64,000 nt of DNA, from contig NZ_JAPCWE010000003.1 in the NCBI RefSeq assembly GCF_025943985.1, positions 124,001-188,000 on the forward strand, read 5' to 3'. Positions 1 through 64,000 of this stretch are shown piece by piece; the first letter of the stretch is position 1, and each line of letters opens with the position of its first letter. This stretch comes from Anaerorudis cellulosivorans. GTDB taxonomy: Bacteria > Bacteroidota > Bacteroidia > Bacteroidales > Dysgonomonadaceae. The notes under the pieces were generated by a model. It searched no databases and was not told where the DNA came from. It saw only the letters and a list, made by a program, of their open reading frames with translations. Position numbers and translations under genes: made by a program.

Positions 1-345
1 ACGAAGTACCAGTTCTTCCATACTGAACGGTTTGGTAATGTAATCATCTGCTCCAACTTTGAATCCCTCTACCACATCCTCTTTCATATTCTTCGCCGTT
101 AAAAAGATAACGGGAATTTCACTATTGATAGATCGGATTTCCTTAACGAGGGTTATTCCGTCTTTCTTGGGCATCATGATATCCACAATACACAAATCGT
201 ATTTCGTTTTCACAAATCCTTTAAAACCGGCTTCCCCATCCGGGAAAAGATCAGTTTCATATCCTTTTGCCTGGAGATATTCTCTAAGCAACATGCCAAG
301 ATTCTCATCATCTTCGCATAAAAAAATTTTTAATTTCTCTTCCAT
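1..345 (-). CDS. rprY: Response regulator, receiver domain (partial, RprY-like)
   Basis: The reverse strand starts with ATG at 345 and stays open to the window edge, giving 115 residues of a receiver domain. The acidic pocket E11-D12-D13, phospho-acceptor D55 in IVDIMMP, T83 and K105 in ITKPF are all present. The DNA-binding output domain lies outside the window. The histidine kinase gene ends 1 nt before this start, so the two are co-transcribed and probably translationally coupled. The sequence reads like the Bacteroides/Porphyromonas RprY family (OmpR class). The name rests on recalled similarity plus the neighbouring kinase. Confidence 0.85.
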   Translation of the reverse strand, partial: MEEKLKIFLCEDDENLGMLLREYLQAKGYETDLFPDGEAGFKGFVKTKYDLCIVDIMMPKKDGITLVKEIRSINSEIPVIFLTAKNMKEDVVEGFKVGADDYITKPFSMEELVLR

Positions 346-346
346 A

Positions 347-1906
347 TCATTTTCTTGTTATTACGGGTAAACTAATTATAAATTTAGTGCCTTTGCCGAC
401 TTCGCTTTCGGCACGTATTGTTCCTTTATGATCGGTAACGATTTTATACACATACGCCAAGCCAAGGCCAAAACCTTTTACATCGTGAAGATTGCCTGTG
501 GGTATACGATAAAACCTGTCGAATATCTTTTTCAGGTATTCTTTTTTTATACCAATCCCATTATCCTCGATGGAAATTAAGAGTTTGTTCCCTTCATTCC
601 ACGTTCGTATCATCAATTTGAGAGGGACATCTTCACGCCGATATTTCAACGCATTGTCGAGCAGATTGAAAAGCACATTGGTAAGATGCATTTCATCGGC
701 CATCACAAGCGAATCTTCGGCTTGCAGATCAATATCGAGACTCCCTCCAAATTTCTCCACTTTCAGCACATGGGTATTCGCCACATTCACAACCAAATCG
801 TTGACATCCACTTCTTTCATCTTCAGCGTGGTATGTTGTTTGTCGAAAAGCGACATTTGAAGCACCTTTTCCACCAGAAAGCTCAAGCGCTTGGTTTCAT
901 CGTTTATCACACCGGTTACATGTTTAAAAACCTCAGGCGATTTGGTGATGGATGGGTCTTTCAACATTTGAGCAGCCAACGAAATGGTTGATACAGGGGT
1001 TTTCAACTCATGTGTCATGTTGTTGATAAAATCATTCTTCATTTCAGACAAACGCTTTTGTCTGAACAAGGTCACGATGGTGTATATAAAGGTAATCAGC
1101 AGAAGAAACGTAAATAGCAGAGACGGAATAAAAAACTTCATTTCTGCCGATATATAATCCTGCTTCGAAGGAAAATACACCCTCAACGTATTCAATTTTG
1201 CCGGTGGATCGTTTGGAAAAAGAGTTTGTGTATAGATAGCCTTTTCATCTTTAGGATTGAAACCCGGCGAAACATACACTACCCTGTTGTTATAATCGAT
1301 TACCTGGAAACTGTAAGGTACATTCATACCGTTTGACAACAATTCTGAACGAATATACGCATCCAATTGTCTGAAATCGATACGTTTTTCAATAGGCTCT
1401 TCGCTTGCTCGGTACATAATTTTAAGAATCACTTCATCCAGGAGCGCCTGTTCGTGTAAATAACGTTTCGATAACGATTGCTGCATATCGTATGAGGTCT
1501 TCGGAATAGAACCGGCACCATGATGGGGAGAAATAAAGACTCCCGTCGATTGATCCATCGGAGTGTTGCTGCCCGATATACCTTGCTTCAGATCCGAACC
1601 GCTTTCAGAAGGTGTGGCAATCGTTGATTCCGACGTCTTGCCCATTGTGCTCGAACCACCGTATTGAGGTTGTCTATATTGATAATATCGGTTTTCCGAC
1701 TCAATCATATCTTCCTGCAAATAACGGTAGGTCTGATCGATTTCGAGCTGTTTAACTACATTATTCAAACTCTTTCTCACTGCTTCGTCAAACTGTGCAT
1801 TTCGTGCACTGATCGTTATTTTCATATAATGAACCTGTAAGAAAAGCAGTGCAAAAAAAGCAACAAACATCACCACGGCAAGTAACCACATGGTTGATTT
1901 TTTCAT
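347..1906 (-). CDS. rprX: Sensor histidine kinase (RprX-like)
   Basis: 519 aa membrane histidine kinase partnered with the adjacent response regulator. TM1 is at about residues 7-25, followed by a roughly 230-residue periplasmic region with a low-complexity Ser/Gly/Thr stretch (80-130), then TM2 at about 258-280. The H-box is NNMTHELKTP with phospho-accepting H299. The N-box is NVLFNLLDNALKY, G1 is EDNGIGI and G2 is GFGLGLAYV, so the ATPase domain looks complete. The signal sensed cannot be read from sequence. Assignment to RprX rests on the family look and the RprY-like partner. Confidence 0.85.
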   Translation of the reverse strand: MKKSTMWLLAVVMFVAFFALLFLQVHYMKITISARNAQFDEAVRKSLNNVVKQLEIDQTYRYLQEDMIESENRYYQYRQPQYGGSSTMGKTSESTIATPSESGSDLKQGISGSNTPMDQSTGVFISPHHGAGSIPKTSYDMQQSLSKRYLHEQALLDEVILKIMYRASEEPIEKRIDFRQLDAYIRSELLSNGMNVPYSFQVIDYNNRVVYVSPGFNPKDEKAIYTQTLFPNDPPAKLNTLRVYFPSKQDYISAEMKFFIPSLLFTFLLLITFIYTIVTLFRQKRLSEMKNDFINNMTHELKTPVSTISLAAQMLKDPSITKSPEVFKHVTGVINDETKRLSFLVEKVLQMSLFDKQHTTLKMKEVDVNDLVVNVANTHVLKVEKFGGSLDIDLQAEDSLVMADEMHLTNVLFNLLDNALKYRREDVPLKLMIRTWNEGNKLLISIEDNGIGIKKEYLKKIFDRFYRIPTGNLHDVKGFGLGLAYVYKIVTDHKGTIRAESEVGKGTKFIISLPVITRK

Positions 1907-1998
1907 ACATTCCTATTTTAAAGATCGTCTTTTTCTTTTCTATTTAACAAATAAACGACTTTTTTGTTTAACATTTCATCTTAAAATTAAAAAATTAA

Positions 1999-2034
1999 CG
2001 TCGTATAATATTATTTAATAATATTTACACGACG
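1999..2034. repeat. Nested inverted repeat between rprX and the gtrA-like gene
   Basis: Outer arms CGTCGT (1999-2004) and ACGACG (2029-2034) enclose perfect inner arms AATATTATT (2007-2015) and AATAATATT (2017-2025). It lies upstream of the rprX start and downstream of the gtrA-like stop, in a very AT-rich 195-bp gap. It could be an operator for the two-component operon or a weak terminator. The lack of a T-run argues against a classic terminator. Confidence 0.5.
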
Positions 2035-2101
2035 AATACTCTTTTTGGCTTTGTTTTTTATATTTGTTTCAATAAAAACAGACTGTTTTTCGAATTTTCC
2101 C

Positions 2102-2584
2102 TTATCTCATTTTGTCTTGGCGAATAAATGTATTTATGGGATTCGGCTGAAAACTTTGGCCGGTGGTAACCTTCTTATCTTTTTGAACTTTTTTGAAAAC
2201 CCATTCCTTTTGCAGCGTGAAATTGAAACAAGTGGAAACAACGATATCGACCATGATACGAGTAATCTTGTAATCGATAGAGAAAAATGTTGACACAAAA
2301 TAAGTTCCTGAAGATTTTAGCATAATACTGTTAATCACAGTGATAGAAAATTTCAACAACTGCTTGAACAACGAATTGTGATACACCGCACCATCGGAGT
2401 TAAAGGTCCATTGCTTATTGAGCATAAAATTAATAAACGCCCCCACAATTCCTCCAATAACAATACCCAAAGTATAGTGAATATGAAACACCTCAACAAC
2501 GAAGATCATTATTCCATAGTCCACCATTCCCCCAATTAATGCGGAAAATTGTGCTTTAGTAAAAACAATAATGTGCTTAAGCAT
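2102..2584 (-). CDS. GtrA-like family membrane protein
   Basis: 160 aa with four hydrophobic segments (about 10-30, 38-58, 75-95, 105-125) and the GtrA-family look: FSALIGGMVDYGIM near the N-terminus and a polar LNKQWTF loop after TM2. GtrA-like proteins are thought to move polyprenyl-linked sugars across the inner membrane or to assist cell-surface glycan synthesis. It overlaps the upstream CDP-alcohol phosphotransferase gene by 8 nt, so the two are probably co-translated and may act in one lipid or glycan pathway. The substrate is unknown. Confidence 0.8.
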   Translation of the reverse strand: MLKHIIVFTKAQFSALIGGMVDYGIMIFVVEVFHIHYTLGIVIGGIVGAFINFMLNKQWTFNSDGAVYHNSLFKQLLKFSITVINSIMLKSSGTYFVSTFFSIDYKITRIMVDIVVSTCFNFTLQKEWVFKKVQKDKKVTTGQSFQPNPINTFIRQDKMR

Positions 2585-3302
2585 TTTCTTTTTTTCTGCT
2601 TTGCAATTCTTTTTCTTTTGCTATACGCTCTTCAGCATCGCGTTGATTGGCGAGTCGAAGCAATTTGCGACATTCTGTAAGGTTAGAAATAAGTAAAAAT
2701 ACACAAGCTGCACTTGCAAGATAATTAATGGAACCGGGAATAAATACCTCTAAAGTAATAATGGTTGCCAATAGCAATCGAACTTCCGTTGGTCCAAAAA
2801 TACCCGAATCGATCGAATATTGTCCTCCGACTTTGTAACGAAGCTGAGCCGTAATCATCTCCCAACCATACATCACTACGAAAAGAAAGCCCACATATTT
2901 CCAAGGCCCCTGAGCATAAATCATATATCCTAACCCGATAAGGATAGTACCAATCCAATCAACCGTTATATCCAATGAAAAACCATACCATTTACGGGGT
3001 TTATTTCGATAATATGCCAACCGTCCGTCTAACGAATCGCCAAACCAATTAATAAGGAATCCGGCTAACGAAAGTAATAACCAATAGCGGCTCACAAAAG
3101 CGCCCAATATAAAGCTGCAGGCAACCAAGATGTTTCCGAAGAAACCAATGGCCGTTAATCCGTCGGAACTTATCCACGATGGCATTCGCTGTACCAAGTA
3201 AGCAATGGTTTTTTGCTCCACCTCGCGTAAAATATTGGTCCTTTCCCGATCTTTGGCAATCAGCTTCAGCGTTTTCGCCATATTTTCATTATTCTCTTCC
3301 AT
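2577..3302 (-). CDS. CDP-alcohol phosphatidyltransferase family protein
   Basis: 241 aa integral membrane enzyme expected to transfer a phosphatidyl or phospho-alcohol group from CDP-alcohol. The family motif is visible in GDSLDGRLAYYRNK followed by GFSLDITVD, giving the D..DG..A...G...D...D pattern of metal-binding aspartates. The residue after the conserved Ala is Tyr where Arg is more usual. About five TM segments follow, and the C-terminus is a charged tail. It is the first gene of a two-gene operon with the GtrA-like gene. The product lipid cannot be predicted. Confidence 0.8.
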   Translation of the reverse strand: MEENNENMAKTLKLIAKDRERTNILREVEQKTIAYLVQRMPSWISSDGLTAIGFFGNILVACSFILGAFVSRYWLLLSLAGFLINWFGDSLDGRLAYYRNKPRKWYGFSLDITVDWIGTILIGLGYMIYAQGPWKYVGFLFVVMYGWEMITAQLRYKVGGQYSIDSGIFGPTEVRLLLATIITLEVFIPGSINYLASAACVFLLISNLTECRKLLRLANQRDAEERIAKEKELQSRKKENA

Positions 3303-3568
3303 TTCCCTAACATTTAAACTTTTTCTTTACCATTCTTAATAACGATATTCCTAAAACAAAAAACTTTTGACACACGCCACAGGCTACAAGATCTCAATCG
3401 TATAACTAGGCGTCGTTAGAAAAATTTAAACTCTGAACTTTTTTGTTCTATTTCTTAAAAAGAAACCACATATTCCCGGTTGCATTAAGTGCAAATGTAA
3501 CCGAATAATTTGATATTACGAAAATGTTACAAAAAAAGATATAGTTAAATTTTATTAATTTATAGCAC

Positions 3569-4471
3569 TTACTCGATAGATGTATCAATCTTGATGCTGA
3601 TAACAGGCCTGGGAATCAGCTTTTTGGAAAACACACTCCGATACCAGACCACACCCGCTTCAATTGCCGATTTCGGCATTAACCAGTATTCTGAAGTTAC
3701 CCCTACATACGGCTGTGGCATCATGGGCATGGGCTTATTACGTGCCTGCTCATTCCAATAAAGAGGAGCGCCTCCGAACAGATTCATGTAGAGTCCCTCG
3801 TCAAACATGAAACGACTGTGTACGTTAAATATAACGGACGATTGGTTGATCCCTAGAGTATTTTTAGACGTAGTCGTATAATTTATCCCGCTTTCGATGA
3901 GAAAACTCTTGTCGGGAGAATAATTCATGCCGAATAATACATTCCAAAAAGGTACGATTCCATAGTTGGAATGGTAATAGAGATTAGATGAAAATGTAGT
4001 AGTTGGATTTAAACTATACAAGGCTCCTACATTGATCCAGTAGAAATTTTGTTTACCCCCGGTTAAAGGTGCATCGGTTAATCCAATAGCCGTTGAAGAA
4101 GATAAACTCCAACGTGGAGTGAGGGTGAATAGAACCCCGGCAAGAGTGTTCCGGGAATACCGGAACTCAGAGCTCCAACCGAAAAAACTCATGGGTGAAG
4201 AAGCGGGGGGCTGAAAAACAGCAGAGAGTGGAGGATAAATCCGATCAATTTTGAACGATTCCCACGGATTTAATGTACTTGACGATATATGAATAGGCGA
4301 CAACGGCATATCACGCATCATCCTCATGGAATCGAATATCTGTATGGGTGTTTCACCCGAAGATTCCACTTTAACGGTATCTTTTCCCGTGGCAACGTTT
4401 TGAGCTTGCATCCCCAAACTGCAGAAAAAAAAACCTGCTAAAACCATAAGGTAAAAATAGAAAACTTTCAT
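3569..4471 (-). CDS. Putative outer-membrane beta-barrel protein
   Basis: 300 aa with a signal peptide (about 1-23, ending MQAQ). After a proline-rich linker come alternating aromatic/polar strands ending in a charged tail, typical of a Bacteroidetes outer-membrane barrel (for example SSEFRYSRNTLAGVLF and WINVGALYSL). No enzyme motif was seen. It lies downstream of ruvA on the same strand with a 115-nt gap. Function is unknown. Confidence 0.6.
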   Translation of the reverse strand: MKVFYFYLMVLAGFFFCSLGMQAQNVATGKDTVKVESSGETPIQIFDSMRMMRDMPLSPIHISSSTLNPWESFKIDRIYPPLSAVFQPPASSPMSFFGWSSEFRYSRNTLAGVLFTLTPRWSLSSSTAIGLTDAPLTGGKQNFYWINVGALYSLNPTTTFSSNLYYHSNYGIVPFWNVLFGMNYSPDKSFLIESGINYTTTSKNTLGINQSSVIFNVHSRFMFDEGLYMNLFGGAPLYWNEQARNKPMPMMPQPYVGVTSEYWLMPKSAIEAGVVWYRSVFSKKLIPRPVISIKIDTSIE

Positions 4472-4586
4472 CCTGAATCTCCGCTTTATTAGTGTAAAAG
4501 TAGTAAATTATTTTATATGTTTATCCTTACATAGGAAATTATTCCATCCTGATTTAAACAGATAACAAGTTCAAGTGAAATCGGCA

Positions 4587-5177
4587 TTACAACCTTTTCA
4601 ATGCTTCCTTAATGACGGCCTCAACCGATAAAGCAGGCGACTCTTTGACAATCTTTGCAACAATTTTTTGGGAATTATTCTGTGAAAACCCTAGCATAAC
4701 CAACGCCGATACAGCTTCTCTTGCCACAGCCGAGAGTGTCGAGATCCTTGGTAATGATATCATATCGGCATCTTCAGCCGTTTGGATTTTGTCCTTTAAA
4801 TCGACAATGATGCGTTGTGCCGTTTTGACACCAATACCTTTCACAGATTGAAGCAGGCCTACATTTTCAGTAACAATTGCCGCTTCCAATTCTTTGGAAT
4901 TAAGGGAAGACAGCATGACTCGAGCTGTAGAAGGTCCAACGCCCGAAACACTGATGAGAAGCAAAAAAATATCACGTTCGTGTCGTTCTGCAAAACCATA
5001 AAGCACATAAGCATCTTCGCGAATGGATTCATAAATATAGATTTTTGCCGATTTTCGGCTATTGAGCGCAGTATACGTGTTCAACGAGATATTTGCCTGA
5101 TACCCCATACCATTGCATTCCAACGTAATGGAAGCAGGGGTAAGCTCAATAATTTCACCTCGGATATAATCAATCAT
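4587..5177 (-). CDS. ruvA: Holliday junction DNA helicase subunit RuvA
   Basis: 196 aa, the normal RuvA length. The start MIDYIRGEI and the OB-fold domain (about 1-62) are typical. The two helix-hairpin-helix units are visible around [19 protein letters not shown] (about residues 76-94) and [19 protein letters not shown] (about 111-129). The C-terminal domain III (about 150-196) binds RuvB. RuvA tetramers bind Holliday junctions and load RuvB for branch migration. ruvB is not adjacent. Confidence 0.95.
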
Positions 5178-5350
5178 ATTTCACAAAAAATAATTCGAAC
5201 AATGCATTTATTCCGTAAATATAACGTAAACGAATGGAAAACGAATAAAATAGAAAAAAAACCTAAATTATCCGAATGTTGAAAAAGAAAAACAAGAATA
5301 ACAAAAGTAGCAAGAAAATGGGAAACATAAAACAGAAGGAGGGAAAACTA

Positions 5351-5377
5351 ACAAGCCGAACGTAATGTCCGGCTTGT
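5351..5377 (-). terminator. Probable terminator of the first efflux operon
   Basis: ACAAGCCG (5351-5358) pairs with CGGCTTGT (5370-5377). Read on the minus strand the stem is followed by TTAGTTTTCC. It lies 30 nt past the stop of the PII-like gene, the last gene of the operon. Confidence 0.65.
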
Positions 5378-5406
5378 CGACTGAATTATTGAAAAATGCA
5401 AGGTGC

Positions 5407-5700
5407 TCAAATCATTTCTTCGATATTCCACACAAAAGCACGTAATCCCAAATTTTCGGCTTCCTCATCCAGCTCTTTGAGATATTTCAATAAAGGAGCT
5501 ACGCGATTATCTTCAACAACGGTTAAAATAGCGTTGTTTATCGATGGCCAAGCATGTGTTCCATAATGCGGTTCTCCTGCCTTGCTTCCTCTCCCGTACA
5601 CTTCCTTCCACGAAGTGAACCCTCGGATATTCAATCTCGAAAGATTATCGACGATTACATTATAATGCGCCTGGTCTATTACTATCATTACTGCTTTCAT
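5407..5700 (-). CDS. PII-like small protein, last gene of efflux operon 1
   Basis: 97 aa with the beta-alpha-beta-beta-alpha-beta layout of PII/CutA-like trimeric proteins: strand KAVMIVID, helix HYNVIVDNLSRLNI, strand GFTSWKEVYG, a Gly/His-rich loop (GSKAGEPHYGTHAWP), then strand NNAILTVVED and helix PLLKYLKEL. No canonical PII T-loop Tyr signature was seen. It starts 14 nt after the RND pump stop, so it belongs to the operon. A second protein with the same WP-x-x-N-x-A motif ends the other RND operon (18366-18671). PII-like genes linked to RND pumps are known, and a ligand-sensing role is inferred. Confidence 0.65.
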   Translation of the reverse strand: MKAVMIVIDQAHYNVIVDNLSRLNIRGFTSWKEVYGRGSKAGEPHYGTHAWPSINNAILTVVEDNRVAPLLKYLKELDEEAENLGLRAFVWNIEEMI

Positions 5701-5714
5701 AATTGCTGTTGTTT

Positions 5715-8700
5715 TTAAATTGTTGTATTCGTATCGCCCGTCGCACTGTTGTTTTCTTCGGCAGTTTCGATCAATTTTTTTCGATGTATTCTGCGTTTGC
5801 GATTAACGCCATAACTACCGAAAATGGAATACAATGCAGGAACAAGCACTAGGGTAACAATAGTGGAGAAGGTCATACCACCTACGATGGATACACCCAA
5901 CGACCTCCATATTTCGGAACCTTGCCCTGTGCCGATAGCCAACGGAACCATACCCAAAATAGTAGTTAAAGCCGTCATCAATACCGGACGGAGTCTCGAT
6001 CGCCCACCATGAACCACTGCTGTGATAATAGACATGCCTCGTTCACGATTCAAGTTGATATAATCGATAAGCACAATACCGTTCTTCACCACCATACCAA
6101 TCAACATAATGAGCCCGATAAAAGCCATAATACCCAACGGAATGTTCGTAATGGTCAATAACAGAAGCGATCCGATAAAAGCAAAAGGTACAGACAAAAT
6201 AATGATAAACGGGTAGGTAAGCGATTCGAACTGCGAAGCCATCACAATATATACCAATAGCACAGCGATGATGAGTAAGACGGTGAGATCGCCAAAAGAC
6301 TCTTGCTGATCTTCGAGCGAACCGGTAATATCCACGCCGATTTCGGATGGAATTTGGGTAGTATTGATAGCTTGCTGAACATCGAGCACTACTTCGTTCA
6401 ATGCACGACGATAAATAGTTGCCTGAACCGTTACAATACGCTGACGGTCTTTACGATCGATCTGCGGAAGCGAGGAACTTTCTACTACGGTTCCTAAGTC
6501 GCGTATCCTGACGCCTACTCCCGTGGGAGTATATACGAGAATGTTTTCGACATCCTCGAGAGATTGACGGTATTTTTCTTCGAAACGCACCGTTATATCA
6601 TATTCATCTCCTTCTTCGCGATATTGGGTCATAACGAGACCATTGATTCGGTTTCTGATGGCACCGGCAGCAGTACTCATCGTTAAACCGTTTAATGCCA
6701 ATTTTTCACGGTCGAATTCAACCTGATATTCTGTACGGTAATCCTTACGCGATATGGTTACGTCACGCAATCCCTTAATATCGGAAAGTTTTGCTTTTAA
6801 ATCGGCAGCAATACGATCGGTAGTAGCCAAGTCGTAACCATATATATCCACATTCACATAACTTCCACCCATCGTCGACATCCTACCTCCTCCGGGTTGT
6901 ACTTGATAGCGATACAATTCCGGATATTGGGAAAGATCCTTACGAATTTCGTCGGCAATTTCATAAATAGTCCTTTTTCTCTCTGCCGCATCAACCAGTC
7001 GAAGGGTAAAAGACATCAAATGGGTGCCGTTATCCATCATGGATGCAATTAAATTATCTTCATCGGCCTGTCCTACCGAAAAAGAAATAATCTGGATCTC
7101 GGGGTACTTCTCGCTAAGCATTTTTTGGATTTTCAATCCTACTTCCCGAGCTATTTCCACACGCGTACCTGTTGGCATTTCGATGGTCATGCCGATTTGG
7201 TTATTATCCGATGACGGGAGGAACTCCGTTTTCAGGGTAAGAGCGCAAATAATAACGCCGCCTATAAAAATAGTTGCGATAATACCTACGGTATGCCATC
7301 TTTTGCGGGCTGCCCAATTAACAAGCTTGGCATAATTCTTGTCGAGGTTGTCCAGCAAAGGAAGGATTTTTTGGCTGTACCAGATATCGAATTTATTCTT
7401 ATTCATATCTTTCGTAGCACGCAACATGTAAGAACTCATCATAGGTGTCAACGTCATGGCAATGATCAATGACAGCAAGATGATGATGGTTACCATCCAA
7501 CCTAATTGCTCAAACAAAATGCCGGCCAATCCGGTTGTCATGGTCATAGGAAGGAATACGGCCACAATGGTAAGGGTAGCTGCTACAATAGACAACGAAA
7601 CTTCTTCCGTACCATAAACAGCAGCCTGTCGCGGACGACTTCCTTTTTCGAGATGCGTCGTTATATTTTCCAATACCACAATGGCATCGTCCACCACCAT
7701 ACCGATGGCTATAGACAACGACGAAAGCGATATAATATTGATGGTGTTGCCTGTAATATAAAGATAAATAAACGATCCGATCAACGATATGGGAATCGTC
7801 GTTAAAACAATGATCGTTGCCCTCCATCTTCCCAAGAAAAACAATACAACAACTCCCACTATAATAAGGGCAAGCAAAATGGTTTCCAGCAAACTGTTGA
7901 TGGCGACTTGAATATAATCAGACGTATCAGTCACCACTTCGATTTGAATATCGGGAGGCAAATTTCTTTGCAGTTGGGGAAGTTGCTCTTTCACCGCTTC
8001 GGCAATGGCCACCGAGTTAGCTCCCGTTTGTTTTTGTACTATGATAGAAGCACTGCGTCGACCGTTCGTGTAATTTTCGAGAACACGACTTTTTACCGTA
8101 TCGTTTACAGTTGCCACATCGCGAAGATAAATAGGCTTTCCTTGACTATTGCCGACAATAAGAGCGTTCAAATCGCGACTTTCGGCCATTTCTCCTTCCA
8201 GACGCAACATATACGTTTGCGTTCCGATATCGAAATTACCTGCCGGCACATTTACATTTTCAGCAGCAATTATCTGAGCAATTTGTTCAAGAGAGAGATG
8301 ATAGGCTTCCAGCTTTTGCGGAGCAACATTTACTTGGATCTCGCGTTGAGGTGCTCCGCTGACAGAAACTGTACCCACACCCGAAATACGGTTCAACGGA
8401 TTAACAATCTGATCATCCAATATTTTATACATCGCCTCCGCACTTTCATCGGCAGTGGCCGAAAGGGTCATCACAGGCATCATATCTGCACTGAATTTCA
8501 AAAGCATCGGATCGGTAGAACCGTCGGGGAGCAATTGTGAGGACAATTCCAGTTTATCCCTCACATCATTCATTGCATTGTCAGTATTGGTCCCGTATTC
8601 GAATTCGAGTATAATAACCGATATTCCGTCTCGCGATCGAGAATTGATATGTTTTAAATTTTCTGTGGAGTTAAGAATATCTTCCAACGGGCGCGTTACG

Positions 8701-8885
8701 TTTGTTTCCACATCTTCGGCTCCTGCTCCCGGATAATATGTCATTACCGAAACAACATTCAGTTCGATATCAGGAAGCAAGTCGATGGGTAATTGAAAAT
8801 AAAAAATAAGCCCAATGAGAACAAGCCCGATAAATATTAATGACGTTCCAACAGGTTTTTTGACAGCGGTTTCGTATGGTTTCAT
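5715..8885 (-). CDS. RND efflux pump inner-membrane transporter 1 (HAE type)
   Basis: 1056 aa, full length for an AcrB-like proton/drug antiporter with 12 TM segments and two large periplasmic loops. N-terminus MKPYETAVKKPVGTSLIFIG. The proton-relay motif in TM4 is GMVVDDAIVVLEN (both aspartates kept) and in TM10 GMVVKNGIVLIDY (lysine kept), matching AcrB D407/D408/K940. It follows its membrane-fusion partner by 36 nt and precedes the PII-like gene by 14 nt. Substrates are likely hydrophobic compounds and are not predictable here. Confidence 0.92.
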   Translation of the reverse strand: MKPYETAVKKPVGTSLIFIGLVLIGLIFYFQLPIDLLPDIELNVVSVMTYYPGAGAEDVETNVTRPLEDILNSTENLKHINSRSRDGISVIILEFEYGTNTDNAMNDVRDKLELSSQLLPDGSTDPMLLKFSADMMPVMTLSATADESAEAMYKILDDQIVNPLNRISGVGTVSVSGAPQREIQVNVAPQKLEAYHLSLEQIAQIIAAENVNVPAGNFDIGTQTYMLRLEGEMAESRDLNALIVGNSQGKPIYLRDVATVNDTVKSRVLENYTNGRRSASIIVQKQTGANSVAIAEAVKEQLPQLQRNLPPDIQIEVVTDTSDYIQVAINSLLETILLALIIVGVVVLFFLGRWRATIIVLTTIPISLIGSFIYLYITGNTINIISLSSLSIAIGMVVDDAIVVLENITTHLEKGSRPRQAAVYGTEEVSLSIVAATLTIVAVFLPMTMTTGLAGILFEQLGWMVTIIILLSLIIAMTLTPMMSSYMLRATKDMNKNKFDIWYSQKILPLLDNLDKNYAKLVNWAARKRWHTVGIIATIFIGGVIICALTLKTEFLPSSDNNQIGMTIEMPTGTRVEIAREVGLKIQKMLSEKYPEIQIISFSVGQADEDNLIASMMDNGTHLMSFTLRLVDAAERKRTIYEIADEIRKDLSQYPELYRYQVQPGGGRMSTMGGSYVNVDIYGYDLATTDRIAADLKAKLSDIKGLRDVTISRKDYRTEYQVEFDREKLALNGLTMSTAAGAIRNRINGLVMTQYREEGDEYDITVRFEEKYRQSLEDVENILVYTPTGVGVRIRDLGTVVESSSLPQIDRKDRQRIVTVQATIYRRALNEVVLDVQQAINTTQIPSEIGVDITGSLEDQQESFGDLTVLLIIAVLLVYIVMASQFESLTYPFIIILSVPFAFIGSLLLLTITNIPLGIMAFIGLIMLIGMVVKNGIVLIDYINLNRERGMSIITAVVHGGRSRLRPVLMTALTTILGMVPLAIGTGQGSEIWRSLGVSIVGGMTFSTIVTLVLVPALYSIFGSYGVNRKRRIHRKKLIETAEENNSATGDTNTTI

Positions 8886-8921
8886 TTTTGATGATTTTAT
8901 GATAAATAACTACACAATATA

Positions 8922-9947
8922 TTATCGTACACTTTCAACTTCAACTTCGGCACCATCAATCAATCCTGCACTTCCTTCTACAATCACTCTGTCACCTTCT
9001 TTTAATCCCGAAACAATTTCGTATTTATCGTTAATTCGTACTCCGAGTTCTACTTTTGTATATACGGCTTTTCCGTCTTTTTCCACGAAAACGTAGCGAT
9101 CGTCGGTACCGGTCTGTTTCAATACGGCCATATCGGAAACAACAGGGTGATCTTCAGTACCGAAATTCAGGGTGACACGAGCAAACATTCCCGGACGGAG
9201 CAGTTGATTGGGGTTGCCAACCTTAATCTCAACAGGGAAAGTATGCGAAATCGGATCGATTGTCGGATATATTACGGAAACTTTTCCATTAAAAACCTCA
9301 TCACCCAACGCATCCGCCTTTATTTCGGCCGGCATATTCTTTGTCACCCGGGTGAAATACGATTCCGAAACGTTTATCAACACTTTAACCGGATTAATGT
9401 TTTCCACAACGAGTATGGGTAATTGAAGCGCAACATCTCCCGGATCATAATTCCTGGCAGACACCACGCCGTCAATGGGACTTATGAGAGTGGTGTTTTC
9501 GATCAGGTTGTTTATCAACGTTTCCATTACCTGAATCTGGCTTTCCAGCTGATCGAGTTGCTGTTTAGAGATACCTCCCACCTTGTAAAGTTCCTGATAA
9601 CGCTCATAATCTCTTTTCAAGGTAGCAAGCTGAGTTTGCTGCTGCGATAAATTGGTTTCGTCCATCACGACCAACTTTTGTCCTTTACGTACCGATGAAC
9701 CCACATCCACATAAATATTCCTGATGCGGCCTCCCATAGCCGGAGCAATATTGTTTCTAACATCGGCTTCAACGGTTGCCGTAAAGCTCGCCAACTGATC
9801 TACCGGAACAAATCGTACTTCTTCTACACGAACTTTTCTTTTCTGCGAAGTTTCTTCGCTATCACGTGAAGTACCTTTTCCTCCACAAGAAGAAAGCAGC
9901 AGCAAGGCAACCAAAGGTGTAAACTTAAATAAGTTATAGGTTTTCAT
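8922..9947 (-). CDS. RND efflux membrane-fusion (periplasmic adaptor) protein 1
   Basis: 341 aa lipoprotein. The signal peptide ends in a lipobox (LLLLSSCGGK, Cys about residue 21). Beta-barrel and lipoyl halves follow: NNIAPAMGGRIRNIYVDVG and VGSSVRKGQKLVVMDE, with a short coiled-coil hairpin (about 95-145) and then SPIDGVVSARNYDPGD. It bridges the RND pump and the TolC-like channel encoded next to it. It starts 27 nt after the tolC-like stop. Confidence 0.92.
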   Translation of the reverse strand: MKTYNLFKFTPLVALLLLSSCGGKGTSRDSEETSQKRKVRVEEVRFVPVDQLASFTATVEADVRNNIAPAMGGRIRNIYVDVGSSVRKGQKLVVMDETNLSQQQTQLATLKRDYERYQELYKVGGISKQQLDQLESQIQVMETLINNLIENTTLISPIDGVVSARNYDPGDVALQLPILVVENINPVKVLINVSESYFTRVTKNMPAEIKADALGDEVFNGKVSVIYPTIDPISHTFPVEIKVGNPNQLLRPGMFARVTLNFGTEDHPVVSDMAVLKQTGTDDRYVFVEKDGKAVYTKVELGVRINDKYEIVSGLKEGDRVIVEGSAGLIDGAEVEVESVR

Positions 9948-9974
9948 AAGACAATCTTTTTATTTTTATACTTA

Positions 9975-11432
9975 TTAATTTTTTGAATCGATAGGGGTAA
10001 TTTTATATCCGAGTACTTTCTCCAAATCGGCTTTAGCAGCCAAATAATCGTAAATGGCATTTTTGTATTGCAGCTCTGCATTCGTAACCGCCAATGCTGC
10101 AGCATTGAGTTCCACAATTGTTCCCAGACCGGTTTCATAGCGCTTCAAGGTAATTTCGTACCCTTTTTTTGCTTGCTCTACCGACGATTGAGTAGCCATA
10201 ATCTGCTTAACACTTTTATTGATCAAATCGATGTTGTTTTTTACCGCCAATTTGAGGTTCCTTTCCAGATCAACCCGTTGATAACGGAGTTGGGAAAGTT
10301 GAACTTCGGTCTGTTTCAGGTTATGATGACGCTGTCCTCCGTTGAAAATGGGTATCGACAAGGTAACCCCAATCGTGGAATACGGGTCCCATTTGTAATT
10401 GCTGAATTTGAAATCGTTGTTCTGACTGATGTACGTATACTGAAATGACGATACCAGCGAAGGAGCATATTGCAATTTCTGCATTTCATACAACTTCTGA
10501 ACTTTATTGGTTTGGAGATCAAATTTTTTCAAATCGCTGTTGCTCATCAGAGAGGTATCTGCAGGAATAATGGCATCAAACATCACCTCGTCATAATCGC
10601 TAAGCGTCCCAACCACTTTCAACGGTACATCATCGTCAATTCCCATAAGCATTTTCAACTGCAATTCGGCAATTTTCATCATATTCTCTGCCTGAAGGAT
10701 GCTCGGAATAAGACTTTTCAATCGCACTTCAGCAGTGATCACATCATACTCCGGTGCGATTCCCTGTTCATATTTGTTTTTAATATTTTCCAAATTGATC
10801 GAATCCGTAGCATACGTTTGTTTAAAAAGCAGATAACTGTCGTGCGCCAGCATAAAGCTGTAAAACGATTTGGTTACCTGATTAACCAAATTGATTTTCG
10901 ACGAGCGGGCTTGTTCCATAGCTAATTGAATATCCACTTCGCTCATCTGAATGTTTTTCCATAAGGATGGCACAACTAACGGCATACTTACGTTCACACC
11001 TCCCGTGTACATATTCCACCTGCCAACTTGGAATCCACCGTTACCATCTCCCCCCGATGGGGTCATCAATTTACCCAACACCTCGATAATTTCCAACTCT
11101 TCGGGCTCGAAATCTTCGGGGTTAACATCACCTCCCAGTCCGAACCCATTATCCATATACATGGTCTGTTTTTTGATAGTTCGTTGATACTGCCCAATCA
11201 AATTAATCTCGGGCAACAAAGCCCCATAAGCGCTCTTTTTGGCATATTGCATTTTGGTAATTTCCATATCGGCAACTTTCACCGTAGGATTTTCGTTTAA
11301 TGCTATTTCCAGCGCCGTATTCAAATCAATTGCCAAACTGTCTTTTTGCTGTGCTGTTGCTGTGGATAACCTAAATAATCCGCAAACAACAGTTACAAAT
11401 AAAATCGATTTCGGTTTCATCATTTTAAACAT
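9975..11432 (-). CDS. TolC-family outer-membrane efflux channel 1
   Basis: 485 aa with a signal peptide (about 1-27, cleaved near ATAQ) and two OEP repeats. Typical signature: LDLNTALEIALNENPTV-like start (DLNTALEIALNENP), paired coiled-coil halves and the C-terminal GLGTIVELNAAALAVTNAEL segment. Forms the outer-membrane exit duct of the tripartite pump. It begins only 2 nt after the tetR-like stop, so regulator and channel share a transcript. Confidence 0.92.
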   Translation of the reverse strand: MFKMMKPKSILFVTVVCGLFRLSTATAQQKDSLAIDLNTALEIALNENPTVKVADMEITKMQYAKKSAYGALLPEINLIGQYQRTIKKQTMYMDNGFGLGGDVNPEDFEPEELEIIEVLGKLMTPSGGDGNGGFQVGRWNMYTGGVNVSMPLVVPSLWKNIQMSEVDIQLAMEQARSSKINLVNQVTKSFYSFMLAHDSYLLFKQTYATDSINLENIKNKYEQGIAPEYDVITAEVRLKSLIPSILQAENMMKIAELQLKMLMGIDDDVPLKVVGTLSDYDEVMFDAIIPADTSLMSNSDLKKFDLQTNKVQKLYEMQKLQYAPSLVSSFQYTYISQNNDFKFSNYKWDPYSTIGVTLSIPIFNGGQRHHNLKQTEVQLSQLRYQRVDLERNLKLAVKNNIDLINKSVKQIMATQSSVEQAKKGYEITLKRYETGLGTIVELNAAALAVTNAELQYKNAIYDYLAAKADLEKVLGYKITPIDSKN

Positions 11433-11434
11433 TA

Positions 11435-12046
11435 TTATTGTTCGATTTGGTGTTTCATTAAATATTCATCCACTATTTTAATGCCTTTTTCCGTAGAAAT
11501 GCCCCGTATGAAATTGATCATCATGGTGGATGTTAATTCTGAAAATGAAAAAGGAGGTTTCTCGAGATACGATGCACGGATATAAACAGAAGTGCTTTCC
11601 TCCACAAGAAATGCCACGACTTTTACATTCAAATTCTCACGAATAACCCCTTGTTCTATCCCTTTTTGCAAAAACTTGATCAAAAAATCGTTGGCTTTAT
11701 TGTGCTCGTTTTTCAAGAAAGCATTTACTCGGGGATAATACTTATAAATATCTTCGTAAAACTTTACATTGACAAACGATGCGGTTTTGTGTATTTCCAT
11801 GATATGTAAAAAAACTTCGATCACATTATCGCATTGTTCCATAAATTCACGTACCAATTGGTTGCGTTGCTCAAACTCGTGTTTCAAATAACTCAAAAGC
11901 AAATCTTCCTTGTCTTTGAAATTTTCGTAGATGGTTCGTTTTGAAATACCCAACGACGAAGCCACTTCGTCCATCGATATGCTTTTTACGCCATATTGAA
12001 AAAACAAACGGCCGGCTTGCTGAATTATTCGATCTTTTATATTCAT
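11435..12046 (-). CDS. TetR-family regulator of efflux operon 1
   Basis: 203 aa if the start is the ATG at 12046 (MNIKDRIIQQAG). An upstream in-frame ATG at 12070 would add eight residues, but those look like leader sequence and the TetR domain begins at once after 12046. The helix-turn-helix is SISMDEVASSLGISKRTIYE followed by NFKDKEDLL. The C-terminal ligand domain is divergent. As first gene of tetR-tolC-mfp-rnd-PII it probably represses its own operon and releases on binding a pump substrate (inference from the family). Confidence 0.88.
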   Translation of the reverse strand: MNIKDRIIQQAGRLFFQYGVKSISMDEVASSLGISKRTIYENFKDKEDLLLSYLKHEFEQRNQLVREFMEQCDNVIEVFLHIMEIHKTASFVNVKFYEDIYKYYPRVNAFLKNEHNKANDFLIKFLQKGIEQGVIRENLNVKVVAFLVEESTSVYIRASYLEKPPFSFSELTSTMMINFIRGISTEKGIKIVDEYLMKHQIEQ

Positions 12047-12319
12047 TGCTATCTCAAAAAAACAGGGCAAAATTAGAAATTAAAACTCAAAAAATAAAAA
12101 CAGTTTTCCAAGTTTAACAATCTTTACACAAAATTCGCTGTAATCGCAATCTATAAAGGATTAAGGAAGAAATAAGGAAGAAGTTTTGAAGCACATTTTT
12201 TGATGAAAATCAATCGATAATCTATTATTTAACACTTTAGTAAAGATGTTTGTTTTCATGATTCGGAAACTTTAGCTATTTTTAGCACCTTATTTTGCTG
12301 TTTGTAAGATCCGTTTTAT

Positions 12320-13012
12320 ATGGAAGAAAAAAGAATAACACCATTTGCAGGATTCACTCCTCAAACGATCAGTTTTCTTCGTGAACTCAAAGAAAACAAT
12401 AACAAACAATGGTTTGAAGAGCACCGAACGATATACGAGAACGAACTGCTTCACCCGTTCAGGGCGCTCATCGGTATGATTTCGCCTGCCATGTACTCCA
12501 TCGATCCACGCTTTGAAATGCGTCCCAACCGAATTCTTTCACGCATCTACCGCGATATCCGATTTTCACAAAACAAAGATCCGTACAAAAGCTCCATGTG
12601 GATGAGTTTTCAGCGTACGGGTACCCAATGGGAATATTTTCCGGGATACTTCATGGAGCTCAATACCGAAGAATGCTGTTACGGATTGGGACTCTTTATG
12701 CCAAAACGCAAGGTAATGGATCGTTTTAGAGAAGAGGTAGAGTTTCAGCCCGAAACGTTCAGAGAAATGATAGAAAAAAAGGTATTGCAACGAGGCTTCA
12801 TTATCGAAGGAGAAAAATATAAACGACCTCTTCCCGGTAAACTTTCAGAGAGGTATCAACAATGGATACAACGCAAAAACTTTTATGTAATAAAAACACT
12901 GCCGCTCGACGATGAAAGAATTTATTCTGAAGCATTGGCACTTTTGCTGATCGATGATTTTACACAATTGGCCGATTTATATCATTTTTTGGCGGAAATT
13001 GCCGAAAGTTAG
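12320..13012 (+). CDS. DUF2461 family protein
   Basis: 230 aa matching the DUF2461/TIGR02453 family from end to end: the start FAGFTPQTISFLRELKENN, KQWFEEHRTIYE, then NRILSRIYRDIRFSQNKDPY and the glycine-rich LGLFMPKRK. No catalytic function is established for this family. It stands alone on the plus strand, divergent from efflux operon 1 across a 249-nt AT-rich gap. Confidence 0.85.
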   Translation: MEEKRITPFAGFTPQTISFLRELKENNNKQWFEEHRTIYENELLHPFRALIGMISPAMYSIDPRFEMRPNRILSRIYRDIRFSQNKDPYKSSMWMSFQRTGTQWEYFPGYFMELNTEECCYGLGLFMPKRKVMDRFREEVEFQPETFREMIEKKVLQRGFIIEGEKYKRPLPGKLSERYQQWIQRKNFYVIKTLPLDDERIYSEALALLLIDDFTQLADLYHFLAEIAES

Positions 13013-13056
13013 TGTTTGTGATAAGGTCAAGGCTGCTTCAACGATGCTAAGCCGAT

Positions 13057-13098
13057 GCTTATCCTTCGCTAAAAAGTACCTTAAAGCGAAGGATAAGC
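13057..13098. repeat. 14-bp inverted repeat (hairpin) before ispE
   Basis: GCTTATCCTTCGCT (13057-13070) pairs perfectly with AGCGAAGGATAAGC (13085-13098) around a 14-nt loop. It lies 45 nt past the DUF2461 stop. No T-run follows on either strand, so it is either a weak terminator or a small repeat element. Confidence 0.6.
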
Positions 13099-13301
13099 GA
13101 ACAAAGAGCGAGGAAGGTACAGCTTTGATACGAAGAAAACAGTTATCTTTATTGTGTGTCGTTCATCTGTAAATATAGATAAACTTTCATCAAACAGCCC
13201 GAATAAGCAATAATAGAATTTATATTCGGCTGTGTGCCGATTGAAAAATATCCTGTACATTTGTGTCTCATTCAAAATAAAGCAAGCAAAAAGTAACGGG
13301 T

Positions 13302-14210
13302 ATGATTTGCTTCCCGAACGCGAAAATCAATTTAGGACTTCATATCGTGTCTAAACGATCGGATGGATATCACGATATCGAGACCATTTTTTACCCTATG
13401 GGGTTAAAAGATGCGCTTGAAATTATTCCCATCGATCCCGGTTCCTTTAATCCTTCTTCGAATGAAAGGTTGTCTCATGTCTGCAATAAAGGATTCAATG
13501 GCCTTCATCCCTTCACCCTTTCTTCGAATGAACGGGGATTTCGATTTTTTCCTTCCGGTATGCCAATAGAAGGGGATATCGACGACAACATGGTAATCAA
13601 AGCATTCAACCTACTCGCAACAGAAAAACAAATCCCACCCATCGCTATTTATCTGCTGAAAAAAATCCCTTTCGGCGCAGGTTTAGGCGGCGGTTCGTCT
13701 GATGCGGCTTTCATGCTCAAACTGTTGAATGAGGCCTTTACATTGGGGTATTCCGAAGAGCAGCTGTGCAATTTCGCAGCCCGATTGGGAGCCGATTGTG
13801 CTTTTTTCATCAAAAACAAACCTGCCTATGCTTTCGGTATAGGAAACAAATTGGAAGAAATCGATCTTTGTTTGGATACCTACTATTGGGCGCTGGTAAA
13901 ACCGCCTTTCAACGTATCCACCAAAGAAGCGTATGCGATGATTACGCCTCGTCAACCCGAAATGTCGCTGAAAGAAATTGCCAAAAAGCCCGTTTCGGTG
14001 TGGAAAAACAGAATGAAAAACGATTTTGAAGTTCCGATTTTTAAAAAATATCCCCAACTTTGTACCATCAAAGAAAAATTATACGAACAAGGGGCAGTGT
14101 ATGCCTCCATGTCGGGCTCGGGATCCACCATATTCGGTTTATTTGAAAAGCCACCCCGACTCGAAAATATTTTCCCGGATTGTTTTGTATGGACAAATGC
14201 CGATTGTTGA
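13302..14210 (+). CDS. ispE: 4-diphosphocytidyl-2-C-methyl-D-erythritol kinase
   Basis: 302 aa GHMP kinase of the non-mevalonate (MEP) isoprenoid pathway, phosphorylating CDP-methylerythritol. Motif 1 is PNAKINLGLHIVSKRSDGYH (residues 4-23). The glycine-rich ATP loop is PFGAGLGGGSSDAAF (about 123-137) and motif 3 is SMSGSGSTIFGLF near the C-terminus. It is longer than the usual 270-290 aa because residues about 45-85 hold an extra loop bounded by two copies of SSNER, which looks like an in-frame insertion. It sits 19 nt upstream of the S9 peptidase. Confidence 0.93.
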   Translation: MICFPNAKINLGLHIVSKRSDGYHDIETIFYPMGLKDALEIIPIDPGSFNPSSNERLSHVCNKGFNGLHPFTLSSNERGFRFFPSGMPIEGDIDDNMVIKAFNLLATEKQIPPIAIYLLKKIPFGAGLGGGSSDAAFMLKLLNEAFTLGYSEEQLCNFAARLGADCAFFIKNKPAYAFGIGNKLEEIDLCLDTYYWALVKPPFNVSTKEAYAMITPRQPEMSLKEIAKKPVSVWKNRMKNDFEVPIFKKYPQLCTIKEKLYEQGAVYASMSGSGSTIFGLFEKPPRLENIFPDCFVWTNADC

Positions 14211-14229
14211 AATCAATAATTCTCTAATC

Positions 14230-16770
14230 ATGTACAGAAAATATGCGTTTTTAATCGCCTTTTTTTTTATTGCGCTCAATGCCGTAAGTCAACAAATCCT
14301 ATTGCCCGAACGGATTCGCTCATTCGGTCCGGTTGCTGTGCAAAAACCGGTATTCCTAGACAGTACCGACCTTAAGAACACCCCCTTTTCGGACGAAACA
14401 CTGCTTTCGTATTCCGTATCGGCTCCTCCTCACGAAAAATTTTCAAACACACTCACGCCCGACACAGCCGGTTTTTTTCATTTGCAAAAGCCGGAAAAAG
14501 GATATGCGTTTCAGTTGATTTCATTTTTTATCGACGCCGATCGATACGGAAAAGCAAAACTCACCGTTACCTCACCCCATCCACTCGAACTATGGATCAA
14601 TGATGTGAAAAGAGCCACTAAAACACAAGTGAACGACAGCCTTCACCTCTCCGGATCGGTCGATGCCACACTCAATGGATTTGTCAACAAGTCGCGCATT
14701 GTGATCAAAATGCTCACTTCATCCGATTATTCCGTTGACCCGGCAGTGAAAATAGAGCTTAAGCCCGACGAAAAAGACTCCCTTACCCAATACGCATTTT
14801 CCGATACCGCTATCCGAAGAATTACCATAAACGATATCCTGGACGGGAAGCGGGTAACCTCTTCCGAAATCTCGCCTCAAGGACGTTTTGTGTTGCTCCG
14901 CTATTCCGAAACATTACCGGGTGGCGAAAGGAAACGATATGTGGAAGTTTACGACAGCAAACAGAAACAAATTGTTCTTTCCGAACCCGACAGCCGCATG
15001 CAACTTGGTTGGATGCCAAAATCGGAATGCCTCTATTATGTTGCCGACAGTGAAAACGGAAGAACGCTATTCACCCTCGACCCGTTAAAAACCGAAACTA
15101 ACATCCTTGCCGAAAATCTTCCAAAAGAACGATTCTTTATTGCTCCCGACGAAAAATCGATGTTTTACTCCGTTAAAGAGACCCAAACCCTCAACAATCC
15201 GGCAGGACTGAAACGCCTGCTTTCACCCGAAGACCGACAACCGGGCTACCGAGATAAATATTACATCTATCGCTATTTTTTCGATACCGGTTTGTCGCAA
15301 CAACTCACCTTCGGAAAACAAACTGCCACGCTGAATGATGTGACAGCCGACGTAAAGCGATTGCTTTTTTCGGTTTCCAAAGAAGACCTTTCCGAACGTC
15401 CTTTCAGCAAAACTTCGATGTACATGATCGATTTGGAAACCATGCACATCGACACCCTCTGGCAAAACGAACCTTTTGCCTATTCGGCACGTTTTTCGCC
15501 CGACGGCAAACAAATCGTCATCCACGGTGCTCCCGAAGCATTCAACGGTATCGGCCTCAACATTAAAGAAGGGCAGACAGCCAACAGCTACGACACCCAA
15601 TCGTTTATCATGGATTTGGCAACAAAAAAAATCGAACCGGTCACCAAATATTTCAATCCCACCATCGATTCTCAGGTATGGAGTAGCAGCGACAATTTCA
15701 TCTATTACCGAGTGCAGGAAGGCGATTGCGAAAACGTGTACCGTTTCTCCCCAACTTCAAAAAAATTCGAGAAACTCCCACTCAACGAAGAAGTCATCCG
15801 TTCGTTCGATATTGCCGTCGATGCCCGACGTGCAACCTACACCGGCGTGAGTGCATCCAATTCCACACGAAGCTATTTGCTCGATCTAAAAACGTTGAAA
15901 TCGACGCTCATTGCCGATCCCTATGCCGAAAGGCTCGCCAAACCGGAACTCGGAGAAGTGAAGCAATGGAACTTCAAAAGCACTTTCGGTGACACCATCG
16001 AAGGCAGGTATTACCTTCCGCCCCACTTCGATCCCGACAAGAAATATCCACTCATCGTATATTATTATGGTGGCACAAGTCCCACACAACGCATTTTCGA
16101 GAGCACATATCCGCTACACGTCTATGCTGCTCAAGATTATGTGGTTTATACGCTGCAACCTAGCGGAACAACCGGCTACGGTCAGGAATTTTCGGCTCGC
16201 CACGTTAATGCATGGGGAAAACAAACCGCCGACGAAATCATCGAAGGGGTAGAAAAATTCGTGAACGCCCACCCGTTTGTCGACGGAACAAAAATCGGGA
16301 ACATCGGCGCTTCCTACGGCGGCTTCATGACGCAATACCTGCTTACCCGCACCAACCTCTTTACGGCAGCTGTTTCACATGCAGGTATCAGCAACATCAC
16401 CAGCTACTGGGGGCAAGGCTATTGGGGATATACCTACAGCTCGGGAGCCAGTGCAGGAAGCTATCCGTGGAACAATCCCCAACTCTATGTGGAGCAAAGT
16501 CCGCTCTTTCATGCCGACAAAATCGACACTCCACTGCTGTTGCTGCATGGGACGGCCGATACCAATGTGCCCATCGGCGAAAGTATCCAAATGTTCACGG
16601 CCTTGAAACTATTGGGAAAAACGGTGGAGTTTGTCCAAGTGGAAGGCGAAAATCATGGCATTTACGATTACGACAAACGCATCGCATGGAACAACACCAT
16701 CTATGCCTGGTTTGCCAAATGGCTGAAAAACGATTCGCGTTGGTGGGAATCGATGTATGGTACAGAATAA
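14230..16770 (+). CDS. S9 family prolyl oligopeptidase (dipeptidyl-peptidase-like), secreted
   Basis: 846 aa from the ATG at 14230. The frame is open further upstream but that part overlaps ispE, and the signal peptide (about 1-21, ending AVSQQ) begins at this ATG. The middle is a WD/beta-propeller domain (repeated YVEVYDSK and SARFSPDGKQ-type segments). The C-terminal alpha/beta hydrolase carries the catalytic triad: Ser695 in GASYGGF, Asp777 in GTADTNVP and His809 in GENHGIYDY. Such periplasmic serine peptidases cleave short peptides, in keeping with a protein-fermenting lifestyle. Exact specificity is unknown. Confidence 0.88.
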   Translation: MYRKYAFLIAFFFIALNAVSQQILLPERIRSFGPVAVQKPVFLDSTDLKNTPFSDETLLSYSVSAPPHEKFSNTLTPDTAGFFHLQKPEKGYAFQLISFFIDADRYGKAKLTVTSPHPLELWINDVKRATKTQVNDSLHLSGSVDATLNGFVNKSRIVIKMLTSSDYSVDPAVKIELKPDEKDSLTQYAFSDTAIRRITINDILDGKRVTSSEISPQGRFVLLRYSETLPGGERKRYVEVYDSKQKQIVLSEPDSRMQLGWMPKSECLYYVADSENGRTLFTLDPLKTETNILAENLPKERFFIAPDEKSMFYSVKETQTLNNPAGLKRLLSPEDRQPGYRDKYYIYRYFFDTGLSQQLTFGKQTATLNDVTADVKRLLFSVSKEDLSERPFSKTSMYMIDLETMHIDTLWQNEPFAYSARFSPDGKQIVIHGAPEAFNGIGLNIKEGQTANSYDTQSFIMDLATKKIEPVTKYFNPTIDSQVWSSSDNFIYYRVQEGDCENVYRFSPTSKKFEKLPLNEEVIRSFDIAVDARRATYTGVSASNSTRSYLLDLKTLKSTLIADPYAERLAKPELGEVKQWNFKSTFGDTIEGRYYLPPHFDPDKKYPLIVYYYGGTSPTQRIFESTYPLHVYAAQDYVVYTLQPSGTTGYGQEFSARHVNAWGKQTADEIIEGVEKFVNAHPFVDGTKIGNIGASYGGFMTQYLLTRTNLFTAAVSHAGISNITSYWGQGYWGYTYSSGASAGSYPWNNPQLYVEQSPLFHADKIDTPLLLLHGTADTNVPIGESIQMFTALKLLGKTVEFVQVEGENHGIYDYDKRIAWNNTIYAWFAKWLKNDSRWWESMYGTE

Positions 16771-16794
16771 TCGGAAAAATTATAAATTAAAAAA

Positions 16795-17799
16795 ATGACG
16801 CCATCAATCCCATATAAACTTCTTCATCGAAACGAACTTATATCCCGTTTAAATGCGTTGGGCAAATCGCGGATACCTTTTTTGTTTATTATCGATTTTG
16901 AAGGACAAAATGGCTATGTCATCAAATCGGATGAGCTGGACGATCGTTATGTAAGATTCGATTTTTCGGAAGAAACAGGGTTGAAAAAGAAAACCGACCG
17001 CCACACCGGAGAAAAAATCGAATGGAAAATCATGCCGATAAGTTTTGAAGAATACGATTCGAAATTTCAATTCGTAATGGATCAAATCCACAAAGGAAAC
17101 TCATATCTGGTTAATCTGACACAACCAACAGAGATACAAACAAATGCATCATTGCTCGATCTATACCGATTGGGCAATTCCAAATATAAACTTTGGTTGA
17201 AGGACAGGTTCACGGTATTTTCTCCCGAGATCTTTATCAAAATAAACAACGGCACAATTTCCACTTTTCCCATGAAAGGTACCATCGACGCTACTGTAGC
17301 CAATGCCGAAAACATCATCCTGAATGACCCAAAAGAAAAAGCCGAGCATGCCACCATCGTCGATTTATTGCGAAACGATTTGAGCATCATGGCCACCCAT
17401 GTCGAAGTAAAACGCTACCGATACATCGATAAACTTTGCACGAACAAAAACGAATTGTTGCAAGTAAGTTCAGAGATTACGGGCATATTACCCAGAAATT
17501 ATCACAACAGGCTGGGAGATATTGTTTTCTCGATGCTTCCGGCAGGTTCAATCAGCGGAGCTCCCAAAAACAAAACATTGGAAATCATTCGTCGGGCAGA
17601 AGATTATGAACGCGGCTTCTATACCGGCATTTGCGGCTGGTTCGATGGCAATAACCTCGACTCGGCCGTGATGATACGCTATATCGAACAAAAAGGGAGT
17701 CGATTCATTTTTAAAAGTGGCGGCGGAATCACTTCTCAAAGCAACAACAAAAAAGAATATCGAGAACTTATCGAAAAAGTATATGCCCCGATTTATTGA
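16795..17799 (+). CDS. pabB: Aminodeoxychorismate synthase component I
   Basis: 334 aa chorismate-binding enzyme for p-aminobenzoate (folate) synthesis. It makes aminodeoxychorismate from chorismate and ammonia. Signature segments: FPMKGTIDA (catalytic Lys of the PabB-type KGT motif), DLLRNDL, the active-site loop AGSISGAPKNKT and the C-terminal FKSGGGITSQS. It is shorter than E. coli PabB because the N-terminal Trp-binding domain is reduced. It overlaps the next gene (pabC-like) by 17 nt. The amidotransferase partner PabA is not in the window. Confidence 0.9.
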   Translation: MTPSIPYKLLHRNELISRLNALGKSRIPFLFIIDFEGQNGYVIKSDELDDRYVRFDFSEETGLKKKTDRHTGEKIEWKIMPISFEEYDSKFQFVMDQIHKGNSYLVNLTQPTEIQTNASLLDLYRLGNSKYKLWLKDRFTVFSPEIFIKINNGTISTFPMKGTIDATVANAENIILNDPKEKAEHATIVDLLRNDLSIMATHVEVKRYRYIDKLCTNKNELLQVSSEITGILPRNYHNRLGDIVFSMLPAGSISGAPKNKTLEIIRRAEDYERGFYTGICGWFDGNNLDSAVMIRYIEQKGSRFIFKSGGGITSQSNNKKEYRELIEKVYAPIY

Positions 17800-18409
17800 A
17801 AGCATAAAACTTCTCAACGGCAAATTTTATCGTCTTGAACTGCATCAAAATCGTATAAACAAAGTTTTCGATGACCATTTCAAGAAAGACAAAAAAATCT
17901 GTCTAAATGAATATATTTATGCTTCGCCTTTCCCGAAAAAAGGATTATATAAATGCCGTATCGTTTTCGACTCTGCTATCCGTAAGCTTGAATACATTCC
18001 GTACGAAGTGCGAAAAATTCGCTCTTTACGTCTGTTGGAAACCGACATAGAAACATTGCCTTATAAAAAAGAAGATCGGAGCAACCTGAACAATGCCTTT
18101 GCAAAACGAGAACACTGCGACGATGTTTTGTTGATCAAAAACGGTTTATTGACCGATACGTCTTTCTGCAATATTGCTCTTTTTGACGGTCATACTTGGA
18201 TTACCCCGCGCATTCCTTTAATTTATGGTGTGAACAGAGCCCAATTATTGGCAGAAGGAAAAATCATCGAAAAAGATATAAAAGCAGATGAACTCGCAAA
18301 CTTTTCATCCCTGCGATTATTCAACGCAATGATGGAATTTGGCGAATGCGAGCTCATCCGCTACATTATTCGAAAATATAATCATCAAGTTTCCATACAC
18401 ATACCGTAA
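17783..18409 (+). CDS. pabC: Class IV aminotransferase, aminodeoxychorismate lyase-like
   Basis: 208 aa from the ATG at 17783, which overlaps pabB by 17 nt. An earlier in-frame ATG (17717) lies deeper inside pabB and is less likely. The PLP fold-type IV pattern is present: the strand/lysine region YKCRIVFD, DDVLLIKNGLLTDTSFCNIA, TPRIPLIYGVNRAQLL and the late SLRLFNAMME segment. Lyase activity would convert aminodeoxychorismate to p-aminobenzoate and pyruvate. It is divergent and short, so substrate assignment rests largely on coupling to pabB. Its 3' end overlaps the convergent PII-like gene by 44 nt. Confidence 0.8.
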   Translation: MPRFIESIKLLNGKFYRLELHQNRINKVFDDHFKKDKKICLNEYIYASPFPKKGLYKCRIVFDSAIRKLEYIPYEVRKIRSLRLLETDIETLPYKKEDRSNLNNAFAKREHCDDVLLIKNGLLTDTSFCNIALFDGHTWITPRIPLIYGVNRAQLLAEGKIIEKDIKADELANFSSLRLFNAMMEFGECELIRYIIRKYNHQVSIHIP

Positions 18410-18671
18410 TCAGTTCGGCCGGATTGAATATCGAACCGTTTACCTTTTTAATACGGTTGACAAAATTGATTACTTTCTCTTCATCGTTCACCTGCATAAA
18501 AACCGCAGAATTATATCCCGGCCATACAGCAGTATTCAATCGGGGTTCGCTGCGCCTGCTTTTTGCCAACACCTGTTCGACGATCTGATATTCCGAAATT
18601 TTTTCCTCTTCGATTACTTCAACCAGTGTTTCGAGCATACTCACATTGCAAGTACAATAGATTAGTTTCAT
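18366..18671 (-). CDS. PII-like small protein, last gene of efflux operon 2
   Basis: 101 aa with the same small alternating alpha/beta layout as the protein at 5407-5700: strand KLIYCTCN, helix MLETLVEVIEEEKI, strand EYQIVEQVLA, a loop with NTAVWPGYNSA, strand VFMQVND, helix KVINFVNRIKK. The two share W-P-x-x-N-x-A and operon position but little else. It begins 29 nt after the RND pump stop. Its 3' end runs into the pabC coding region on the other strand. Sensory or regulatory partnership with the pump is inferred. Confidence 0.6.
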   Translation of the reverse strand: MKLIYCTCNVSMLETLVEVIEEEKISEYQIVEQVLAKSRRSEPRLNTAVWPGYNSAVFMQVNDEEKVINFVNRIKKVNGSIFNPAELITVCVWKLDDYIFE

Positions 18672-18700
18672 ATCTGAATAGTATCTTTTTGTTTTATATA

Positions 18701-21700
18701 TTATTTATTCGCGCTCTTCAGCTCACTTTTTTCGTTAATGGATGTATAAATGGCCGGAATCAGAATCAAAGAAACCAATGCCGAAACCAGTAACCCTCCA
18801 ATGATGGTAACACCCAGCGGCGAATACATTTCTTTACCCATTCCTTTACTCAATGCCATTGGCAACATTCCCAATATCGTAGTCAATGTGGTCATCAATA
18901 TGGGACGCAAACGCGAGCGACCGGCTTCTGCTACTGCATCGTAAAGCGTATATCCACGTTTGCGAAGCATGTTGGTATAATCGACCAATACGATTCCGTT
19001 GTTCACCACAATCCCCATCAACATAATCACGCCGATAAACGTAGTAACGCTCAACGTCAGACCTGTTGCGAGGAACGCCAAAACAACACCTACCAACGTA
19101 AACGGCACGGCAAATATAATGATAAACGGATCTTTAAACGATTCGAACTGAGCCGCCATAACCATATATACCAATGCAATACCAAGGAAAAGTATCAAAT
19201 ACAGATCGCCAAATGATTCGCCTTGATCAACAACCTGACCTCCAAGCGACACGCTGACCCCGTCGGGTATTTCCGTATCGTCTATGATTGCTTGTGCTAT
19301 CTTGGCACCTTTTCCCAACGAAACATCATTCAGATTGGCCGTAGCCAACACAAAACGCTGTTGCGATTCGCGCTGTATTTCCAACAAACCGACATCCTGC
19401 TTGATTTCGGCAACAGACGAAAGGGATACCTGCTTGCCCAATAAATTGGTCAACTGCATCTCCTTCAATTTATCGATGTCGTTACGAAATTCCGGAGCAT
19501 ATCGTATTTTGATATCATAATCGTCTCCGCCCTCGGTAAATTCTCCCGATTCGGCGCCAAATAAATTTTGCCGAATCTGCATGCCGATAAGCGCGGTATT
19601 CAAGGCCATTTGAGATGCTTTTTCTTTATCGATGACAATTTGCACCTCGATTTTTCCGTTGTCGACCGAAGTTTCCACATCCTTGAACTCTTCTCTCGCT
19701 TTCAATTTTTCTTCAAAAGAGAGGGCCATTTTATTGATGACATCCAAATCATCGCCCGACACATGAATTTCTACCGGACGTTTGTTCCCTGTTACGGCTG
19801 CAGACAAAATACTCCCCGCCTGAATTTGATATTTTTCTATTTGAGGAATTTCGTCCAATCGTTTACGAACCGCATCGGCGATCTCTTCTGCCGTTCTTTT
19901 TCGTTTATCGGGAAGAGTAAGGTGGCACAATACACTACCAATATTTTTCCCTTCTTTAAACCCTACCGTCGTTAGCGCTCCATCGCGCGTTTGTCCGGCA
20001 ATAGCTCCGGAAGAACCCGGAACCATTTCATGAATTTCTTCGTGCAATATTTTCAGTATTTGTTGCCCTATACTATCGGTTTGTTCAACACTTGTTCCCA
20101 CCTCGGTTTCAAACGAAAGGGCAAAACTCCCGGCGTCGAAATCGGGAATATAATCCGTACCTATTTTCTTCCCCAATAGCATTACTCCTATAAATACAAC
20201 AACAGCAGAAACAATAACCACCCCCTTATGAACCACCGTCCACGCAAGCAATTTTTTATACCCGTATTCGATTTTATTAAACACGTTTTCGCTCCATCGA
20301 TAAAACTTGCTTCGTTTCGCTTCATTCCCATCTTCCCCTTCCCTTTTCAATAGCTGCGACGAAAGCATCGGTGTTAACGTAAGCGCCGTAAACAACGACA
20401 TAATCATGCACACACACGTCAGGATGGCCAATTGTTTGAACATAATTCCCACGATACCCCCCATAAAAACCATTGGAAGAAACACGACCAATGTTGTAGC
20501 GGCCGAAGCAGCAATGGCCATTCCCATTTCGGAGGTTCCGAAAATGGCGGCTTGCTTGGGGTTGGTGCCTCTTTCTATATGCTGTGTAACATTTTCCAGC
20601 ACCACAATGGCATTGTCCACCACCATACCGATGGCTATGATCAACGACATAAGAGAAAAAATATTGATCGTGTAATCCATAATGTACATCACGATAAATG
20701 CACTAATCAACGATACCGGCATCGTAACAAAAATGATAAGGCTCGAGCGCCATTCTCTCAAGAAAATCAACACCACCAACGTCACAAAAATCAACGCATA
20801 AAAGATAGATGAAGTAAGATTTTTTACCGATTCTGTCACCATCTCGTCGGTACTGATCATTTCATTGATCTGCACATCATGGGGAAGTGTCTTTTCAATT
20901 TTTTCCATTTCTTTTCTCACCGCTTGAACCACTTCCAACGTATTTTCACTCGTTTGCTTTTGCACCAGAAGAGCCACGCCTTCTCCTAGATGATTACGCG
21001 CATAAGCCTCCTTTTCGGCAAAAGTATCTTGCACGATAGCTACGTCTTTCAATCGTACTACTTTCCCGTTGAAAGCCTTCAAGGCAATGTTCTCGATATG
21101 CTCCACCGTTTCGAATTTTCCCGGTACACGTACCGAAAAATCGAACACCCCCACTTTTATGTTTCCGGCCGGTATATTGATGTTCTCGGCCTGCAAAATG
21201 GTCGATATTTCGCTTACCGACAAATTATAGGCCTTTAATTGACGGGGGTCTACACTTATTGAAATCTCGCGTTCGGGCTGCCCCAAATAAATCACTGTTC
21301 CCACACCATCCACTTTGCGCAACGGTGTGGCAATTTTGTCCTCGATGATTTTTTCGATACCGTTATAATTGCTTGTCGCATTGATCGAATAGCCGAGAAT
21401 AGGCATCATGGAGGAATTGATTTTGAAAATAATCGGACTTTCGGCAGCTTTCGGAAGTCTACTTTTAACCAATTCCATTAAGTCCCTGGCATTGTTTGCC
21501 GCAGCCGTAACATCGGTATTCCAGTTGTAACTCAATTGAATAAACGATACATTTTCTTTCGATATCGATTTTATATCTTTCAAATATTCGGCACCTGAAA
21601 GCACAGCCTCAAGAGGTTTGCTCACTTGTTCTTCCACTTCGTTTGCCGATGCACCCGGATATATCGTAATAATGGTAATTGAGGGATATTCCAATTCGGG

Positions 21701-21811
21701 CATCACATCAAGGGGAAGCATTTTCATTGCCACTAAACCAAGAAGGATAATGGCAACAAACAACATCGCCGTAGCTACAGGTCTTTTTACGCCTATTTCA
21801 GGTAATTTCAT
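18701..21811 (-). CDS. RND efflux pump inner-membrane transporter 2 (SwrC-like motifs)
   Basis: 1036 aa, 12-TM RND transporter (MKLPEIGVKRPVATAMLFV start). In TM4 the motif is GMVVDNAIVVLEN, so the second Asp of the proton relay (AcrB D408) is Asn. In TM10 it is GIVVNNGIVLVDY, so the Lys (AcrB K940) is Asn. This combination occurs in the SwrC/YerP-like RND branch (recalled). It follows its adaptor by 18 nt. Compared with pump 1 (5715-8885) it is a clearly different subfamily in the same gene order. Confidence 0.92.
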   Translation of the reverse strand: MKLPEIGVKRPVATAMLFVAIILLGLVAMKMLPLDVMPELEYPSITIITIYPGASANEVEEQVSKPLEAVLSGAEYLKDIKSISKENVSFIQLSYNWNTDVTAAANNARDLMELVKSRLPKAAESPIIFKINSSMMPILGYSINATSNYNGIEKIIEDKIATPLRKVDGVGTVIYLGQPEREISISVDPRQLKAYNLSVSEISTILQAENINIPAGNIKVGVFDFSVRVPGKFETVEHIENIALKAFNGKVVRLKDVAIVQDTFAEKEAYARNHLGEGVALLVQKQTSENTLEVVQAVRKEMEKIEKTLPHDVQINEMISTDEMVTESVKNLTSSIFYALIFVTLVVLIFLREWRSSLIIFVTMPVSLISAFIVMYIMDYTINIFSLMSLIIAIGMVVDNAIVVLENVTQHIERGTNPKQAAIFGTSEMGMAIAASAATTLVVFLPMVFMGGIVGIMFKQLAILTCVCMIMSLFTALTLTPMLSSQLLKREGEDGNEAKRSKFYRWSENVFNKIEYGYKKLLAWTVVHKGVVIVSAVVVFIGVMLLGKKIGTDYIPDFDAGSFALSFETEVGTSVEQTDSIGQQILKILHEEIHEMVPGSSGAIAGQTRDGALTTVGFKEGKNIGSVLCHLTLPDKRKRTAEEIADAVRKRLDEIPQIEKYQIQAGSILSAAVTGNKRPVEIHVSGDDLDVINKMALSFEEKLKAREEFKDVETSVDNGKIEVQIVIDKEKASQMALNTALIGMQIRQNLFGAESGEFTEGGDDYDIKIRYAPEFRNDIDKLKEMQLTNLLGKQVSLSSVAEIKQDVGLLEIQRESQQRFVLATANLNDVSLGKGAKIAQAIIDDTEIPDGVSVSLGGQVVDQGESFGDLYLILFLGIALVYMVMAAQFESFKDPFIIIFAVPFTLVGVVLAFLATGLTLSVTTFIGVIMLMGIVVNNGIVLVDYTNMLRKRGYTLYDAVAEAGRSRLRPILMTTLTTILGMLPMALSKGMGKEMYSPLGVTIIGGLLVSALVSLILIPAIYTSINEKSELKSANK

Positions 21812-21829
21812 TTTATTCTGATTTTTAAT

Positions 21830-22876
21830 TTATTCCTCAACAATTTCCACAAGAGTACCTTCATCCAATTTGCTTTTCCCATCGATAACCACGCGTACGC
21901 CTGCCGCAATTTCGGAAATGTGCACTTGATCTTTTACCATTTCGCCACGTTTCACAGGAATGCGTGAAACCGTATTGTCGTCATTTACAACAAATATAAA
22001 TTCTTCACCGGTACCCGGTTGCCTGTAAATGGCATTAACGGGCACAAAAACACCTTTTTCCGCAGGCAATTCAAGCGATGCCCTGCAAAACATGCCCGGT
22101 TTGAATTTCAACGACGTATTGGGAATTTCCACCTCAACCGAAGAGGTGCGTGTAACGGAAGATAACACGGGAGAAATGTAATGGATTTTTCCGATGACTT
22201 TTTCTTCGGGATACGCATCAAAAACCACCTTCACCTCATTTCCTTTATGTATGAGAGGCAATTCTTTTTCGTTCACTTCTATTTTAACCTTCAAAGGGTT
22301 CAATTGCATCAAAGACACGATGCCGTTTTCAATTTTTAAATCGGCGCTCATGGAAGGTACAAACGAATAATTTTCGCCTTCTTCTACATAAATATCCACC
22401 AAAATGCCCGAAAACGGTGCAGTAATGGTCGTATTTTTTTTCAACATTTTCACTTTGGCTTCCGAGGCTTCGTATTTTGCTTTTATATGATCAAAATCGA
22501 TCAAACTGATACTCCCTTTTTCTTTCAACCGGTTCAATCGTTCGTAGTCTTTTTTGATTGTCTCGTTTTCCACTTGTGCTTGAATAAGCATTTCGTCCGA
22601 CAATTCCACGATTTTTGCACCTTGAGCCACAAAATCTCCTTTTTTGTAATATATTTTTTCTATTCTTCCGGGTAAGGATGAAGCCAAATTGACTTTTCTG
22701 TTTGCTTCCGCAGTACCGGAATAATTGAGAATAGGATGATATTCCGTTTCAACCGATTCGGCAACGGTCACTCTTACGGCTTTCACCTCATTTTCTTCGG
22801 ATTTGTTTTGCGTTGAGCATGCAGTGGTCATCAATACAAGACAAACTGCAAACAATACATTCTTTTTCATATTCAT
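21830..22876 (-). CDS. RND efflux membrane-fusion protein 2
   Basis: 348 aa lipoprotein: signal peptide with lipobox (LVLMTTACST, Cys about residue 20). Lipoyl and beta-barrel segments: ASSLPGRIEKIYYKKGDF and APFSGILVDIYVEEGE, with a short hairpin (KRLNRLKEKGSISLIDFDHI-type region near 90-125). Partner of RND 2 and TolC 2. A second Met at residue 3 is an equally possible start. Confidence 0.9.
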   Translation of the reverse strand: MNMKKNVLFAVCLVLMTTACSTQNKSEENEVKAVRVTVAESVETEYHPILNYSGTAEANRKVNLASSLPGRIEKIYYKKGDFVAQGAKIVELSDEMLIQAQVENETIKKDYERLNRLKEKGSISLIDFDHIKAKYEASEAKVKMLKKNTTITAPFSGILVDIYVEEGENYSFVPSMSADLKIENGIVSLMQLNPLKVKIEVNEKELPLIHKGNEVKVVFDAYPEEKVIGKIHYISPVLSSVTRTSSVEVEIPNTSLKFKPGMFCRASLELPAEKGVFVPVNAIYRQPGTGEEFIFVVNDDNTVSRIPVKRGEMVKDQVHISEIAAGVRVVIDGKSKLDEGTLVEIVEE

Positions 22877-22882
22877 TATCGA

Positions 22883-24418
22883 TTAATTATTTTCTTGATT
22901 ATACATCTCGGGGTAATCATAAATGGCACCGGTGGCCTTATCCAATTCCGTTCGTGCAATTTTCATTTCAATTACGGCATCGATATAATTGTTGCTTGCC
23001 TGCTCCCAATCCAATTGCGATTCCAATAGATCCGTCAGTTTTATCAACCCTTCATTAAAATGATTTTGCGATATATCCATACTTTCTTTCGCTTGCTCTT
23101 TCGATAATTTGGAAATTGCTACTTTATCCAACGACTCGGTATATGCATTTATCGATTGCCGGATCTGCAAATCGATCAATTCTCTTGCTTCATCCAACTC
23201 ATATTGCACGGCTTGACGATCCTTTTTTGCAGCATTTAACGTATGCACCCTATCGCCCCAATGAAAAATGGGCATCGACAAAACCACACCGATATTCCAG
23301 TCGCCACCAAATTTCTTTTCAAAACCTTTATAGGGATTGGGATTTAAGTACGTATATCCGCCGGAAAGAAAAATATCGGGCATAAAACGCGATGTCGCAA
23401 TTTTTTGTGCCGATTCGGCAATCGAAACTTTTTGTTTCAGCATCGCTATTTCCACTCTGTTGTCAACCATTTCAGAGCTTGCCAAATAAGGCAAGGACTC
23501 CTTTTCAAGGCCCGATTCCACTCCATCTGCCACCACAAGATTATCCGATTCTACGCCCATAATCTGAGCCAATACCATTTTCGATAAAGTCAATCCGTTT
23601 TCGGCTTTCAGCAATTTCAATTTGGCATCATTTTGTTTCACCTGCGCCTTCAACAAATCGTTTCGAATGATTAGTCCCTCGTCATATAAATTCTCCAAAT
23701 CGAACACCAGCCGATTCAACAATTCCAAATAAGATTGAGCCAACTTAACTTTTTCATTCATCGATACCACCCGCCAATAAGCCTCATCCGTCTTATTCAC
23801 CAATTCGGCTTTGGTAAGAGTAATGTTGCTGTTCTCAATAATTTCTGCATATTGCGCAATACGATAGGTTTCCGTTATTTTAAATCCTGTAAACAAAGGC
23901 TGCATCACCGATAAACCCGCATAATACGTATTCTTGTAATCCAATTTCATCTGATCGGCCGGAATAAGTGCATATTGCTGAAAAACAGGATTTCCCGAAG
24001 CATCGATCAAGGGTTTGCCGGTTTCGGGATTGATCACCCATGTTTTAAGAGCCGTTGCCGGATCTTCCTGAAAAATTCCCGGATTGAATTTTCCCGTTTG
24101 TTGATCTATGGCATTATAGGGAACAATGGGAAGAAACATATCGTGCTGCAAAAGCTCAATTGCTTTATTGGTATGCAGGTAACCCGCATTCAACTTGAAA
24201 TCGGGCAAATATTTCGTAAAGGCCGATTTCCGTAGTGCAGTGGATGCCTGCGCCTTTTCTTGTGCTATCTTAACTTTTTTGTTTTGCTCCAATGCTAATT
24301 TCCGACATTGTTCCAATGTGTAAACTTCCTGAGCAACAATTCCTTGAGCAAAAAGAATAAAAACCAGACTCAACAAGTTGATTAAACCCTTTCTAAAATT
24401 GATTTCTTTCATATTCAC
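22883..24418 (-). CDS. TolC-family outer-membrane efflux channel 2
   Basis: 511 aa with signal peptide (cleavage near GIVAQE). OEP pattern: YTLEQCRKLALEQNKKVKIA at the N-terminus, two coiled-coil halves and the C-terminal FNEGLIKLTDLLESQLDWEQ. A roughly 45-residue loop between the first helices (residues about 85-150) is longer than in channel 1. It starts 7 nt after the tetR-like stop, so the four genes are one unit. Met at residue 3 is an alternative start. Confidence 0.9.
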   Translation of the reverse strand: MNMKEINFRKGLINLLSLVFILFAQGIVAQEVYTLEQCRKLALEQNKKVKIAQEKAQASTALRKSAFTKYLPDFKLNAGYLHTNKAIELLQHDMFLPIVPYNAIDQQTGKFNPGIFQEDPATALKTWVINPETGKPLIDASGNPVFQQYALIPADQMKLDYKNTYYAGLSVMQPLFTGFKITETYRIAQYAEIIENSNITLTKAELVNKTDEAYWRVVSMNEKVKLAQSYLELLNRLVFDLENLYDEGLIIRNDLLKAQVKQNDAKLKLLKAENGLTLSKMVLAQIMGVESDNLVVADGVESGLEKESLPYLASSEMVDNRVEIAMLKQKVSIAESAQKIATSRFMPDIFLSGGYTYLNPNPYKGFEKKFGGDWNIGVVLSMPIFHWGDRVHTLNAAKKDRQAVQYELDEARELIDLQIRQSINAYTESLDKVAISKLSKEQAKESMDISQNHFNEGLIKLTDLLESQLDWEQASNNYIDAVIEMKIARTELDKATGAIYDYPEMYNQENN

Positions 24419-24425
24419 TGATTAT

Positions 24426-25013
24426 TTAACGTTTTGTTATTCCGTAAAGCAAGATATCGGTCAACCGATTCAGATGAACCGAATATTCTGCTATATCCAG
24501 TTTATCCAGGATGAAAAAGATTTCGAGCCCTTTTAGCGTATTAACGATGATTAAAGCTGTGGAATACGTATCATCAACATCAAATTGTTCGAATTTTACT
24601 CCTTCATCCAAAATTTGTCGAATCACTTGGACCTCATCCTTGTCGTACTTTTCGCGAAGATGCTCCACAAAAGGCAAGTTGGTTAAATAATCGGAATGCA
24701 GAGCTTGGTAATAATTTGCTTTTTGCATAAATTCTTTCGTCCGTTCCAATAAATACACCCTTAGCTTATCTTTAGGAGTAGGCTCTCTTTCCATGGATTT
24801 TTGAAGAGCACTTTTTGCTTCCATAGCCTCCTTTTCGATAACCGCTCTAAAAATGTCTTCTTTGTTTTGAAAATAGTAATAGATGGAACTTTTCCCTTTT
24901 TGCAAGGCATCTGCAATATCATCCATTGTGGTTTTTCTGTACCCATAGCGACTAAAAAGTTCGCCCGCTTTACGAATAATCGTATTTCGCATTTCGTCAC
25001 TTACTGTATTCAT
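24426..25013 (-). CDS. TetR-family regulator of efflux operon 2
   Basis: 195 aa. N-terminal TetR HTH: ELFSRYGYRKTTMDDIADAL then KGKSSIYYYFQNKEDIF. The C-terminal ligand domain is helical and unlike that of the first TetR. It heads the operon tetR-tolC-mfp-rnd-PII and probably autorepresses it. A perfect 10-bp palindrome, TATTCGAATA, lies 33 nt upstream of its start and is a candidate operator. Confidence 0.88.
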   Translation of the reverse strand: MNTVSDEMRNTIIRKAGELFSRYGYRKTTMDDIADALQKGKSSIYYYFQNKEDIFRAVIEKEAMEAKSALQKSMEREPTPKDKLRVYLLERTKEFMQKANYYQALHSDYLTNLPFVEHLREKYDKDEVQVIRQILDEGVKFEQFDVDDTYSTALIIVNTLKGLEIFFILDKLDIAEYSVHLNRLTDILLYGITKR

Positions 25014-25045
25014 CTTTCCTGGGATTTAAATTATTCATATTTGAC

Positions 25046-25055
25046 TATTCGAATA
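25046..25055. promoter_or_regulatory. Candidate TetR operator palindrome
   Basis: Perfect 10-bp palindrome TATTCGAATA in the AT-rich gap upstream of the second tetR gene, close to where a promoter would lie. It is short and absent from the first tetR leader, so the assignment is weak. Confidence 0.3.
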
Positions 25056-25283
25056 AATTGTTCAATTGTTCGAAAATTCAAGGCGCAAATTTATACCCTT
25101 TTTCAGGATGAAACTAATAATACGATATAATTAATGTTAAATACAGTATATAACCATCCGAAAGCACCAATAATAAGCAACCAAACCGGCCGAAAGCATA
25201 GTAACCAAATACTTCGACCGAAATGTGGAAGCAAAATTGAAGTTAATTCACTACTTTTGTACGAACCATCAAAATAACAAAAA

Positions 25284-26072
25284 ATGGAGTATAGTATAGA
25301 AGCTTTATGCAATGCCGTATGCAATATCGCTATTGCAACAGGAAAATACCTGAAAGAAGAACAAATAAAACTCAGTCCTGACGACATTGAATTAAAGGGT
25401 CCGAGAAATTACGTAACCTATATCGATAAGGAAGCCGAACGCCGACTTGTAGAAGCGTTGCAAAACCGGATTCCCGAAGCAGGATTTTTAACCGAAGAAG
25501 CTACCGTTGAATACGAACAAAAAGAATACACGTGGATTATAGATCCGTTGGATGGAACTACCAATTATATACATGGCGACAACCCATTTTCGGTGAGCAT
25601 TGCCCTCATGCGGAAAGGAAAAATCGTGCTTGGTGTGGTCTACGACCCTGTAGCCAACGAGCTCTATTCTGCCATCGAACCAGGGAAAGCCCAACTCAAC
25701 GGCCAACCCATTCATGTGAGTTCTCACGCAGAACTCCAAAACGGATACATTGCCTTTGGCATACCCTACAACCTCACACCGGAAGGCGAAAAAATACTGC
25801 AAAACACACTGGCTCAATTCCGCAAATGCAGTTTTCGCATCAAAGGCTCGGCAGCGGTGGAAATATGCTATGTTGCCTGTGGCAGAAGCGACGCCTACTT
25901 TCACTCGTCACTCTCGCCTTGGGATGTGGCAGCCGGTACATTTATACTGGAATGCGCAGGCGGCAAATGCACCGATTTCTCCGGCGGCAGAAACTACCTT
26001 TTCGGCAAAGAACTGGTAGCAGGTAATGGCAGAATCAACAAAGAAATAATGGACAATATCATTCGAATCTAA
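25284..26072 (+). CDS. Inositol monophosphatase family protein
   Basis: 262 aa Mg2+-dependent phosphatase. Metal-binding motifs are clear: EE in LTEEATVEY, WIIDPLDGTTNYIHG (D-x-L-D-G-T) and SPWDVAAGTFILECAGG (W-D-x-x-A-G). Members act on inositol-1-phosphate or other sugar phosphates, or on 3'-phosphoadenosine phosphate (CysQ). SuhB/ImpA-type function is most likely but the substrate cannot be told. Divergently transcribed from efflux operon 2. Confidence 0.9.
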   Translation: MEYSIEALCNAVCNIAIATGKYLKEEQIKLSPDDIELKGPRNYVTYIDKEAERRLVEALQNRIPEAGFLTEEATVEYEQKEYTWIIDPLDGTTNYIHGDNPFSVSIALMRKGKIVLGVVYDPVANELYSAIEPGKAQLNGQPIHVSSHAELQNGYIAFGIPYNLTPEGEKILQNTLAQFRKCSFRIKGSAAVEICYVACGRSDAYFHSSLSPWDVAAGTFILECAGGKCTDFSGGRNYLFGKELVAGNGRINKEIMDNIIRI

Positions 26073-26120
26073 AAATAAATTGATTATCTTTACGCGGCTA
26101 AAAATATTTCGCAAACAACT

Positions 26121-26681
26121 ATGACAACAGACCTCAAACAAATCGGCGAACGCATAAAAGGGTTACGCGAAGCCCTGGGTTATTCCCCTGAAAAAATGGC
26201 GAGTATTCTGGAACTGAAAGTGGACGATTACCTGGCATACGAAGAAGGAACTAAAGACATTTCGATATCGGTACTTCAACGTATTGAGAAGGAATTCAAC
26301 ATCGATCTTTCCACTCTCTTGTTCGGAACAGAGCCCAAAATGAGCTCTTATTTCATTACCAGAAAGGACAAAGGATTAAGCGTTGAAAGGGTATCAGCCT
26401 ATAAATACCAATCACTCACAGCCGGTTTTACCAACAATATAGCCGAAGTATTCATCGTCACGGTTGAACCTAAACCCATGGATGAAGATTTCTTCAAAAA
26501 TACTCATCCCGGACAGGAGTTCAATATGGTTCTCGAAGGGAGTATGATGATTCACATCAACGGGAAAAACCATATCCTTAACGAAGGCGACAGTATATAT
26601 TTCGATTCTACCCTTCCTCATGGTATGAAAGCATTGAACGACAAACCCGTCAAATTTCTGGCCGTGATTCTCCACCCGTGA
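26121..26681 (+). CDS. XRE-cupin transcriptional regulator
   Basis: 186 aa. N-terminal XRE helix-turn-helix (residues about 8-62: RIKGLREALGYSPEKMASIL). C-terminal cupin_2 domain (about 110-183) with HPGQEFNMVLEGSM and GDSIYFDSTLPHGMKAL, retaining the His/Glu pattern of metal or ligand binding. It sits 54 nt upstream of the acyl-CoA ligase and probably senses a small acid or thioester related to that enzyme's substrate (inference from adjacency). Confidence 0.85.
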   Translation: MTTDLKQIGERIKGLREALGYSPEKMASILELKVDDYLAYEEGTKDISISVLQRIEKEFNIDLSTLLFGTEPKMSSYFITRKDKGLSVERVSAYKYQSLTAGFTNNIAEVFIVTVEPKPMDEDFFKNTHPGQEFNMVLEGSMMIHINGKNHILNEGDSIYFDSTLPHGMKALNDKPVKFLAVILHP

Positions 26682-26735
26682 GAAAAACATCAAACTCTTT
26701 TGGAAAATAAACATAAATACAATTAAAAATTTATC

Positions 26736-28391
26736 ATGCTCGAAAAATTTTTAAAACGAACGGAATTTATATCTCATCAAGATTTTGTAGAAAACTATCA
26801 AATCGAAGTTCCCGAGAACTTTAATTTTGCCTACGATGTAACGGACGAATGGGCAAAAACCCATCCCGACAAACGAGCCATTTGCTGGACAAACGATCGA
26901 GGCGAACACCGCGACATGACATTCGCAGAGTTGAAGGAGCTATCTGATAAGACAGCTTCTTTTTTTCAATCGTTGGGTATTGAAAAAGGAGACATGGTGA
27001 TGCTCATCCTTAAACGAAACATCGAATTTTGGTATACCATTCTGGCACTACACAAGATAGGAGCGGTAGCCATCCCGGCCACTCATCTGCTTACCGATAA
27101 AGATATCGTTTATCGCGCCAATGCAGCGAGCATCAAAGCGATAGTAGCATCCGAAGATCCGGAGCTCATCGACCATATCAACAAAGCCCTCCCCAAATCG
27201 CCCTCCGTTAAACATCTCATCATAAACAGCAGTAATCATTACGACGGGTGGCTTAGTTTGCACGAGGAGATAGAGAAAGCAGCACCCTTTGTGAAACCTG
27301 AGAAAGTCAACGAAAACAACGACATGATGCTGTTGTATTTCACCTCGGGAACCACAGGACAACCTAAAATGGTGATTCACAATTTCACCTATCCGTTGGG
27401 GCATATCACCACTGCCAAATATTGGCACAATCTGCACGAAAACAGCATACACCTCACCGTTGCCGAAACCGGATGGGCGAAAGCCACTTGGGGAAAACTC
27501 TACGGACAATGGATAGTGGGAGCATGCGTGTTTATTTACGACTACGATGGCAAGTTTATCCCGACCGACATGCTCCGGATGATTTCGAAATACAACGTCA
27601 CCTCGTTTTGTGCACCTCCCACCATCTATCGTTTCCTGGTACGCGAAGACCTCACAAAATACGATCTTTCGGCACTGGAATACTGCACCACGGCGGGCGA
27701 AGCACTCAATCCGTCGATCTTTGAAATCTTTTACAGGCAAACCGGCATTCAGATTAAAGAAGCCTTCGGACAAACCGAAACGGCACCTATCATTATTACC
27801 TTTCCCTGGATTGAACCCAAACCCGGCTCAATGGGAGTTCCCAATCCGCTTTACGACATGAAACTGATTAAGCCCGACGGGCTTCTCGCTGAAGAGGGAG
27901 AGGAAGGCGAAATTTGCATCGACACACACAAGGGGCACCCCCTGAGCTTGTTTATGGGCTATTACCGCGACGAAGAACTCACTCGCAAAGCCTATTCCGG
28001 ACAACTCTATCACACGGGCGACATAGCCTGGCGCGACGAAGACGGTTATTACTGGTTTGTAGGCCGTACCGACGATATCATCAAAAGTTCGGGATACCGC
28101 ATCGGTCCCTTTGAGGTAGAAAGCGCACTGATGACCCATCCGGCCGTTGTGGAATGTGCCGTCACCGGAGTTCCCGACGAAATACGTGGACAAGTAATAA
28201 AAGCAACGATTGTTCTGGCAAATGAATATAAAGGGAAAGAAAGTCCCGAATTGATTAAAGAGATTCAGGATCATGTAAAAAGGGTAACTGCACCCTACAA
28301 ATATCCTCGAATTATCGAATTTGTGGATGAATTACCCAAAACCATCAGCGGTAAAATACGCCGCGTTGAAATTCGTGAAAAAGGAAAATAA
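26736..28391 (+). CDS. AMP-forming acyl-CoA synthetase (ACSM-like)
   Basis: 551 aa ANL-superfamily ligase activating a carboxylic acid to acyl-AMP and then acyl-CoA. P-loop-like motif YFTSGTTGQPKM; A5 region EAFGQTETAP; A7 YHTGDIAWRDEDGYYWFVGR; A8 hinge DDIIKSSGYRIGPFEVE; and A10 KTISGKIRR with the catalytic Lys. It resembles medium-chain/aromatic acid ligases. Paired with the upstream XRE-cupin gene. Substrate unknown. Confidence 0.88.
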   Translation: MLEKFLKRTEFISHQDFVENYQIEVPENFNFAYDVTDEWAKTHPDKRAICWTNDRGEHRDMTFAELKELSDKTASFFQSLGIEKGDMVMLILKRNIEFWYTILALHKIGAVAIPATHLLTDKDIVYRANAASIKAIVASEDPELIDHINKALPKSPSVKHLIINSSNHYDGWLSLHEEIEKAAPFVKPEKVNENNDMMLLYFTSGTTGQPKMVIHNFTYPLGHITTAKYWHNLHENSIHLTVAETGWAKATWGKLYGQWIVGACVFIYDYDGKFIPTDMLRMISKYNVTSFCAPPTIYRFLVREDLTKYDLSALEYCTTAGEALNPSIFEIFYRQTGIQIKEAFGQTETAPIIITFPWIEPKPGSMGVPNPLYDMKLIKPDGLLAEEGEEGEICIDTHKGHPLSLFMGYYRDEELTRKAYSGQLYHTGDIAWRDEDGYYWFVGRTDDIIKSSGYRIGPFEVESALMTHPAVVECAVTGVPDEIRGQVIKATIVLANEYKGKESPELIKEIQDHVKRVTAPYKYPRIIEFVDELPKTISGKIRRVEIREKGK

Positions 28392-28415
28392 TAACGTATA
28401 AATGTAATGTTTCCA

Positions 28416-29546
28416 TTACAGCTGCGGGACGGTTGCTTCTCTCCTATTATCCGCCTCATTAGACTCAGGAACAGTATTGAAAGGATCTATCTGCAATCGA
28501 ATCTGTTGTCTGGAGCCCAAACTTGGTGCATCTCTTTCTATAGTTACTTGTTTTCCCGAAGCTAATCCGGATATTCGTTCTCCCATAAAGCTTCGCCATT
28601 CCCCAGCGCTCAGAATGCTTATTTCCCAAGCAAACGGGCCCGCATCGCCCACACCGGTATTTGAAATTGTAAATTTCACTTGGGGTGTATACATTGGTCC
28701 CGGACGACGATTACGGCGAGCCGTAGCCACGAAACGAACGATTCTCAAATCGGACAACGTACTTGCTTCCAACACATTATTATTTTCATTTGTCTCGGCA
28801 ATCCAATTTCCCGGGTCAACAACTACCCGCACTTTTGAAGTACCCGAAGGGCATTGCCCTAATGACCTCCCCAGTTTTCCAATCTTCACAGGAACAGATT
28901 GACCGGGGCCTAAGGAACGGGTTTCTCCAAAGTCGCCACCGGTACGCACCCAATTTCCTTCCACAAAACATTCTTTACGTGCGCGAACGTCATAGGCCGT
29001 ACCTCTTCCTATGTTTTCGATTCGTACCACCTCATCAACAGCCAAATTTCCTACAATTCTCAGGTCGGGTTTCTCTGTAGAGGGAACCGGTGAAGAAACC
29101 ACCGTACTACTCACCCATTGGCCACTGCTTGCTACCTGCATATTCCATCCTCCGTCGACGGCTCTCACACGCTTCAAACAAACGTTCCTAAACTCTCCTC
29201 CCGTTAATTGTATATTGAAGCACAATCTTTCCGGAGGATTAGTTGGAACATCATATCGGTAAACATCAACCACATGACTTCCCGGGTTGAATGTGCCCAA
29301 AATGATAAGTGGTGGTGGAGGACCACTATACCGGGGAACGGTTTGTTCTATTGTCGCAGACAGGTTCACATCACCACCCGTTACCGTAAATGCCGCACTA
29401 ATTTTCATGATTTCTCCAACTCTTGCCACTTCAGGCGTAAAACGAAGTCTCATGTCGCTCACTTGTCCTTGCGCATACAACAAAGAAAACGGTACCGTAA
29501 CCAACATGATTACCGATACAACGATAACTAATAAATTTCTTTTCAT
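28416..29546 (-). CDS. Secreted protein with two CARDB-like domains
   Basis: 376 aa with a signal peptide (about 1-26, ending LLYAQG). Two adhesion-type repeats are visible: about 155-265 with KPDLRIVGNLAVDE and VDPGNWIAETNENNN, and about 268-376 with SDLRIVRFVATARRN and IDPFNTVPESNEADN. The E-x-N-E-x-D/N-N ending is typical of CARDB. The N-terminal 130 residues are unassigned and contain SGPPPPLIILG. A strong Shine-Dalgarno (GGAGGT) precedes the ATG, unusual for Bacteroidetes. Composition suggests recent acquisition. Cell-surface or periplasmic binding role is likely. Confidence 0.65.
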   Translation of the reverse strand: MKRNLLVIVVSVIMLVTVPFSLLYAQGQVSDMRLRFTPEVARVGEIMKISAAFTVTGGDVNLSATIEQTVPRYSGPPPPLIILGTFNPGSHVVDVYRYDVPTNPPERLCFNIQLTGGEFRNVCLKRVRAVDGGWNMQVASSGQWVSSTVVSSPVPSTEKPDLRIVGNLAVDEVVRIENIGRGTAYDVRARKECFVEGNWVRTGGDFGETRSLGPGQSVPVKIGKLGRSLGQCPSGTSKVRVVVDPGNWIAETNENNNVLEASTLSDLRIVRFVATARRNRRPGPMYTPQVKFTISNTGVGDAGPFAWEISILSAGEWRSFMGERISGLASGKQVTIERDAPSLGSRQQIRLQIDPFNTVPESNEADNRREATVPQL

Positions 29547-29639
29547 TTTTTTTACCTCCTATCAAATAAAATTAAACAAGGCTATTTCATGGTTCATGTT
29601 GTTTTTAACCGAAACAAGGCAGCATTTATAAAAAACAAC

Positions 29640-29915
29640 GGCTCTACATTCACACAACGTTAACCGACATACACGTCAAACAGAGCCTACCTAACTAAGG
29701 AGGAGATATATGTAGGAAAATGCGCCCTGCCAAAATACTCAAAAAAAGAAAGGGTGTTCATTAGAAGTTATCATGAATCGCAAGACTTATCGTCTTTTTT
29801 CCAAGCAACACAAATTTGTGATTTGTGGCCACTTTGGTAACGCTCTTCATCTTCCGTTGAACACCCTCGTTCCCCCTTTCCGCTTTTAGGCGGAAAAGAA
29901 GGGAACCTGTTTTTT
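29640..29915 (+). ncRNA. Candidate structured RNA ending in an intrinsic terminator
   Basis: The 542-nt gap between the CARDB and TPR genes (29547-30088) holds no ORF but several helices. GGCTCT (29640-29645) pairs with AGAGCC (29682-29687). AGGGTGTTCA (29751-29760) pairs perfectly with TGAACACCCT (29858-29867). Inside that stem are AAGAC/GTCTT (29782-29796), the palindrome CACAAATTTGTG (29809-29820) and GTGGCCAC (29825-29832). A plus-strand terminator (29869-29906) and T-run close the unit although no plus-strand gene precedes it. The 5' end and strand are uncertain; read on the minus strand, the 10-bp stem is also followed by TTTCTTTTTTT. Confidence 0.4.
29869..29915 (+). terminator. Strong plus-strand terminator hairpin
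   Basis: GTTCCC (29869-29874) and TTTCCGC (29877-29883) pair with GCGGAAA (29890-29896) and GGGAAC (29901-29906), followed by CTGTTTTTT. No plus-strand protein gene ends just upstream, so it most likely terminates the candidate RNA. Confidence 0.7.
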
Positions 29916-30088
29916 ATTCTATATCGCTATTTTATCTTCCCGACAAAAAATACGATCATTTTAAGTTCGATTACTTTCTCTGCTCTCTAGCAAACGAAAT
30001 ATTACTTCTGTAATACGCATGTAAAATTAATAGATAATAGTTGAAAAAACAAATTTTTTGATCGAAATTTTCGAGCTAAATTTGTTTT

Positions 30089-30925
30089 TTAACGTTTCTC
30101 CGATTTTCTTATCCACTCATCGGCTATTAGGGCATCGTAGCCCAATTCCTTAGCTTTTAAAAAATCGGCTTTGGCAGCTACTTTATCGTATTGCATCAGT
30201 CTCACCCTGCCGCGCAGGAAATAAAAATAAGGATTTTGCTTCTCGTTAGGTTCGGCAATCCGCAAATCGGCCGACGCTTTAAAAAGCTGTTCCGTATTCA
30301 CGTAACACTCGGCACGATTCATATACAACGCCGAGGAAGCATTTCCTTCGCCATCGATGAGCCGGGTATATACTTTTTCGGCTGCCTCCCAATTATCGTC
30401 GAGTTTATAAATCAATGCTTTGCTCAGAAGAGAATACATATTGTCAGGATCGAGTTGTTGAGCCCTCCGGAAATCGGACTCCGCTTTTTCTCTGTTTTTT
30501 TGTTCCAGATAGAGCACACCTCGCCGATAATAAGCTTCTATATCGGTAGAATCTCGATTCAAGATGGTATTATAATCGGCCATGGCTTCATCAAACTTAT
30601 CCATATCGCATAAAAGCGATGCCCGGTTATGCAAAACCACATTGGGTTGAGGATAACCCGGTAATGCCGCCGTAAACGAGATATAAGCATCATTTAAGCG
30701 GCCGAGCTCACGCTGAATAACCCCCATACTCATGAGCAGCATAGCATTGTTTTTATTCGACGGCTCAAGCTGCATGGCTTTTTTGAGGGTATACTCGGCG
30801 CTGTCGAGGCGATTTTTTTCAAGATGATCTGCCGATTTATCTATCCACTGCTCGTAAGTCTGAGCCTCAGCCGACACAAAAACGGCAAAAAAAAGAAGAA
30901 AATATCCCAACAACTTCGTCATCAT
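30089..30925 (-). CDS. Tetratricopeptide repeat (TPR) protein, exported
   Basis: 278 aa with a signal peptide (about 1-21, SAEAQT). About six TPR units run from residue 25 to 270, e.g. AEYTLKKAMQLEPSNKNNAM, EAYYRRGVLYLEQKNREKAE and SDFRRAQQLDPDN. A periplasmic protein-protein scaffold, with no catalytic motif seen. It is divergent from the mscS-like gene (84-nt gap). Partner unknown. Confidence 0.85.
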   Translation of the reverse strand: MMTKLLGYFLLFFAVFVSAEAQTYEQWIDKSADHLEKNRLDSAEYTLKKAMQLEPSNKNNAMLLMSMGVIQRELGRLNDAYISFTAALPGYPQPNVVLHNRASLLCDMDKFDEAMADYNTILNRDSTDIEAYYRRGVLYLEQKNREKAESDFRRAQQLDPDNMYSLLSKALIYKLDDNWEAAEKVYTRLIDGEGNASSALYMNRAECYVNTEQLFKASADLRIAEPNEKQNPYFYFLRGRVRLMQYDKVAAKADFLKAKELGYDALIADEWIRKSEKR

Positions 30926-31009
30926 TCTACGAATTAAACCTTCATTCGCAACAAATTTAGCACAATTTTGTCTACATTTGCCAACCTAACCCTTTAAAAA
31001 AGCAAAAAA

Positions 31010-31942
31010 ATGGACATTAACGCTGCTGTTACCCAGCCCGATTCTATTAAAACATTGCTGATAAACCCTGCAGAAGAGTTTACTACGGCAGCCCAGCTCA
31101 TCAAGGAGGGTCGTTTTGAAGAACTCCTCAATAAGATAGTAACCGGGAGTATCGACTTTGCCGGAAAAATTCTGCTTGCACTTATCATCTTTTTTGTGGG
31201 CAGGTGGCTGATCAAAAAAATGAGCCTCGCTATCAACCGACTCATGACTCGACGGGGAATGGATATCGCATTAAGAAGTTTTCTGAAAAGTGTATTCGAT
31301 ATTTTTTTCTATACCTTCCTGTTCATCATCATTGTCAATGTCGTAGGAAAACAAACCGTTTCGTTGGCCGCATTAATCGGATCGGTTGGATTAGCCGTAG
31401 GTTTGGCAGTGAAAGACAACTTAGCCAACTTTGCCGGTGGAGTAATGCTCCTCTTGAACAAACCGTTTAAGGGAGGCGACTACATCGAAGCACAAAACCT
31501 TTCCGGAACTGTAAAAAGCGTAGGCATTCTATATACCACGCTAACCACTGCTGACAACAAAACCGTTTATATCCCCAACGGTCCGCTCTCTACAGGTAAC
31601 ATAACCAATTACAGTGCACAAGAAACCCGAAGAATCGAAATCACGGCCGCGGTAGATTACGGATCGGATATCGAAATGGTGAAAAAAATTCTTCTTGATA
31701 TTGCCCACAATCATCCAAAAATTCTGCCCGATCCCGAACCTTTTGCCCGCCTGACAAAAATAAACGAGAGTTCTCTCGATTTTGTCCTCCGGGTTTGGGT
31801 AAAATCGGAAGATTTCTGGCCGGTAACGTTCGATCTGAACGAAGAAATTTACCGTCAACTTACCCTTAATGGCCTAAATATTCCTTTCCCTCAACTGACG
31901 GTTCACCTTGCAAAAGAAAACCAAGCCGACAAGCAACCCTAA
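31010..31942 (+). CDS. Small-conductance mechanosensitive channel (MscS family)
   Basis: 310 aa. Three TM segments (about 48-68, 92-112, 118-140), with the pore-lining TM3 marked by SVGLAVGLAVKDNLANFAGG. The beta domain follows with KPFKGGDYIEA and VYIPNGPLSTGNITNYS, then a C-terminal alpha/beta domain. It releases solutes on hypo-osmotic shock. Length and motifs match E. coli MscS (286 aa) with an N-terminal extension of about 25 residues. Confidence 0.93.
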   Translation: MDINAAVTQPDSIKTLLINPAEEFTTAAQLIKEGRFEELLNKIVTGSIDFAGKILLALIIFFVGRWLIKKMSLAINRLMTRRGMDIALRSFLKSVFDIFFYTFLFIIIVNVVGKQTVSLAALIGSVGLAVGLAVKDNLANFAGGVMLLLNKPFKGGDYIEAQNLSGTVKSVGILYTTLTTADNKTVYIPNGPLSTGNITNYSAQETRRIEITAAVDYGSDIEMVKKILLDIAHNHPKILPDPEPFARLTKINESSLDFVLRVWVKSEDFWPVTFDLNEEIYRQLTLNGLNIPFPQLTVHLAKENQADKQP

Positions 31943-32026
31943 TATCAGCTTAATGCCTGACATCAAGCCGATCTTACATTTGAGAAGCCCCTTTTACTGA
32001 AGGATTTTAACAACCAACGATAAAGA

Positions 32027-32047
32027 AAAGGAGCTGAAAGCTCCTTT
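32027..32047. terminator. Terminator between convergent mscS-like and ribBA
   Basis: AAAGGAGCT (32027-32035), loop GAA, AGCTCCTTT (32039-32047): a perfect 9-bp stem. It lies 85 nt past the mscS-like stop and 133 nt past the ribBA stop and can serve both strands. Confidence 0.65.
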
Positions 32048-32179
32048 AAATGTAACGATATTTTACTCCTTCGTAGCAACACATTTACTCGTACCGGTAA
32101 GGAGTGAAATATACTTGAATGCTGACAGCAATAAAAAATCCATCAGCTTTTATTAAGGTAAATGATAGCAAACCCCGGA

Positions 32180-33394
32180 TTAGAGGTTCCGGAGTTTGTG
32201 TCCCATCTTGTTCTTTTTGGTTTCCATGTAAAATTTATTGTATTTATTGGGCATAATTTCTAAAGGTACATTTTCCACAACCTCCAATCCATAGGACTCT
32301 AATCCTATGCGTTTGACGGGATTATTAGTCATCAAACGCATTTTGGTTACACCGAGATTGCGCAGAATCTGTGCCCCTACCCCATAATCACGTTCATCGG
32401 CTCTATACCCGAGATGCAAATTGGCATCAACTGTATCCATACCTTTCTCCTGAAGTTTGTATGCTGATACTTTTGCCATTAGCCCAATACCACGTCCTTC
32501 TTGATTGAGATAGACAAGAACTCCTTTCCCTTCTTCCTCAATCATCTGCAAAGCCTTGTGAAGTTGCTCACCGCATTCGCAACGCAACGAACCGAAAATG
32601 TCTCCGGTGATACACGATGAATGAACACGTACCAATATGGGTTCATCTTTTTTCCATGAACCTTTTATCAGCGCCACATGTTCTTGTTTAGTTGCTTTTT
32701 GGAGGAAAGGAATCAGCATGAAATCGCCATACTGCGTAGGGAGATGAACTTCTTCTCCTCGCTCGATAAGCGATTCGGTCTGAAGACGATATTTTATGAG
32801 GTCGGCTACCGAAATGATTTTGAGATTGAATTTCTTAGCCATTTCCATCAATTCGGGCAGACGTGCCATTGAACCATCTTCTTTTTTGATTTCTGCTAAT
32901 ACTCCGGCAGGATATAATCCGGCCAAACGTGCCAAATCAATAGTTGCTTCGGTGTGACCGGAACGGCGAAGTACTCCTTTCGATTGCGCGCGAAGAGGGA
33001 AAATATGTCCCGGACGGCCTAAGTCTTCCGGTCGGGTACCTTCGCGTGTCAACGCCAAAATGGTTTGAGCACGATCGTATGCCGATATTCCTGTGGTACA
33101 ACCGTTCGTGAGCAAATCTACGGAAACCGTAAACGGTGTGGAATGAATGGAAGTATTGTTAGTTACCATCATGGGCAGATCCAGTTCTTCGCACCGTTCT
33201 ATAGTAAGCGGCACGCAGATGAGCCCACGTGCATGGGTTTCCATAAAATTAATTTTTTCGGGAGTGATATGTTCAGCAGCGATCACCAAATCACCTTCGT
33301 TCTCGCGATCTTCATCATCGACCACAATGACAAAATTTCCTTTTTTTATTTCTTCGATCGCTTCCTCTATTGTATTGAGTTTATATTCTTCCAT
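32180..33394 (-). CDS. ribBA: Bifunctional DHBP synthase / GTP cyclohydrolase II
   Basis: 404 aa riboflavin-pathway enzyme. The N-terminal half (1-200) is 3,4-dihydroxy-2-butanone-4-phosphate synthase: [13 protein letters not shown] metal/substrate loop, and the late [19 protein letters not shown] motif. The C-terminal half (about 208-400) is GTP cyclohydrolase [22 protein letters not shown] holds the zinc cysteines, followed by [19 protein letters not shown] and [16 protein letters not shown]. Both halves look active. It is 19 nt downstream of the LptF/G gene and probably co-transcribed with it. Confidence 0.96.
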
Positions 33395-33413
33395 ATACTT
33401 TTGAATTTTTTAT

Positions 33414-35363
33414 TTACACAGCTATGTTTTCAGCCTTTAGCGCTTCATCAACCAAATGAAGAAGCTCTGCATTTAATTTTTTTATCTTCTCTAAATCATT
33501 TGCGATTCTTCTTTCAAAAAGAAAAGAGATCAATTTGAAAATTATCCCTATAGGGAAAAGATACATAAGAATTCGTGCCATAACGGAATTAGCTCTAAAC
33601 GGACGTTGATGCTGAATCAGGACCGGATATGCTTCTGCTTTCTGCAGAATAAAGGAGTTTTTTGAATTTGAAACCATATTGAGCATGAATTCCATTTTAT
33701 TTTTAATTGCAATCAACTCTTCTTCATATTGATTGTCTGTCCAATAAGTCTTATATCCCAGCTTACGATACTTAGAAAGATAGGTATCGATATCGGCCGA
33801 TAATTGAGTAATATAACGAGCAATTTCTCGATAATCGGGTTTATCCATGACGACTTCTTTAACGGGATAATTCCGCTTTTCACGAATAAAAAATATTTTT
33901 CTGAAAAAAGCTGCATAGGTATCTCCGTTCAAAATGGCAGAATCGTTCATGGCTTTATACGTTAAAAACACACCCATTGGCAACAGTATCATGGAGCTGA
34001 ACCACATACCCACCCAGTGCACCCATACACCGTCGCGCACCATTTTATAGCCTACATTATCGAAAATATAGTAAATAATGAACAAAATTACCGAAATAAC
34101 AATGGGCATACCCAATCCGCCTTTTCGAACAATAGAACCCAATGGAGCTCCAATAAAAAAGAACACGATACAGGCAAACGGCAACGTAAATTTTCGATGC
34201 CACTCTATCCAATGTCTGTTAATGATGCGCTGGGTAGATATCTTCGACATGGAACGAAACAAAAATTCGTTGCTGTTGTTTTCGGCTTTTGCGTAGGCAC
34301 TCTGCAAGATAGAAGATTTGGTTTGTAGATCTTTTGAAGCGAACAACGAGTCGGGACTAACGATGTTGATTATCTCTTTCTTTGCTTTTAGTATAACGGA
34401 ATCTTTCTGTTGAGGCGGATAGCTGTTTCTAAACGTAAAAAAAGAATAGTTTTTCATCGTTTTACGGTCGATGATATTCATGCTGTCCATCTCGCATTGC
34501 ATAGAGTCAATCGAACTTTTTAACTGCTTAATATTCTTTGCCATATAATTGCTGGCAGCATTTTCTTCGAGTGCGGAATCGTCTATGCGGTTAAAATTGG
34601 CATCGAAAGGAATGAGGATTTGCTTTTCTTCGAAGTTTTCGCGTGAATAGGGTACAAATTCGCGATTATCGCTCGATGTTCCTCCTTCGAAATTTTGAAA
34701 CTGCTGACCATGATACAAGGTAAGAACAATGGAGAGCTTGTCTTTCGACATGCTCATTTTTGCCGAATCGCAAACAATCACCGCCATCTCATCGACATTG
34801 TTCTTGGATATATCGTAAATAAGAACATCATACAGCATGCCGGTTTTACGGTCTTTCTTCTGCACAAAAAGATTATAACCCTCTATCCCACGGTAAAAAA
34901 CTCCTGAAGGGATATCCAACTCGGGAGATTTTTGACGGATAGAAATCAACAACGAGTAAAATTTGGTCTGTATGTGAGGCATAGCATTGTTTTGAAAAAA
35001 AAAGGCACCGATGCTGATAAAAACGGTGAGAACAATAAGCGGACTCATGGTTCTCAGCAAAGATATCCCGGAAGTTTTTATTGCCAAAAGTTCCAGATCT
35101 TCACCAAGATTGCCAAAAACCATAAGCGAAGCCAACAAAATAGACAAAGGGAGTGCCAATGGAATAAGATTGAGAGCCGCATACCAAAACATTTCGGCAA
35201 TAATCTTTAATTCCAGTCCTTTACCCACCATATCTGAAATGTATTTCCAAAGAAACTGCATGAGTACCAGGAAAAGACATATAGCAAAAGTCATCAGAAA
35301 CAAGGGCAGGAATATTTGCAGAAGATAGCTATCTAACCGCTTTATGTGGATTTTTTTACTCAT
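33414..35363 (-). CDS. LptF/LptG-family permease (lipopolysaccharide export)
   Basis: 649 aa from the ATG at 35363 (MSKKIHIKRLDSYLLQ). An in-frame ATG at 35432 would add 23 residues but lies upstream of the promoter-like box at 35400-35407, so the shorter form is preferred. The YjgP/YjgQ family pattern is clear: a first TM pair (about 14-60), IPLALPLSILLASLMVFGNL, a periplasmic beta-jellyroll domain and a second TM set (about 350-460). The C-terminal extension of about 150 residues with one more TM is characteristic of Bacteroidetes members. It should work with LptB/C to extract LPS. Confidence 0.87.
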   Translation of the reverse strand: MSKKIHIKRLDSYLLQIFLPLFLMTFAICLFLVLMQFLWKYISDMVGKGLELKIIAEMFWYAALNLIPLALPLSILLASLMVFGNLGEDLELLAIKTSGISLLRTMSPLIVLTVFISIGAFFFQNNAMPHIQTKFYSLLISIRQKSPELDIPSGVFYRGIEGYNLFVQKKDRKTGMLYDVLIYDISKNNVDEMAVIVCDSAKMSMSKDKLSIVLTLYHGQQFQNFEGGTSSDNREFVPYSRENFEEKQILIPFDANFNRIDDSALEENAASNYMAKNIKQLKSSIDSMQCEMDSMNIIDRKTMKNYSFFTFRNSYPPQQKDSVILKAKKEIINIVSPDSLFASKDLQTKSSILQSAYAKAENNSNEFLFRSMSKISTQRIINRHWIEWHRKFTLPFACIVFFFIGAPLGSIVRKGGLGMPIVISVILFIIYYIFDNVGYKMVRDGVWVHWVGMWFSSMILLPMGVFLTYKAMNDSAILNGDTYAAFFRKIFFIREKRNYPVKEVVMDKPDYREIARYITQLSADIDTYLSKYRKLGYKTYWTDNQYEEELIAIKNKMEFMLNMVSNSKNSFILQKAEAYPVLIQHQRPFRANSVMARILMYLFPIGIIFKLISFLFERRIANDLEKIKKLNAELLHLVDEALKAENIAV

Positions 35364-35398
35364 GAAAGGATAACCAAAGACCGTCTTCCTATTTTTTT

Positions 35399-35430
35399 GC
35401 AAAGATACTAAGAATCTCGCAAAGATAGGC
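35399..35430 (-). promoter_or_regulatory. Promoter-like -7 boxes of the LptF/G gene; CTnDOT-like core sequence
   Basis: GCAAAGATAC (35399-35408) reads GTATCTTTGC on the minus strand. This contains the Bacteroides -7 consensus TAnnTTTG, about 37 nt upstream of the permease start, and also fits GTANNTTTGC, the 10-bp core at which CTnDOT-type elements integrate. A second copy of GCAAAGATA is at 35419-35427. Promoter use is likely; the att-site reading is a hypothesis. Confidence 0.5.
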
Positions 35431-35485
35431 AAAATTCGGAAGAATACAGTAAGTGTTTGATAGGAAGGTTCATTCAGCGTTGTTT

Positions 35486-35525
35486 CTCTATATTCTTCTG
35501 ATAAGCTAAATGGAAGAATATAGAG
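35486..35525. repeat. 13-bp perfect inverted repeat near the ICE left end
   Basis: CTCTATATTCTTC (35486-35498) pairs with GAAGAATATAGAG (35513-35525) around a 14-nt loop. It sits in the 420-nt gap between the LptF/G start and the first integrase, where the element boundary must fall. It may be an integrase/excisionase arm site or a terminator remnant. Nothing else gene-like was seen in 35409-35745. Confidence 0.6.
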
Positions 35526-35745
35526 TAATTAAGTGAAAGATTTGCTACCTAAATACTGCCTTTTTGATTGGTCGGATTAGGGAACAGAAACAGCCTGAAT
35601 AAAGATAATCATCTCAAAGAGCGCTTGTTTTTCTTAAAACGTCTTTCAAAAATAACCCTTTTTTTACACTAACGGTGAAAATACGGGTTTTGAATACAAA
35701 ATTGGAGTTTGTTTCCTGTTGGCTCCATATTTTATATCACTTAAA

Positions 35746-35789
35746 ATAACTCTGTTACAAGTAATTTTACACTTAAATAACAGAGTTAT
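35746..35789 (+). promoter_or_regulatory. Hairpin covering the integrase 1 start codon
   Basis: ATAACTCTGTTA (35746-35757) is perfectly complementary to TAACAGAGTTAT (35778-35789), whose last two bases are the first two of the ATG start codon at 35788. Inside, AAGT (35759-35762) can pair with ACTT (35771-35774). In RNA this would bury the start codon; in DNA it is a 12-bp-arm inverted repeat that could be bound by the integrase or a regulator. Confidence 0.6.
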
Positions 35790-37008
35790 GACAAAGGAAG
35801 TAAAGGTGTCATTCTACCTCAAAAGAAATGAAACAAAAAAGGACGGCAAAAGCCCTGTAATGGCAAGGCTTTCGATTGGAAAATTCTCCGAAACCATCTT
35901 TAGTGCAAAAATGGCTGTTCCGGCAGACTTATGGGCATCCGGTCGCGCCACAGGGAAAAGCCATACGGCAAACGAGATTAACCGACAGCTGGACGAAATC
36001 AGGGCATCTGCCCTGTCGCATTACCGTGAGTTGTCAGCGGTAAGGGAGAATGTAACAGCCGAAGATGTAAAGAATCTCTTGCTGGGCATGGCATCCGGGC
36101 AGGAAACACTATTATCCTATTTCCGCACCCATAACGAAAATTTCGACAAGCGTATCGGTGTAAACCGCAAAGAAGGCTCGGAAAAAGGATACTGGCTTGC
36201 ACTTAATCACCTCACGAAGTTCCTGAAAGAAAAGTATAAACTTTCAGATATTCCTTTCTCAGCGCTGGACAGGTCGTTTATTGATAAATTCGACCTTTAT
36301 CTAAAGATTGACCGCCGGCTTGCACCGGGTACGATTGTATTATATACCACCCGATTGGGTACTATTATCGGGGATGCCATAACCGAGGGAATCATAACCA
36401 AAAATCCTTTTGTCGGTTATGAGCCGGAACGCCCTGAGCGGTATCAAAAGTATCTTACCCGAAAGGAACTGAATAAGTTAATGACAACTCCGCTTAATAC
36501 CTCAAAGCAATACCTTATCCGCGATTTATTCCTCTTTTCCTGTTATACCGGCATCCCGTACTGCGATATGTGCAAATTAACGAATGAAGATGTTTCTGTT
36601 GCCGAAGATGATGTAGTCTGGATAAAAACATTCCGTGAGAAAACTGGAATAGACTACGAGATACCCATGCTTGAACTCCCTTTGCAAATTCTTGAACGCT
36701 ATCGGGGAACGGTATCTGATGAACGGCTCTTGCCGATGTATCCAAACGGAGAGTTGAACAGGGAATTAAAAAAGATCGCCCGCATTTGTGGTATCACCCG
36801 GCGACTGACCTGGCATTGCGGCCGCCATACCTATGCGACCGAAATTACGCTCTCACAGGGTGTTCCCATCGAAACGGTAAGCCGGATGCTCGGACACAGC
36901 CAGATTGCGACGACACAAATTTATGCGAAAATCACCAACGATAAGATTGATGAGGATATGAAAGCGTTGGAAAAACGTATCGCAGGGAAATTCAAATTTG
37001 CTATTTAA
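35788..37008 (+). CDS. Tyrosine recombinase 1 (ICE integrase)
   Basis: 406 aa from the ATG at 35788 (MTKEVKVSFYLKRNETKK). A more upstream in-frame ATG at 35719 would start before the inverted repeat and is less likely. Arm-binding domain (about 1-90), SAM-like core-binding domain (about 100-195), catalytic domain (about 210-400). Catalytic residues: HCGRHTYA (H-x-x-R), LGHSQIATTQIY (H and nucleophile Tyr). The first Arg is not at its normal place (SCYTGIPYCDM), as reported for CTnDOT IntDOT. Adjacent to a second integrase 21 nt downstream. Confidence 0.88.
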   Translation: MTKEVKVSFYLKRNETKKDGKSPVMARLSIGKFSETIFSAKMAVPADLWASGRATGKSHTANEINRQLDEIRASALSHYRELSAVRENVTAEDVKNLLLGMASGQETLLSYFRTHNENFDKRIGVNRKEGSEKGYWLALNHLTKFLKEKYKLSDIPFSALDRSFIDKFDLYLKIDRRLAPGTIVLYTTRLGTIIGDAITEGIITKNPFVGYEPERPERYQKYLTRKELNKLMTTPLNTSKQYLIRDLFLFSCYTGIPYCDMCKLTNEDVSVAEDDVVWIKTFREKTGIDYEIPMLELPLQILERYRGTVSDERLLPMYPNGELNRELKKIARICGITRRLTWHCGRHTYATEITLSQGVPIETVSRMLGHSQIATTQIYAKITNDKIDEDMKALEKRIAGKFKFAI

Positions 37009-37029
37009 TCACGTTAATACATTTCAGTT

Positions 37030-38373
37030 ATGGAAACAAAAAATAAAGACGACAAGAAAGAAAAACGACGCAGCACATTTGCTATTCTGTTTTATATCAA
37101 CCGCACTAAAATCCGCAAAGACGGTATGTGCCAGCTATTGTGCAATATCAGTATTGATGCCGAATCCCAGCAGGTGGGAACGAAAGTTTCTGTTGATCCG
37201 TCCCTTTGGGATTCATCGACAGGACGTGCCGCAGGACGTAGCCGGAACGCCTTTCAGGTAAACCAGGCGATTGACCTGCTTACAGTACGCATCAAGAAGC
37301 ATCATAAGGAAATAAAGGAAAGTCTGGGTTTTGTTACGGCTGAACTCGTAAAGAATGCCCTGAAAGGCATCGCACAAAAGCCTCTTACGTTGATGCAACT
37401 TTTTAAGGAACACAATGACGAGTTTGAAAAACGGGTTGGTATAGACCGCAAAAAAGAGGCGCACGCTCAGTATGGGGTAACTTACAATCATCTTCTGGCG
37501 TTTATCCGTAAAAAGTATGATACCGATGACGTAACGCTCCGCAGTCTTGACCTTCGTTTCTACGAAGATTTCGACCTCTTTTTAAGGACAGACAAAGGGT
37601 TACAGCAAAAAACGGTACATCAACATCTGTATAATTTCAAGAAAATAACCAAACGGGCATTCAATCAGGGAACGCTCCGGCGCGACCCTTATATGAAACT
37701 GTTCCCAGAATTGCCGCCGCTAAAGAGCCGCCATTTGAAACTGGAAGATTTGGAGAAGTTGATGCAGTGCCAGCTCGACAAACCTAATTTGTGTCGTGCC
37801 CGTGACCTGTTCGTTTTTTCTACTTTCACCGGATTGTGTCATGCCGACCTAACAAAGCTATCCGACGAACATATAGAACAGACCGAAGACGGTAGCCTAT
37901 GGATTCATATGAAAAGACAGAAAACCGGGACGGAATTTAATGTGCGACTGTTGGAAATACCCCTGAAAATTATGGAGAAATACCGCCCGGAGAAAAAAGA
38001 TAAACATATATTTCAGGTTTACGGACGTGGTTATATGGGAAAACTTCTCCGTGAGATTGCGAAGAAATGCGCTATCGGGCATATCTCGTTCCATACAGCC
38101 CGCCATAATTTCGGGACGCATATTACACTCTCACAGGGTGTCCCTATTGAAACCGTAAGCCGGATGATGGGACATAAAAATATCGCTACCACGCAGATAT
38201 ATGCCAAAGTAACCGACAAGAAAGTAGATGAAGATATGAAACGGCTCAGAACACGTGTGGCATCCAAATCGAATAAAGTTACTTTGTATGAAGATGAATC
38301 GCTCCGTTCGGCTATCCGTTATCCCCAAAAAAGGAATAAAAACAAGAATGTTCAACAATCAAACAACCAATAA
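37030..38373 (+). CDS. Tyrosine recombinase 2 (ICE integrase)
   Basis: 447 aa. Same domain order as the gene upstream: a lysine-rich N-terminus (METKNKDDKKEKRRST), arm-binding domain, SAM-like domain (about 125-215) and catalytic domain with HTARHNFGTHI, MGHKNIATTQIYAKV and the Tyr nucleophile. The first-Arg position reads TFTGLCHADL, again without Arg. The segment QGVPIETVSRMMGH is nearly identical to that of integrase 1, so the two are paralogues. It overlaps nothing; 1 nt separates it from the next start. Confidence 0.88.
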   Translation: METKNKDDKKEKRRSTFAILFYINRTKIRKDGMCQLLCNISIDAESQQVGTKVSVDPSLWDSSTGRAAGRSRNAFQVNQAIDLLTVRIKKHHKEIKESLGFVTAELVKNALKGIAQKPLTLMQLFKEHNDEFEKRVGIDRKKEAHAQYGVTYNHLLAFIRKKYDTDDVTLRSLDLRFYEDFDLFLRTDKGLQQKTVHQHLYNFKKITKRAFNQGTLRRDPYMKLFPELPPLKSRHLKLEDLEKLMQCQLDKPNLCRARDLFVFSTFTGLCHADLTKLSDEHIEQTEDGSLWIHMKRQKTGTEFNVRLLEIPLKIMEKYRPEKKDKHIFQVYGRGYMGKLLREIAKKCAIGHISFHTARHNFGTHITLSQGVPIETVSRMMGHKNIATTQIYAKVTDKKVDEDMKRLRTRVASKSNKVTLYEDESLRSAIRYPQKRNKNKNVQQSNNQ

Positions 38374-38374
38374 A

Positions 38375-38731
38375 ATGAATACAATATCAATCAAAATAGA
38401 AAAGGGACAGGTAACTATCCGCCCGGCAGCAGGTGGTGTTTGGCTTACCCAGCACGAAATCGCCGATACTTTCGGTGTGTTCATATCAGCTATAAACAGT
38501 AATATCCGCTCCATATTGAAAAAAGAAATATTACAGGAAGATAAGGTTTGCCGTCATAAGGATAACGGCAACGGTAAAATATTGACATTCTATAATCTGG
38601 AAATGATAACAGCGTTGGCTTTCCAGCTAAAATCCCGGCAAGCACAATATTTTCGTGAATGGATTACCTCACAGGTATTAAGTCCTATAATACTCTGGAA
38701 AATTCCAGGCATGAATGCCATGCTGAATTGA
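38375..38731 (+). CDS. RhuM-like DNA-binding protein
   Basis: 118 aa from the ATG at 38375, 1 nt past the integrase 2 stop. Matches the N-terminal domain of RhuM-family proteins: GGVWLTQHEIADTFGVFISA resembles their HTH, then NNEMITALAF-type segment (FYNLEMITALAFQLKSRQAQ) and FREWIT. The usual C-terminal Fic/virulence domain is absent, so it is a short form. Role in the element is unknown; position suggests regulation of integration. Confidence 0.65.
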   Translation: MNTISIKIEKGQVTIRPAAGGVWLTQHEIADTFGVFISAINSNIRSILKKEILQEDKVCRHKDNGNGKILTFYNLEMITALAFQLKSRQAQYFREWITSQVLSPIILWKIPGMNAMLN

Positions 38732-38745
38732 TAACGATATGCTGG

Positions 38746-38783
38746 AAACAAGAAACGACCCTATTTTGGGTCGTCTCTTGTTT
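38746..38783. terminator. Bidirectional terminator between RhuM-like and HTH genes
   Basis: ACGACCC (38755-38761) pairs with GGGTCGT (38768-38774), and AAACAAGA (38746-38753) with TCTTGTTT (38776-38783), with one mismatch between them. T-rich on both exits. It overlaps the stop of the minus-strand HTH gene. Confidence 0.75.
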
Positions 38784-39090
38784 AAATCAATTTCTGTTGG
38801 TTGATGCTCTGTTTTCTCGCATCTTCCAAAAATTGCTGAATCTCCGATTCTTTATAAAGGATTTTACCACAGATCAGATAATAAGGAATAGTCCCGGCGG
38901 AACGGTATTCCTGCAATGTCCTGCGGCTTACTCTCAATCTCTCGGAAAGCTCCGGGTCGGTAATGAACCGTTGCCCGTAAAAAGAACGGCGTGAAGGTAC
39001 TTCCAGTTTATCAATCAGGCTATTTGCCTTTTCTAACCGACGGAAAAGGTTGGCCACACGCGGATCGCTTTTTTCAATCAAATTGTTCAT
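38782..39090 (-). CDS. Excisionase-like helix-turn-helix protein A
   Basis: 102 aa. A MerR/HTH_17-type winged helix occupies residues about 40-95: FITDPELSERLRVSRRTLQE, YRSAGTIPYYLICGKILYK. Such small basic proteins act as excisionases or regulators in Bacteroides conjugative elements (compare Xis2c/Xis2d of CTnDOT, recalled by context). It starts 3 nt after the stop of a similar HTH gene and is divergent from the integrases. Confidence 0.75.
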   Translation of the reverse strand: MNNLIEKSDPRVANLFRRLEKANSLIDKLEVPSRRSFYGQRFITDPELSERLRVSRRTLQEYRSAGTIPYYLICGKILYKESEIQQFLEDARKQSINQQKLI

Positions 39091-39093
39091 AGC

Positions 39094-39384
39094 CTACATT
39101 TTTTTTGATTGATGAGCCGAAGATTGCAATAGTTTCTGCACATCTTCCTGCTTATAACGTATCTTATGCTCTATGCGGCTATAAGGTAATAACCCCTTTT
39201 CCCGATAGCTTTGCAAGGTACGTTTGGTTATATCCAATATCTCGCAAACGTCCTGATTGTCCAGCCATTTTTTCAGACCTAAATCTTCTTGACGGCGGTA
39301 TAATCTTTCCGCCTTTTCCTCAATATCTTCTACACGCTTTGCTAACGTGTCGAAGACCTTTACACTTATGCTGATTATCTCCAT
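39094..39384 (-). CDS. Excisionase-like helix-turn-helix protein B
   Basis: 96 aa paralogue of the gene at 38782-39090. HTH region WLDNQDVCEILDITKRTLQS then YREKGLLPYSRIEHKIRYK. The N-terminal 35 residues form a charged helix (KRVEDIEEKAERLYRRQEDL). Together the two form a minus-strand two-gene unit next to the integrases, the usual place for directionality factors. Confidence 0.75.
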   Translation of the reverse strand: MEIISISVKVFDTLAKRVEDIEEKAERLYRRQEDLGLKKWLDNQDVCEILDITKRTLQSYREKGLLPYSRIEHKIRYKQEDVQKLLQSSAHQSKKM

Positions 39385-39643
39385 ATTATTACGTCTTGTA
39401 TTCCCGGAAAGACAAAAATAGATATTCCCATTTATCCATGTACCGCTCTATTTTTCTATGGCATAGAGTGGCTACCAACTAAAACAGACTGGCAGCCAGA
39501 GCAGGTCAATCGCCAATAAATTCGGCGATTGTAGTGATTGTTTTCCATAATAACCAACCACTCGTATAGTTTTTCTACCGTTCTCCCGATATAACGTCTT
39601 CCTCATTTTATGTATGCCTGGCAAGAGTCGGTCTAATTATGAT

Positions 39644-39810
39644 AGTTCTGTTGCAGAAGCAAAGGTATTTCCGGCGTTCACGCCCCCACAAGATCGAGCC
39701 GCAAGCGGTTTTGCAAAAAATCTTCCGACATCTTTCAGACGTTGCGTATTTCCCGCAAAAATCTTGATGTGTGCTAACGCCTACCTTTTTAAGGCTTCTG
39801 AAACAGAACT
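39644..39810. ncRNA. Large structured element (candidate RNA) upstream of the PcfK/PcfJ block
   Basis: The 470-nt gap 39385-39854 contains a stem of nested helices. AGTTCTGTTGCAGAAGC (39644-39660) pairs with 39794-39810 with one mismatch. AAAGGTA (39661-39667) pairs with TACCTTT (39782-39788), GGCGTT (39673-39678) with AACGCC (39776-39781) and CAAGAT (39689-39694) with ATCTTG (39761-39766). About 36 pairs fold a 167-nt region just before the small membrane protein gene. It could be a structured leader, a small RNA or an origin-of-transfer-like DNA fold; strand and function are undetermined. Confidence 0.55.
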
Positions 39811-39854
39811 CATCATACCGGCTCCGTCACGGCATAAAAAAAAAGTCAGACGTT

Positions 39855-40094
39855 ATGGGAACAATAGAAAAAATACAAAGGAAACAGGAATCTATCAACC
39901 TTCCATCCAGCATAAAATTGGTGGTAAAGATAGTAGCGACCGCAGTAGGTTTCTATGTGTGGGGTATGGACTTTATTTGGGTGGTTTTGGGCGTGGTTTT
40001 CTGTTGGAATATCCTAAAGGGTATCGCATCCTGCCTATTCTCTCTTATCGCTCTGATAGGCTTTTTCTGGTTTTTATTCACTCACATTTTTTAA
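39855..40094 (+). CDS. Small two-TM membrane protein
   Basis: 79 aa from the ATG at 39855. Residues about 20-45 and 55-76 are hydrophobic (VVKIVATAVGFYVWG, CLFSLIALIGFFWFLF). No known family recognised. It is 11 nt upstream of the next gene and follows the structured element. The frame is open upstream but the upstream part lies within the inverted repeat and has no support. Confidence 0.55.
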   Translation: MGTIEKIQRKQESINLPSSIKLVVKIVATAVGFYVWGMDFIWVVLGVVFCWNILKGIASCLFSLIALIGFFWFLFTHIF

Positions 40095-40105
40095 TTCCGA
40101 CAGTT

Positions 40106-41098
40106 ATGAGCAAAGTATTTTTATTAGGAGCAAACAAGGAGATAGACAGAGCCAAACAAGTGGTAAAGGTCAATCAGATTATCCAAATGGAGGGTTACAG
40201 CTATGACAGGTATGTAGTCTATGAAATCCGTACAAACGATTGGGGCATTGCATACAAGTTGATTAACCTGCGGACAAAGGAGTTTTATACTGCCGACATC
40301 ATCCGACCATTGAATGAAAAATTCGGTATCGGTTATTACTATGACAGCGAGAACCCTCAATTCATGGACGCTTTTGAGGTCGCAATACTTCTTCAGCAGG
40401 CACACGGACAGAAGAAAGCCGAAGACGAGAAAGCCGAACAGGAAAAAATCAGAGTAGAACAGGTTAAGGAAATCGGGCGCAAACGCTTTGCCGAGATACT
40501 CCCCGAAGATGCACAAGCGGTAATCGTGGCACGTTTAAGGCAAAATGAGAGCGACAGCCAAACCGACTACTACGGATACAGTACACAGCGAACGGTTATT
40601 ATCGGCTTTTCAAAACACAAAAGGGACATCTTTTCCGAAATGCGCAAACACGCATCCAACTTTGAGGAAACAGCCTATTTAGCCGAGCCTAACGAGGACT
40701 ACGAACACAGGGAAAAATACAGCATGGGCGACGGCTACTATTTGGGAGAAAGCAAGTACAGCGGTTGGATAATCGAAAAAGAGCCTGTATATGACCGCAA
40801 CCGCACTATAGAGAACTTTGCCTACATCGCAGGAAGCGAAGACAATATACACCTCAAAAAGACCGACACAACGCCACCGAATAGCGAAAACGGAACAGGC
40901 AAGAACGCTTGCACATTGGTCGAGTATTCAGCCAAAGCGGTAGCCGTTTTCGGAGATACGAAAGCAATCAAAGACGAACTCAAAGCAATGGGCGGACGGT
41001 TCAACAGCCACCTGACATTCAACGGAAAGAGGTTAGCAGGTTGGATATTCTCCAAATCACAGGAACGGCAGTTAGCTTATTATTTCGGATTGGACTAA
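40106..41098 (+). CDS. Conserved ICE hypothetical protein
   Basis: 330 aa from the ATG at 40106 (MSKVFLLGANKEIDRAK). A longer in-frame reading to 39614 crosses the structured element and is rejected. Middle region is charged (KKAEDEKAEQEKIRVEQ, a likely coiled coil). The C-terminus carries VFGDTKAIKDELKAMGGRFN and RLAGWIFSKSQE, a motif shared by many proteins of Bacteroidetes mobile elements. No enzymatic function assigned. First of the gene set leading to PcfK/PcfJ. Confidence 0.65.
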   Translation: MSKVFLLGANKEIDRAKQVVKVNQIIQMEGYSYDRYVVYEIRTNDWGIAYKLINLRTKEFYTADIIRPLNEKFGIGYYYDSENPQFMDAFEVAILLQQAHGQKKAEDEKAEQEKIRVEQVKEIGRKRFAEILPEDAQAVIVARLRQNESDSQTDYYGYSTQRTVIIGFSKHKRDIFSEMRKHASNFEETAYLAEPNEDYEHREKYSMGDGYYLGESKYSGWIIEKEPVYDRNRTIENFAYIAGSEDNIHLKKTDTTPPNSENGTGKNACTLVEYSAKAVAVFGDTKAIKDELKAMGGRFNSHLTFNGKRLAGWIFSKSQERQLAYYFGLD

Positions 41099-41143
41099 GT
41101 ATTCACACGGGGCGGAGCAGTCCGCCCCACAAAACCCAAGAAA

Positions 41144-41572
41144 ATGAAAGCAGAAAATAAAGCAACCGATTATTTCAAGATAACAATACAGAGTTATTTG
41201 GAACAGAGAGCGCAAACCGATGAACTGTTTGCCCCCATCTATGCCAAGCCAAACAAGAACATTGACGATTGTATAACCTACATACTCAATTACGTGCAAC
41301 AAAGCGGAATATGTGGATTTGCGGATGATGAAATCTACTCCCTTGCCCTGCATTATTACGATGAGGATAGTATCGAGGTCGGCAAGCCAATCAACTGTAA
41401 TGTAGTGGTAAACCATACCATTATTCTGACCGATGAAGAAAAGGCACAAGCACGGCAAAAAGCCATTCAGAAAGTACAGGACGAAGCCTATGCCAAGATG
41501 AAACAAGGCAATGCCAAGCCGAAAGCCAAGCAACCTGAAGTCAATACTATACCCAACCTATTCAATTTCTAA
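41144..41572 (+). CDS. PcfK-like protein
   Basis: 142 aa. Start MKAENKATDYFKITIQSYLE and the acidic NIDDCITYILNYVQQSG match the PcfK-like family from conjugative plasmids and ICEs; the family is defined from Enterococcus pCF10. A C-terminal Lys/Gln tail (KPKAKQPE) follows. It precedes the pcfJ-like gene by 3 nt, as expected for the pair. Molecular role is not established. Confidence 0.8.
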   Translation: MKAENKATDYFKITIQSYLEQRAQTDELFAPIYAKPNKNIDDCITYILNYVQQSGICGFADDEIYSLALHYYDEDSIEVGKPINCNVVVNHTIILTDEEKAQARQKAIQKVQDEAYAKMKQGNAKPKAKQPEVNTIPNLFNF

Positions 41573-41575
41573 GCC

Positions 41576-42868
41576 ATGAAACCGCAAAATAAATTCCAAG
41601 CACAGGTAGTAGAAGCAAGTAAGACCCTGCCGAAACTTACGAAAGAGCAAACCCAATGGGGTTATGAGAATGCTATTGACCATATCGGACACCGCACCGA
41701 AAAAGGGGTGATGACCTGTACAAAATGCGGTCATTCATGGCAGGGTGCAGGGTATTTGGTGGAAACCCTTACCGATTGTCATTGTCCGAATTGTAATACC
41801 AAGCTAACGGTAGAAACCACCAAGAAACGAACATTCAACACTCGTTACTATATGACAGTCGTAACCGCCCATAAAGGGTATCAGGTATTGCGCTCTGTAA
41901 TGCTGTTCTGTTCGGTTAAAGTTGGAGAAACGCCCAAATACGATTATTCAGAAGTTATGCAACGGTGGATTGCTCCAAACGGGAAACATTGTACGTTCGC
42001 AAAACTCCGTCAGACAATGGGTACTTGCTATTATGATGCGTGGATATTCCACACCGATTTAGAACTGCGTAGCGAGAACAGCAATAACAAGTTTTATATC
42101 AATGTATATGACAAAATCTTTACGGGAGTAATTTACCCCCGAATGAGACTCATTCCCGAACTTAAAAGGACAGGCTACAAAAAGGCTTTTTACGGGCAAA
42201 AACCCTTAGACCTGTTCCGTACCCTACTTGCCGACAGTCGTGCCGAGACACTGATGAAAACAGGCTATACAAAGCTACTAAAGCGTATCATAGATAGCGG
42301 TTGGAAAAACATCGACAAGTATTGGCAGTCCGTCCGCATCTGCATCCGAAACGGCTATAAAATCAAAGATGCAACGCTTTGGTGCGACTATATAGACTTT
42401 CTCCGCTTCTTCGGCAAAGACCTCTACAATGCCAAATATGTATGCCCGACAGACCTCAAAGCCGAACATGACCGCTATATGCAGAAGAAAGCTAAAGCCG
42501 ATGCACAGGCAGAGTTGGAAAAGCAACTTGAAAAAGAAGCGGAATTTAAGGCGATTAAAGCCAAGTTTTTCGGACTTATATTTTCCGATGGTAAAATTAA
42601 TGTCCGTGTACTTGAAAGCGTACAAGAGATAATAGCAGAGGGACAAGCAATGCACCATTGCGTAGGTAGTTATTCGACTAAGGAAGATTCCCTTATTCTC
42701 TCGGCAACCATTGACGGCGAACGCATTGAAACCATTGAATTATCCATATCACAATTACGGGTTATCCAATGCAGGGGGTTACAGAACAAGCAAACCCAGT
42801 ACCACAGTCAGATTATCAACCTTGTAAACAGGAATATATTACTCATAGAACAACGATTGGCAGCATAA
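41576..42868 (+). CDS. PcfJ-like protein
   Basis: 430 aa. An N-terminal zinc ribbon: C48-x2-C51 (CTKC) and C70-x2-C73 (CPNC). The C-terminal third carries VRVLESVQEIIAEGQAMHHC and VGSYSTKEDSLILSATI, characteristic of PcfJ family proteins of conjugative elements. Likely a DNA-processing or transfer accessory. Forms a unit with the PcfK-like gene. Confidence 0.8.
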   Translation: MKPQNKFQAQVVEASKTLPKLTKEQTQWGYENAIDHIGHRTEKGVMTCTKCGHSWQGAGYLVETLTDCHCPNCNTKLTVETTKKRTFNTRYYMTVVTAHKGYQVLRSVMLFCSVKVGETPKYDYSEVMQRWIAPNGKHCTFAKLRQTMGTCYYDAWIFHTDLELRSENSNNKFYINVYDKIFTGVIYPRMRLIPELKRTGYKKAFYGQKPLDLFRTLLADSRAETLMKTGYTKLLKRIIDSGWKNIDKYWQSVRICIRNGYKIKDATLWCDYIDFLRFFGKDLYNAKYVCPTDLKAEHDRYMQKKAKADAQAELEKQLEKEAEFKAIKAKFFGLIFSDGKINVRVLESVQEIIAEGQAMHHCVGSYSTKEDSLILSATIDGERIETIELSISQLRVIQCRGLQNKQTQYHSQIINLVNRNILLIEQRLAA

Positions 42869-42896
42869 CAGAATATTAATCACAAAAAATAATGAT

Positions 42897-43376
42897 ATGA
42901 AAACAAAAGACGTTACAGAGGAATTAATCGGTAAGCGGTGCAAAAGCATCTTTACGGGATTGATGGTTATGGGAGTAATCGAGGAAATAAAGATAGGCGA
43001 ACATACAGCCGAAGTGAAAGTACGTTATGACCAACCACACCAATGGGGTAATGTATCCTACGAAAGCGATTGGAGTTTCGGACGGTTGTCCGATGAGTTC
43101 GGATCACTCCGACACCTTGAAATTATCGACGACACATACCAGACTATTCGGGTGCAGTTTCAAAAAAGCATATCCGAGATTGACCGAATGTTTACAGTCG
43201 ACTACAAAACGTGGGGCGTTGTTAATCTGAAAGAGTGGATAGATAGCTATGAAAGTAGCCGTTTTACGCAAATTGCCTATGATATGGCGGTTATTACCTC
43301 CGAATATAATACGGAGCATATCGAAGAATGGCTACGCCAAAACACTCCGATTTTATCCATAGAAAATACCATTTGA
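42897..43376 (+). CDS. Hypothetical protein of the ICE
   Basis: 159 aa, hydrophilic, no signal peptide or TM. Start MKTKDVTEELIGKRCKSIFT; mid-region SDWSFGRLSDEFGSLRHLEI. Co-directional with PcfJ (28 nt gap) and followed 3 nt later by a small gene. No family recognised. Confidence 0.55.
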   Translation: MKTKDVTEELIGKRCKSIFTGLMVMGVIEEIKIGEHTAEVKVRYDQPHQWGNVSYESDWSFGRLSDEFGSLRHLEIIDDTYQTIRVQFQKSISEIDRMFTVDYKTWGVVNLKEWIDSYESSRFTQIAYDMAVITSEYNTEHIEEWLRQNTPILSIENTI

Positions 43377-43379
43377 ACT

Positions 43380-43547
43380 ATGTATAAACTATTTGTCGGC
43401 TTTCGGAAACTGGGCGAATTTCCGACCATTGCAGAAGCCAAGCAATACGCCCATGATATGAAAGAAGCAGGGGTTTTCACCCTGCTGGGTAACGGATATT
43501 ACAGGGATAGTTGGTATATTTCCGAATCAGACATAAATCTGAAATGA
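43380..43547 (+). CDS. Small hypothetical protein
   Basis: 55 aa, ATG at 43380, TGA at 43545-43547, starting 3 nt after the preceding stop. Begins MYKLFVGFRKLGEFP and ends YYRDSWYISESDINLK, a compact alpha/beta-looking protein. Similar short genes follow the hypothetical gene in Bacteroidetes ICEs, but no function is known. Confidence 0.5.
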   Translation: MYKLFVGFRKLGEFPTIAEAKQYAHDMKEAGVFTLLGNGYYRDSWYISESDINLK

Positions 43548-43611
43548 CACAAGCGGGCGGTTTTTCCGCCCGTTACTATTCTTATGAGATTTCCAAATTA
43601 TTTTGAAGAAA

Positions 43612-43655
43612 ATATTAAAACTTGCGAAGAATTAATTCTTCGCAAGTTTTAATAT
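43612..43655. terminator. 22-bp perfect palindrome, bidirectional terminator at the CDF gene end
   Basis: A perfect 44-nt palindrome (22-bp arms) whose centre is AATT at 43632-43635. It covers the last codons and TAA stop of the minus-strand CDF-like gene and continues past it. The minus-strand exit is T-rich; it also follows the small plus-strand gene. So the coding end and the terminator share bases. Confidence 0.7.
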
Positions 43656-44429
43656 CCTTATTGCCCCTCTGATAACAATAAGAAAGACGATACTACCGAT
43701 AATAAGGTCTGGTATCTGATTATTTAATTGCCATACCAAGAATCCTGCAAGAATTACCCCTGCATTTATAATCACATCATTAGATGAAAAAATGATACTT
43801 GCCTGTATATGGGCATCTTTGCTTTTTGTCCTTTGAAGTAAAAGCAAACAAATGACATTGGCAATCAAAGCAAGTATGGATACACCTATCATCGTTTGAA
43901 AGACAGGCATTTCTTCTGCACCTGTAAACCGCCTGATTACCTCTATAAAACCGATTGCAGCCAAAAATATCTGGAAATATCCGCAAATCATGGCAACCCG
44001 CTTTTTACGGCTTACGGCTGCACCTACCGCAAACAAGCTTAATCCATATACAAAAGCATCGGCAAGCATATCAAGACTATCCGCAACCAATCCCATTGAT
44101 TTGGATATGATACCCGTTGACATTTCAATCAGGAAAAAACCGAAGTTAATAGCCAACACAATCCAAAGGACTTTACGCTGTTTACTATCTTCCTCTGCCT
44201 TAAATTCGCCTGTCATTTCAGCACTTTCAATAAAGCGTGAACCGAGATTCAAGGTAGCAAGCTGTTGTTCGATTATTTGATAGTCGCCTGTATGGTAAAC
44301 AGTCAATACCCTGCCTTTCAGGTCAAATTCCTGTTTGGCAATACCCTCTACGTTTTGAAGTTTCATCCGAATGAGGTTTTCCTCACTCGGACAATCCATT
44401 TGTTCAATTTTAAAAATTGATTTATTCAT
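43632..44429 (-). CDS. CDF-like cation transporter with N-terminal HMA-like domain
   Basis: 265 aa. Residues about 1-75 look like a ferredoxin-like heavy-metal domain in which the usual CxxC loop reads MDCPSEE (one Cys left). Residues about 88-262 are five to six TM segments with SLDMLADAFVYGLSL, the CDF metal-site region, and SSNDVIINAG in a later helix. The cytoplasmic C-terminal domain of larger CDF proteins is absent. It begins 1 nt from the stop of the TonB receptor and is co-transcribed with it. Metal specificity unknown (zinc, cobalt or similar). Confidence 0.7.
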   Translation of the reverse strand: MNKSIFKIEQMDCPSEENLIRMKLQNVEGIAKQEFDLKGRVLTVYHTGDYQIIEQQLATLNLGSRFIESAEMTGEFKAEEDSKQRKVLWIVLAINFGFFLIEMSTGIISKSMGLVADSLDMLADAFVYGLSLFAVGAAVSRKKRVAMICGYFQIFLAAIGFIEVIRRFTGAEEMPVFQTMIGVSILALIANVICLLLLQRTKSKDAHIQASIIFSSNDVIINAGVILAGFLVWQLNNQIPDLIIGSIVFLIVIRGAIRILKLAKN

Positions 44430-44430
44430 T

Positions 44431-46608
44431 TTACAATTTAAATATTATCCCGGCATTCAGAACAAAACCGTCCAATGGTGCGTAAATATCCCGGAATTCG
44501 GGCTTAGTCATCGAACCTGTATGAATGGTGTCGAACCTTGTCTGCCGTCTGTCGGTAAAGTTCTCAAAGTTAGCATATATTGAGAATCTTTCCCAAATCC
44601 GTTGCATCATTAATCCGCAGATAAGGTAATCTTTTCCCTTTTTTCCGTCATTCAAGTTTTGTTTTCCTGTATAGTAGGCTTCTAATCCGATTTTCCATTT
44701 ATCTTCCACCTCATACATTAATACAGAATTGATTTTATGTTTCGGTGTAAGGGTTTTCTGATAGCTTCTGCCGTCTTCCTTAACTTTAGCATCCGTATAG
44801 GTATATCCGAGAAATAAACCAAAGTCCTTATATTTTATTTTCATATTGGTTTCAGCCCCTTTGCTGTCCACATGACCGTCTATGTTGTTAAACTGCCAAC
44901 GGTTATTATCCGCAGCTTGCAGTTCAAGCGGATTTTTCAGGCAAGTATAAAAGAATAACTGGTTTATACTTAAATATACTTGGTCGTCAAACAAACCTGT
45001 TTTATAAGTGAAATCCACATTTGCCCCGTAGCTTCTTTCCAGTTTGTTATTATCATCATCTATCGGCAAGACATTCTGAAACTGTATGCGTTCGCTATCT
45101 TCCGAAAAAATGGTAGGTGCTTTATATCCGAATCCGCCACCTACACGGGATGAAAATTTATCCGTTATTTTGAAATGTGACGATATACGGGGCAGTACTG
45201 CAAAACCGTAATCGGTAACATAGTCGGTACGCAATCCGGTTTCAAGGTTCATCCAGTCCGTTATTTTCGTATTGTTTTGTACAAATAAGCCTAAAGTAGT
45301 CATATTGTAGTCTCGCAAAGGAAAATCGGTCAGTTTCCTTTCGGTAAATTTATCCGTCCATATATTTGCACCGGCTACCCATTCTGTCTTTTCTTTCGTA
45401 TGTATATAGGATACTTCCGAGAAAGACGATAGCTGCTCTCCGTCAAATTTAAAATCGGGAATCTCAATCTTACGGCTGAAATAGGTTACACTGTTTTTTA
45501 CATTCAATCTGTTTTGTTTATCAAAACGGTGTTCAAATGTAAGTTGGCTTGAATGCCTCTGTGTCTTGTTTCTTTCAAAATAAGAATGTTCTTCATCCCC
45601 TTTATCTTTTAAATATCCCATATCACCACCTAAACGGGTTTCTATCATGGAGTTTATACCGAAATTTAAGTCTGTATTTTCAGACAGGTATAAGAATAGT
45701 TTTGGATTCAATACAAACCTATCGAATTTTGGTATTGCTGTAAAGCCTACATCTGACGGGTCATAAGCCCAGTTACGGTTATACGATGCAAATACGGTAG
45801 TACCTACTTTATTGAATTTCTGACCGAAAAAGCTGTTTACATCAAGTCCTTTGCCTGTTGTCCCGTTCAGGTGTATTGAAAAATCCCTTTCTTTTTCAGG
45901 TGTTTTCGATATAAGGTTTACCAAACCCGCAATCGCACCGCCACCGTATAAGGTAGAAGAAGAACCTTTTATAATTTCAACCTGCTTTAAATCGAGAGGC
46001 GGTGTCTGTAATAAGCCTAATCCGCTTGCTGCACCCGAAAATACAGGAAAACCGTCTTTTAATATTTGGGTGTATCTACCGTCCAAGCCCTGAATACGGA
46101 TAGATGAATTACCCGATATGGCAGATGTTTGTTGCGTCATAATACCCGTGCTTTCATTCAGAAGCATACGGATATCTCCGGGTTTCATAACCCCTTTTTC
46201 GCCTAATTCTTCGGCATTTATAAATTCAATGCGTGTAGGAATATCTTTAAAAGTACGTGTTCCCCTTGTCGAAGAAACAACTATTTCCTGCAATGTTTCT
46301 TCGTCCGCTTCAACCCTGATAACAATAACTTCATCCGAAGCCAAAGGGAATGTAAACTCTTTGATGGTTTTTTCATATCCCACATAAGTAATTTCAAACT
46401 TATGTTTTCCATCAGGAATATTGGAGAGAACCGCCAAACCTTCGGTATCGGAAGATGTACCGTTCGTTGTGTTTTGTAGCACAATATTAGCACCTATTAA
46501 TATCTCTTTGCTATCACAATCTATTAATTTGACTCTAAGTGTGTTTTGTGCGAAAATATTGGAAAAGCTGAATGCTAAAAATAACATCAGTATAATTTTT
46601 GTTTTCAT
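44431..46608 (-). CDS. TonB-dependent outer-membrane receptor (metal module)
   Basis: 725 aa with a signal peptide (about 1-20, SNIFAQ). A carboxypeptidase-regulatory-like domain (about 22-105) precedes the plug (about 110-240: IRIQGLDGRYTQILKDGFPV and GSSSTLYGGGAIAGLVNLIS). The 22-strand barrel follows, ending LNAGIIFKL with C-terminal hydrophobic residue. It forms an operon with the CDF-like gene (1-nt spacing) and is preceded by a Cys-rich secreted protein, so its ligand is probably a metal or metal complex. Confidence 0.85.
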   Translation of the reverse strand: MKTKIILMLFLAFSFSNIFAQNTLRVKLIDCDSKEILIGANIVLQNTTNGTSSDTEGLAVLSNIPDGKHKFEITYVGYEKTIKEFTFPLASDEVIVIRVEADEETLQEIVVSSTRGTRTFKDIPTRIEFINAEELGEKGVMKPGDIRMLLNESTGIMTQQTSAISGNSSIRIQGLDGRYTQILKDGFPVFSGAASGLGLLQTPPLDLKQVEIIKGSSSTLYGGGAIAGLVNLISKTPEKERDFSIHLNGTTGKGLDVNSFFGQKFNKVGTTVFASYNRNWAYDPSDVGFTAIPKFDRFVLNPKLFLYLSENTDLNFGINSMIETRLGGDMGYLKDKGDEEHSYFERNKTQRHSSQLTFEHRFDKQNRLNVKNSVTYFSRKIEIPDFKFDGEQLSSFSEVSYIHTKEKTEWVAGANIWTDKFTERKLTDFPLRDYNMTTLGLFVQNNTKITDWMNLETGLRTDYVTDYGFAVLPRISSHFKITDKFSSRVGGGFGYKAPTIFSEDSERIQFQNVLPIDDDNNKLERSYGANVDFTYKTGLFDDQVYLSINQLFFYTCLKNPLELQAADNNRWQFNNIDGHVDSKGAETNMKIKYKDFGLFLGYTYTDAKVKEDGRSYQKTLTPKHKINSVLMYEVEDKWKIGLEAYYTGKQNLNDGKKGKDYLICGLMMQRIWERFSIYANFENFTDRRQTRFDTIHTGSMTKPEFRDIYAPLDGFVLNAGIIFKL

Positions 46609-46728
46609 TTTTATTCTTCTTTTTAATCTTCAATTTGAAATGATATAGGAGTTACGATACTACAAATAATGTATTATCGCAAAAAACGCAGGGCATATTC
46701 TAAATGTCCTGTAAAATTAAAAGTTGAT

Positions 46729-47043
46729 TTATGCTTTTGGCGGTTGCCAGATTGAAGATTTAAAATCAGGAAGATTATTTCTTAATATATATTCTGATTC
46801 GCAATCAGATGTTGAGCCTAAAGTTATAACTATTGGATTATAAAAACGAGCTTCCGGGAATCCGTAACAAGTATTACAATGTAGAAAAGGAGAACAGCAA
46901 CTATTATCGGTGCAATCATCACAACTATTGCCTATATCATTGCTTATTTCAGCATATATAGATAAACATTTATCCTCTAAACAACAAGGCATTACTGATA
47001 GCAGTAATACATATATGGATAATATGAGGGATAAATATTTCAT
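46729..47043 (-). CDS. Cys-rich secreted small protein (DUF6660-like)
   Basis: 104 aa. Signal-like N-terminus (MKYLSLILSIYVLLLSVMP) then CCLEDKC, SCDDCTDNSCCSPFLHC and NTCYGFPE: about 13 cysteines in total. Likely a periplasmic metal-binding protein matching the neighbouring TonB/CDF genes; DUF6660 is my best recall for the family. A -7-like TACCTTTG (47048-47055) lies 4 nt from the start codon, so transcription may be leaderless; the IS110 insertion lies just upstream and may have replaced its -33 box. Confidence 0.6.
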   Translation of the reverse strand: MKYLSLILSIYVLLLSVMPCCLEDKCLSIYAEISNDIGNSCDDCTDNSCCSPFLHCNTCYGFPEARFYNPIVITLGSTSDCESEYILRNNLPDFKSSIWQPPKA

Positions 47044-47112
47044 GTGGCAAAGGTAAGAAAATCATATTAACAAATAGTCAGGAATTTAATATTTTTATAA
47101 TCAGACACCACG

Positions 47113-48129
47113 TTACTGATTGGAATATTGATTATTATAATTAAATATGTAATGATTGTCATTCTTTATTACAGCAAACATCCGAGCTACAAGCTTAGCT
47201 CTGATAGCATTTAATACCGACATTTTATTTTTGCCTTCGCCAACTTTTCTATCGTAGTACGCCCTTAATCCACTATTTTTATTTTGAATAGCAGATAAGG
47301 CAGCTAAATGAAGTAGAGATTTTATACTCTTATTTGCTCTTTGGGAAACCCGATTTTTAGAGAACTGACTACTTCCTGATGAGTAACTAAATGGCGCAAC
47401 ACCCGCATGACAACAAAATTTGCGACTATCGGTAAATCGCGTAAAGGCTTGTGTTTCCAATATCATTTTTAAAGAAGTCTTTTTTCCTATTCCTTCAATA
47501 CTCAATAATAATTTCATCTGATGAGACAACAAAGCATCTTTTGCTGCAATACTCTCAATTTCCGCTTCAATATTAGATATTGCTTTATCCAATTCTTTAA
47601 TAAGCAGGGATAATCTCTTTAACTTCAACTTATAGACATAATCAGGCATATATTCCTTTTGATCTGATAATTGAGCTTGGTATTTGGCTCTATCAACACA
47701 TAGCATATTTAATTCTGTTGATAATAGCTTTATTGATTCTATACTTATTGTCGGGTGATTATATATTTTAAGTTTATCTACATAACGATACGCATACAAA
47801 GCGATTCGTTTAGCATCTACCGGATCATTTTTCCCTCGTTGTAATCCGGAACTGTATTTTATTTGGGTAGGGTCTTCTAACCAAAGTTTATAGTTTCCAA
47901 CTTGACAAGAGATTGCTAAAGGATAAATATATAATCCTGTAAATTCAGCACATATTACTATTTGTTCCGCATCTATATTTTGTTCCACACAAATTATAGA
48001 TAAATAGTTTTCGATACTCTTTTGATGATTTGGAATAACATCTTGTTTGACCACAGAGCCATTCTTCAACACACAACAATCCAAGTTTTTCTTACTCACA
48101 TCAATTCCAATAAAATAAGAGTCTTTCAT
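47113..48129 (-). CDS. IS110-family transposase
   Basis: 338 aa DEDD/RuvC-like recombinase. N-terminal catalytic residues: D10 in FIGIDVSKK, E in VICAEFTGLY (about 62), and DPVDAKRIALYAYRY (two aspartates, about 103-106). The C-terminal Transposase_20 domain has LLLSIEGIGKKTSLK and CCHAGVAPFSYSSGSSQF, with the reactive serine region SYSSGS. Inserted between the TrlF-like gene and the metal module of the ICE. No internal frameshift, so it may be active. Confidence 0.9.
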   Translation of the reverse strand: MKDSYFIGIDVSKKNLDCCVLKNGSVVKQDVIPNHQKSIENYLSIICVEQNIDAEQIVICAEFTGLYIYPLAISCQVGNYKLWLEDPTQIKYSSGLQRGKNDPVDAKRIALYAYRYVDKLKIYNHPTISIESIKLLSTELNMLCVDRAKYQAQLSDQKEYMPDYVYKLKLKRLSLLIKELDKAISNIEAEIESIAAKDALLSHQMKLLLSIEGIGKKTSLKMILETQAFTRFTDSRKFCCHAGVAPFSYSSGSSQFSKNRVSQRANKSIKSLLHLAALSAIQNKNSGLRAYYDRKVGEGKNKMSVLNAIRAKLVARMFAVIKNDNHYIFNYNNQYSNQ

Positions 48130-48233
48130 GATAAAGTGATTTAATGATTTATAATTTGGAAAGGCACTTGAATATATCCTAAAAACCTTAAATATCTTTC
48201 AGATTAAATTCTTATATAGGTCTAATCCAAGAC

Positions 48234-48420
48234 AAATAACAAGTTCGTAATAGTAACATAAGTTATTCCTACTTTCCATGTTGATTTACTTGTTATTTTC
48301 CTTTCTTTTTAATTAATAACGTAAATCATTAAATGTTCTTGAAATTAAATGAATAAAATGAGTTCCAAATAGTAACATAGACTTTACATTTCTCTTTTTC
48401 CATATGGTTCACTCATTATA
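48234..48420 (-). ncRNA. Candidate IS110 bridge RNA: two similar stem-loops
   Basis: Stem-loop I: AAATAACAAGT (48234-48244) with 48288-48298, 11 perfect bp, 43-nt loop. Stem-loop II: AATGAGT (48357-48363) with ACTCATT (48411-48417), 47-nt loop. The loops share AATAGTAACATA near one end and TTTCCAT near the other, with different residues around them. Two homologous loops upstream of an IS110 transposase match the target-binding and donor-binding loops of bridge RNAs. Transposase orientation suggests minus strand. RNA ends and guide assignments were not determined. Confidence 0.5.
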
Positions 48421-48503
48421 GTTTATAAAATAATTACAATGCAAACCTAAGGTTTTTCCATGAGCCAGAGAGTGAGCGGGAGAAAAAGTAACAAAAAGCC
48501 ACA

Positions 48504-51152
48504 TTAAATGCCATAAATGGTTTGTCTTTGTTTAAACGCATTTTTGCCACCTTCTAAAATATCACAACACATTTCCCTTGTTTCTTTTCTATCAATTGAC
48601 CCCGCACTCATCACGTGGGACTTTATGCTTGTGCTTTTTAATGGGATTATTAGTTCGGCATCTCCTAATACAGCAATGTTTGGATTATGAGTAACAATTA
48701 TCACTTGCCTGGCTTCTTTAATTTTTCGCAAATTCATTACGATTGTTTTGAAAATGAACTCGCTATCTAAGTTATCTTCAGGCTGGTCGATAATTAGAGG
48801 TTTATCACTTTTTGATAACAGCAAAATACCCAGCAATATAGACTGCTGTTGTCCCAATGATAATTGTGAGATTGATTTTGTTTGCCTTTGTTGAGTCCCA
48901 TGTTCATCTGCATACATTTTAGTCACAGTTATACTCGGTCTATCTTCAAACTCAAGAGCTTCAAATTCTTCATAGACATAATCTTTCATCACTTTTTCAA
49001 TTATGCTGCATATTTCCAGATCGGAAAGAAGTCGATTGCCATTGGTATCAGTAATTAATTTTAATCTTGCTTCATCATTTCTTTTGCATATACCAACAAA
49101 CTCTAAAGGGGATAAGTTGAGCGAAATGATGAATGCTCTGGGAACCTGAGAGGTTCTCCAGTCCATAACATTTTTTAGTAGTTTTTCAAATTCATCTGAA
49201 TATTTCCCCTCTGAATATTTAACGGTGATAAACAGACCGTCAATCGTATTTTTAAGATTATCATTTATTGTATTTGCGAACTCTCGTCTATGATAATATA
49301 TTTTATTTTTAACATCGGTTCTTTCTGTTATTAGTGATTTGCGAGCAGCCTCCAATTCTTTCAATAACTTCTGGCTATTTTCTAATTTCTGAACCCTTGT
49401 TGTTAAGTCTATGATGTCTTTTGAAATTTGATTTATCTTGCCTAAGTCAAATGGAATCCCTTGTGCTTCAAGAGCAGATTTCTTCTTGTCAATTTCGTCC
49501 TGTATTGTTTTTTCTTCCTTTTGCCAATTAGCAAGTTCAATTTTCAGTTCTTCTATTTTCTGATTTAGAGAAATATTCAATTCTCCTGACTTTTCTGAGA
49601 CTATCTTCGAGAAATCCGAAACAATTTCTTTTACCTTTTTGAAGTAATTCTTCCCTACAACGATTTCGTCGTCAGATAATTTTTCAAAATTTTTAAATGT
49701 AGTGTCATCTTTGAATATCTCTCGATACGTTTTAATAAGGGCGTTCAAGTCATCAACTAAACCTTTTCGTAATTGCCTTTCTCGTATTAATGCTGTTTGG
49801 TATTTTACCAGTTCCCCAGCTTTCTCTTTTTCAAGATTTGCTAATTTTTTTTGTTCGTTTAATAATGCCTTTTTTGTGTCAGGAAGACTTAGTAATTCAA
49901 GTCTCAATTTTCTTGCTTCACTTTGATTTTCACGTAAATTTACGACGATTTCATCATCTTGGCTCTTTAGTGAGTCTAAATCCAAGAATGAATCTAAAAA
50001 ATTAACCAAAATAATAGGATTAGCATCACTATGTTGTAATGTTTCGGCGGTATCACCTTGTCCATAACTTTCAACATCAATTTTTGAAATGCCATTAATC
50101 GGATCTGTTACATTTAGATTCTCCGCAGACTTTTCTCGTTTGAACTCTAACACCTGTCCCGCTTCATCTTCATACGTCAAAGAAATATCTTGCGGCCACA
50201 CGTCAGAGTCTACTACTCTTGCATTTGATTTGTTTCCAGAACATTCTCTAATAGCCTCTAATAGTGTAGATTTTCCAGCACCTCTACCTCCAATAATACA
50301 GGTTAAGTTCGAACTTAGGTCTATTCTCACTTTGTCCAATAACCCACCTTCTATACTAATAGATTTGATAACAGGTCTTTGTTCTGGGATAAAATCTTCA
50401 AGCCTAATTCTTGACTCATTACTAATAAGTGCAATTTTGAAAGAATGAAAGTTTAGTTCATCTATTTTTATTCTTGTCAATTTCTTTCCTCCCTCGGCGT
50501 TAATACCAAGTCTATTAAGGTCATGTGCGTCAGATGATAGTAATTTGGCAAGATTATATGATTCGTTATAATCGCAGGCTTCCCTATGTAATCCAATAAG
50601 TCTTTTCCTTGAATCATCATCCGAATCAGTATATAGGTCAATATTCTCTTTTGTACATATTTCTAATCCCAATAAATTCTTATGTTTGAAAATTTCCTCC
50701 ATCGGAGGGCCAAATCGTCCAATTGTTTTTTCAAAACCTGATTCGAGTTCTATATGGGCAAGAACACCTATACCATTATGCTGTTGAGCAAAATCAAGAC
50801 ACTGCACAATGCCATTTTGGCAAGTTTTCTTATCTTGATTTATCGTTAGTTTTCCATGAAAGTTTCTTAAATCATTGAATGTGGGAAAATAAAGCAATAA
50901 GTGCCCTTGTGTTGTGCTAACTTCTATTCCAGGAATAACAAATATGTTTTTCCCCTCTGCATAAGTTATTGCAGTATTCGAGTTAAATATCTCATTATGA
51001 TCAGTTATACTTATTATCCCTAATCCTTTTTCTATTGCTGTATCCACAATTGCTTGTGGGGTCATATTTGTATCGGTCACATCATAAGACCCAAATTCAC
51101 CATAAGAGTGAATATGTAAATCTGCTCGTAAAAATTTAGCTCCTGTTGACAT
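48504..51152 (-). CDS. PHP-domain plus SMC/ABC-type ATPase (TrlF-like)
   Basis: 882 aa from the ATG at 51152. An in-frame ATG at 51227 lies upstream of the promoter in repeat R1 and is rejected. PHP phosphoesterase domain (about 1-260): RADLHIHSYGEFG, SITDHNEIF, GIEVSTTQGHLL and SSDAHDLNRLG. The ATPase begins about 285 with Walker A IGGRGAGKSTLLEAI, has a long coiled coil (about 400-620) and ends with signature SLGQQQS and Walker B PLIIDQPEDNLD, plus VTHNPNIAV. This is the TrlF-like, RecF/SMC-type layout seen in defence genes. Probably anti-phage or plasmid defence. Confidence 0.8.
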   Translation of the reverse strand: MSTGAKFLRADLHIHSYGEFGSYDVTDTNMTPQAIVDTAIEKGLGIISITDHNEIFNSNTAITYAEGKNIFVIPGIEVSTTQGHLLLYFPTFNDLRNFHGKLTINQDKKTCQNGIVQCLDFAQQHNGIGVLAHIELESGFEKTIGRFGPPMEEIFKHKNLLGLEICTKENIDLYTDSDDDSRKRLIGLHREACDYNESYNLAKLLSSDAHDLNRLGINAEGGKKLTRIKIDELNFHSFKIALISNESRIRLEDFIPEQRPVIKSISIEGGLLDKVRIDLSSNLTCIIGGRGAGKSTLLEAIRECSGNKSNARVVDSDVWPQDISLTYEDEAGQVLEFKREKSAENLNVTDPINGISKIDVESYGQGDTAETLQHSDANPIILVNFLDSFLDLDSLKSQDDEIVVNLRENQSEARKLRLELLSLPDTKKALLNEQKKLANLEKEKAGELVKYQTALIRERQLRKGLVDDLNALIKTYREIFKDDTTFKNFEKLSDDEIVVGKNYFKKVKEIVSDFSKIVSEKSGELNISLNQKIEELKIELANWQKEEKTIQDEIDKKKSALEAQGIPFDLGKINQISKDIIDLTTRVQKLENSQKLLKELEAARKSLITERTDVKNKIYYHRREFANTINDNLKNTIDGLFITVKYSEGKYSDEFEKLLKNVMDWRTSQVPRAFIISLNLSPLEFVGICKRNDEARLKLITDTNGNRLLSDLEICSIIEKVMKDYVYEEFEALEFEDRPSITVTKMYADEHGTQQRQTKSISQLSLGQQQSILLGILLLSKSDKPLIIDQPEDNLDSEFIFKTIVMNLRKIKEARQVIIVTHNPNIAVLGDAELIIPLKSTSIKSHVMSAGSIDRKETREMCCDILEGGKNAFKQRQTIYGI

Positions 51153-51172
51153 ATTGATATATTTTTCTGCTT

Positions 51173-51250
51173 GCAAAAATACCCATAAAAAAACACCTGA
51201 CAAAATTGCTTGACAGATGTTTTTCAATAAGTTATCAGACTATGCTTATT
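51173..51250 (-). repeat. 78-bp direct repeat R1: terminator plus promoter hinge
   Basis: About 83% identical over 78 bp to R2 (54790-54867). On the minus strand: a hairpin (51194-51219) with a T-run, then the -33 element TTTG (51201-51204) exactly 19 nt before the -7 element TATTTTTG (51174-51181), 20-odd nt before the TrlF-like start at 51152. So it ends the hypothetical gene upstream and starts the TrlF-like gene. Confidence 0.75.
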
Positions 51251-51255
51251 CAGCT

Positions 51256-51675
51256 CTATTTCTTTCCGGAAGCCAGTGTTTTCTCCAATCCGTCCCAAAT
51301 ATTCCCAGCTATATCCTGTGCTGTGGTCGGTTTTTCTAATTTTATATTTTCATCCCCGCCATATGTGTTTATATGTGTTCTGGTGCTGTCCGTTGTGGAA
51401 AAGACATAGAGTTCGCCACATTGCAATAAGACTTCAAAACGAACCTTAAAAGGCGATATGGAAGTAATATGCTCAAAAAGTATAACCGTCGTTTCCGTAT
51501 CATTCGACAATTCGGATTCAGGTACTCCGGCAGAAGCATAAACGCATGGAAATTCAAAGCGATCATCTTTTACCTCAATGTTATGCAACTTAATGATAGG
51601 TTGCAACAAGTTTGCTACTTCCGAGCGGGTTAGCCCGCCACAACTCTTTTTTGAAACTTCTTCGGATGTACTCAT
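51256..51675 (-). CDS. Hypothetical protein before hinge R1
   Basis: 139 aa from the ATG at 51675 (MSTSEEVSKKSCGG); an in-frame ATG at 51714 is an alternative, adding 13 residues. Soluble, acidic middle; PCVYASAGVPESEL and EHITSISPFKVRFEVLLQ are visible. No family recognised. Ends 6 nt from R1. Between the GHKL-nuclease gene and the TrlF-like gene; may be a cargo partner. Confidence 0.5.
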   Translation of the reverse strand: MSTSEEVSKKSCGGLTRSEVANLLQPIIKLHNIEVKDDRFEFPCVYASAGVPESELSNDTETTVILFEHITSISPFKVRFEVLLQCGELYVFSTTDSTRTHINTYGGDENIKLEKPTTAQDIAGNIWDGLEKTLASGKK

Positions 51676-52082
51676 GTTCGTAATCTTAAAATCATTAAAC
51701 GAAAACAGGCGCAAGAATTACAAACACATCGGCTTTAGAGGCACAGCCAAGCGCCCGCCCACTGATAGTTCATAACCTTACGCCCTTTCGATATATGATT
51801 TTACACATATACACAATCAGGCAGAAAGAGAAACTATCATATTCGGGTGGACTTCTGTAAATTGGCTGTTTTCTAAAGCCCCTTATATGTTGTTCTTTCC
51901 TACACTCCAGACACAGGAGTTATATTGTCATATTGTCCCATGCCATACTACAAAGATACATCTTTTTCCTAAATATATCATATTCCGGTCTTTGTATCTC
52001 ATCCGGTCTGGGTATTTATAGCCCCCTTAAAATCAAAAGATTTGCTGACAAAAAATACTTATCCAGACGGATTACAGATTAT

Positions 52083-52122
52083 AGAAAGAGCGACAGGCGA
52101 AAAATTGCCTGTCGCTCTTTCT
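52083..52122 (-). terminator. Terminator of the GHKL-nuclease gene
   Basis: A 16-bp perfect stem: AGAAAGAGCGACAGGC (52083-52098) with GCCTGTCGCTCTTTCT (52107-52122). It is 45 nt downstream of the GHKL gene stop. The rest of the gap 51676-52082 has a -7-like TATCTTTG (minus, 51951-51958) but no -33 at the normal spacing and no ORF I can support. Confidence 0.8.
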
Positions 52123-52166
52123 GTGATAAGCTAAACGAACGGGATAGAATAAATAAATATTTATTA

Positions 52167-54104
52167 TTACTCGGCAATGAAGTTCAATTGCTGTTGTCCA
52201 TGTTGCCGATACAAATCCATTCCCGGCATATCATCATATCTATCACTTAATTTTTTCCTAAGACCAAACAGTCTTTTTTCAGCGGTATCCACTAATTGGC
52301 TGAAAGTAGTTATACGGATTTTGCCAAGTTCTACGTTATTGTCATTCTTGACGGTCGAAATAGGTTGAACTTTTTCTTGAAAAGATTCTCCGACAACAAA
52401 TGCTTCAATGTATGGGGTTCCTATTAATTGCCCACAGTTCATAAAATCCTCTACATATCCTTGCGCTTGATTCCTTTCTTCTCTTGATAACTTAAACCCA
52501 CCTCGTTTGAGCTCAATAACAAGTATTTTATTGACTGTCGCTAAATTAGACTCTTTGTCAAAGGTTTCTATCCCGGTTATTGAAGCGGTAGAATCGTTCA
52601 ACAGAACAATGTCAGGGCGTTTTTTGTGGTTTCTAAAAACCTCTTTGCTTATTTTCTTTTTAAATACAACTTCAACTGCTGTTTGTAATTGTCTGTTAGA
52701 TGAATATTCCGCAGATTCATATTCCGGCCCGAATAACCACCTTGCTCCGGTAACTAAAGGATGCAATACATGTAACTCATCAACATCTTTATCTTTGGAT
52801 AGTTTGCGTATAGCTTCAATTACTGTGATTCTCCTATCTATTTCATCCAATACACTTAAAGCATCTCTTACAGACCATTTTTCAAGCAATGTATTCAACC
52901 CAACAATATCATCTTCCGATAGAGTGGAAAGTTTGAGTAACAACTCTTGCCCAGACCTCGTTTTTTCAAGATTGATAATTGTTTCTACAGCTAAAGAAAT
53001 AGATTCCGGTTTTGCTGTTGGGTGTGCTATTGTCATGCTTTCAATCGCTTCGTTGATTTCATATTTAGCCAAAGGTGTTAATTGAGAAAATTCTGAACGA
53101 AAATCGCTTTTAATTTGCTCTTTAGTTTCTTCTATTGTCTCTTTTGCAATCTCAGAAAACATCTTGTTTACATAAGAAATAACTTCTTTGTAAACCTTAT
53201 CCATCATCTCAACTCTTTTAAACCCAGTCCAATCCTCAAAAATATAATCGGCTAAATCATCCGTTTGGATAACCACAGTATAGCGTTTGGCGAATTTTGT
53301 TCTTCCATCAATAACAACTTCATTTCCTAAAATCCAGGAAGGTTCTCCTACAAGTCTATTACTCTGCCAGAACGCAATGCCTTGATAAATTGTTGACCTT
53401 GCGGATTTTTGTGAATCTATAAAATGGGCGACCAACGTTATATTATCTATTTTCAGTTCTGTCGTATCTATTAGTCCTGAATGTTGCTCCAGTTGGACGG
53501 TTTGCTTGTTTATTGATACTTTGAATTTAGGGTCGTGCAAAAATCTTGCAGAAATAATCTCTAAAATTTTATCTGGTTTGGGTAGATTTTTAGTAACAAT
53601 TACCTCTAATCTTGTCCCGTAAGTGGTGGATTTATCATACGAGGCCTCTTTAATAACGAAAGGCTGATTCTCATCTTGCGTGGTAATAACAAAAGTTGAT
53701 TTATTTCCGCCTGAGTTAGTAATTACAGTATATTCTTTATCAAAACAAAGTAACCCATGACGACCAACTCCGTTTCTACCATAGGCCAACCTTTTACCCT
53801 CAACATTTGGAGGAAACAGAACATTTTTACCTTGATGCTTTATTCGATTATACCCAAGTTTCATCCATCGTTGTTCAAACTGCTCTTTAGTCAATCCGGT
53901 TCCGTTGTCTTCAACCGTCAATTTTTGGTCATAATCTTCAGGGATAAATATATCAACCATTGTTGCTCCTGCATCCCATGCATTGGCAACGAGTTCTGTT
54001 AATGCAATCTCAGGGAAATGAACTAAAGCGCCTAAAGTCCTTATCAGATAATCTTCTTCAAACAAGGAACCTTGTAGATATGATTTTGAATTTGCTTGAG
54101 ACAT
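52167..54104 (-). CDS. GHKL (HSP90-like) ATPase fused to PD-(D/E)xK-like nuclease domain
   Basis: 645 aa from the ATG at 54104 (MSQANSKSYLQGSLFEE); an ATG at 54158 overlaps the upstream gene and is less likely. N-terminal ATPase: ELVANAWDAGA (N-box), VEDNGTGLTKEQF (G1), and GRNGVGRHGLL (G2). Middle region about 230-500 is helical. C-terminus about 530-600: KKRPDIVLL then ILVIELKRGGFKLSREERNQ and AQGYVEDF, the D-x-n-E-x-K pattern of Shedu-like nucleases. Probably a defence effector. Upstream gene ends 10 nt before. Confidence 0.7.
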   Translation of the reverse strand: MSQANSKSYLQGSLFEEDYLIRTLGALVHFPEIALTELVANAWDAGATMVDIFIPEDYDQKLTVEDNGTGLTKEQFEQRWMKLGYNRIKHQGKNVLFPPNVEGKRLAYGRNGVGRHGLLCFDKEYTVITNSGGNKSTFVITTQDENQPFVIKEASYDKSTTYGTRLEVIVTKNLPKPDKILEIISARFLHDPKFKVSINKQTVQLEQHSGLIDTTELKIDNITLVAHFIDSQKSARSTIYQGIAFWQSNRLVGEPSWILGNEVVIDGRTKFAKRYTVVIQTDDLADYIFEDWTGFKRVEMMDKVYKEVISYVNKMFSEIAKETIEETKEQIKSDFRSEFSQLTPLAKYEINEAIESMTIAHPTAKPESISLAVETIINLEKTRSGQELLLKLSTLSEDDIVGLNTLLEKWSVRDALSVLDEIDRRITVIEAIRKLSKDKDVDELHVLHPLVTGARWLFGPEYESAEYSSNRQLQTAVEVVFKKKISKEVFRNHKKRPDIVLLNDSTASITGIETFDKESNLATVNKILVIELKRGGFKLSREERNQAQGYVEDFMNCGQLIGTPYIEAFVVGESFQEKVQPISTVKNDNNVELGKIRITTFSQLVDTAEKRLFGLRKKLSDRYDDMPGMDLYRQHGQQQLNFIAE

Positions 54105-54114
54105 AATTTTGTTG

Positions 54115-54765
54115 CTATTTTTGTGATTCAAAGAGTCTTTCAAACTCAGCTTGGTCATTTACCAACTTTCCTTTAGGCTGATTATTAACCCATTTCAATA
54201 GATTAGGTTCGGACTTGCCGCTATTTCGGAGATTTAAGTCCCGGCAAATTATTTCGACATTAGCTTGGAAGCCACTAATGTTTTTGTAGTTCTCATAATA
54301 TGAATAATATGCGATATTGTTCTCCCAATCTTTTAAGGAACGAATGCCTGTTGCAAATCCATTTGTAGCTAATTCGATATTGACACCTGCATTTGGTTCC
54401 AAATTATAAATCATAGGAAAGCGTTCTACCACATGTCTTCCAAGAATCAGAGTTTTAGGGATACCACAAAACTCGAAATTTGTTTTTTCTCTCCATGCAT
54501 TATAGAGAAAATCAACAATAGTTGGAACTTCATCTATTGGAAATATTTCAGCATAGAAGCAACCACTGAAATGATCTCTAATTAAGAAATTGACAATATG
54601 TCTTTTTCCCGTTTTTTCGTAGTTTTTCCAGTTTACATCAAATTTTTTCGCCTGATATTTAATATCTCCATTCTTTAAAATATGATAGTTTTGCAGGATG
54701 GAGAAGTTCAGTTGATGAACTTGATTTGGATAATCACTTATGTATCTGTTGTACATTCCTATCAT
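54115..54765 (-). CDS. Unknown protein, partner of the GHKL-nuclease gene
   Basis: 216 aa. Starts MIGMYNRYISDYPN just after the promoter in R2. No family firmly recognised. Segments VNFLIRDHFSGCFYAEIFP, GIPKTLILGRHVVERFP and ATNGFATGIRSLKDWENN are faintly like the D, D and E blocks of an RNase-H-fold integrase core, but the acidic residues are not clearly aligned. Ten nt before the GHKL gene. Forms a two-gene unit with it. Confidence 0.5.
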   Translation of the reverse strand: MIGMYNRYISDYPNQVHQLNFSILQNYHILKNGDIKYQAKKFDVNWKNYEKTGKRHIVNFLIRDHFSGCFYAEIFPIDEVPTIVDFLYNAWREKTNFEFCGIPKTLILGRHVVERFPMIYNLEPNAGVNIELATNGFATGIRSLKDWENNIAYYSYYENYKNISGFQANVEIICRDLNLRNSGKSEPNLLKWVNNQPKGKLVNDQAEFERLFESQK

Positions 54766-54789
54766 TGACTATATATTAAAACTCAACAC

Positions 54790-54867
54790 GCAAAGATACC
54801 CAGAAAAAAGCACCTGACAAAATCGCTTGACAGGTGTTTTTCAACAAGTTGCCTAAAGTTGCTTATT
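54790..54867 (-). repeat. 78-bp direct repeat R2: terminator plus promoter hinge
   Basis: Copy of R1. On the minus strand: hairpin CACCTG (54811-54816) with CAGGTG (54831-54836) plus CAA/TTG inside, T-run, then -33 TTTG (54818-54821) and, 19 nt on, -7 TATCTTTG (54791-54798). It is 20 nt past the M23 gene stop and the -7 is about 26 nt before the next start codon (54765). It ends the tra operon and starts the GHKL unit. Confidence 0.78.
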
Positions 54868-54886
54868 TGCATTTGGAATTTGGCTA

Positions 54887-55522
54887 CTACTCATTAATAG
54901 CTTGCTTGAACCGAAATAAATTCTGTTTATTATTCAACATACCAAATAAGCAACCACACCACCCAATTGGGTTCAGAAAGCGTTTACCTTTCCTAATTTC
55001 ATAATGTAAGTGGCTACCTGTTGTTGCCCCAGTATTACCCACACAAGCTATTTGTTGGGTAATACTTACCGAATCACTTACGGTCACCATCGTTTTGCTT
55101 AAATGTGCATAGAATGACCGGAAACTACCTGCGTGTTCAATCTCTATATAATATCCGTAACCTGAATTGTAGCCTTTGCTGGTTACAATACCGTTTCCGG
55201 TGGCATACACAGGAGTACCTTTAGTTTTTGGAATATCAATCCCTGTATGAAATTTCCTTATCCTATAAATGGGGTGATAACGCATCTCAAACCCCGATGA
55301 AATACGCTCTGGTTCTTTAATTGGGAAGATGACGGGATAGTCGCATAATTCGTCAATCGACATTTGCAAAGAATCTGCTATCCGGCAGAACTCATTTATA
55401 GAATAGACGGGTTTCATACATTTTTTTATTTCCGTTTTTCTGTTTAGAGAATCAAACGCTTGTCCCGATGCAGGTAAATACAGCAAAACGGCAAAGAACA
55501 TTGTTAGGTATTTCATAGTCAA
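54887..55522 (-). CDS. M23 family metallopeptidase at the end of the tra operon
   Basis: 211 aa with a signal peptide (about 1-20, SGQAFD). LytM/M23 zinc site: RKFHTGIDIPK (HxxxD), and HLHYEIRKG (HxH), with SFRSFYAHLSK between. Cuts peptidoglycan cross-bridges. Such cell-wall hydrolases help a conjugation machine pass the envelope. It lies 62 nt after traQ and ends 20 nt from the R2 terminator. MKYLTM at residue 3 is an alternative start. Confidence 0.8.
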   Translation of the reverse strand: MTMKYLTMFFAVLLYLPASGQAFDSLNRKTEIKKCMKPVYSINEFCRIADSLQMSIDELCDYPVIFPIKEPERISSGFEMRYHPIYRIRKFHTGIDIPKTKGTPVYATGNGIVTSKGYNSGYGYYIEIEHAGSFRSFYAHLSKTMVTVSDSVSITQQIACVGNTGATTGSHLHYEIRKGKRFLNPIGWCGCLFGMLNNKQNLFRFKQAINE

Positions 55523-55584
55523 TCTGTAATTTAAAGTAAGTACCCGAATTGCTCCGGGTACTTTACTTGTTCTATTTAGCCGGA

Positions 55585-56037
55585 CTATTCTTCCTCCGGT
55601 TCATCATCCCCTTTGGCGTTTTGCCAACTGAATGTTTTTTGAACCATCTGCCCGAATGAATCTTCGATATACACGTCAATAACCTGCTGATCCGTGCTTT
55701 GTGAGGTATAATAAAGCCGGAAAGTCGTCCTGTCCAATGGATACAGGTCATTCGGCAGAAATACCGTGCCGTCATCCAACCTTAATTCACCATTCCCGTC
55801 AGGTTGGAAATAGCGAATTTTGAACGTTGTTTCGCTGTAATTGCCTTCCCTGACTATCTGACATCTTATTTCAACAGTTTCACCTTCGGTAATCCGTTTC
55901 TGAACGGGCATCGTTGCCAAATCGAAACTATACACCTGTTTTACGTCCAATTTATCATCACAGGCGACTAATATTAATATAATAGCTGCCATCCATGCCG
56001 TGAGCGCAAGCGCCCTTTTGAATGTTGTCTTTTTCAT
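55585..56037 (-). CDS. traQ: Conjugal transfer protein TraQ (DUF3872)
   Basis: 150 aa lipoprotein or anchored protein: TM/lipobox (IILILVACDDK, Cys about residue 26). Then FDLATMPVQKRITEGETVEIRCQ-type segment (TEGETVEIRCQIVREGNYS) typical of the DUF3872 TraQ of CTnDOT-like elements. C-terminus acidic (DDEPEEE). 12 nt after the DNA methylase gene. Confidence 0.8.
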   Translation of the reverse strand: MKKTTFKRALALTAWMAAIILILVACDDKLDVKQVYSFDLATMPVQKRITEGETVEIRCQIVREGNYSETTFKIRYFQPDGNGELRLDDGTVFLPNDLYPLDRTTFRLYYTSQSTDQQVIDVYIEDSFGQMVQKTFSWQNAKGDDEPEEE

Positions 56038-56049
56038 TTTTATTTCATT

Positions 56050-56508
56050 TTATAGTAATACAAATTTCCCTTTGAGGGGATTATTATACAGGATTTCTAT
56101 GTTTTCCCTACCGTATGCCAGAAGCATAGAACCATTTCGTGGTTGTGTCCCCGGTGTTCCATCAGGTCGTAAAAACCGAATCCTGTCGTACAGAAATTTA
56201 GCTGCACCCGCATTATACAGTACCGTATCGTGAAACCATTTTGCTTCTATCTTTGCGAAAACGAGTGCCATACCGTTGTTATGCACTGCCATTTTCGCAA
56301 GAAATTTTACTATAAGAGGGTTAGAATACGGAGGGTTGAGCCATATACGACCTGCCCATGCTTGCTGCAAACCATTTTCTTTCTCTGTATAAAACCGTTC
56401 CGCCGAATGATTTAGATTAAGCGCCGTCAGAGAGGTCGCCGGATCTAAATCAAAATCGCCGAGGGAACGAATTATTTCCGGTGGAGTGTACCACTCGTCT
56501 GTATTCAT
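56050..56508 (-). CDS. Phage-type DNA N6-adenine methyltransferase (Dam) in the tra operon
   Basis: 152 aa. The catalytic motif is WLNPPYSN (NPPY, residues about 56-63). FDLDPATSLTALNLN and YTEKENGLQQAW match phage Dam (PF05869). Start MNTDEWYTPPEI (the typical EWYTP). Between traO (2 nt upstream stop) and traQ. Takes the place where CTnDOT has traP, a primase. Could protect transferred DNA from host restriction (inference). Confidence 0.83.
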   Translation of the reverse strand: MNTDEWYTPPEIIRSLGDFDLDPATSLTALNLNHSAERFYTEKENGLQQAWAGRIWLNPPYSNPLIVKFLAKMAVHNNGMALVFAKIEAKWFHDTVLYNAGAAKFLYDRIRFLRPDGTPGTQPRNGSMLLAYGRENIEILYNNPLKGKFVLL

Positions 56509-56510
56509 GG

Positions 56511-57164
56511 TTAATTAATCATGAATTTCAGTCCGATACCAAACTGCGTGTGGAAGTGCCCGCTGGAAGTGTCCCAGAGGATGCGCTCACGCCCCGTCAG
56601 GAGTAGAATAACCCTATCCGTCAGGTAGGCTTCCACTTCCAACGTAATTGCTCCACCATACAGGAAAGCGTCTTTATTTTGAATGGTAGAACCGTCATGG
56701 AGTAGTTTATCGCCCCAATTTACTGTTTCGTACCCAGCCAGTGCCGATGCACCGATAGAGAAAAAGAAGGTCTTTGAACCATCGGAGAGAAACTTGTAAT
56801 AATAACCGCCCTCTCCGGTAAACTGTGCCATAGGGATACGCCCGTCCTTATAAGGATAGTAGCGGTTCAGGTACTCCGCCCCGAATACCCATTTATTGGC
56901 ATTCTTAGCGTATGTCGTCATGGCAATCCCGAAGTAGTACCCTAATTCGTTGCGATTGTCCGATGAATGAAAACCATCCACCATACCACCCCGAAGTTCC
57001 AAACCACGCATCCCCTTCAGGGCGCGTTGGGCGTGTGCCTCGCCACCCATGACAAGACACAGCGCCGCTACGATAAAAAACACAGCCCTTTTGGATAAAA
57101 TACTCACGTTCGGCAGAATACAAAACAAGTTTTGCTTCTGCTCTCTCTTACTTGCATTTTTCAT
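56511..57164 (-). CDS. traO: Conjugal transfer protein TraO
   Basis: 217 aa. Signal peptide near residues 25-46 (VAALCLVMGGEAHAQ). Outer-membrane barrel-like: RGGMVDGFHSSDNRNELGYY, FGAEYLNRYYPY and ends FHTQFGIGLKFMIN. Matches TraO of CTnDOT-like operons by size, order and look. 1 nt from the traN stop, 2 nt from the methylase start. Confidence 0.83.
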   Translation of the reverse strand: MKNASKREQKQNLFCILPNVSILSKRAVFFIVAALCLVMGGEAHAQRALKGMRGLELRGGMVDGFHSSDNRNELGYYFGIAMTTYAKNANKWVFGAEYLNRYYPYKDGRIPMAQFTGEGGYYYKFLSDGSKTFFFSIGASALAGYETVNWGDKLLHDGSTIQNKDAFLYGGAITLEVEAYLTDRVILLLTGRERILWDTSSGHFHTQFGIGLKFMIN

Positions 57165-57165
57165 A

Positions 57166-58101
57166 TTACTTCGTTTTTAGTTCGTTAATAACCTTCGCCC
57201 GTACCAAATCGGCATTCTCTACCGTAAAGGTCTGATGCCGTCCGCCTTCTTTCTCATGAAGCTCGATAACGAGGTGCTTGTCGTCCGGGATAGTGAATTT
57301 CGGCAGGGTAAATATGGTGCGTTCACTCTTTTTACCGCCGATAAACGTTACATTGTTGTGTGCCCTGAGCGGCCAGATAACCTGCTCCTGAATGGCGGTG
57401 CGCTTCGCCACCTTTTTATCCACAATTTTGAACGTAATGTAGTCCACATCAAAAGGCACGTTGGACGAGTTTTTCAGTTGCAGATGAAAATACAGTAACC
57501 CATTGTGCGAGTAAATTCCTTTGAGTAGGTACTGGATACCGAAACGCTTACTGCCGATGTGTTTGATTTCCCTATCGTTGTTCTTATAGATAGACTTCAT
57601 TATCAGTTTGACAAGGAGTGGCGATTCCTGACCAAGTTCGTGCATATAGATATCCAGTGCATTATTCGGCCTGTTCGTTGCTTCGCCGTCATGGATAAAA
57701 TCGGTCATCTCAACAGAGAGTTTGACCGGTTCGTCTGCATACTTCACATTAAAAGTATAGTACGCTCCGTCTTCAGTAATGACAGCCAGATTGCTCTCCC
57801 GGCTGAAATCACGCAAGGCGGCTTTCACGCGCAGGACGTTCTCCGTACCGTCGGCTTTTGCCGCGAGAATATCTGCCGATCCCAAATCTACATAGCGGAT
57901 TGCGGATGGGAAGATGATATGCACCGTCTTGGAGAACGTCACCTCCAGTGCATGGGGCGGTATCATTCTATTGAATGTAAGTGGAAGGGTAAGTCCGTCG
58001 AAATAATCACCCGTCGAGGGGTTGGTGGGAACTACGGTTTCCTGAGCGTTAGCCGCAAAGACTGTCGCTACGAAAGCGAACATCAAAAAAATCTTTTTCA
58101 T
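57166..58101 (-). CDS. traN: Conjugal transfer protein TraN (DUF4138)
   Basis: 311 aa with a signal peptide (FVATVFAANAQE). DUF4138 segments: LEVTFSKTVHIIFPSAIRYV, VDLGSADILAAKADGTENVL and LVRAKVINELKTK at the end. Functions as a periplasmic/outer-membrane VirB9-like part of the mating apparatus. Between traM (68-nt gap) and traO. Confidence 0.88.
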   Translation of the reverse strand: MKKIFLMFAFVATVFAANAQETVVPTNPSTGDYFDGLTLPLTFNRMIPPHALEVTFSKTVHIIFPSAIRYVDLGSADILAAKADGTENVLRVKAALRDFSRESNLAVITEDGAYYTFNVKYADEPVKLSVEMTDFIHDGEATNRPNNALDIYMHELGQESPLLVKLIMKSIYKNNDREIKHIGSKRFGIQYLLKGIYSHNGLLYFHLQLKNSSNVPFDVDYITFKIVDKKVAKRTAIQEQVIWPLRAHNNVTFIGGKKSERTIFTLPKFTIPDDKHLVIELHEKEGGRHQTFTVENADLVRAKVINELKTK

Positions 58102-58169
58102 TACTTGTTTTTTTTAGTGTTTATAAAATGGAATTTTAGTGGCAGCCGCAGGCTGTTTTGTTATTTATG

Positions 58170-59510
58170 CTATTTCATTGGGGGAAGCAGCAGTACTTGA
58201 TAACCCGCTTTGAGCGTTATTTTTACTGTCCGCATCTTTTTGCTGACATACTGCGATGCTCCCTGAATAGCGCTCCGTCCCAAGTCGGCCAGCAGTTGCG
58301 ATCCGGCATCATCCGTTATCGTGATACTGCTGCCCATGCCTGACCCCATATTGGCGGCTATCTCCTTGACTGCGTTTATTTCCTCTGACCCTGGCACGGA
58401 AATACCCTGCCCGCCGTCCAAATCATAGACAAGAAGTTCAACGGGGATAACATTTTCGGCGTGTTGGATAGCATTAATGGTAATACCCATCCTTTCGCCT
58501 GTGATACGTGCCGAGCCTGTTACCACCGTATTTTTAGGGATAAAGTAATTGCCTGCCATCATCGGTTCCAACAGTCGCAAGCCCACTTCCTGCCCGTCGG
58601 TAATCGTTACCGTCTGATATACACATGCCCGGATGCTGTTTTTGTCTTTCACTTCTTCGGCACCTGCCACCGTATTAAATCCCCAATTCCGGGGTTTGAC
58701 AAATTCTTCCAGAAAAACGGAATCCGGCATCGGTGCGGTCAGTAGCGATACCACATTGTGGCGTATCTGTGTAACGGGTTGTACGGCTACCTTACCATTT
58801 GTCCTATTCACCGCAGGGACTTTCTCTGTAGAAGATTGTTCACCTCCACCCATGTAGCGGGCGGCAATAGCGTAAGATTTTTCGATCATCGCCAGTTGTT
58901 CTTCTTCTTCGGACTTACGTACCTGTTCATTTATCAGCCTCTGTTCCAATTCCTGTATGCGTGATTCCAAAGCAAGCTGCGCCTGTTCGTCCGGTTTCGT
59001 GGCAGGTTCTTCATAGAAACTGTCGAGGCTCCGGTTCGCATCCTGATAGGCGTTGTTTGAACTCTGAAAAGCATTACCGCTCCGGGAAGACGACCTATTA
59101 CCTGACTGCGGTTCTTCGTAATAATCCGGCGATTGGGGCGTTATTTTCACCTGCTCTCTTTCGGTATCGTTTTCTTCGCCCAGGCTAAAGGCGAAATCCT
59201 GTAAGGAACGCATCTTTTCCTGTTGTTTACTCTGCATCGCATCCTGTACGTAGGCTTCGCGTTTATCCGATATGATACCACTCTCTTTAGGTGTAGGCAG
59301 GTCGGTGTTGAAACCGTCCTTTTGTTCTTCGCCTTTCTCCCCTGACGGGGCAAAGATGAGCCACATCGACCCGGCAAACAGCAGGAACAGCAGCGGGAAG
59401 ATGATCATCTTCTTACGCTTCTGCAATTCCTGTGGAGTGAGTTCTTTTTTCTCTTTCCCTTTCCCCTCAACAGGCTTTTCTTTATTCTGATTCAAATTCT
59501 CTGTACTCAT
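58170..59510 (-). CDS. traM: Conjugal transfer protein TraM
   Basis: 446 aa, VirB10-like. N-terminal cytoplasmic tail rich in Lys/Glu, TM about 33-52 (KMIIFPLLFLLFAGSMWLIF). Proline/Gln/Ser-rich middle with coiled coil (RIQELEQRLINEQVRKSEEE), then C-terminal domain: PKNTVVTGSARITGERMGI and QLLADLGRSAIQGASQYV. Overlaps traL by 29 nt. Confidence 0.9.
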   Translation of the reverse strand: MSTENLNQNKEKPVEGKGKEKKELTPQELQKRKKMIIFPLLFLLFAGSMWLIFAPSGEKGEEQKDGFNTDLPTPKESGIISDKREAYVQDAMQSKQQEKMRSLQDFAFSLGEENDTEREQVKITPQSPDYYEEPQSGNRSSSRSGNAFQSSNNAYQDANRSLDSFYEEPATKPDEQAQLALESRIQELEQRLINEQVRKSEEEEQLAMIEKSYAIAARYMGGGEQSSTEKVPAVNRTNGKVAVQPVTQIRHNVVSLLTAPMPDSVFLEEFVKPRNWGFNTVAGAEEVKDKNSIRACVYQTVTITDGQEVGLRLLEPMMAGNYFIPKNTVVTGSARITGERMGITINAIQHAENVIPVELLVYDLDGGQGISVPGSEEINAVKEIAANMGSGMGSSITITDDAGSQLLADLGRSAIQGASQYVSKKMRTVKITLKAGYQVLLLPPMK

Positions 59511-59790
59511 AATTAAATTCGTTTATTTGTTTTACACTGTCCAACTGCGATTGCTTTTGCCGGAGTTCCAGTTCCAAGCTCTCGATATGCTGAATCTGCA
59601 TCCTTTCGCCGTTTCCCTTACCGATATGGTAAATGGAGGAAATGGTAAAGTAGATCGACAGCCCGCTAAGTGCCAGAACCATGAAAATGGTTATCAATAT
59701 CCGGGCATCCTTACTGAGCGATCCGCACGCATAGCGGAGGCGATCTCCAAGCCATTCAAAGGGGGTTATCCGTTCCTTTTTCTTTGCCAT
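59482..59790 (-). CDS. traL: Conjugal transfer protein TraL (DUF3989)
   Basis: 102 aa. Starts MAKKKERITPFEWLGDRLRY, one TM (about 31-52), then a charged helix (ESLELELRQKQSQLDSVKQI). Fits DUF3989, the TraL of CTnDOT-like operons. Its 3' end overlaps the traM start by 29 nt, and 4 nt separate it from traK. Confidence 0.83.
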   Translation of the reverse strand: MAKKKERITPFEWLGDRLRYACGSLSKDARILITIFMVLALSGLSIYFTISSIYHIGKGNGERMQIQHIESLELELRQKQSQLDSVKQINEFNYEYREFESE

Positions 59791-59794
59791 GATA

Positions 59795-60418
59795 TTACCG
59801 TGCTAATGTCCGCAGGTCGCGGTTTTCGATTATTTCAAATTTCTCCATCGCGAAACCGTGAGGGTTGTTATCACTCCTTACCGAGTTGATAAGGTTGCAC
59901 CGGGTAACCAGAGAGCGTTCCGTGATGTTACTCTCCCGGATAATCATTTGCCGGGCATAAGTCATGGCACGGTAGGGATAAGCATTAAAATCAATCGTCA
60001 CGCTATCCACCTGAATGGTCTGGTTAATATTGCCCGACACAATGCGGTTATAATACCCCTTCTCCTGCATATCCTGATAGTAGCGGAAAGCGCTCTTATC
60101 AACCAGAAAGAGTGCTCTATTGATATTGGATTCGATAGCCGAACGATCGGGCGAGAGCGTAAAAAAGAGTTCATGAAACCTTTTTATATGTTCTTTTGCC
60201 TCAACGGGACGGTTCTGCGAAAGGTCTTGCGAGAGCGCCAGCATAAGAGATTTACCCTCATCAAGAATGTAAATTTTCTGCCGCTGGGCTTCTGCGAACT
60301 GATAAGACTTGATTACGCTGAAAACCGCCACTATCGCACATAAGCAGAGAAAGACGATACCGAACATCCGTATCTGCTTGAAACTGCTTTCTATATTTTT
60401 TAATGATTTAAACTCCAT
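59795..60418 (-). CDS. traK: Conjugal transfer protein TraK
   Basis: 207 aa, VirB8-like. Starts MEFKSLKNIESSFKQIRMFG with TM about 18-38. Periplasmic part with SGNINQTIQVDSVTIDFNAY and PYRAMTYARQMIIRESNITE, as in TraK. 33 nt after traJ. Confidence 0.88.
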   Translation of the reverse strand: MEFKSLKNIESSFKQIRMFGIVFLCLCAIVAVFSVIKSYQFAEAQRQKIYILDEGKSLMLALSQDLSQNRPVEAKEHIKRFHELFFTLSPDRSAIESNINRALFLVDKSAFRYYQDMQEKGYYNRIVSGNINQTIQVDSVTIDFNAYPYRAMTYARQMIIRESNITERSLVTRCNLINSVRSDNNPHGFAMEKFEIIENRDLRTLAR

Positions 60419-60451
60419 ATTTTTAATGATTAAATTGATAAATCAAACGGT

Positions 60452-61552
60452 TTACGGCGTAGGGCCGTTGCCTCCCTGTGTTGCTAAATTCTGTCCGTTG
60501 GGTGAGTCGCCGCCACTACCACCGCTTCCTCCACCGGATGAACCGCCGGACGATTTGCTGCCTCCGCCTGTAGCTCTACCCATCAGGTTTCCGGCAACTG
60601 CACCGCCTACACCTGCTGTAAATGCTCCGGCACGGGCAATACCGCCCATCGCTCCGCTTGCTCCGCCACCCGACTGGATAATCCATTCGGCTACGGTCGG
60701 TACACTGAAATAGCCTATAATACCGATGATGAGAAATATGATATACACGCCATTACTTCCGTCCGGTATATAGGACGGGTCTTGCAGGGCTACAATATCC
60801 GCCTGAAGCATCAAAGTCTGAATTTTGGAGAGTACCGCCGAAAAGATGTCCGCCACGGGTAGCCACAGGTATACACTGATATACCGGGAAATCCAGTTGG
60901 TCAGTGTGGATTGGAAACCATCGTAAATGGAGAGGGCAAAAGAGAGTGGCCCCAATATGGCGAGGACGACCAGAAAGAAGGTACGCAAGGTATCAATGGT
61001 CAGTCCGGCGGCGTTATAAAGCAACTCAAAGAAATCACTTACAAGCTGGCGAAACCACATCTTTATATTGTACCATGTGTGTTCCCACCACATCGACACC
61101 ATTGTGCCAATCTGCGTAATGCCCAGATCGCTGAATTTTTCCTCATACACTTCATCATTGACAAGCCATTCTTTTCCCTCACGTACCCGTGCTTCATATT
61201 CCAACGCATCCCGTTGTTGCTGCAATCCTTCCACGTTTTCTATCTGGCTTTCCAAAATACCGTGCGCTCCCGTTACTACGGGCGACATAACGGCATTGAT
61301 TGTACCCAGCACGATAGTCGGAAAGAACATAATACACAGTCCAATCGCAAAAGGCCGCAAGAGCGGAAACACGTCGATAGGTTCGGCGCTCGCCAGCGAT
61401 TTCCATACACGGTAAGCCACGTAGAACAATGCGCCGAGTCCGGCCACCCCTTTGGCGACACCGATCATGTCGGCACAAAGGGGCATCATATCCTGATACA
61501 GATTCCGGAGAATCTGATGCAGGTTTTCAAAATCTACTGCTAACAACATCAT
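60452..61552 (-). CDS. traJ: Conjugal transfer protein TraJ
   Basis: 366 aa polytopic inner-membrane protein (VirB6-like): about six TM segments between 25 and 300, e.g. FALSIYDGFQSTLTNWISRY. The C-terminal 60 residues are Gly/Ser-rich (GGGSKSSGGSSGGGSGGSGG), likely disordered. 3 nt from traI. Confidence 0.88.
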   Translation of the reverse strand: MMLLAVDFENLHQILRNLYQDMMPLCADMIGVAKGVAGLGALFYVAYRVWKSLASAEPIDVFPLLRPFAIGLCIMFFPTIVLGTINAVMSPVVTGAHGILESQIENVEGLQQQRDALEYEARVREGKEWLVNDEVYEEKFSDLGITQIGTMVSMWWEHTWYNIKMWFRQLVSDFFELLYNAAGLTIDTLRTFFLVVLAILGPLSFALSIYDGFQSTLTNWISRYISVYLWLPVADIFSAVLSKIQTLMLQADIVALQDPSYIPDGSNGVYIIFLIIGIIGYFSVPTVAEWIIQSGGGASGAMGGIARAGAFTAGVGGAVAGNLMGRATGGGSKSSGGSSGGGSGGSGGDSPNGQNLATQGGNGPTP

Positions 61553-61555
61553 GGC

Positions 61556-62176
61556 TTACCAATATCTTTCGGATGGTTTACCATAAAGCGAACGCACCCT
61601 CTCCATATCACCCTTTTGTTGGCTTCGGATAAATGAAATGGAGATATTCTTATTGGTATAATACTTGGTCAGGTTACGATAATCGACCATCTTGGTGTAA
61701 ATCTGGTCTATCGCATCCATTCGTTCCTTATCCGATAGTGAAAGTCCGTTACCGGGAGTAACTATCGTTTTCAGTTCCGTAACCAAAGCCCCGCCTTCTT
61801 CCAGCAGTTTGGCATAACCCAGGGCGATAGCTTCCAGTTCGCTCACACTGAAATTGGGATCGGACACCATTCTGTTGAACCCGCCTGAATACATATTAGT
61901 GATCTCGCTGATCATTTCGATAGTCAACTTTACTTTGCGGGCATCTTTAATCAGGTTATTGACCGATTTAAGCGCATCATAGTACTGCTTACCCTGCTCA
62001 TAGATTTTTACAGTTTCTTTGACATTGCTGACAAGGTTACTGACAGTGGAAGATGATTTTACCACCTGCTGAATGTTCTGCACCAGATTGGACGGGTCAA
62101 GAACCGCCCATTGCGCTTTCGCCTGAAATGTGAAGCCGAAAACGGCAACACACATTATTAAAATCAATCGTTTCAT
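61556..62176 (-). CDS. traI: Conjugal transfer protein TraI (DUF4141)
   Basis: 206 aa with a signal peptide (MCVAVFGFTFQAKAQW). DUF4141 features: DPSNLVQNIQQVVKSSSTVS and YEQGKQYYDALKSVNNLIKD; periplasmic. VirB5-like position. Between DUF3876 and traJ. Confidence 0.88.
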   Translation of the reverse strand: MKRLILIMCVAVFGFTFQAKAQWAVLDPSNLVQNIQQVVKSSSTVSNLVSNVKETVKIYEQGKQYYDALKSVNNLIKDARKVKLTIEMISEITNMYSGGFNRMVSDPNFSVSELEAIALGYAKLLEEGGALVTELKTIVTPGNGLSLSDKERMDAIDQIYTKMVDYRNLTKYYTNKNISISFIRSQQKGDMERVRSLYGKPSERYW

Positions 62177-62228
62177 TTCTTTACTTTTTTATTTGTTTAA
62201 TACTTCTTTGAAAGGGAGAGGAATAGCC

Positions 62229-62555
62229 CTAAAGCAACGAATCCTCTACCCTGTAATAGTCGCCATAGTCCGAAAGGCTCAGTAAGTCTCTTTCAGCATC
62301 GTATCTTAGCTGGATGCGTCCGTACAGGTAGAAAAAGGTAACGCCCCACCGATGCCATAAGGGACAGTTGAAAACCGTATTGGGATCATAAGAGAATTTG
62401 ATTCGGTGATGATAAACTCCTGTGCGATAAATATGCACCTCCGGCATCCGGCTACTGTCCCCGCCACAGCTTACCCATTTCCCCCTTATATCTTCCAACA
62501 GAAAATACTGTTGGCATTTCAACGGATCGGACGTACTCCTGTTTCTTTTGTACAT
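62229..62555 (-). CDS. DUF3876 family protein of the tra operon
   Basis: 108 aa, cytosolic. QQYFLLEDIRGKWVSCGGDS and PLWHRWGVTFFYLYGRIQL match DUF3876, found between traG and traI in such operons (traH position). Function unknown. 8 nt from traG. Confidence 0.75.
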   Translation of the reverse strand: MYKRNRSTSDPLKCQQYFLLEDIRGKWVSCGGDSSRMPEVHIYRTGVYHHRIKFSYDPNTVFNCPLWHRWGVTFFYLYGRIQLRYDAERDLLSLSDYGDYYRVEDSLL

Positions 62556-62563
62556 GGCTTCAG

Positions 62564-64000
62564 CTATTTTTCAGTTTTACTTTCAGCAAGCTGTTTGATA
62601 GCCAGTTCAATATCGCCGCCCAACTTTTCAGCCAGCGCCATCACTTCCATTTTCTCCGATTCCTCGGTCGTATAGGTCAGGTACTCCGACATCGAAACTT
62701 CGGTGGCATAAACAGCACTTTTTACACCGCCCAGGCCAATCCAGACCTCTTTATAAAGCCTACCGGGATGGTTGGACATATTGATAGAAAGTATCTGTGA
62801 ACGCTCTTTGTCGGTCAGTCCGAGCAGTGATTGGATAGCATCGAAGCGGTTCATGAATTTACGCTGGTCGAGCAGGATCTTACAGTCCGAGTTATTGATG
62901 ATACTCTCTTTCACCACAGGCGAAGAAATAATATCATCGACCTCCTGCGTGACCACGATGGCCTCACCGAAATATTTACGCACCGTCTTGTACATATAGC
63001 GCAGATATTCAGCCATATTTGCCGACGAAAGAGCTTTCCACGCTTCTTCCACAATCAGTTGTTTTCGGACACCTTTCAGTCTGCGCATCTTATTTATGAA
63101 GGATTCCATGATGATGATTGTGACCACCGGAAAGAGTTCTTTATTATCCTTTATCGCGTCTATTTCAAAGACAATGAACCGTTTAGAAAGCAAGTCCAAC
63201 TCATCTGCGGAGTTCAACAGGAAATCGTACCGCCCACCTTTATAGTAGGGGCGCAGTGTGGTCAGAAGATTGGAAATGTTGAAATCTTCTTTTTCAACCG
63301 GAATTTCCCTGTTGTTGAGTTCTTCCCTGAAATCGTTTTTCAGATACTCATAGAATGTGTTGAAACAGGGCGTTATGGAACGGTCTTCCTGAATACGGTG
63401 GATATAACCCGAAACGGCATTTCCTAATTCCCCGCTCTCGGTCTTGCCCGCTTTTTCATCCGCACTTTTCCACAAGGTCATAAGCAGCGTAACAATACTG
63501 TCCATTTTTTCCGTTTCAAACACGTAATCGTCCGTGAAAAACGGATTAAAAGAAATCGGGGATTTTTCGGTATATGTAAAATAGATACCGTCCTGTCCTT
63601 TGGTCTTACGCCGGATCAGTTCGCACAATCCCTGATAGCTGTTTCCCGTATCGACCAATACGACATGGGAGCCTTGTTCGTAATATTGGCGCACCATGTG
63701 GTTCATAAAGAAGCTCTTGCCGCTTCCGCTGGGGCCTAACACGAATTTATTTCGGTTCGTGATAATTCCCTTTTTCATCGGCAGGTCGGATATATCCAGG
63801 TGCAGCGGCTTACCACTCACCCGGTCACACATCTTGATACCGAAAGGACTTGGCGAATCTTTATAATTGGTTTCCTCTGTGAAGAGACAGAGCGCAGGTT
63901 CGATAAACGTGTAGAACGATTCCTCTGCCGGAAAATCCCCCGCGTTGCCGGGCATACCCGCCCAATAAAGCGTTGCGGCATCCACTGTGTTATGGCGTGG
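62564..64000 (-). CDS. traG: Conjugation ATPase TraG (VirB4-like), partial
   Basis: The frame is open to the right window edge; about 478 C-terminal residues are present out of roughly 830 expected. The first visible residues are PRHNTVDAATLYWAG. Walker A GPSGSGKS; VVLVDTGNSYQGLCEL; Walker B LIVEEAWKAL; then IVVTQEVDDI and NSDCKILLDQRK. It powers substrate transfer through the type IV machine. A GTG at 63985 is not a real start. Confidence 0.93.
   Translation of the reverse strand, partial: PRHNTVDAATLYWAGMPGNAGDFPAEESFYTFIEPALCLFTEETNYKDSPSPFGIKMCDRVSGKPLHLDISDLPMKKGIITNRNKFVLGPSGSGKSFFMNHMVRQYYEQGSHVVLVDTGNSYQGLCELIRRKTKGQDGIYFTYTEKSPISFNPFFTDDYVFETEKMDSIVTLLMTLWKSADEKAGKTESGELGNAVSGYIHRIQEDRSITPCFNTFYEYLKNDFREELNNREIPVEKEDFNISNLLTTLRPYYKGGRYDFLLNSADELDLLSKRFIVFEIDAIKDNKELFPVVTIIIMESFINKMRRLKGVRKQLIVEEAWKALSSANMAEYLRYMYKTVRKYFGEAIVVTQEVDDIISSPVVKESIINNSDCKILLDQRKFMNRFDAIQSLLGLTDKERSQILSINMSNHPGRLYKEVWIGLGGVKSAVYATEVSMSEYLTYTTEESEKMEVMALAEKLGGDIELAIKQLAESKTEK

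What the first reader, a model, noticed from the sequence alone, without database searches (positions are those of the whole stretch)
48234..48420. Two homologous stem-loops upstream of an IS110 transposase: candidate bridge RNA
Seen: stem-loop I (11 bp, 48234-48298) and stem-loop II (7 bp, 48357-48417) share loop motifs AATAGTAACATA and TTTCCAT but differ at flanking residues, as expected of one donor-binding and one target-binding loop. Known: IS110 recombinases use a bridge RNA from their long noncoding end. Also seen: stem-loop II shares an 8-mer, CAAATAGT, with 47071-47078 just beyond the transposase, and TTTTTCCAT with 48453-48461 at the other side. Both matches are on one strand, so they do not prove guide pairing.
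Basis: partly seen in the sequence, partly recalled or inferred. Interest (0 to 1): 0.72.

Follow-up and report, generated by a model that had tools for sequence, protein, structure and literature searches.

The report
Metal-resistance transposon with bridge RNA
The two hairpins appear to belong to the guide RNA of a jumping gene of the IS110 kind, and that jumping gene is larger than expected because it seems to carry metal-related genes between its recombinase and its far end.

Summary
The element runs from 48452 to 43579 (minus strand, 4.9 kb), not to 47071: its right end (CATAAGAA-TA) lies beyond cargo genes (TonB receptor, CDF efflux). Relatives with the same ends carry arsenic genes (12.3 and 8.7 kb) or a heavy-metal RND efflux system (9.0 kb). 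Loop II (48357-48417) is a second target-type loop, seen only in the cargo clade. Of 21 pairs, 16 show compensatory change. Guides match each element's own flanks (left p 5e-5; right p 1e-5; hold-out left 8e-5), with several misses. The left donor guide equals the right end in 19 of 19 typed pairs, some ends being found with the guide. Uninterrupted sites show the target: an inverted repeat in an island, ICE-like by inference. My searches showed no paper on natural cargo in IS110 elements or doubled target loops. Expression and activity are untested.

The parts
43579..48452 (-). whole IS110-family element with cargo, between the two core dinucleotides (left AA 48453-48454, right TA 43577-43578)
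   Evidence: ends shared by relatives; coordinates; uninterrupted sites
48437..48452 (-). left end (CCTTAGGTTTGCATTG)
   Evidence: LE motif in cargo and compact relatives
43579..43586 (-). right end (CATAAGAA), followed by core TA
   Evidence: only place with at most 1 mismatch to TCATAAGAATA between the CDS end and 43501; same RE in cargo elements and directly after the CDS in compact relatives
48357..48417 (-). loop II: second target-type loop (left guide ATGGAAAAAG, right guide GTTAC-TA)
   Evidence: model R1 match, positions 20-83, E 7e-4; guides versus flanks; function open
48234..48299 (-). loop I: target-binding loop (left guide CATGGAAA, right guide GTTAC-TA)
   Evidence: basal stem with changes on both sides in 9 of 10 pairs; guide-flank match
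48167..48231 (-). donor-binding loop (left donor guide ATAAGAAT, right donor guide TTAAGG)
   Evidence: 7 of the 11 pairs of its two helices have changes on both sides; left guide equals the right end in 19 of 19 typed pairs
48154..48316 (-). bridge RNA core (loop I + donor loop) as matched by model R1
   Evidence: 135.6 bits; the window row was in the model
47113..48129 (-). IS110 recombinase, 338 aa; D10, E62, D102, D105, S251 align with IS621 D11, E60, D102, D105, S241
   Evidence: NF033542 155.6 bits, cut-off 140; PF01548, PF02371; alignment to 9t56/8wt6
46729..47043 (-). cargo: 104-aa ORF without Pfam match
44431..46608 (-). cargo: TonB-dependent receptor
   Evidence: Pfam PF00593, PF07715 over cut-off; NCBIfam matches shown all below cut-off
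43632..44429 (-). cargo: cation-diffusion-facilitator efflux protein with an HMA-like N-terminus
   Evidence: PF01545 over cut-off, HMA below cut-off; TIGR01297 just below cut-off
48455..48462 (-). left target (CATGGAAA)
   Evidence: present in uninterrupted sites
48481..48500 (-). left arm of the target inverted repeat (GGCTTTTTGTTACTTTTTCT)
   Evidence: in occupied and uninterrupted sites
43554..43576 (-). right target (GTAACGGGCGGAAAAACCGCCCG)
   Evidence: contiguous with the left target in L139

Best explanation
This is an RNA-guided, cargo-carrying transposon of the IS110 family. Its recombinase (47113-48129, minus strand) would use a bridge RNA read from the left end: loop I, with loop II as an extra copy, pairs with the target CATGGAAA-AA-GTAACGGG, one arm of an inverted repeat in an ICE-like island, and the third stem-loop pairs with the joined element ends CATAAGAA-TA-CCTTAG of an excised circle. 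Recombination joins target-left to the left end and the right end to target-right; the left junction keeps the target's dinucleotide (AA), the right one the donor's (TA). Between recombinase gene and right end lie exchangeable cargo genes: TonB receptor and CDF efflux here, arsenic genes or a heavy-metal RND system in relatives. Shown by sequence: shared ends, uninterrupted sites, covarying stems, guide-flank matches. Inferred: that the RNA is made, a circle forms, the reaction occurs and the cargo moves with it. Whether loop II works is open.
For: The right end CTCATAAGAA-TA closes elements of 4.88, 8.66, 9.05 and 12.26 kb. Among ten loci, left flanks are similar only within L103-L106 and L108. 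The window and L102 elements are 99.6% identical over 4,962 bp, with no similarity at E 1e-3 in the 555 bp (left) and 600 bp (right) beyond the 45 bp next to each end. Eight compact relatives have the same LE and CATAAGAA-TA directly after the CDS, L051 a variant. 16 of 21 pairs change on both sides; 93.9% of cells paired, 74.8% in shuffles, 0 of 500 as high. Left guide versus own flank: mean run 6.08, permuted 3.69, p 5e-5, 13 elements; wrong-orientation controls p 0.82 and 0.59. Right guide: 44 of 55, permuted 22.6, p 1e-5, 11 elements. Hold-out left: 5.67, permuted 3.77, p 8e-5, 9 elements. Left donor guide equals RE in 19 of 19 typed pairs, six end types. Model R1 hits 12 of 34 sources outside its alignment at E<=1e-5. 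Eleven uninterrupted sites and one apparent scar, three sites, one of them the same place as L123. Catalytic residues conserved.
Against: No transcript, circle or activity data. Guide runs near or below the chance level: L059 (3), L054 (4) and L051 (4) left, L158 (2) and L119 (4) left; L054 right 0 of 5, L052 right 3 of 5. The window's third loop folds no better than shuffles (z 0.05). The right donor guide pairs with only about five to six bases of LE, and in L085 has a mismatch. A Bacteroides-type promoter pattern (recalled) is absent from 6 of 6 cargo-clade members and present in 3 of 10 compact ones. A weak RE-like sequence (2 mismatches) stands at 47100, just after the CDS; 269 of 2000 shuffles do as well, so it may be chance or a relic of a former compact right end. 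Right flanks are related in several pairs (window with L103/L104 68%, with L109 75%; L102 with L109 93%; L112 with L102 and L109 about 80% over 72 bp), and window and L102 share 69% over 440 bp further out: sites of one kind of island. L103/L104 and L105/L106/L108 are one insertion each.
Confidence: 0.86

Rival explanations
1. Loop II is a decayed duplicate: only loop I and the third loop form the working bridge RNA, and loop II is a relic of a tandem or fused insertion.
For: Loop I, not loop II, stands in the orthologous place next to the donor loop. Loop II folds weakly, is degenerate in L046/L047, cut in L007 and missing in L045, and I ran no covariation test on it; by eye its stem hardly varies. 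Loop I fits the left flank better in L038 (9 versus 8), L046 (6 versus 4), L047 (5 versus 4) and L053 (9 versus 6).
Against: Loop II is kept in window, L036, L038, L044, L048 and L053; it fits better in window left (9 versus 8), L044 left (9 versus 7) and L048 right (5 versus 4 of 5); L036 ties.
Confidence: 0.45
2. One reading: loop I is the donor loop, loop II the target loop, and the element ends near 47071.
For: Two homologous loops with different flanking residues; an 8-mer at 47071; a weak RE-like sequence at 47100.
Against: Loop I carries target guides in the place of the target loop of compact relatives; an exact right end is at 43579; the third loop matches both ends.
Confidence: 0.03
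3. A compact IS110 inserted beside unrelated metal genes; the cargo is not part of the mobile unit.
For: Compact relatives exist; a 2-mismatch RE-like sequence lies just after the CDS at 47100 (269 of 2000 shuffles do as well).
Against: The only sequence with at most 1 mismatch to the right end is the one at 43577-43587; the same end closes cargo units of different content and size; window and L102 share the whole unit but not the adjoining flanks.
Confidence: 0.06

Closest known systems
IS621 / ISCro4 (IS110 group) bridge recombinases
   Same: DEDD plus serine recombinase (E 1.3e-23 and 2.6e-25), RNA in the upstream end, target and donor loops each with a left and a right guide around a dinucleotide core
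   Different: core NA (target) and TA (donor) instead of CT; an extra target-type loop; about 3.5 kb of cargo here (2-11 kb in relatives) between recombinase gene and right end; no Rfam match
Compact IS110 relatives (L050, L052, L054, L055, L062, L063, L085, L116)
   Same: same ends, same two-loop RNA; guides match own flanks in most
   Different: right end directly after the CDS, no second target loop seen, no cargo
IS elements that insert into repetitive extragenic palindromes (PMC1525189, abstract and outline seen)
   Same: insertion into an extragenic inverted repeat
   Different: the repeat here recurs beside island genes, and the guides can be read from the RNA
seekRNA IS1111/IS110 elements with an added cargo gene (PMC11187229, passages seen)
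   Same: cargo placed inside the ends was moved
   Different: there the cargo was engineered; here it is natural and its movement is inferred

Membership tests
IS110 family recombinase | family profile over curated cut-off | tested here: met
   NF033542 155.6/140 bits; PF01548 and PF02371 over cut-off
IS110 family recombinase | DEDD motif plus catalytic serine | tested here: met
   D10, E62, D102, D105, S251 align with IS621; IS621 residues from passages of PMC11208158
IS110 group (not IS1111) | bridge RNA in the left, upstream non-coding end | tested here: met
   covarying stems lie upstream of the CDS
bridge RNA | target loop whose guides match the flanks | tested here: met
   misses L051, L054, L059, L119, L158 left and L054 right
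bridge RNA | donor loop whose guides match the element ends | tested here: met
   left guide 19 of 19 typed pairs (L118 and L119 ends found with the guide, L117 and L051 by eye); right guide partial
bridge RNA | just one target and one donor loop | tested here: inconclusive
   an extra target-type loop in the cargo clade; whether it is part of the RNA is unknown
IS110 insertion sequence | minimal element without passenger genes | tested here: not met
   cargo genes inside the ends
IS110 family | circular intermediate | not testable with these tools
   no reads
bridge RNA | RNA is expressed and bound by the recombinase | not testable with these tools
   no RNA-seq

The most novel reading that the evidence does not exclude
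A bridge RNA with two target-binding loops that hold different addresses, so that one cargo-carrying transposon can choose between two kinds of site with a single donor loop. In the L048/L053 branch the loops differ: the left flank of L053 matches loop I over 9 nt (loop II 6), while the right flank of L048 matches loop II 5 of 5 (loop I 4 of 5).
Probability: 0.3. Interest if true: 0.88.

Novelty: new variant of a known kind. Interest (0 to 1): 0.72.

Why it matters
IS110 elements are described as minimal mobile elements, and the boundary search of the 2024 study began from 1,000 bp on each side of the CDS (PMC11208160 section 19), so elements whose right end lies 2-11 kb past the gene would probably escape it. 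If these units move, an RNA-guided recombinase is a natural vehicle for metal- and arsenic-related genes among Bacteroidales, landing at a repeated site of ICE-like islands. They would also be natural examples of large payloads and of a doubled target loop.

Tried and rejected
Loop I as the donor loop: tried first against the true ends (weak resemblance only, note), dropped when the third loop matched better. Right end at 47071: rejected by homology running on to 43579. Folding energy: mostly no better than shuffles. Rfam: no hit at either threshold. Pattern for the whole target repeat: 0 of 393 genomes; the pattern was too strict (G005, the D. mossii genome, holds the near-miss site L092), so this says little. 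A short pattern matched 0 of 101 loci. Plasmids: 6 records at E<=1e-40; phages: none at E<=1e-30. Promoter pattern: absent from the cargo clade. One search misplaced L102's left end; corrected. Tree row L062 was read out of frame (12 stops), so its place is void. L113's left end was not found; its start was set by hand. The first right-guide test (longest shared run) gave p 0.0065, the fixed-register one p 1e-5.

Rows dropped: one search used 13 of 17 rows (left) and 11 of 14 (right), close copies removed; one search used 9 of 10 (L118 had no left end by the motif). In one search L155/L157/L158 look like near kin, and L156/L161 too. L157 was left out. L045 looks without a normal target loop and was left out of A1, yet the model matches it at 71 bits. 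Rows of A1 were found by the motifs TATAAGAAT and TTAAGGT with one mismatch, so conservation of the donor guides inside A1 is partly by selection. Ends of L118 and L119 were found with their donor guide, those of L117 and L051 by eye, those of L155, L157, L158 with the common right end at one mismatch.

Full report
Observation. The stem-loops, their lengths and the shared motifs are as reported. The recombinase is an IS110-family protein (PF01548, PF02371; NF033542 155.6 bits, cut-off 140) and aligns with ISCro4 (E 2.6e-25) and IS621 (E 1.3e-23) with the catalytic residues in place (IS621 residues from passages of PMC11208158).

Ends. Relatives 74-100% identical were found in records of Dysgonomonas, Parabacteroides, Bacteroides and one Bacteroidales MAG. 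In 11 named loci (L033-L038, L040-L044) upstream DNA similarity begins at window 48500, which takes in one arm of the target repeat; a stretch that varies follows, and the element proper starts at CCTTAGG after CATGG and a run of A. The same start is seen in L046, L047, L048 and L053; L007 and L045 have other or lost left ends. Downstream, homology does not stop after the gene. The right end CTCATAAGAA-TA lies 4.88 kb (window, L103, L104), 8.66 kb (L109), 12.26 kb (L105, L106, L108) and 9.05 kb (L112) from the left end, and is also in L113. L102 has the window's element (99.6%) with a right end 5 bp shorter. Right ends were not seen in L107, L110 and L111 (stretches that end with the contig) nor in L045. 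Among ten loci, left flanks are similar only within L103-L106 and L108; right flanks are related in several more pairs, among them window with L109 (75%) and with L103/L104 (68%), and L102 with L109 (93%). Between window and L102 no similarity appears in the 555 and 600 bp compared, which leave out the 45 bp next to the element; 69% over 440 bp lies further out on the right. Eight compact relatives (47-58% identical: L050, L052, L054, L055, L062, L063, L085, L116) have the same left end and CATAAGAA-TA directly after the CDS, and L051 has ATTAGAA-TA; other loci of that call lack one end or both. In the window the only match to TCATAAGAATA with at most 1 mismatch between the CDS end and 43501 is the far one; a 2-mismatch one stands at 47100, and 269 of 2000 shuffles do as well. 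So the unit is best read as an IS110 element with cargo between gene and right end.

Target. Three uninterrupted sites appeared (L092, L100, L101). Of 20 loci fetched by the window's right flank, 15 held the motif (up to 3 substitutions): 11 uninterrupted, 3 occupied, 1 scar (L123 is the place of L100). They read like GGCTTTTTGTTACTTTTTCTCC...CTCATGGAAAAAGTAACGGGCGG; the right arm has GTAAC in 7 of 11, GGAAC in 2 and GAAAC in 2, with matching changes in the left arm by eye. L139 is, by eye, the closest to the window's own right flank. That the island is ICE-like is inferred from two tandem tyrosine recombinases; conjugation genes were not searched. The window's junctions are CATGGAAA-AA-CCTTAGG and CATAAGAA-TA-GTAACGGGCGG. 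In one search the left dinucleotide is TA, AA or CA; the right one is TA in 11 of 12 (L061 CA). More distant L117-L119 differ or are unresolved.

Bridge RNA. An 18-row alignment gives two stem-loops: 16 of 21 pairs with changes on both sides, 93.9% of cells paired against 74.8% in shuffles and 26-47% in slid controls. A covariance model from it hits 12 of 34 sources outside the alignment at E<=1e-5, on the strand of the recombinase: L045, L118, L119, L147, L150, L155, L156, L157, L158, L159 (the same sequence as L054), L160, L161. Many of the other 22 are truncated or distant. Loop II of window, L053, L044 and L036 is found as a second match (E 0.0007-0.0016; in L044 and L036 the match runs past the target loop), not in L048, L046 or L007. 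Weak matches of like score upstream of distant recombinases (L013, L015) and opposite-strand matches from E 0.035 also appear. Rfam has no match.

Guides. Left guide versus own flank: 6.08 against 3.69 nt permuted (13 elements, p 5e-5), wrong orientation p 0.82. Right guide: 44 of 55 positions against 22.6 (11 elements, p 1e-5). Hold-out left: 5.67 against 3.77 (9 elements, p 8e-5). Near or below chance: left L051, L054, L059, L119, L158; right L054. L054 sits between CATAAGAA and CCTTTC, which itself looks like element ends and may explain it. Left donor guide versus right end: 152 of 152 positions in 19 typed pairs; 48 of 48 for six end types, reached by 1 of 720 permutations, the identity itself. 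Four of these ends (L051, L117, L118, L119) were found with the guide or by eye. The right donor guide TTAAGG fits CCTTA of the left end.

Cargo. L105 (over cut-off unless said): ArsR/SmtB regulator, arsenite methyltransferase, arsenate-reductase-like protein (NCBIfam below cut-off), ACR3, ArsF, ArsG, ArsA, DUF302, TonB receptor and CDF (both below NCBIfam cut-offs). L109: ACR3, ArsF, ArsG, arsenite methyltransferase; arsenate-reductase-like, CDF and a Cu/Zn-efflux-like protein below cut-off; the small protein after the recombinase gave no match at 1e-15. L112: response regulator and kinase of heavy-metal type (below cut-off), CusA/CzcA transporter, RND adaptor. L113: YhdH-type oxidoreductase and a 107-aa protein without a match at 1e-20. 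A tree puts window, L036, L044, L045, L007, L046, L048 and L053 in one clade (100/99; L062 row faulty). Of these eight, a far right end is shown for five (window, L036 through L105, L044 through L109, L048 through L112, L007 through L113) and two clear loops for five (window, L036, L044, L048, L053).

Two target loops. Both loops of the window address the same site. Left flank: loop I better in L038, L046, L047, L053; loop II better in window and L044; ties in L036 and L048. Right flank: loop II better in L048, ties in window, L036, L044. L053 (9 versus 6) and L048 (5 versus 4) point to different addresses, which is suggestive only.

Literature. PMC11208160: outline, sections 4, 12, 13, 19 and passages; PMC11208158, PMC11187229, PMC7371123, PMC6907783: passages; PMC1525189: abstract and outline; all others: listings with starts of abstracts, some lists capped (20 of 180: 15 of 21: 25 of 62). 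Nothing I saw describes natural cargo in IS110 elements or a doubled target loop; most subscription papers are missing and bioRxiv is not held as a library. From memory, IS117 of Streptomyces is an IS110 relative with extra ORFs; one search did not settle this.

Change after checking: the confidence of the main reading went from 0.87 to 0.86 and that of the compact-element rival from 0.05 to 0.06, because one search showed the weak right-end-like sequence at 47100.

Noticed in passing
L124: Target repeat without element but with the last bases of the right end (CTCATAAGAATAGTAACGGGC): looks like a scar of a lost copy.
   Followed up: partly
window 47090-47100: TTATAAAAATA, two mismatches from the right end, just after the recombinase gene: chance, or a relic of a former compact right end.
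   Followed up: partly
L134 (G004): Right end and end of the CDF gene present although one search found no recombinase match in this genome: a copy that may have lost its recombinase.
   Followed up: no
L054 and L159: Element inserted between CATAAGAA and CCTTTC, a donor-like site; its target guides do not match the flanks.
   Followed up: partly
L065, just after its recombinase: ATTAGAA-TA-CCTTAG: looks like a right-end/left-end junction, as expected of a circle or tandem copy.
   Followed up: no
L051, L146, L058: Left-end motif CCTTAGCTTTGCA repeated in tandem.
   Followed up: no
window 48504-51227 (-): Neighbouring gene is a TrlF-family PHP/AAA ATPase (NF045780 556 bits, cut-off 350), with a match far below cut-off to anti-phage protein Ppl.
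   Followed up: partly
window 35719-38373 (+): Two tandem tyrosine recombinases (matches below NCBIfam cut-offs), perhaps of the island that carries the element.
   Followed up: partly
G000:C1:102863-103297 (L001): A second, distant IS110-family recombinase in the same genome; model R1 gives no match there at E<=1.
   Followed up: partly
L013, L015, L016, L117: Weak model hits (20-31 bits) directly upstream of more distant recombinases; in L117 the presumed donor guide ATAGAATG recurs after the CDS. The RNA family may reach further.
   Followed up: partly
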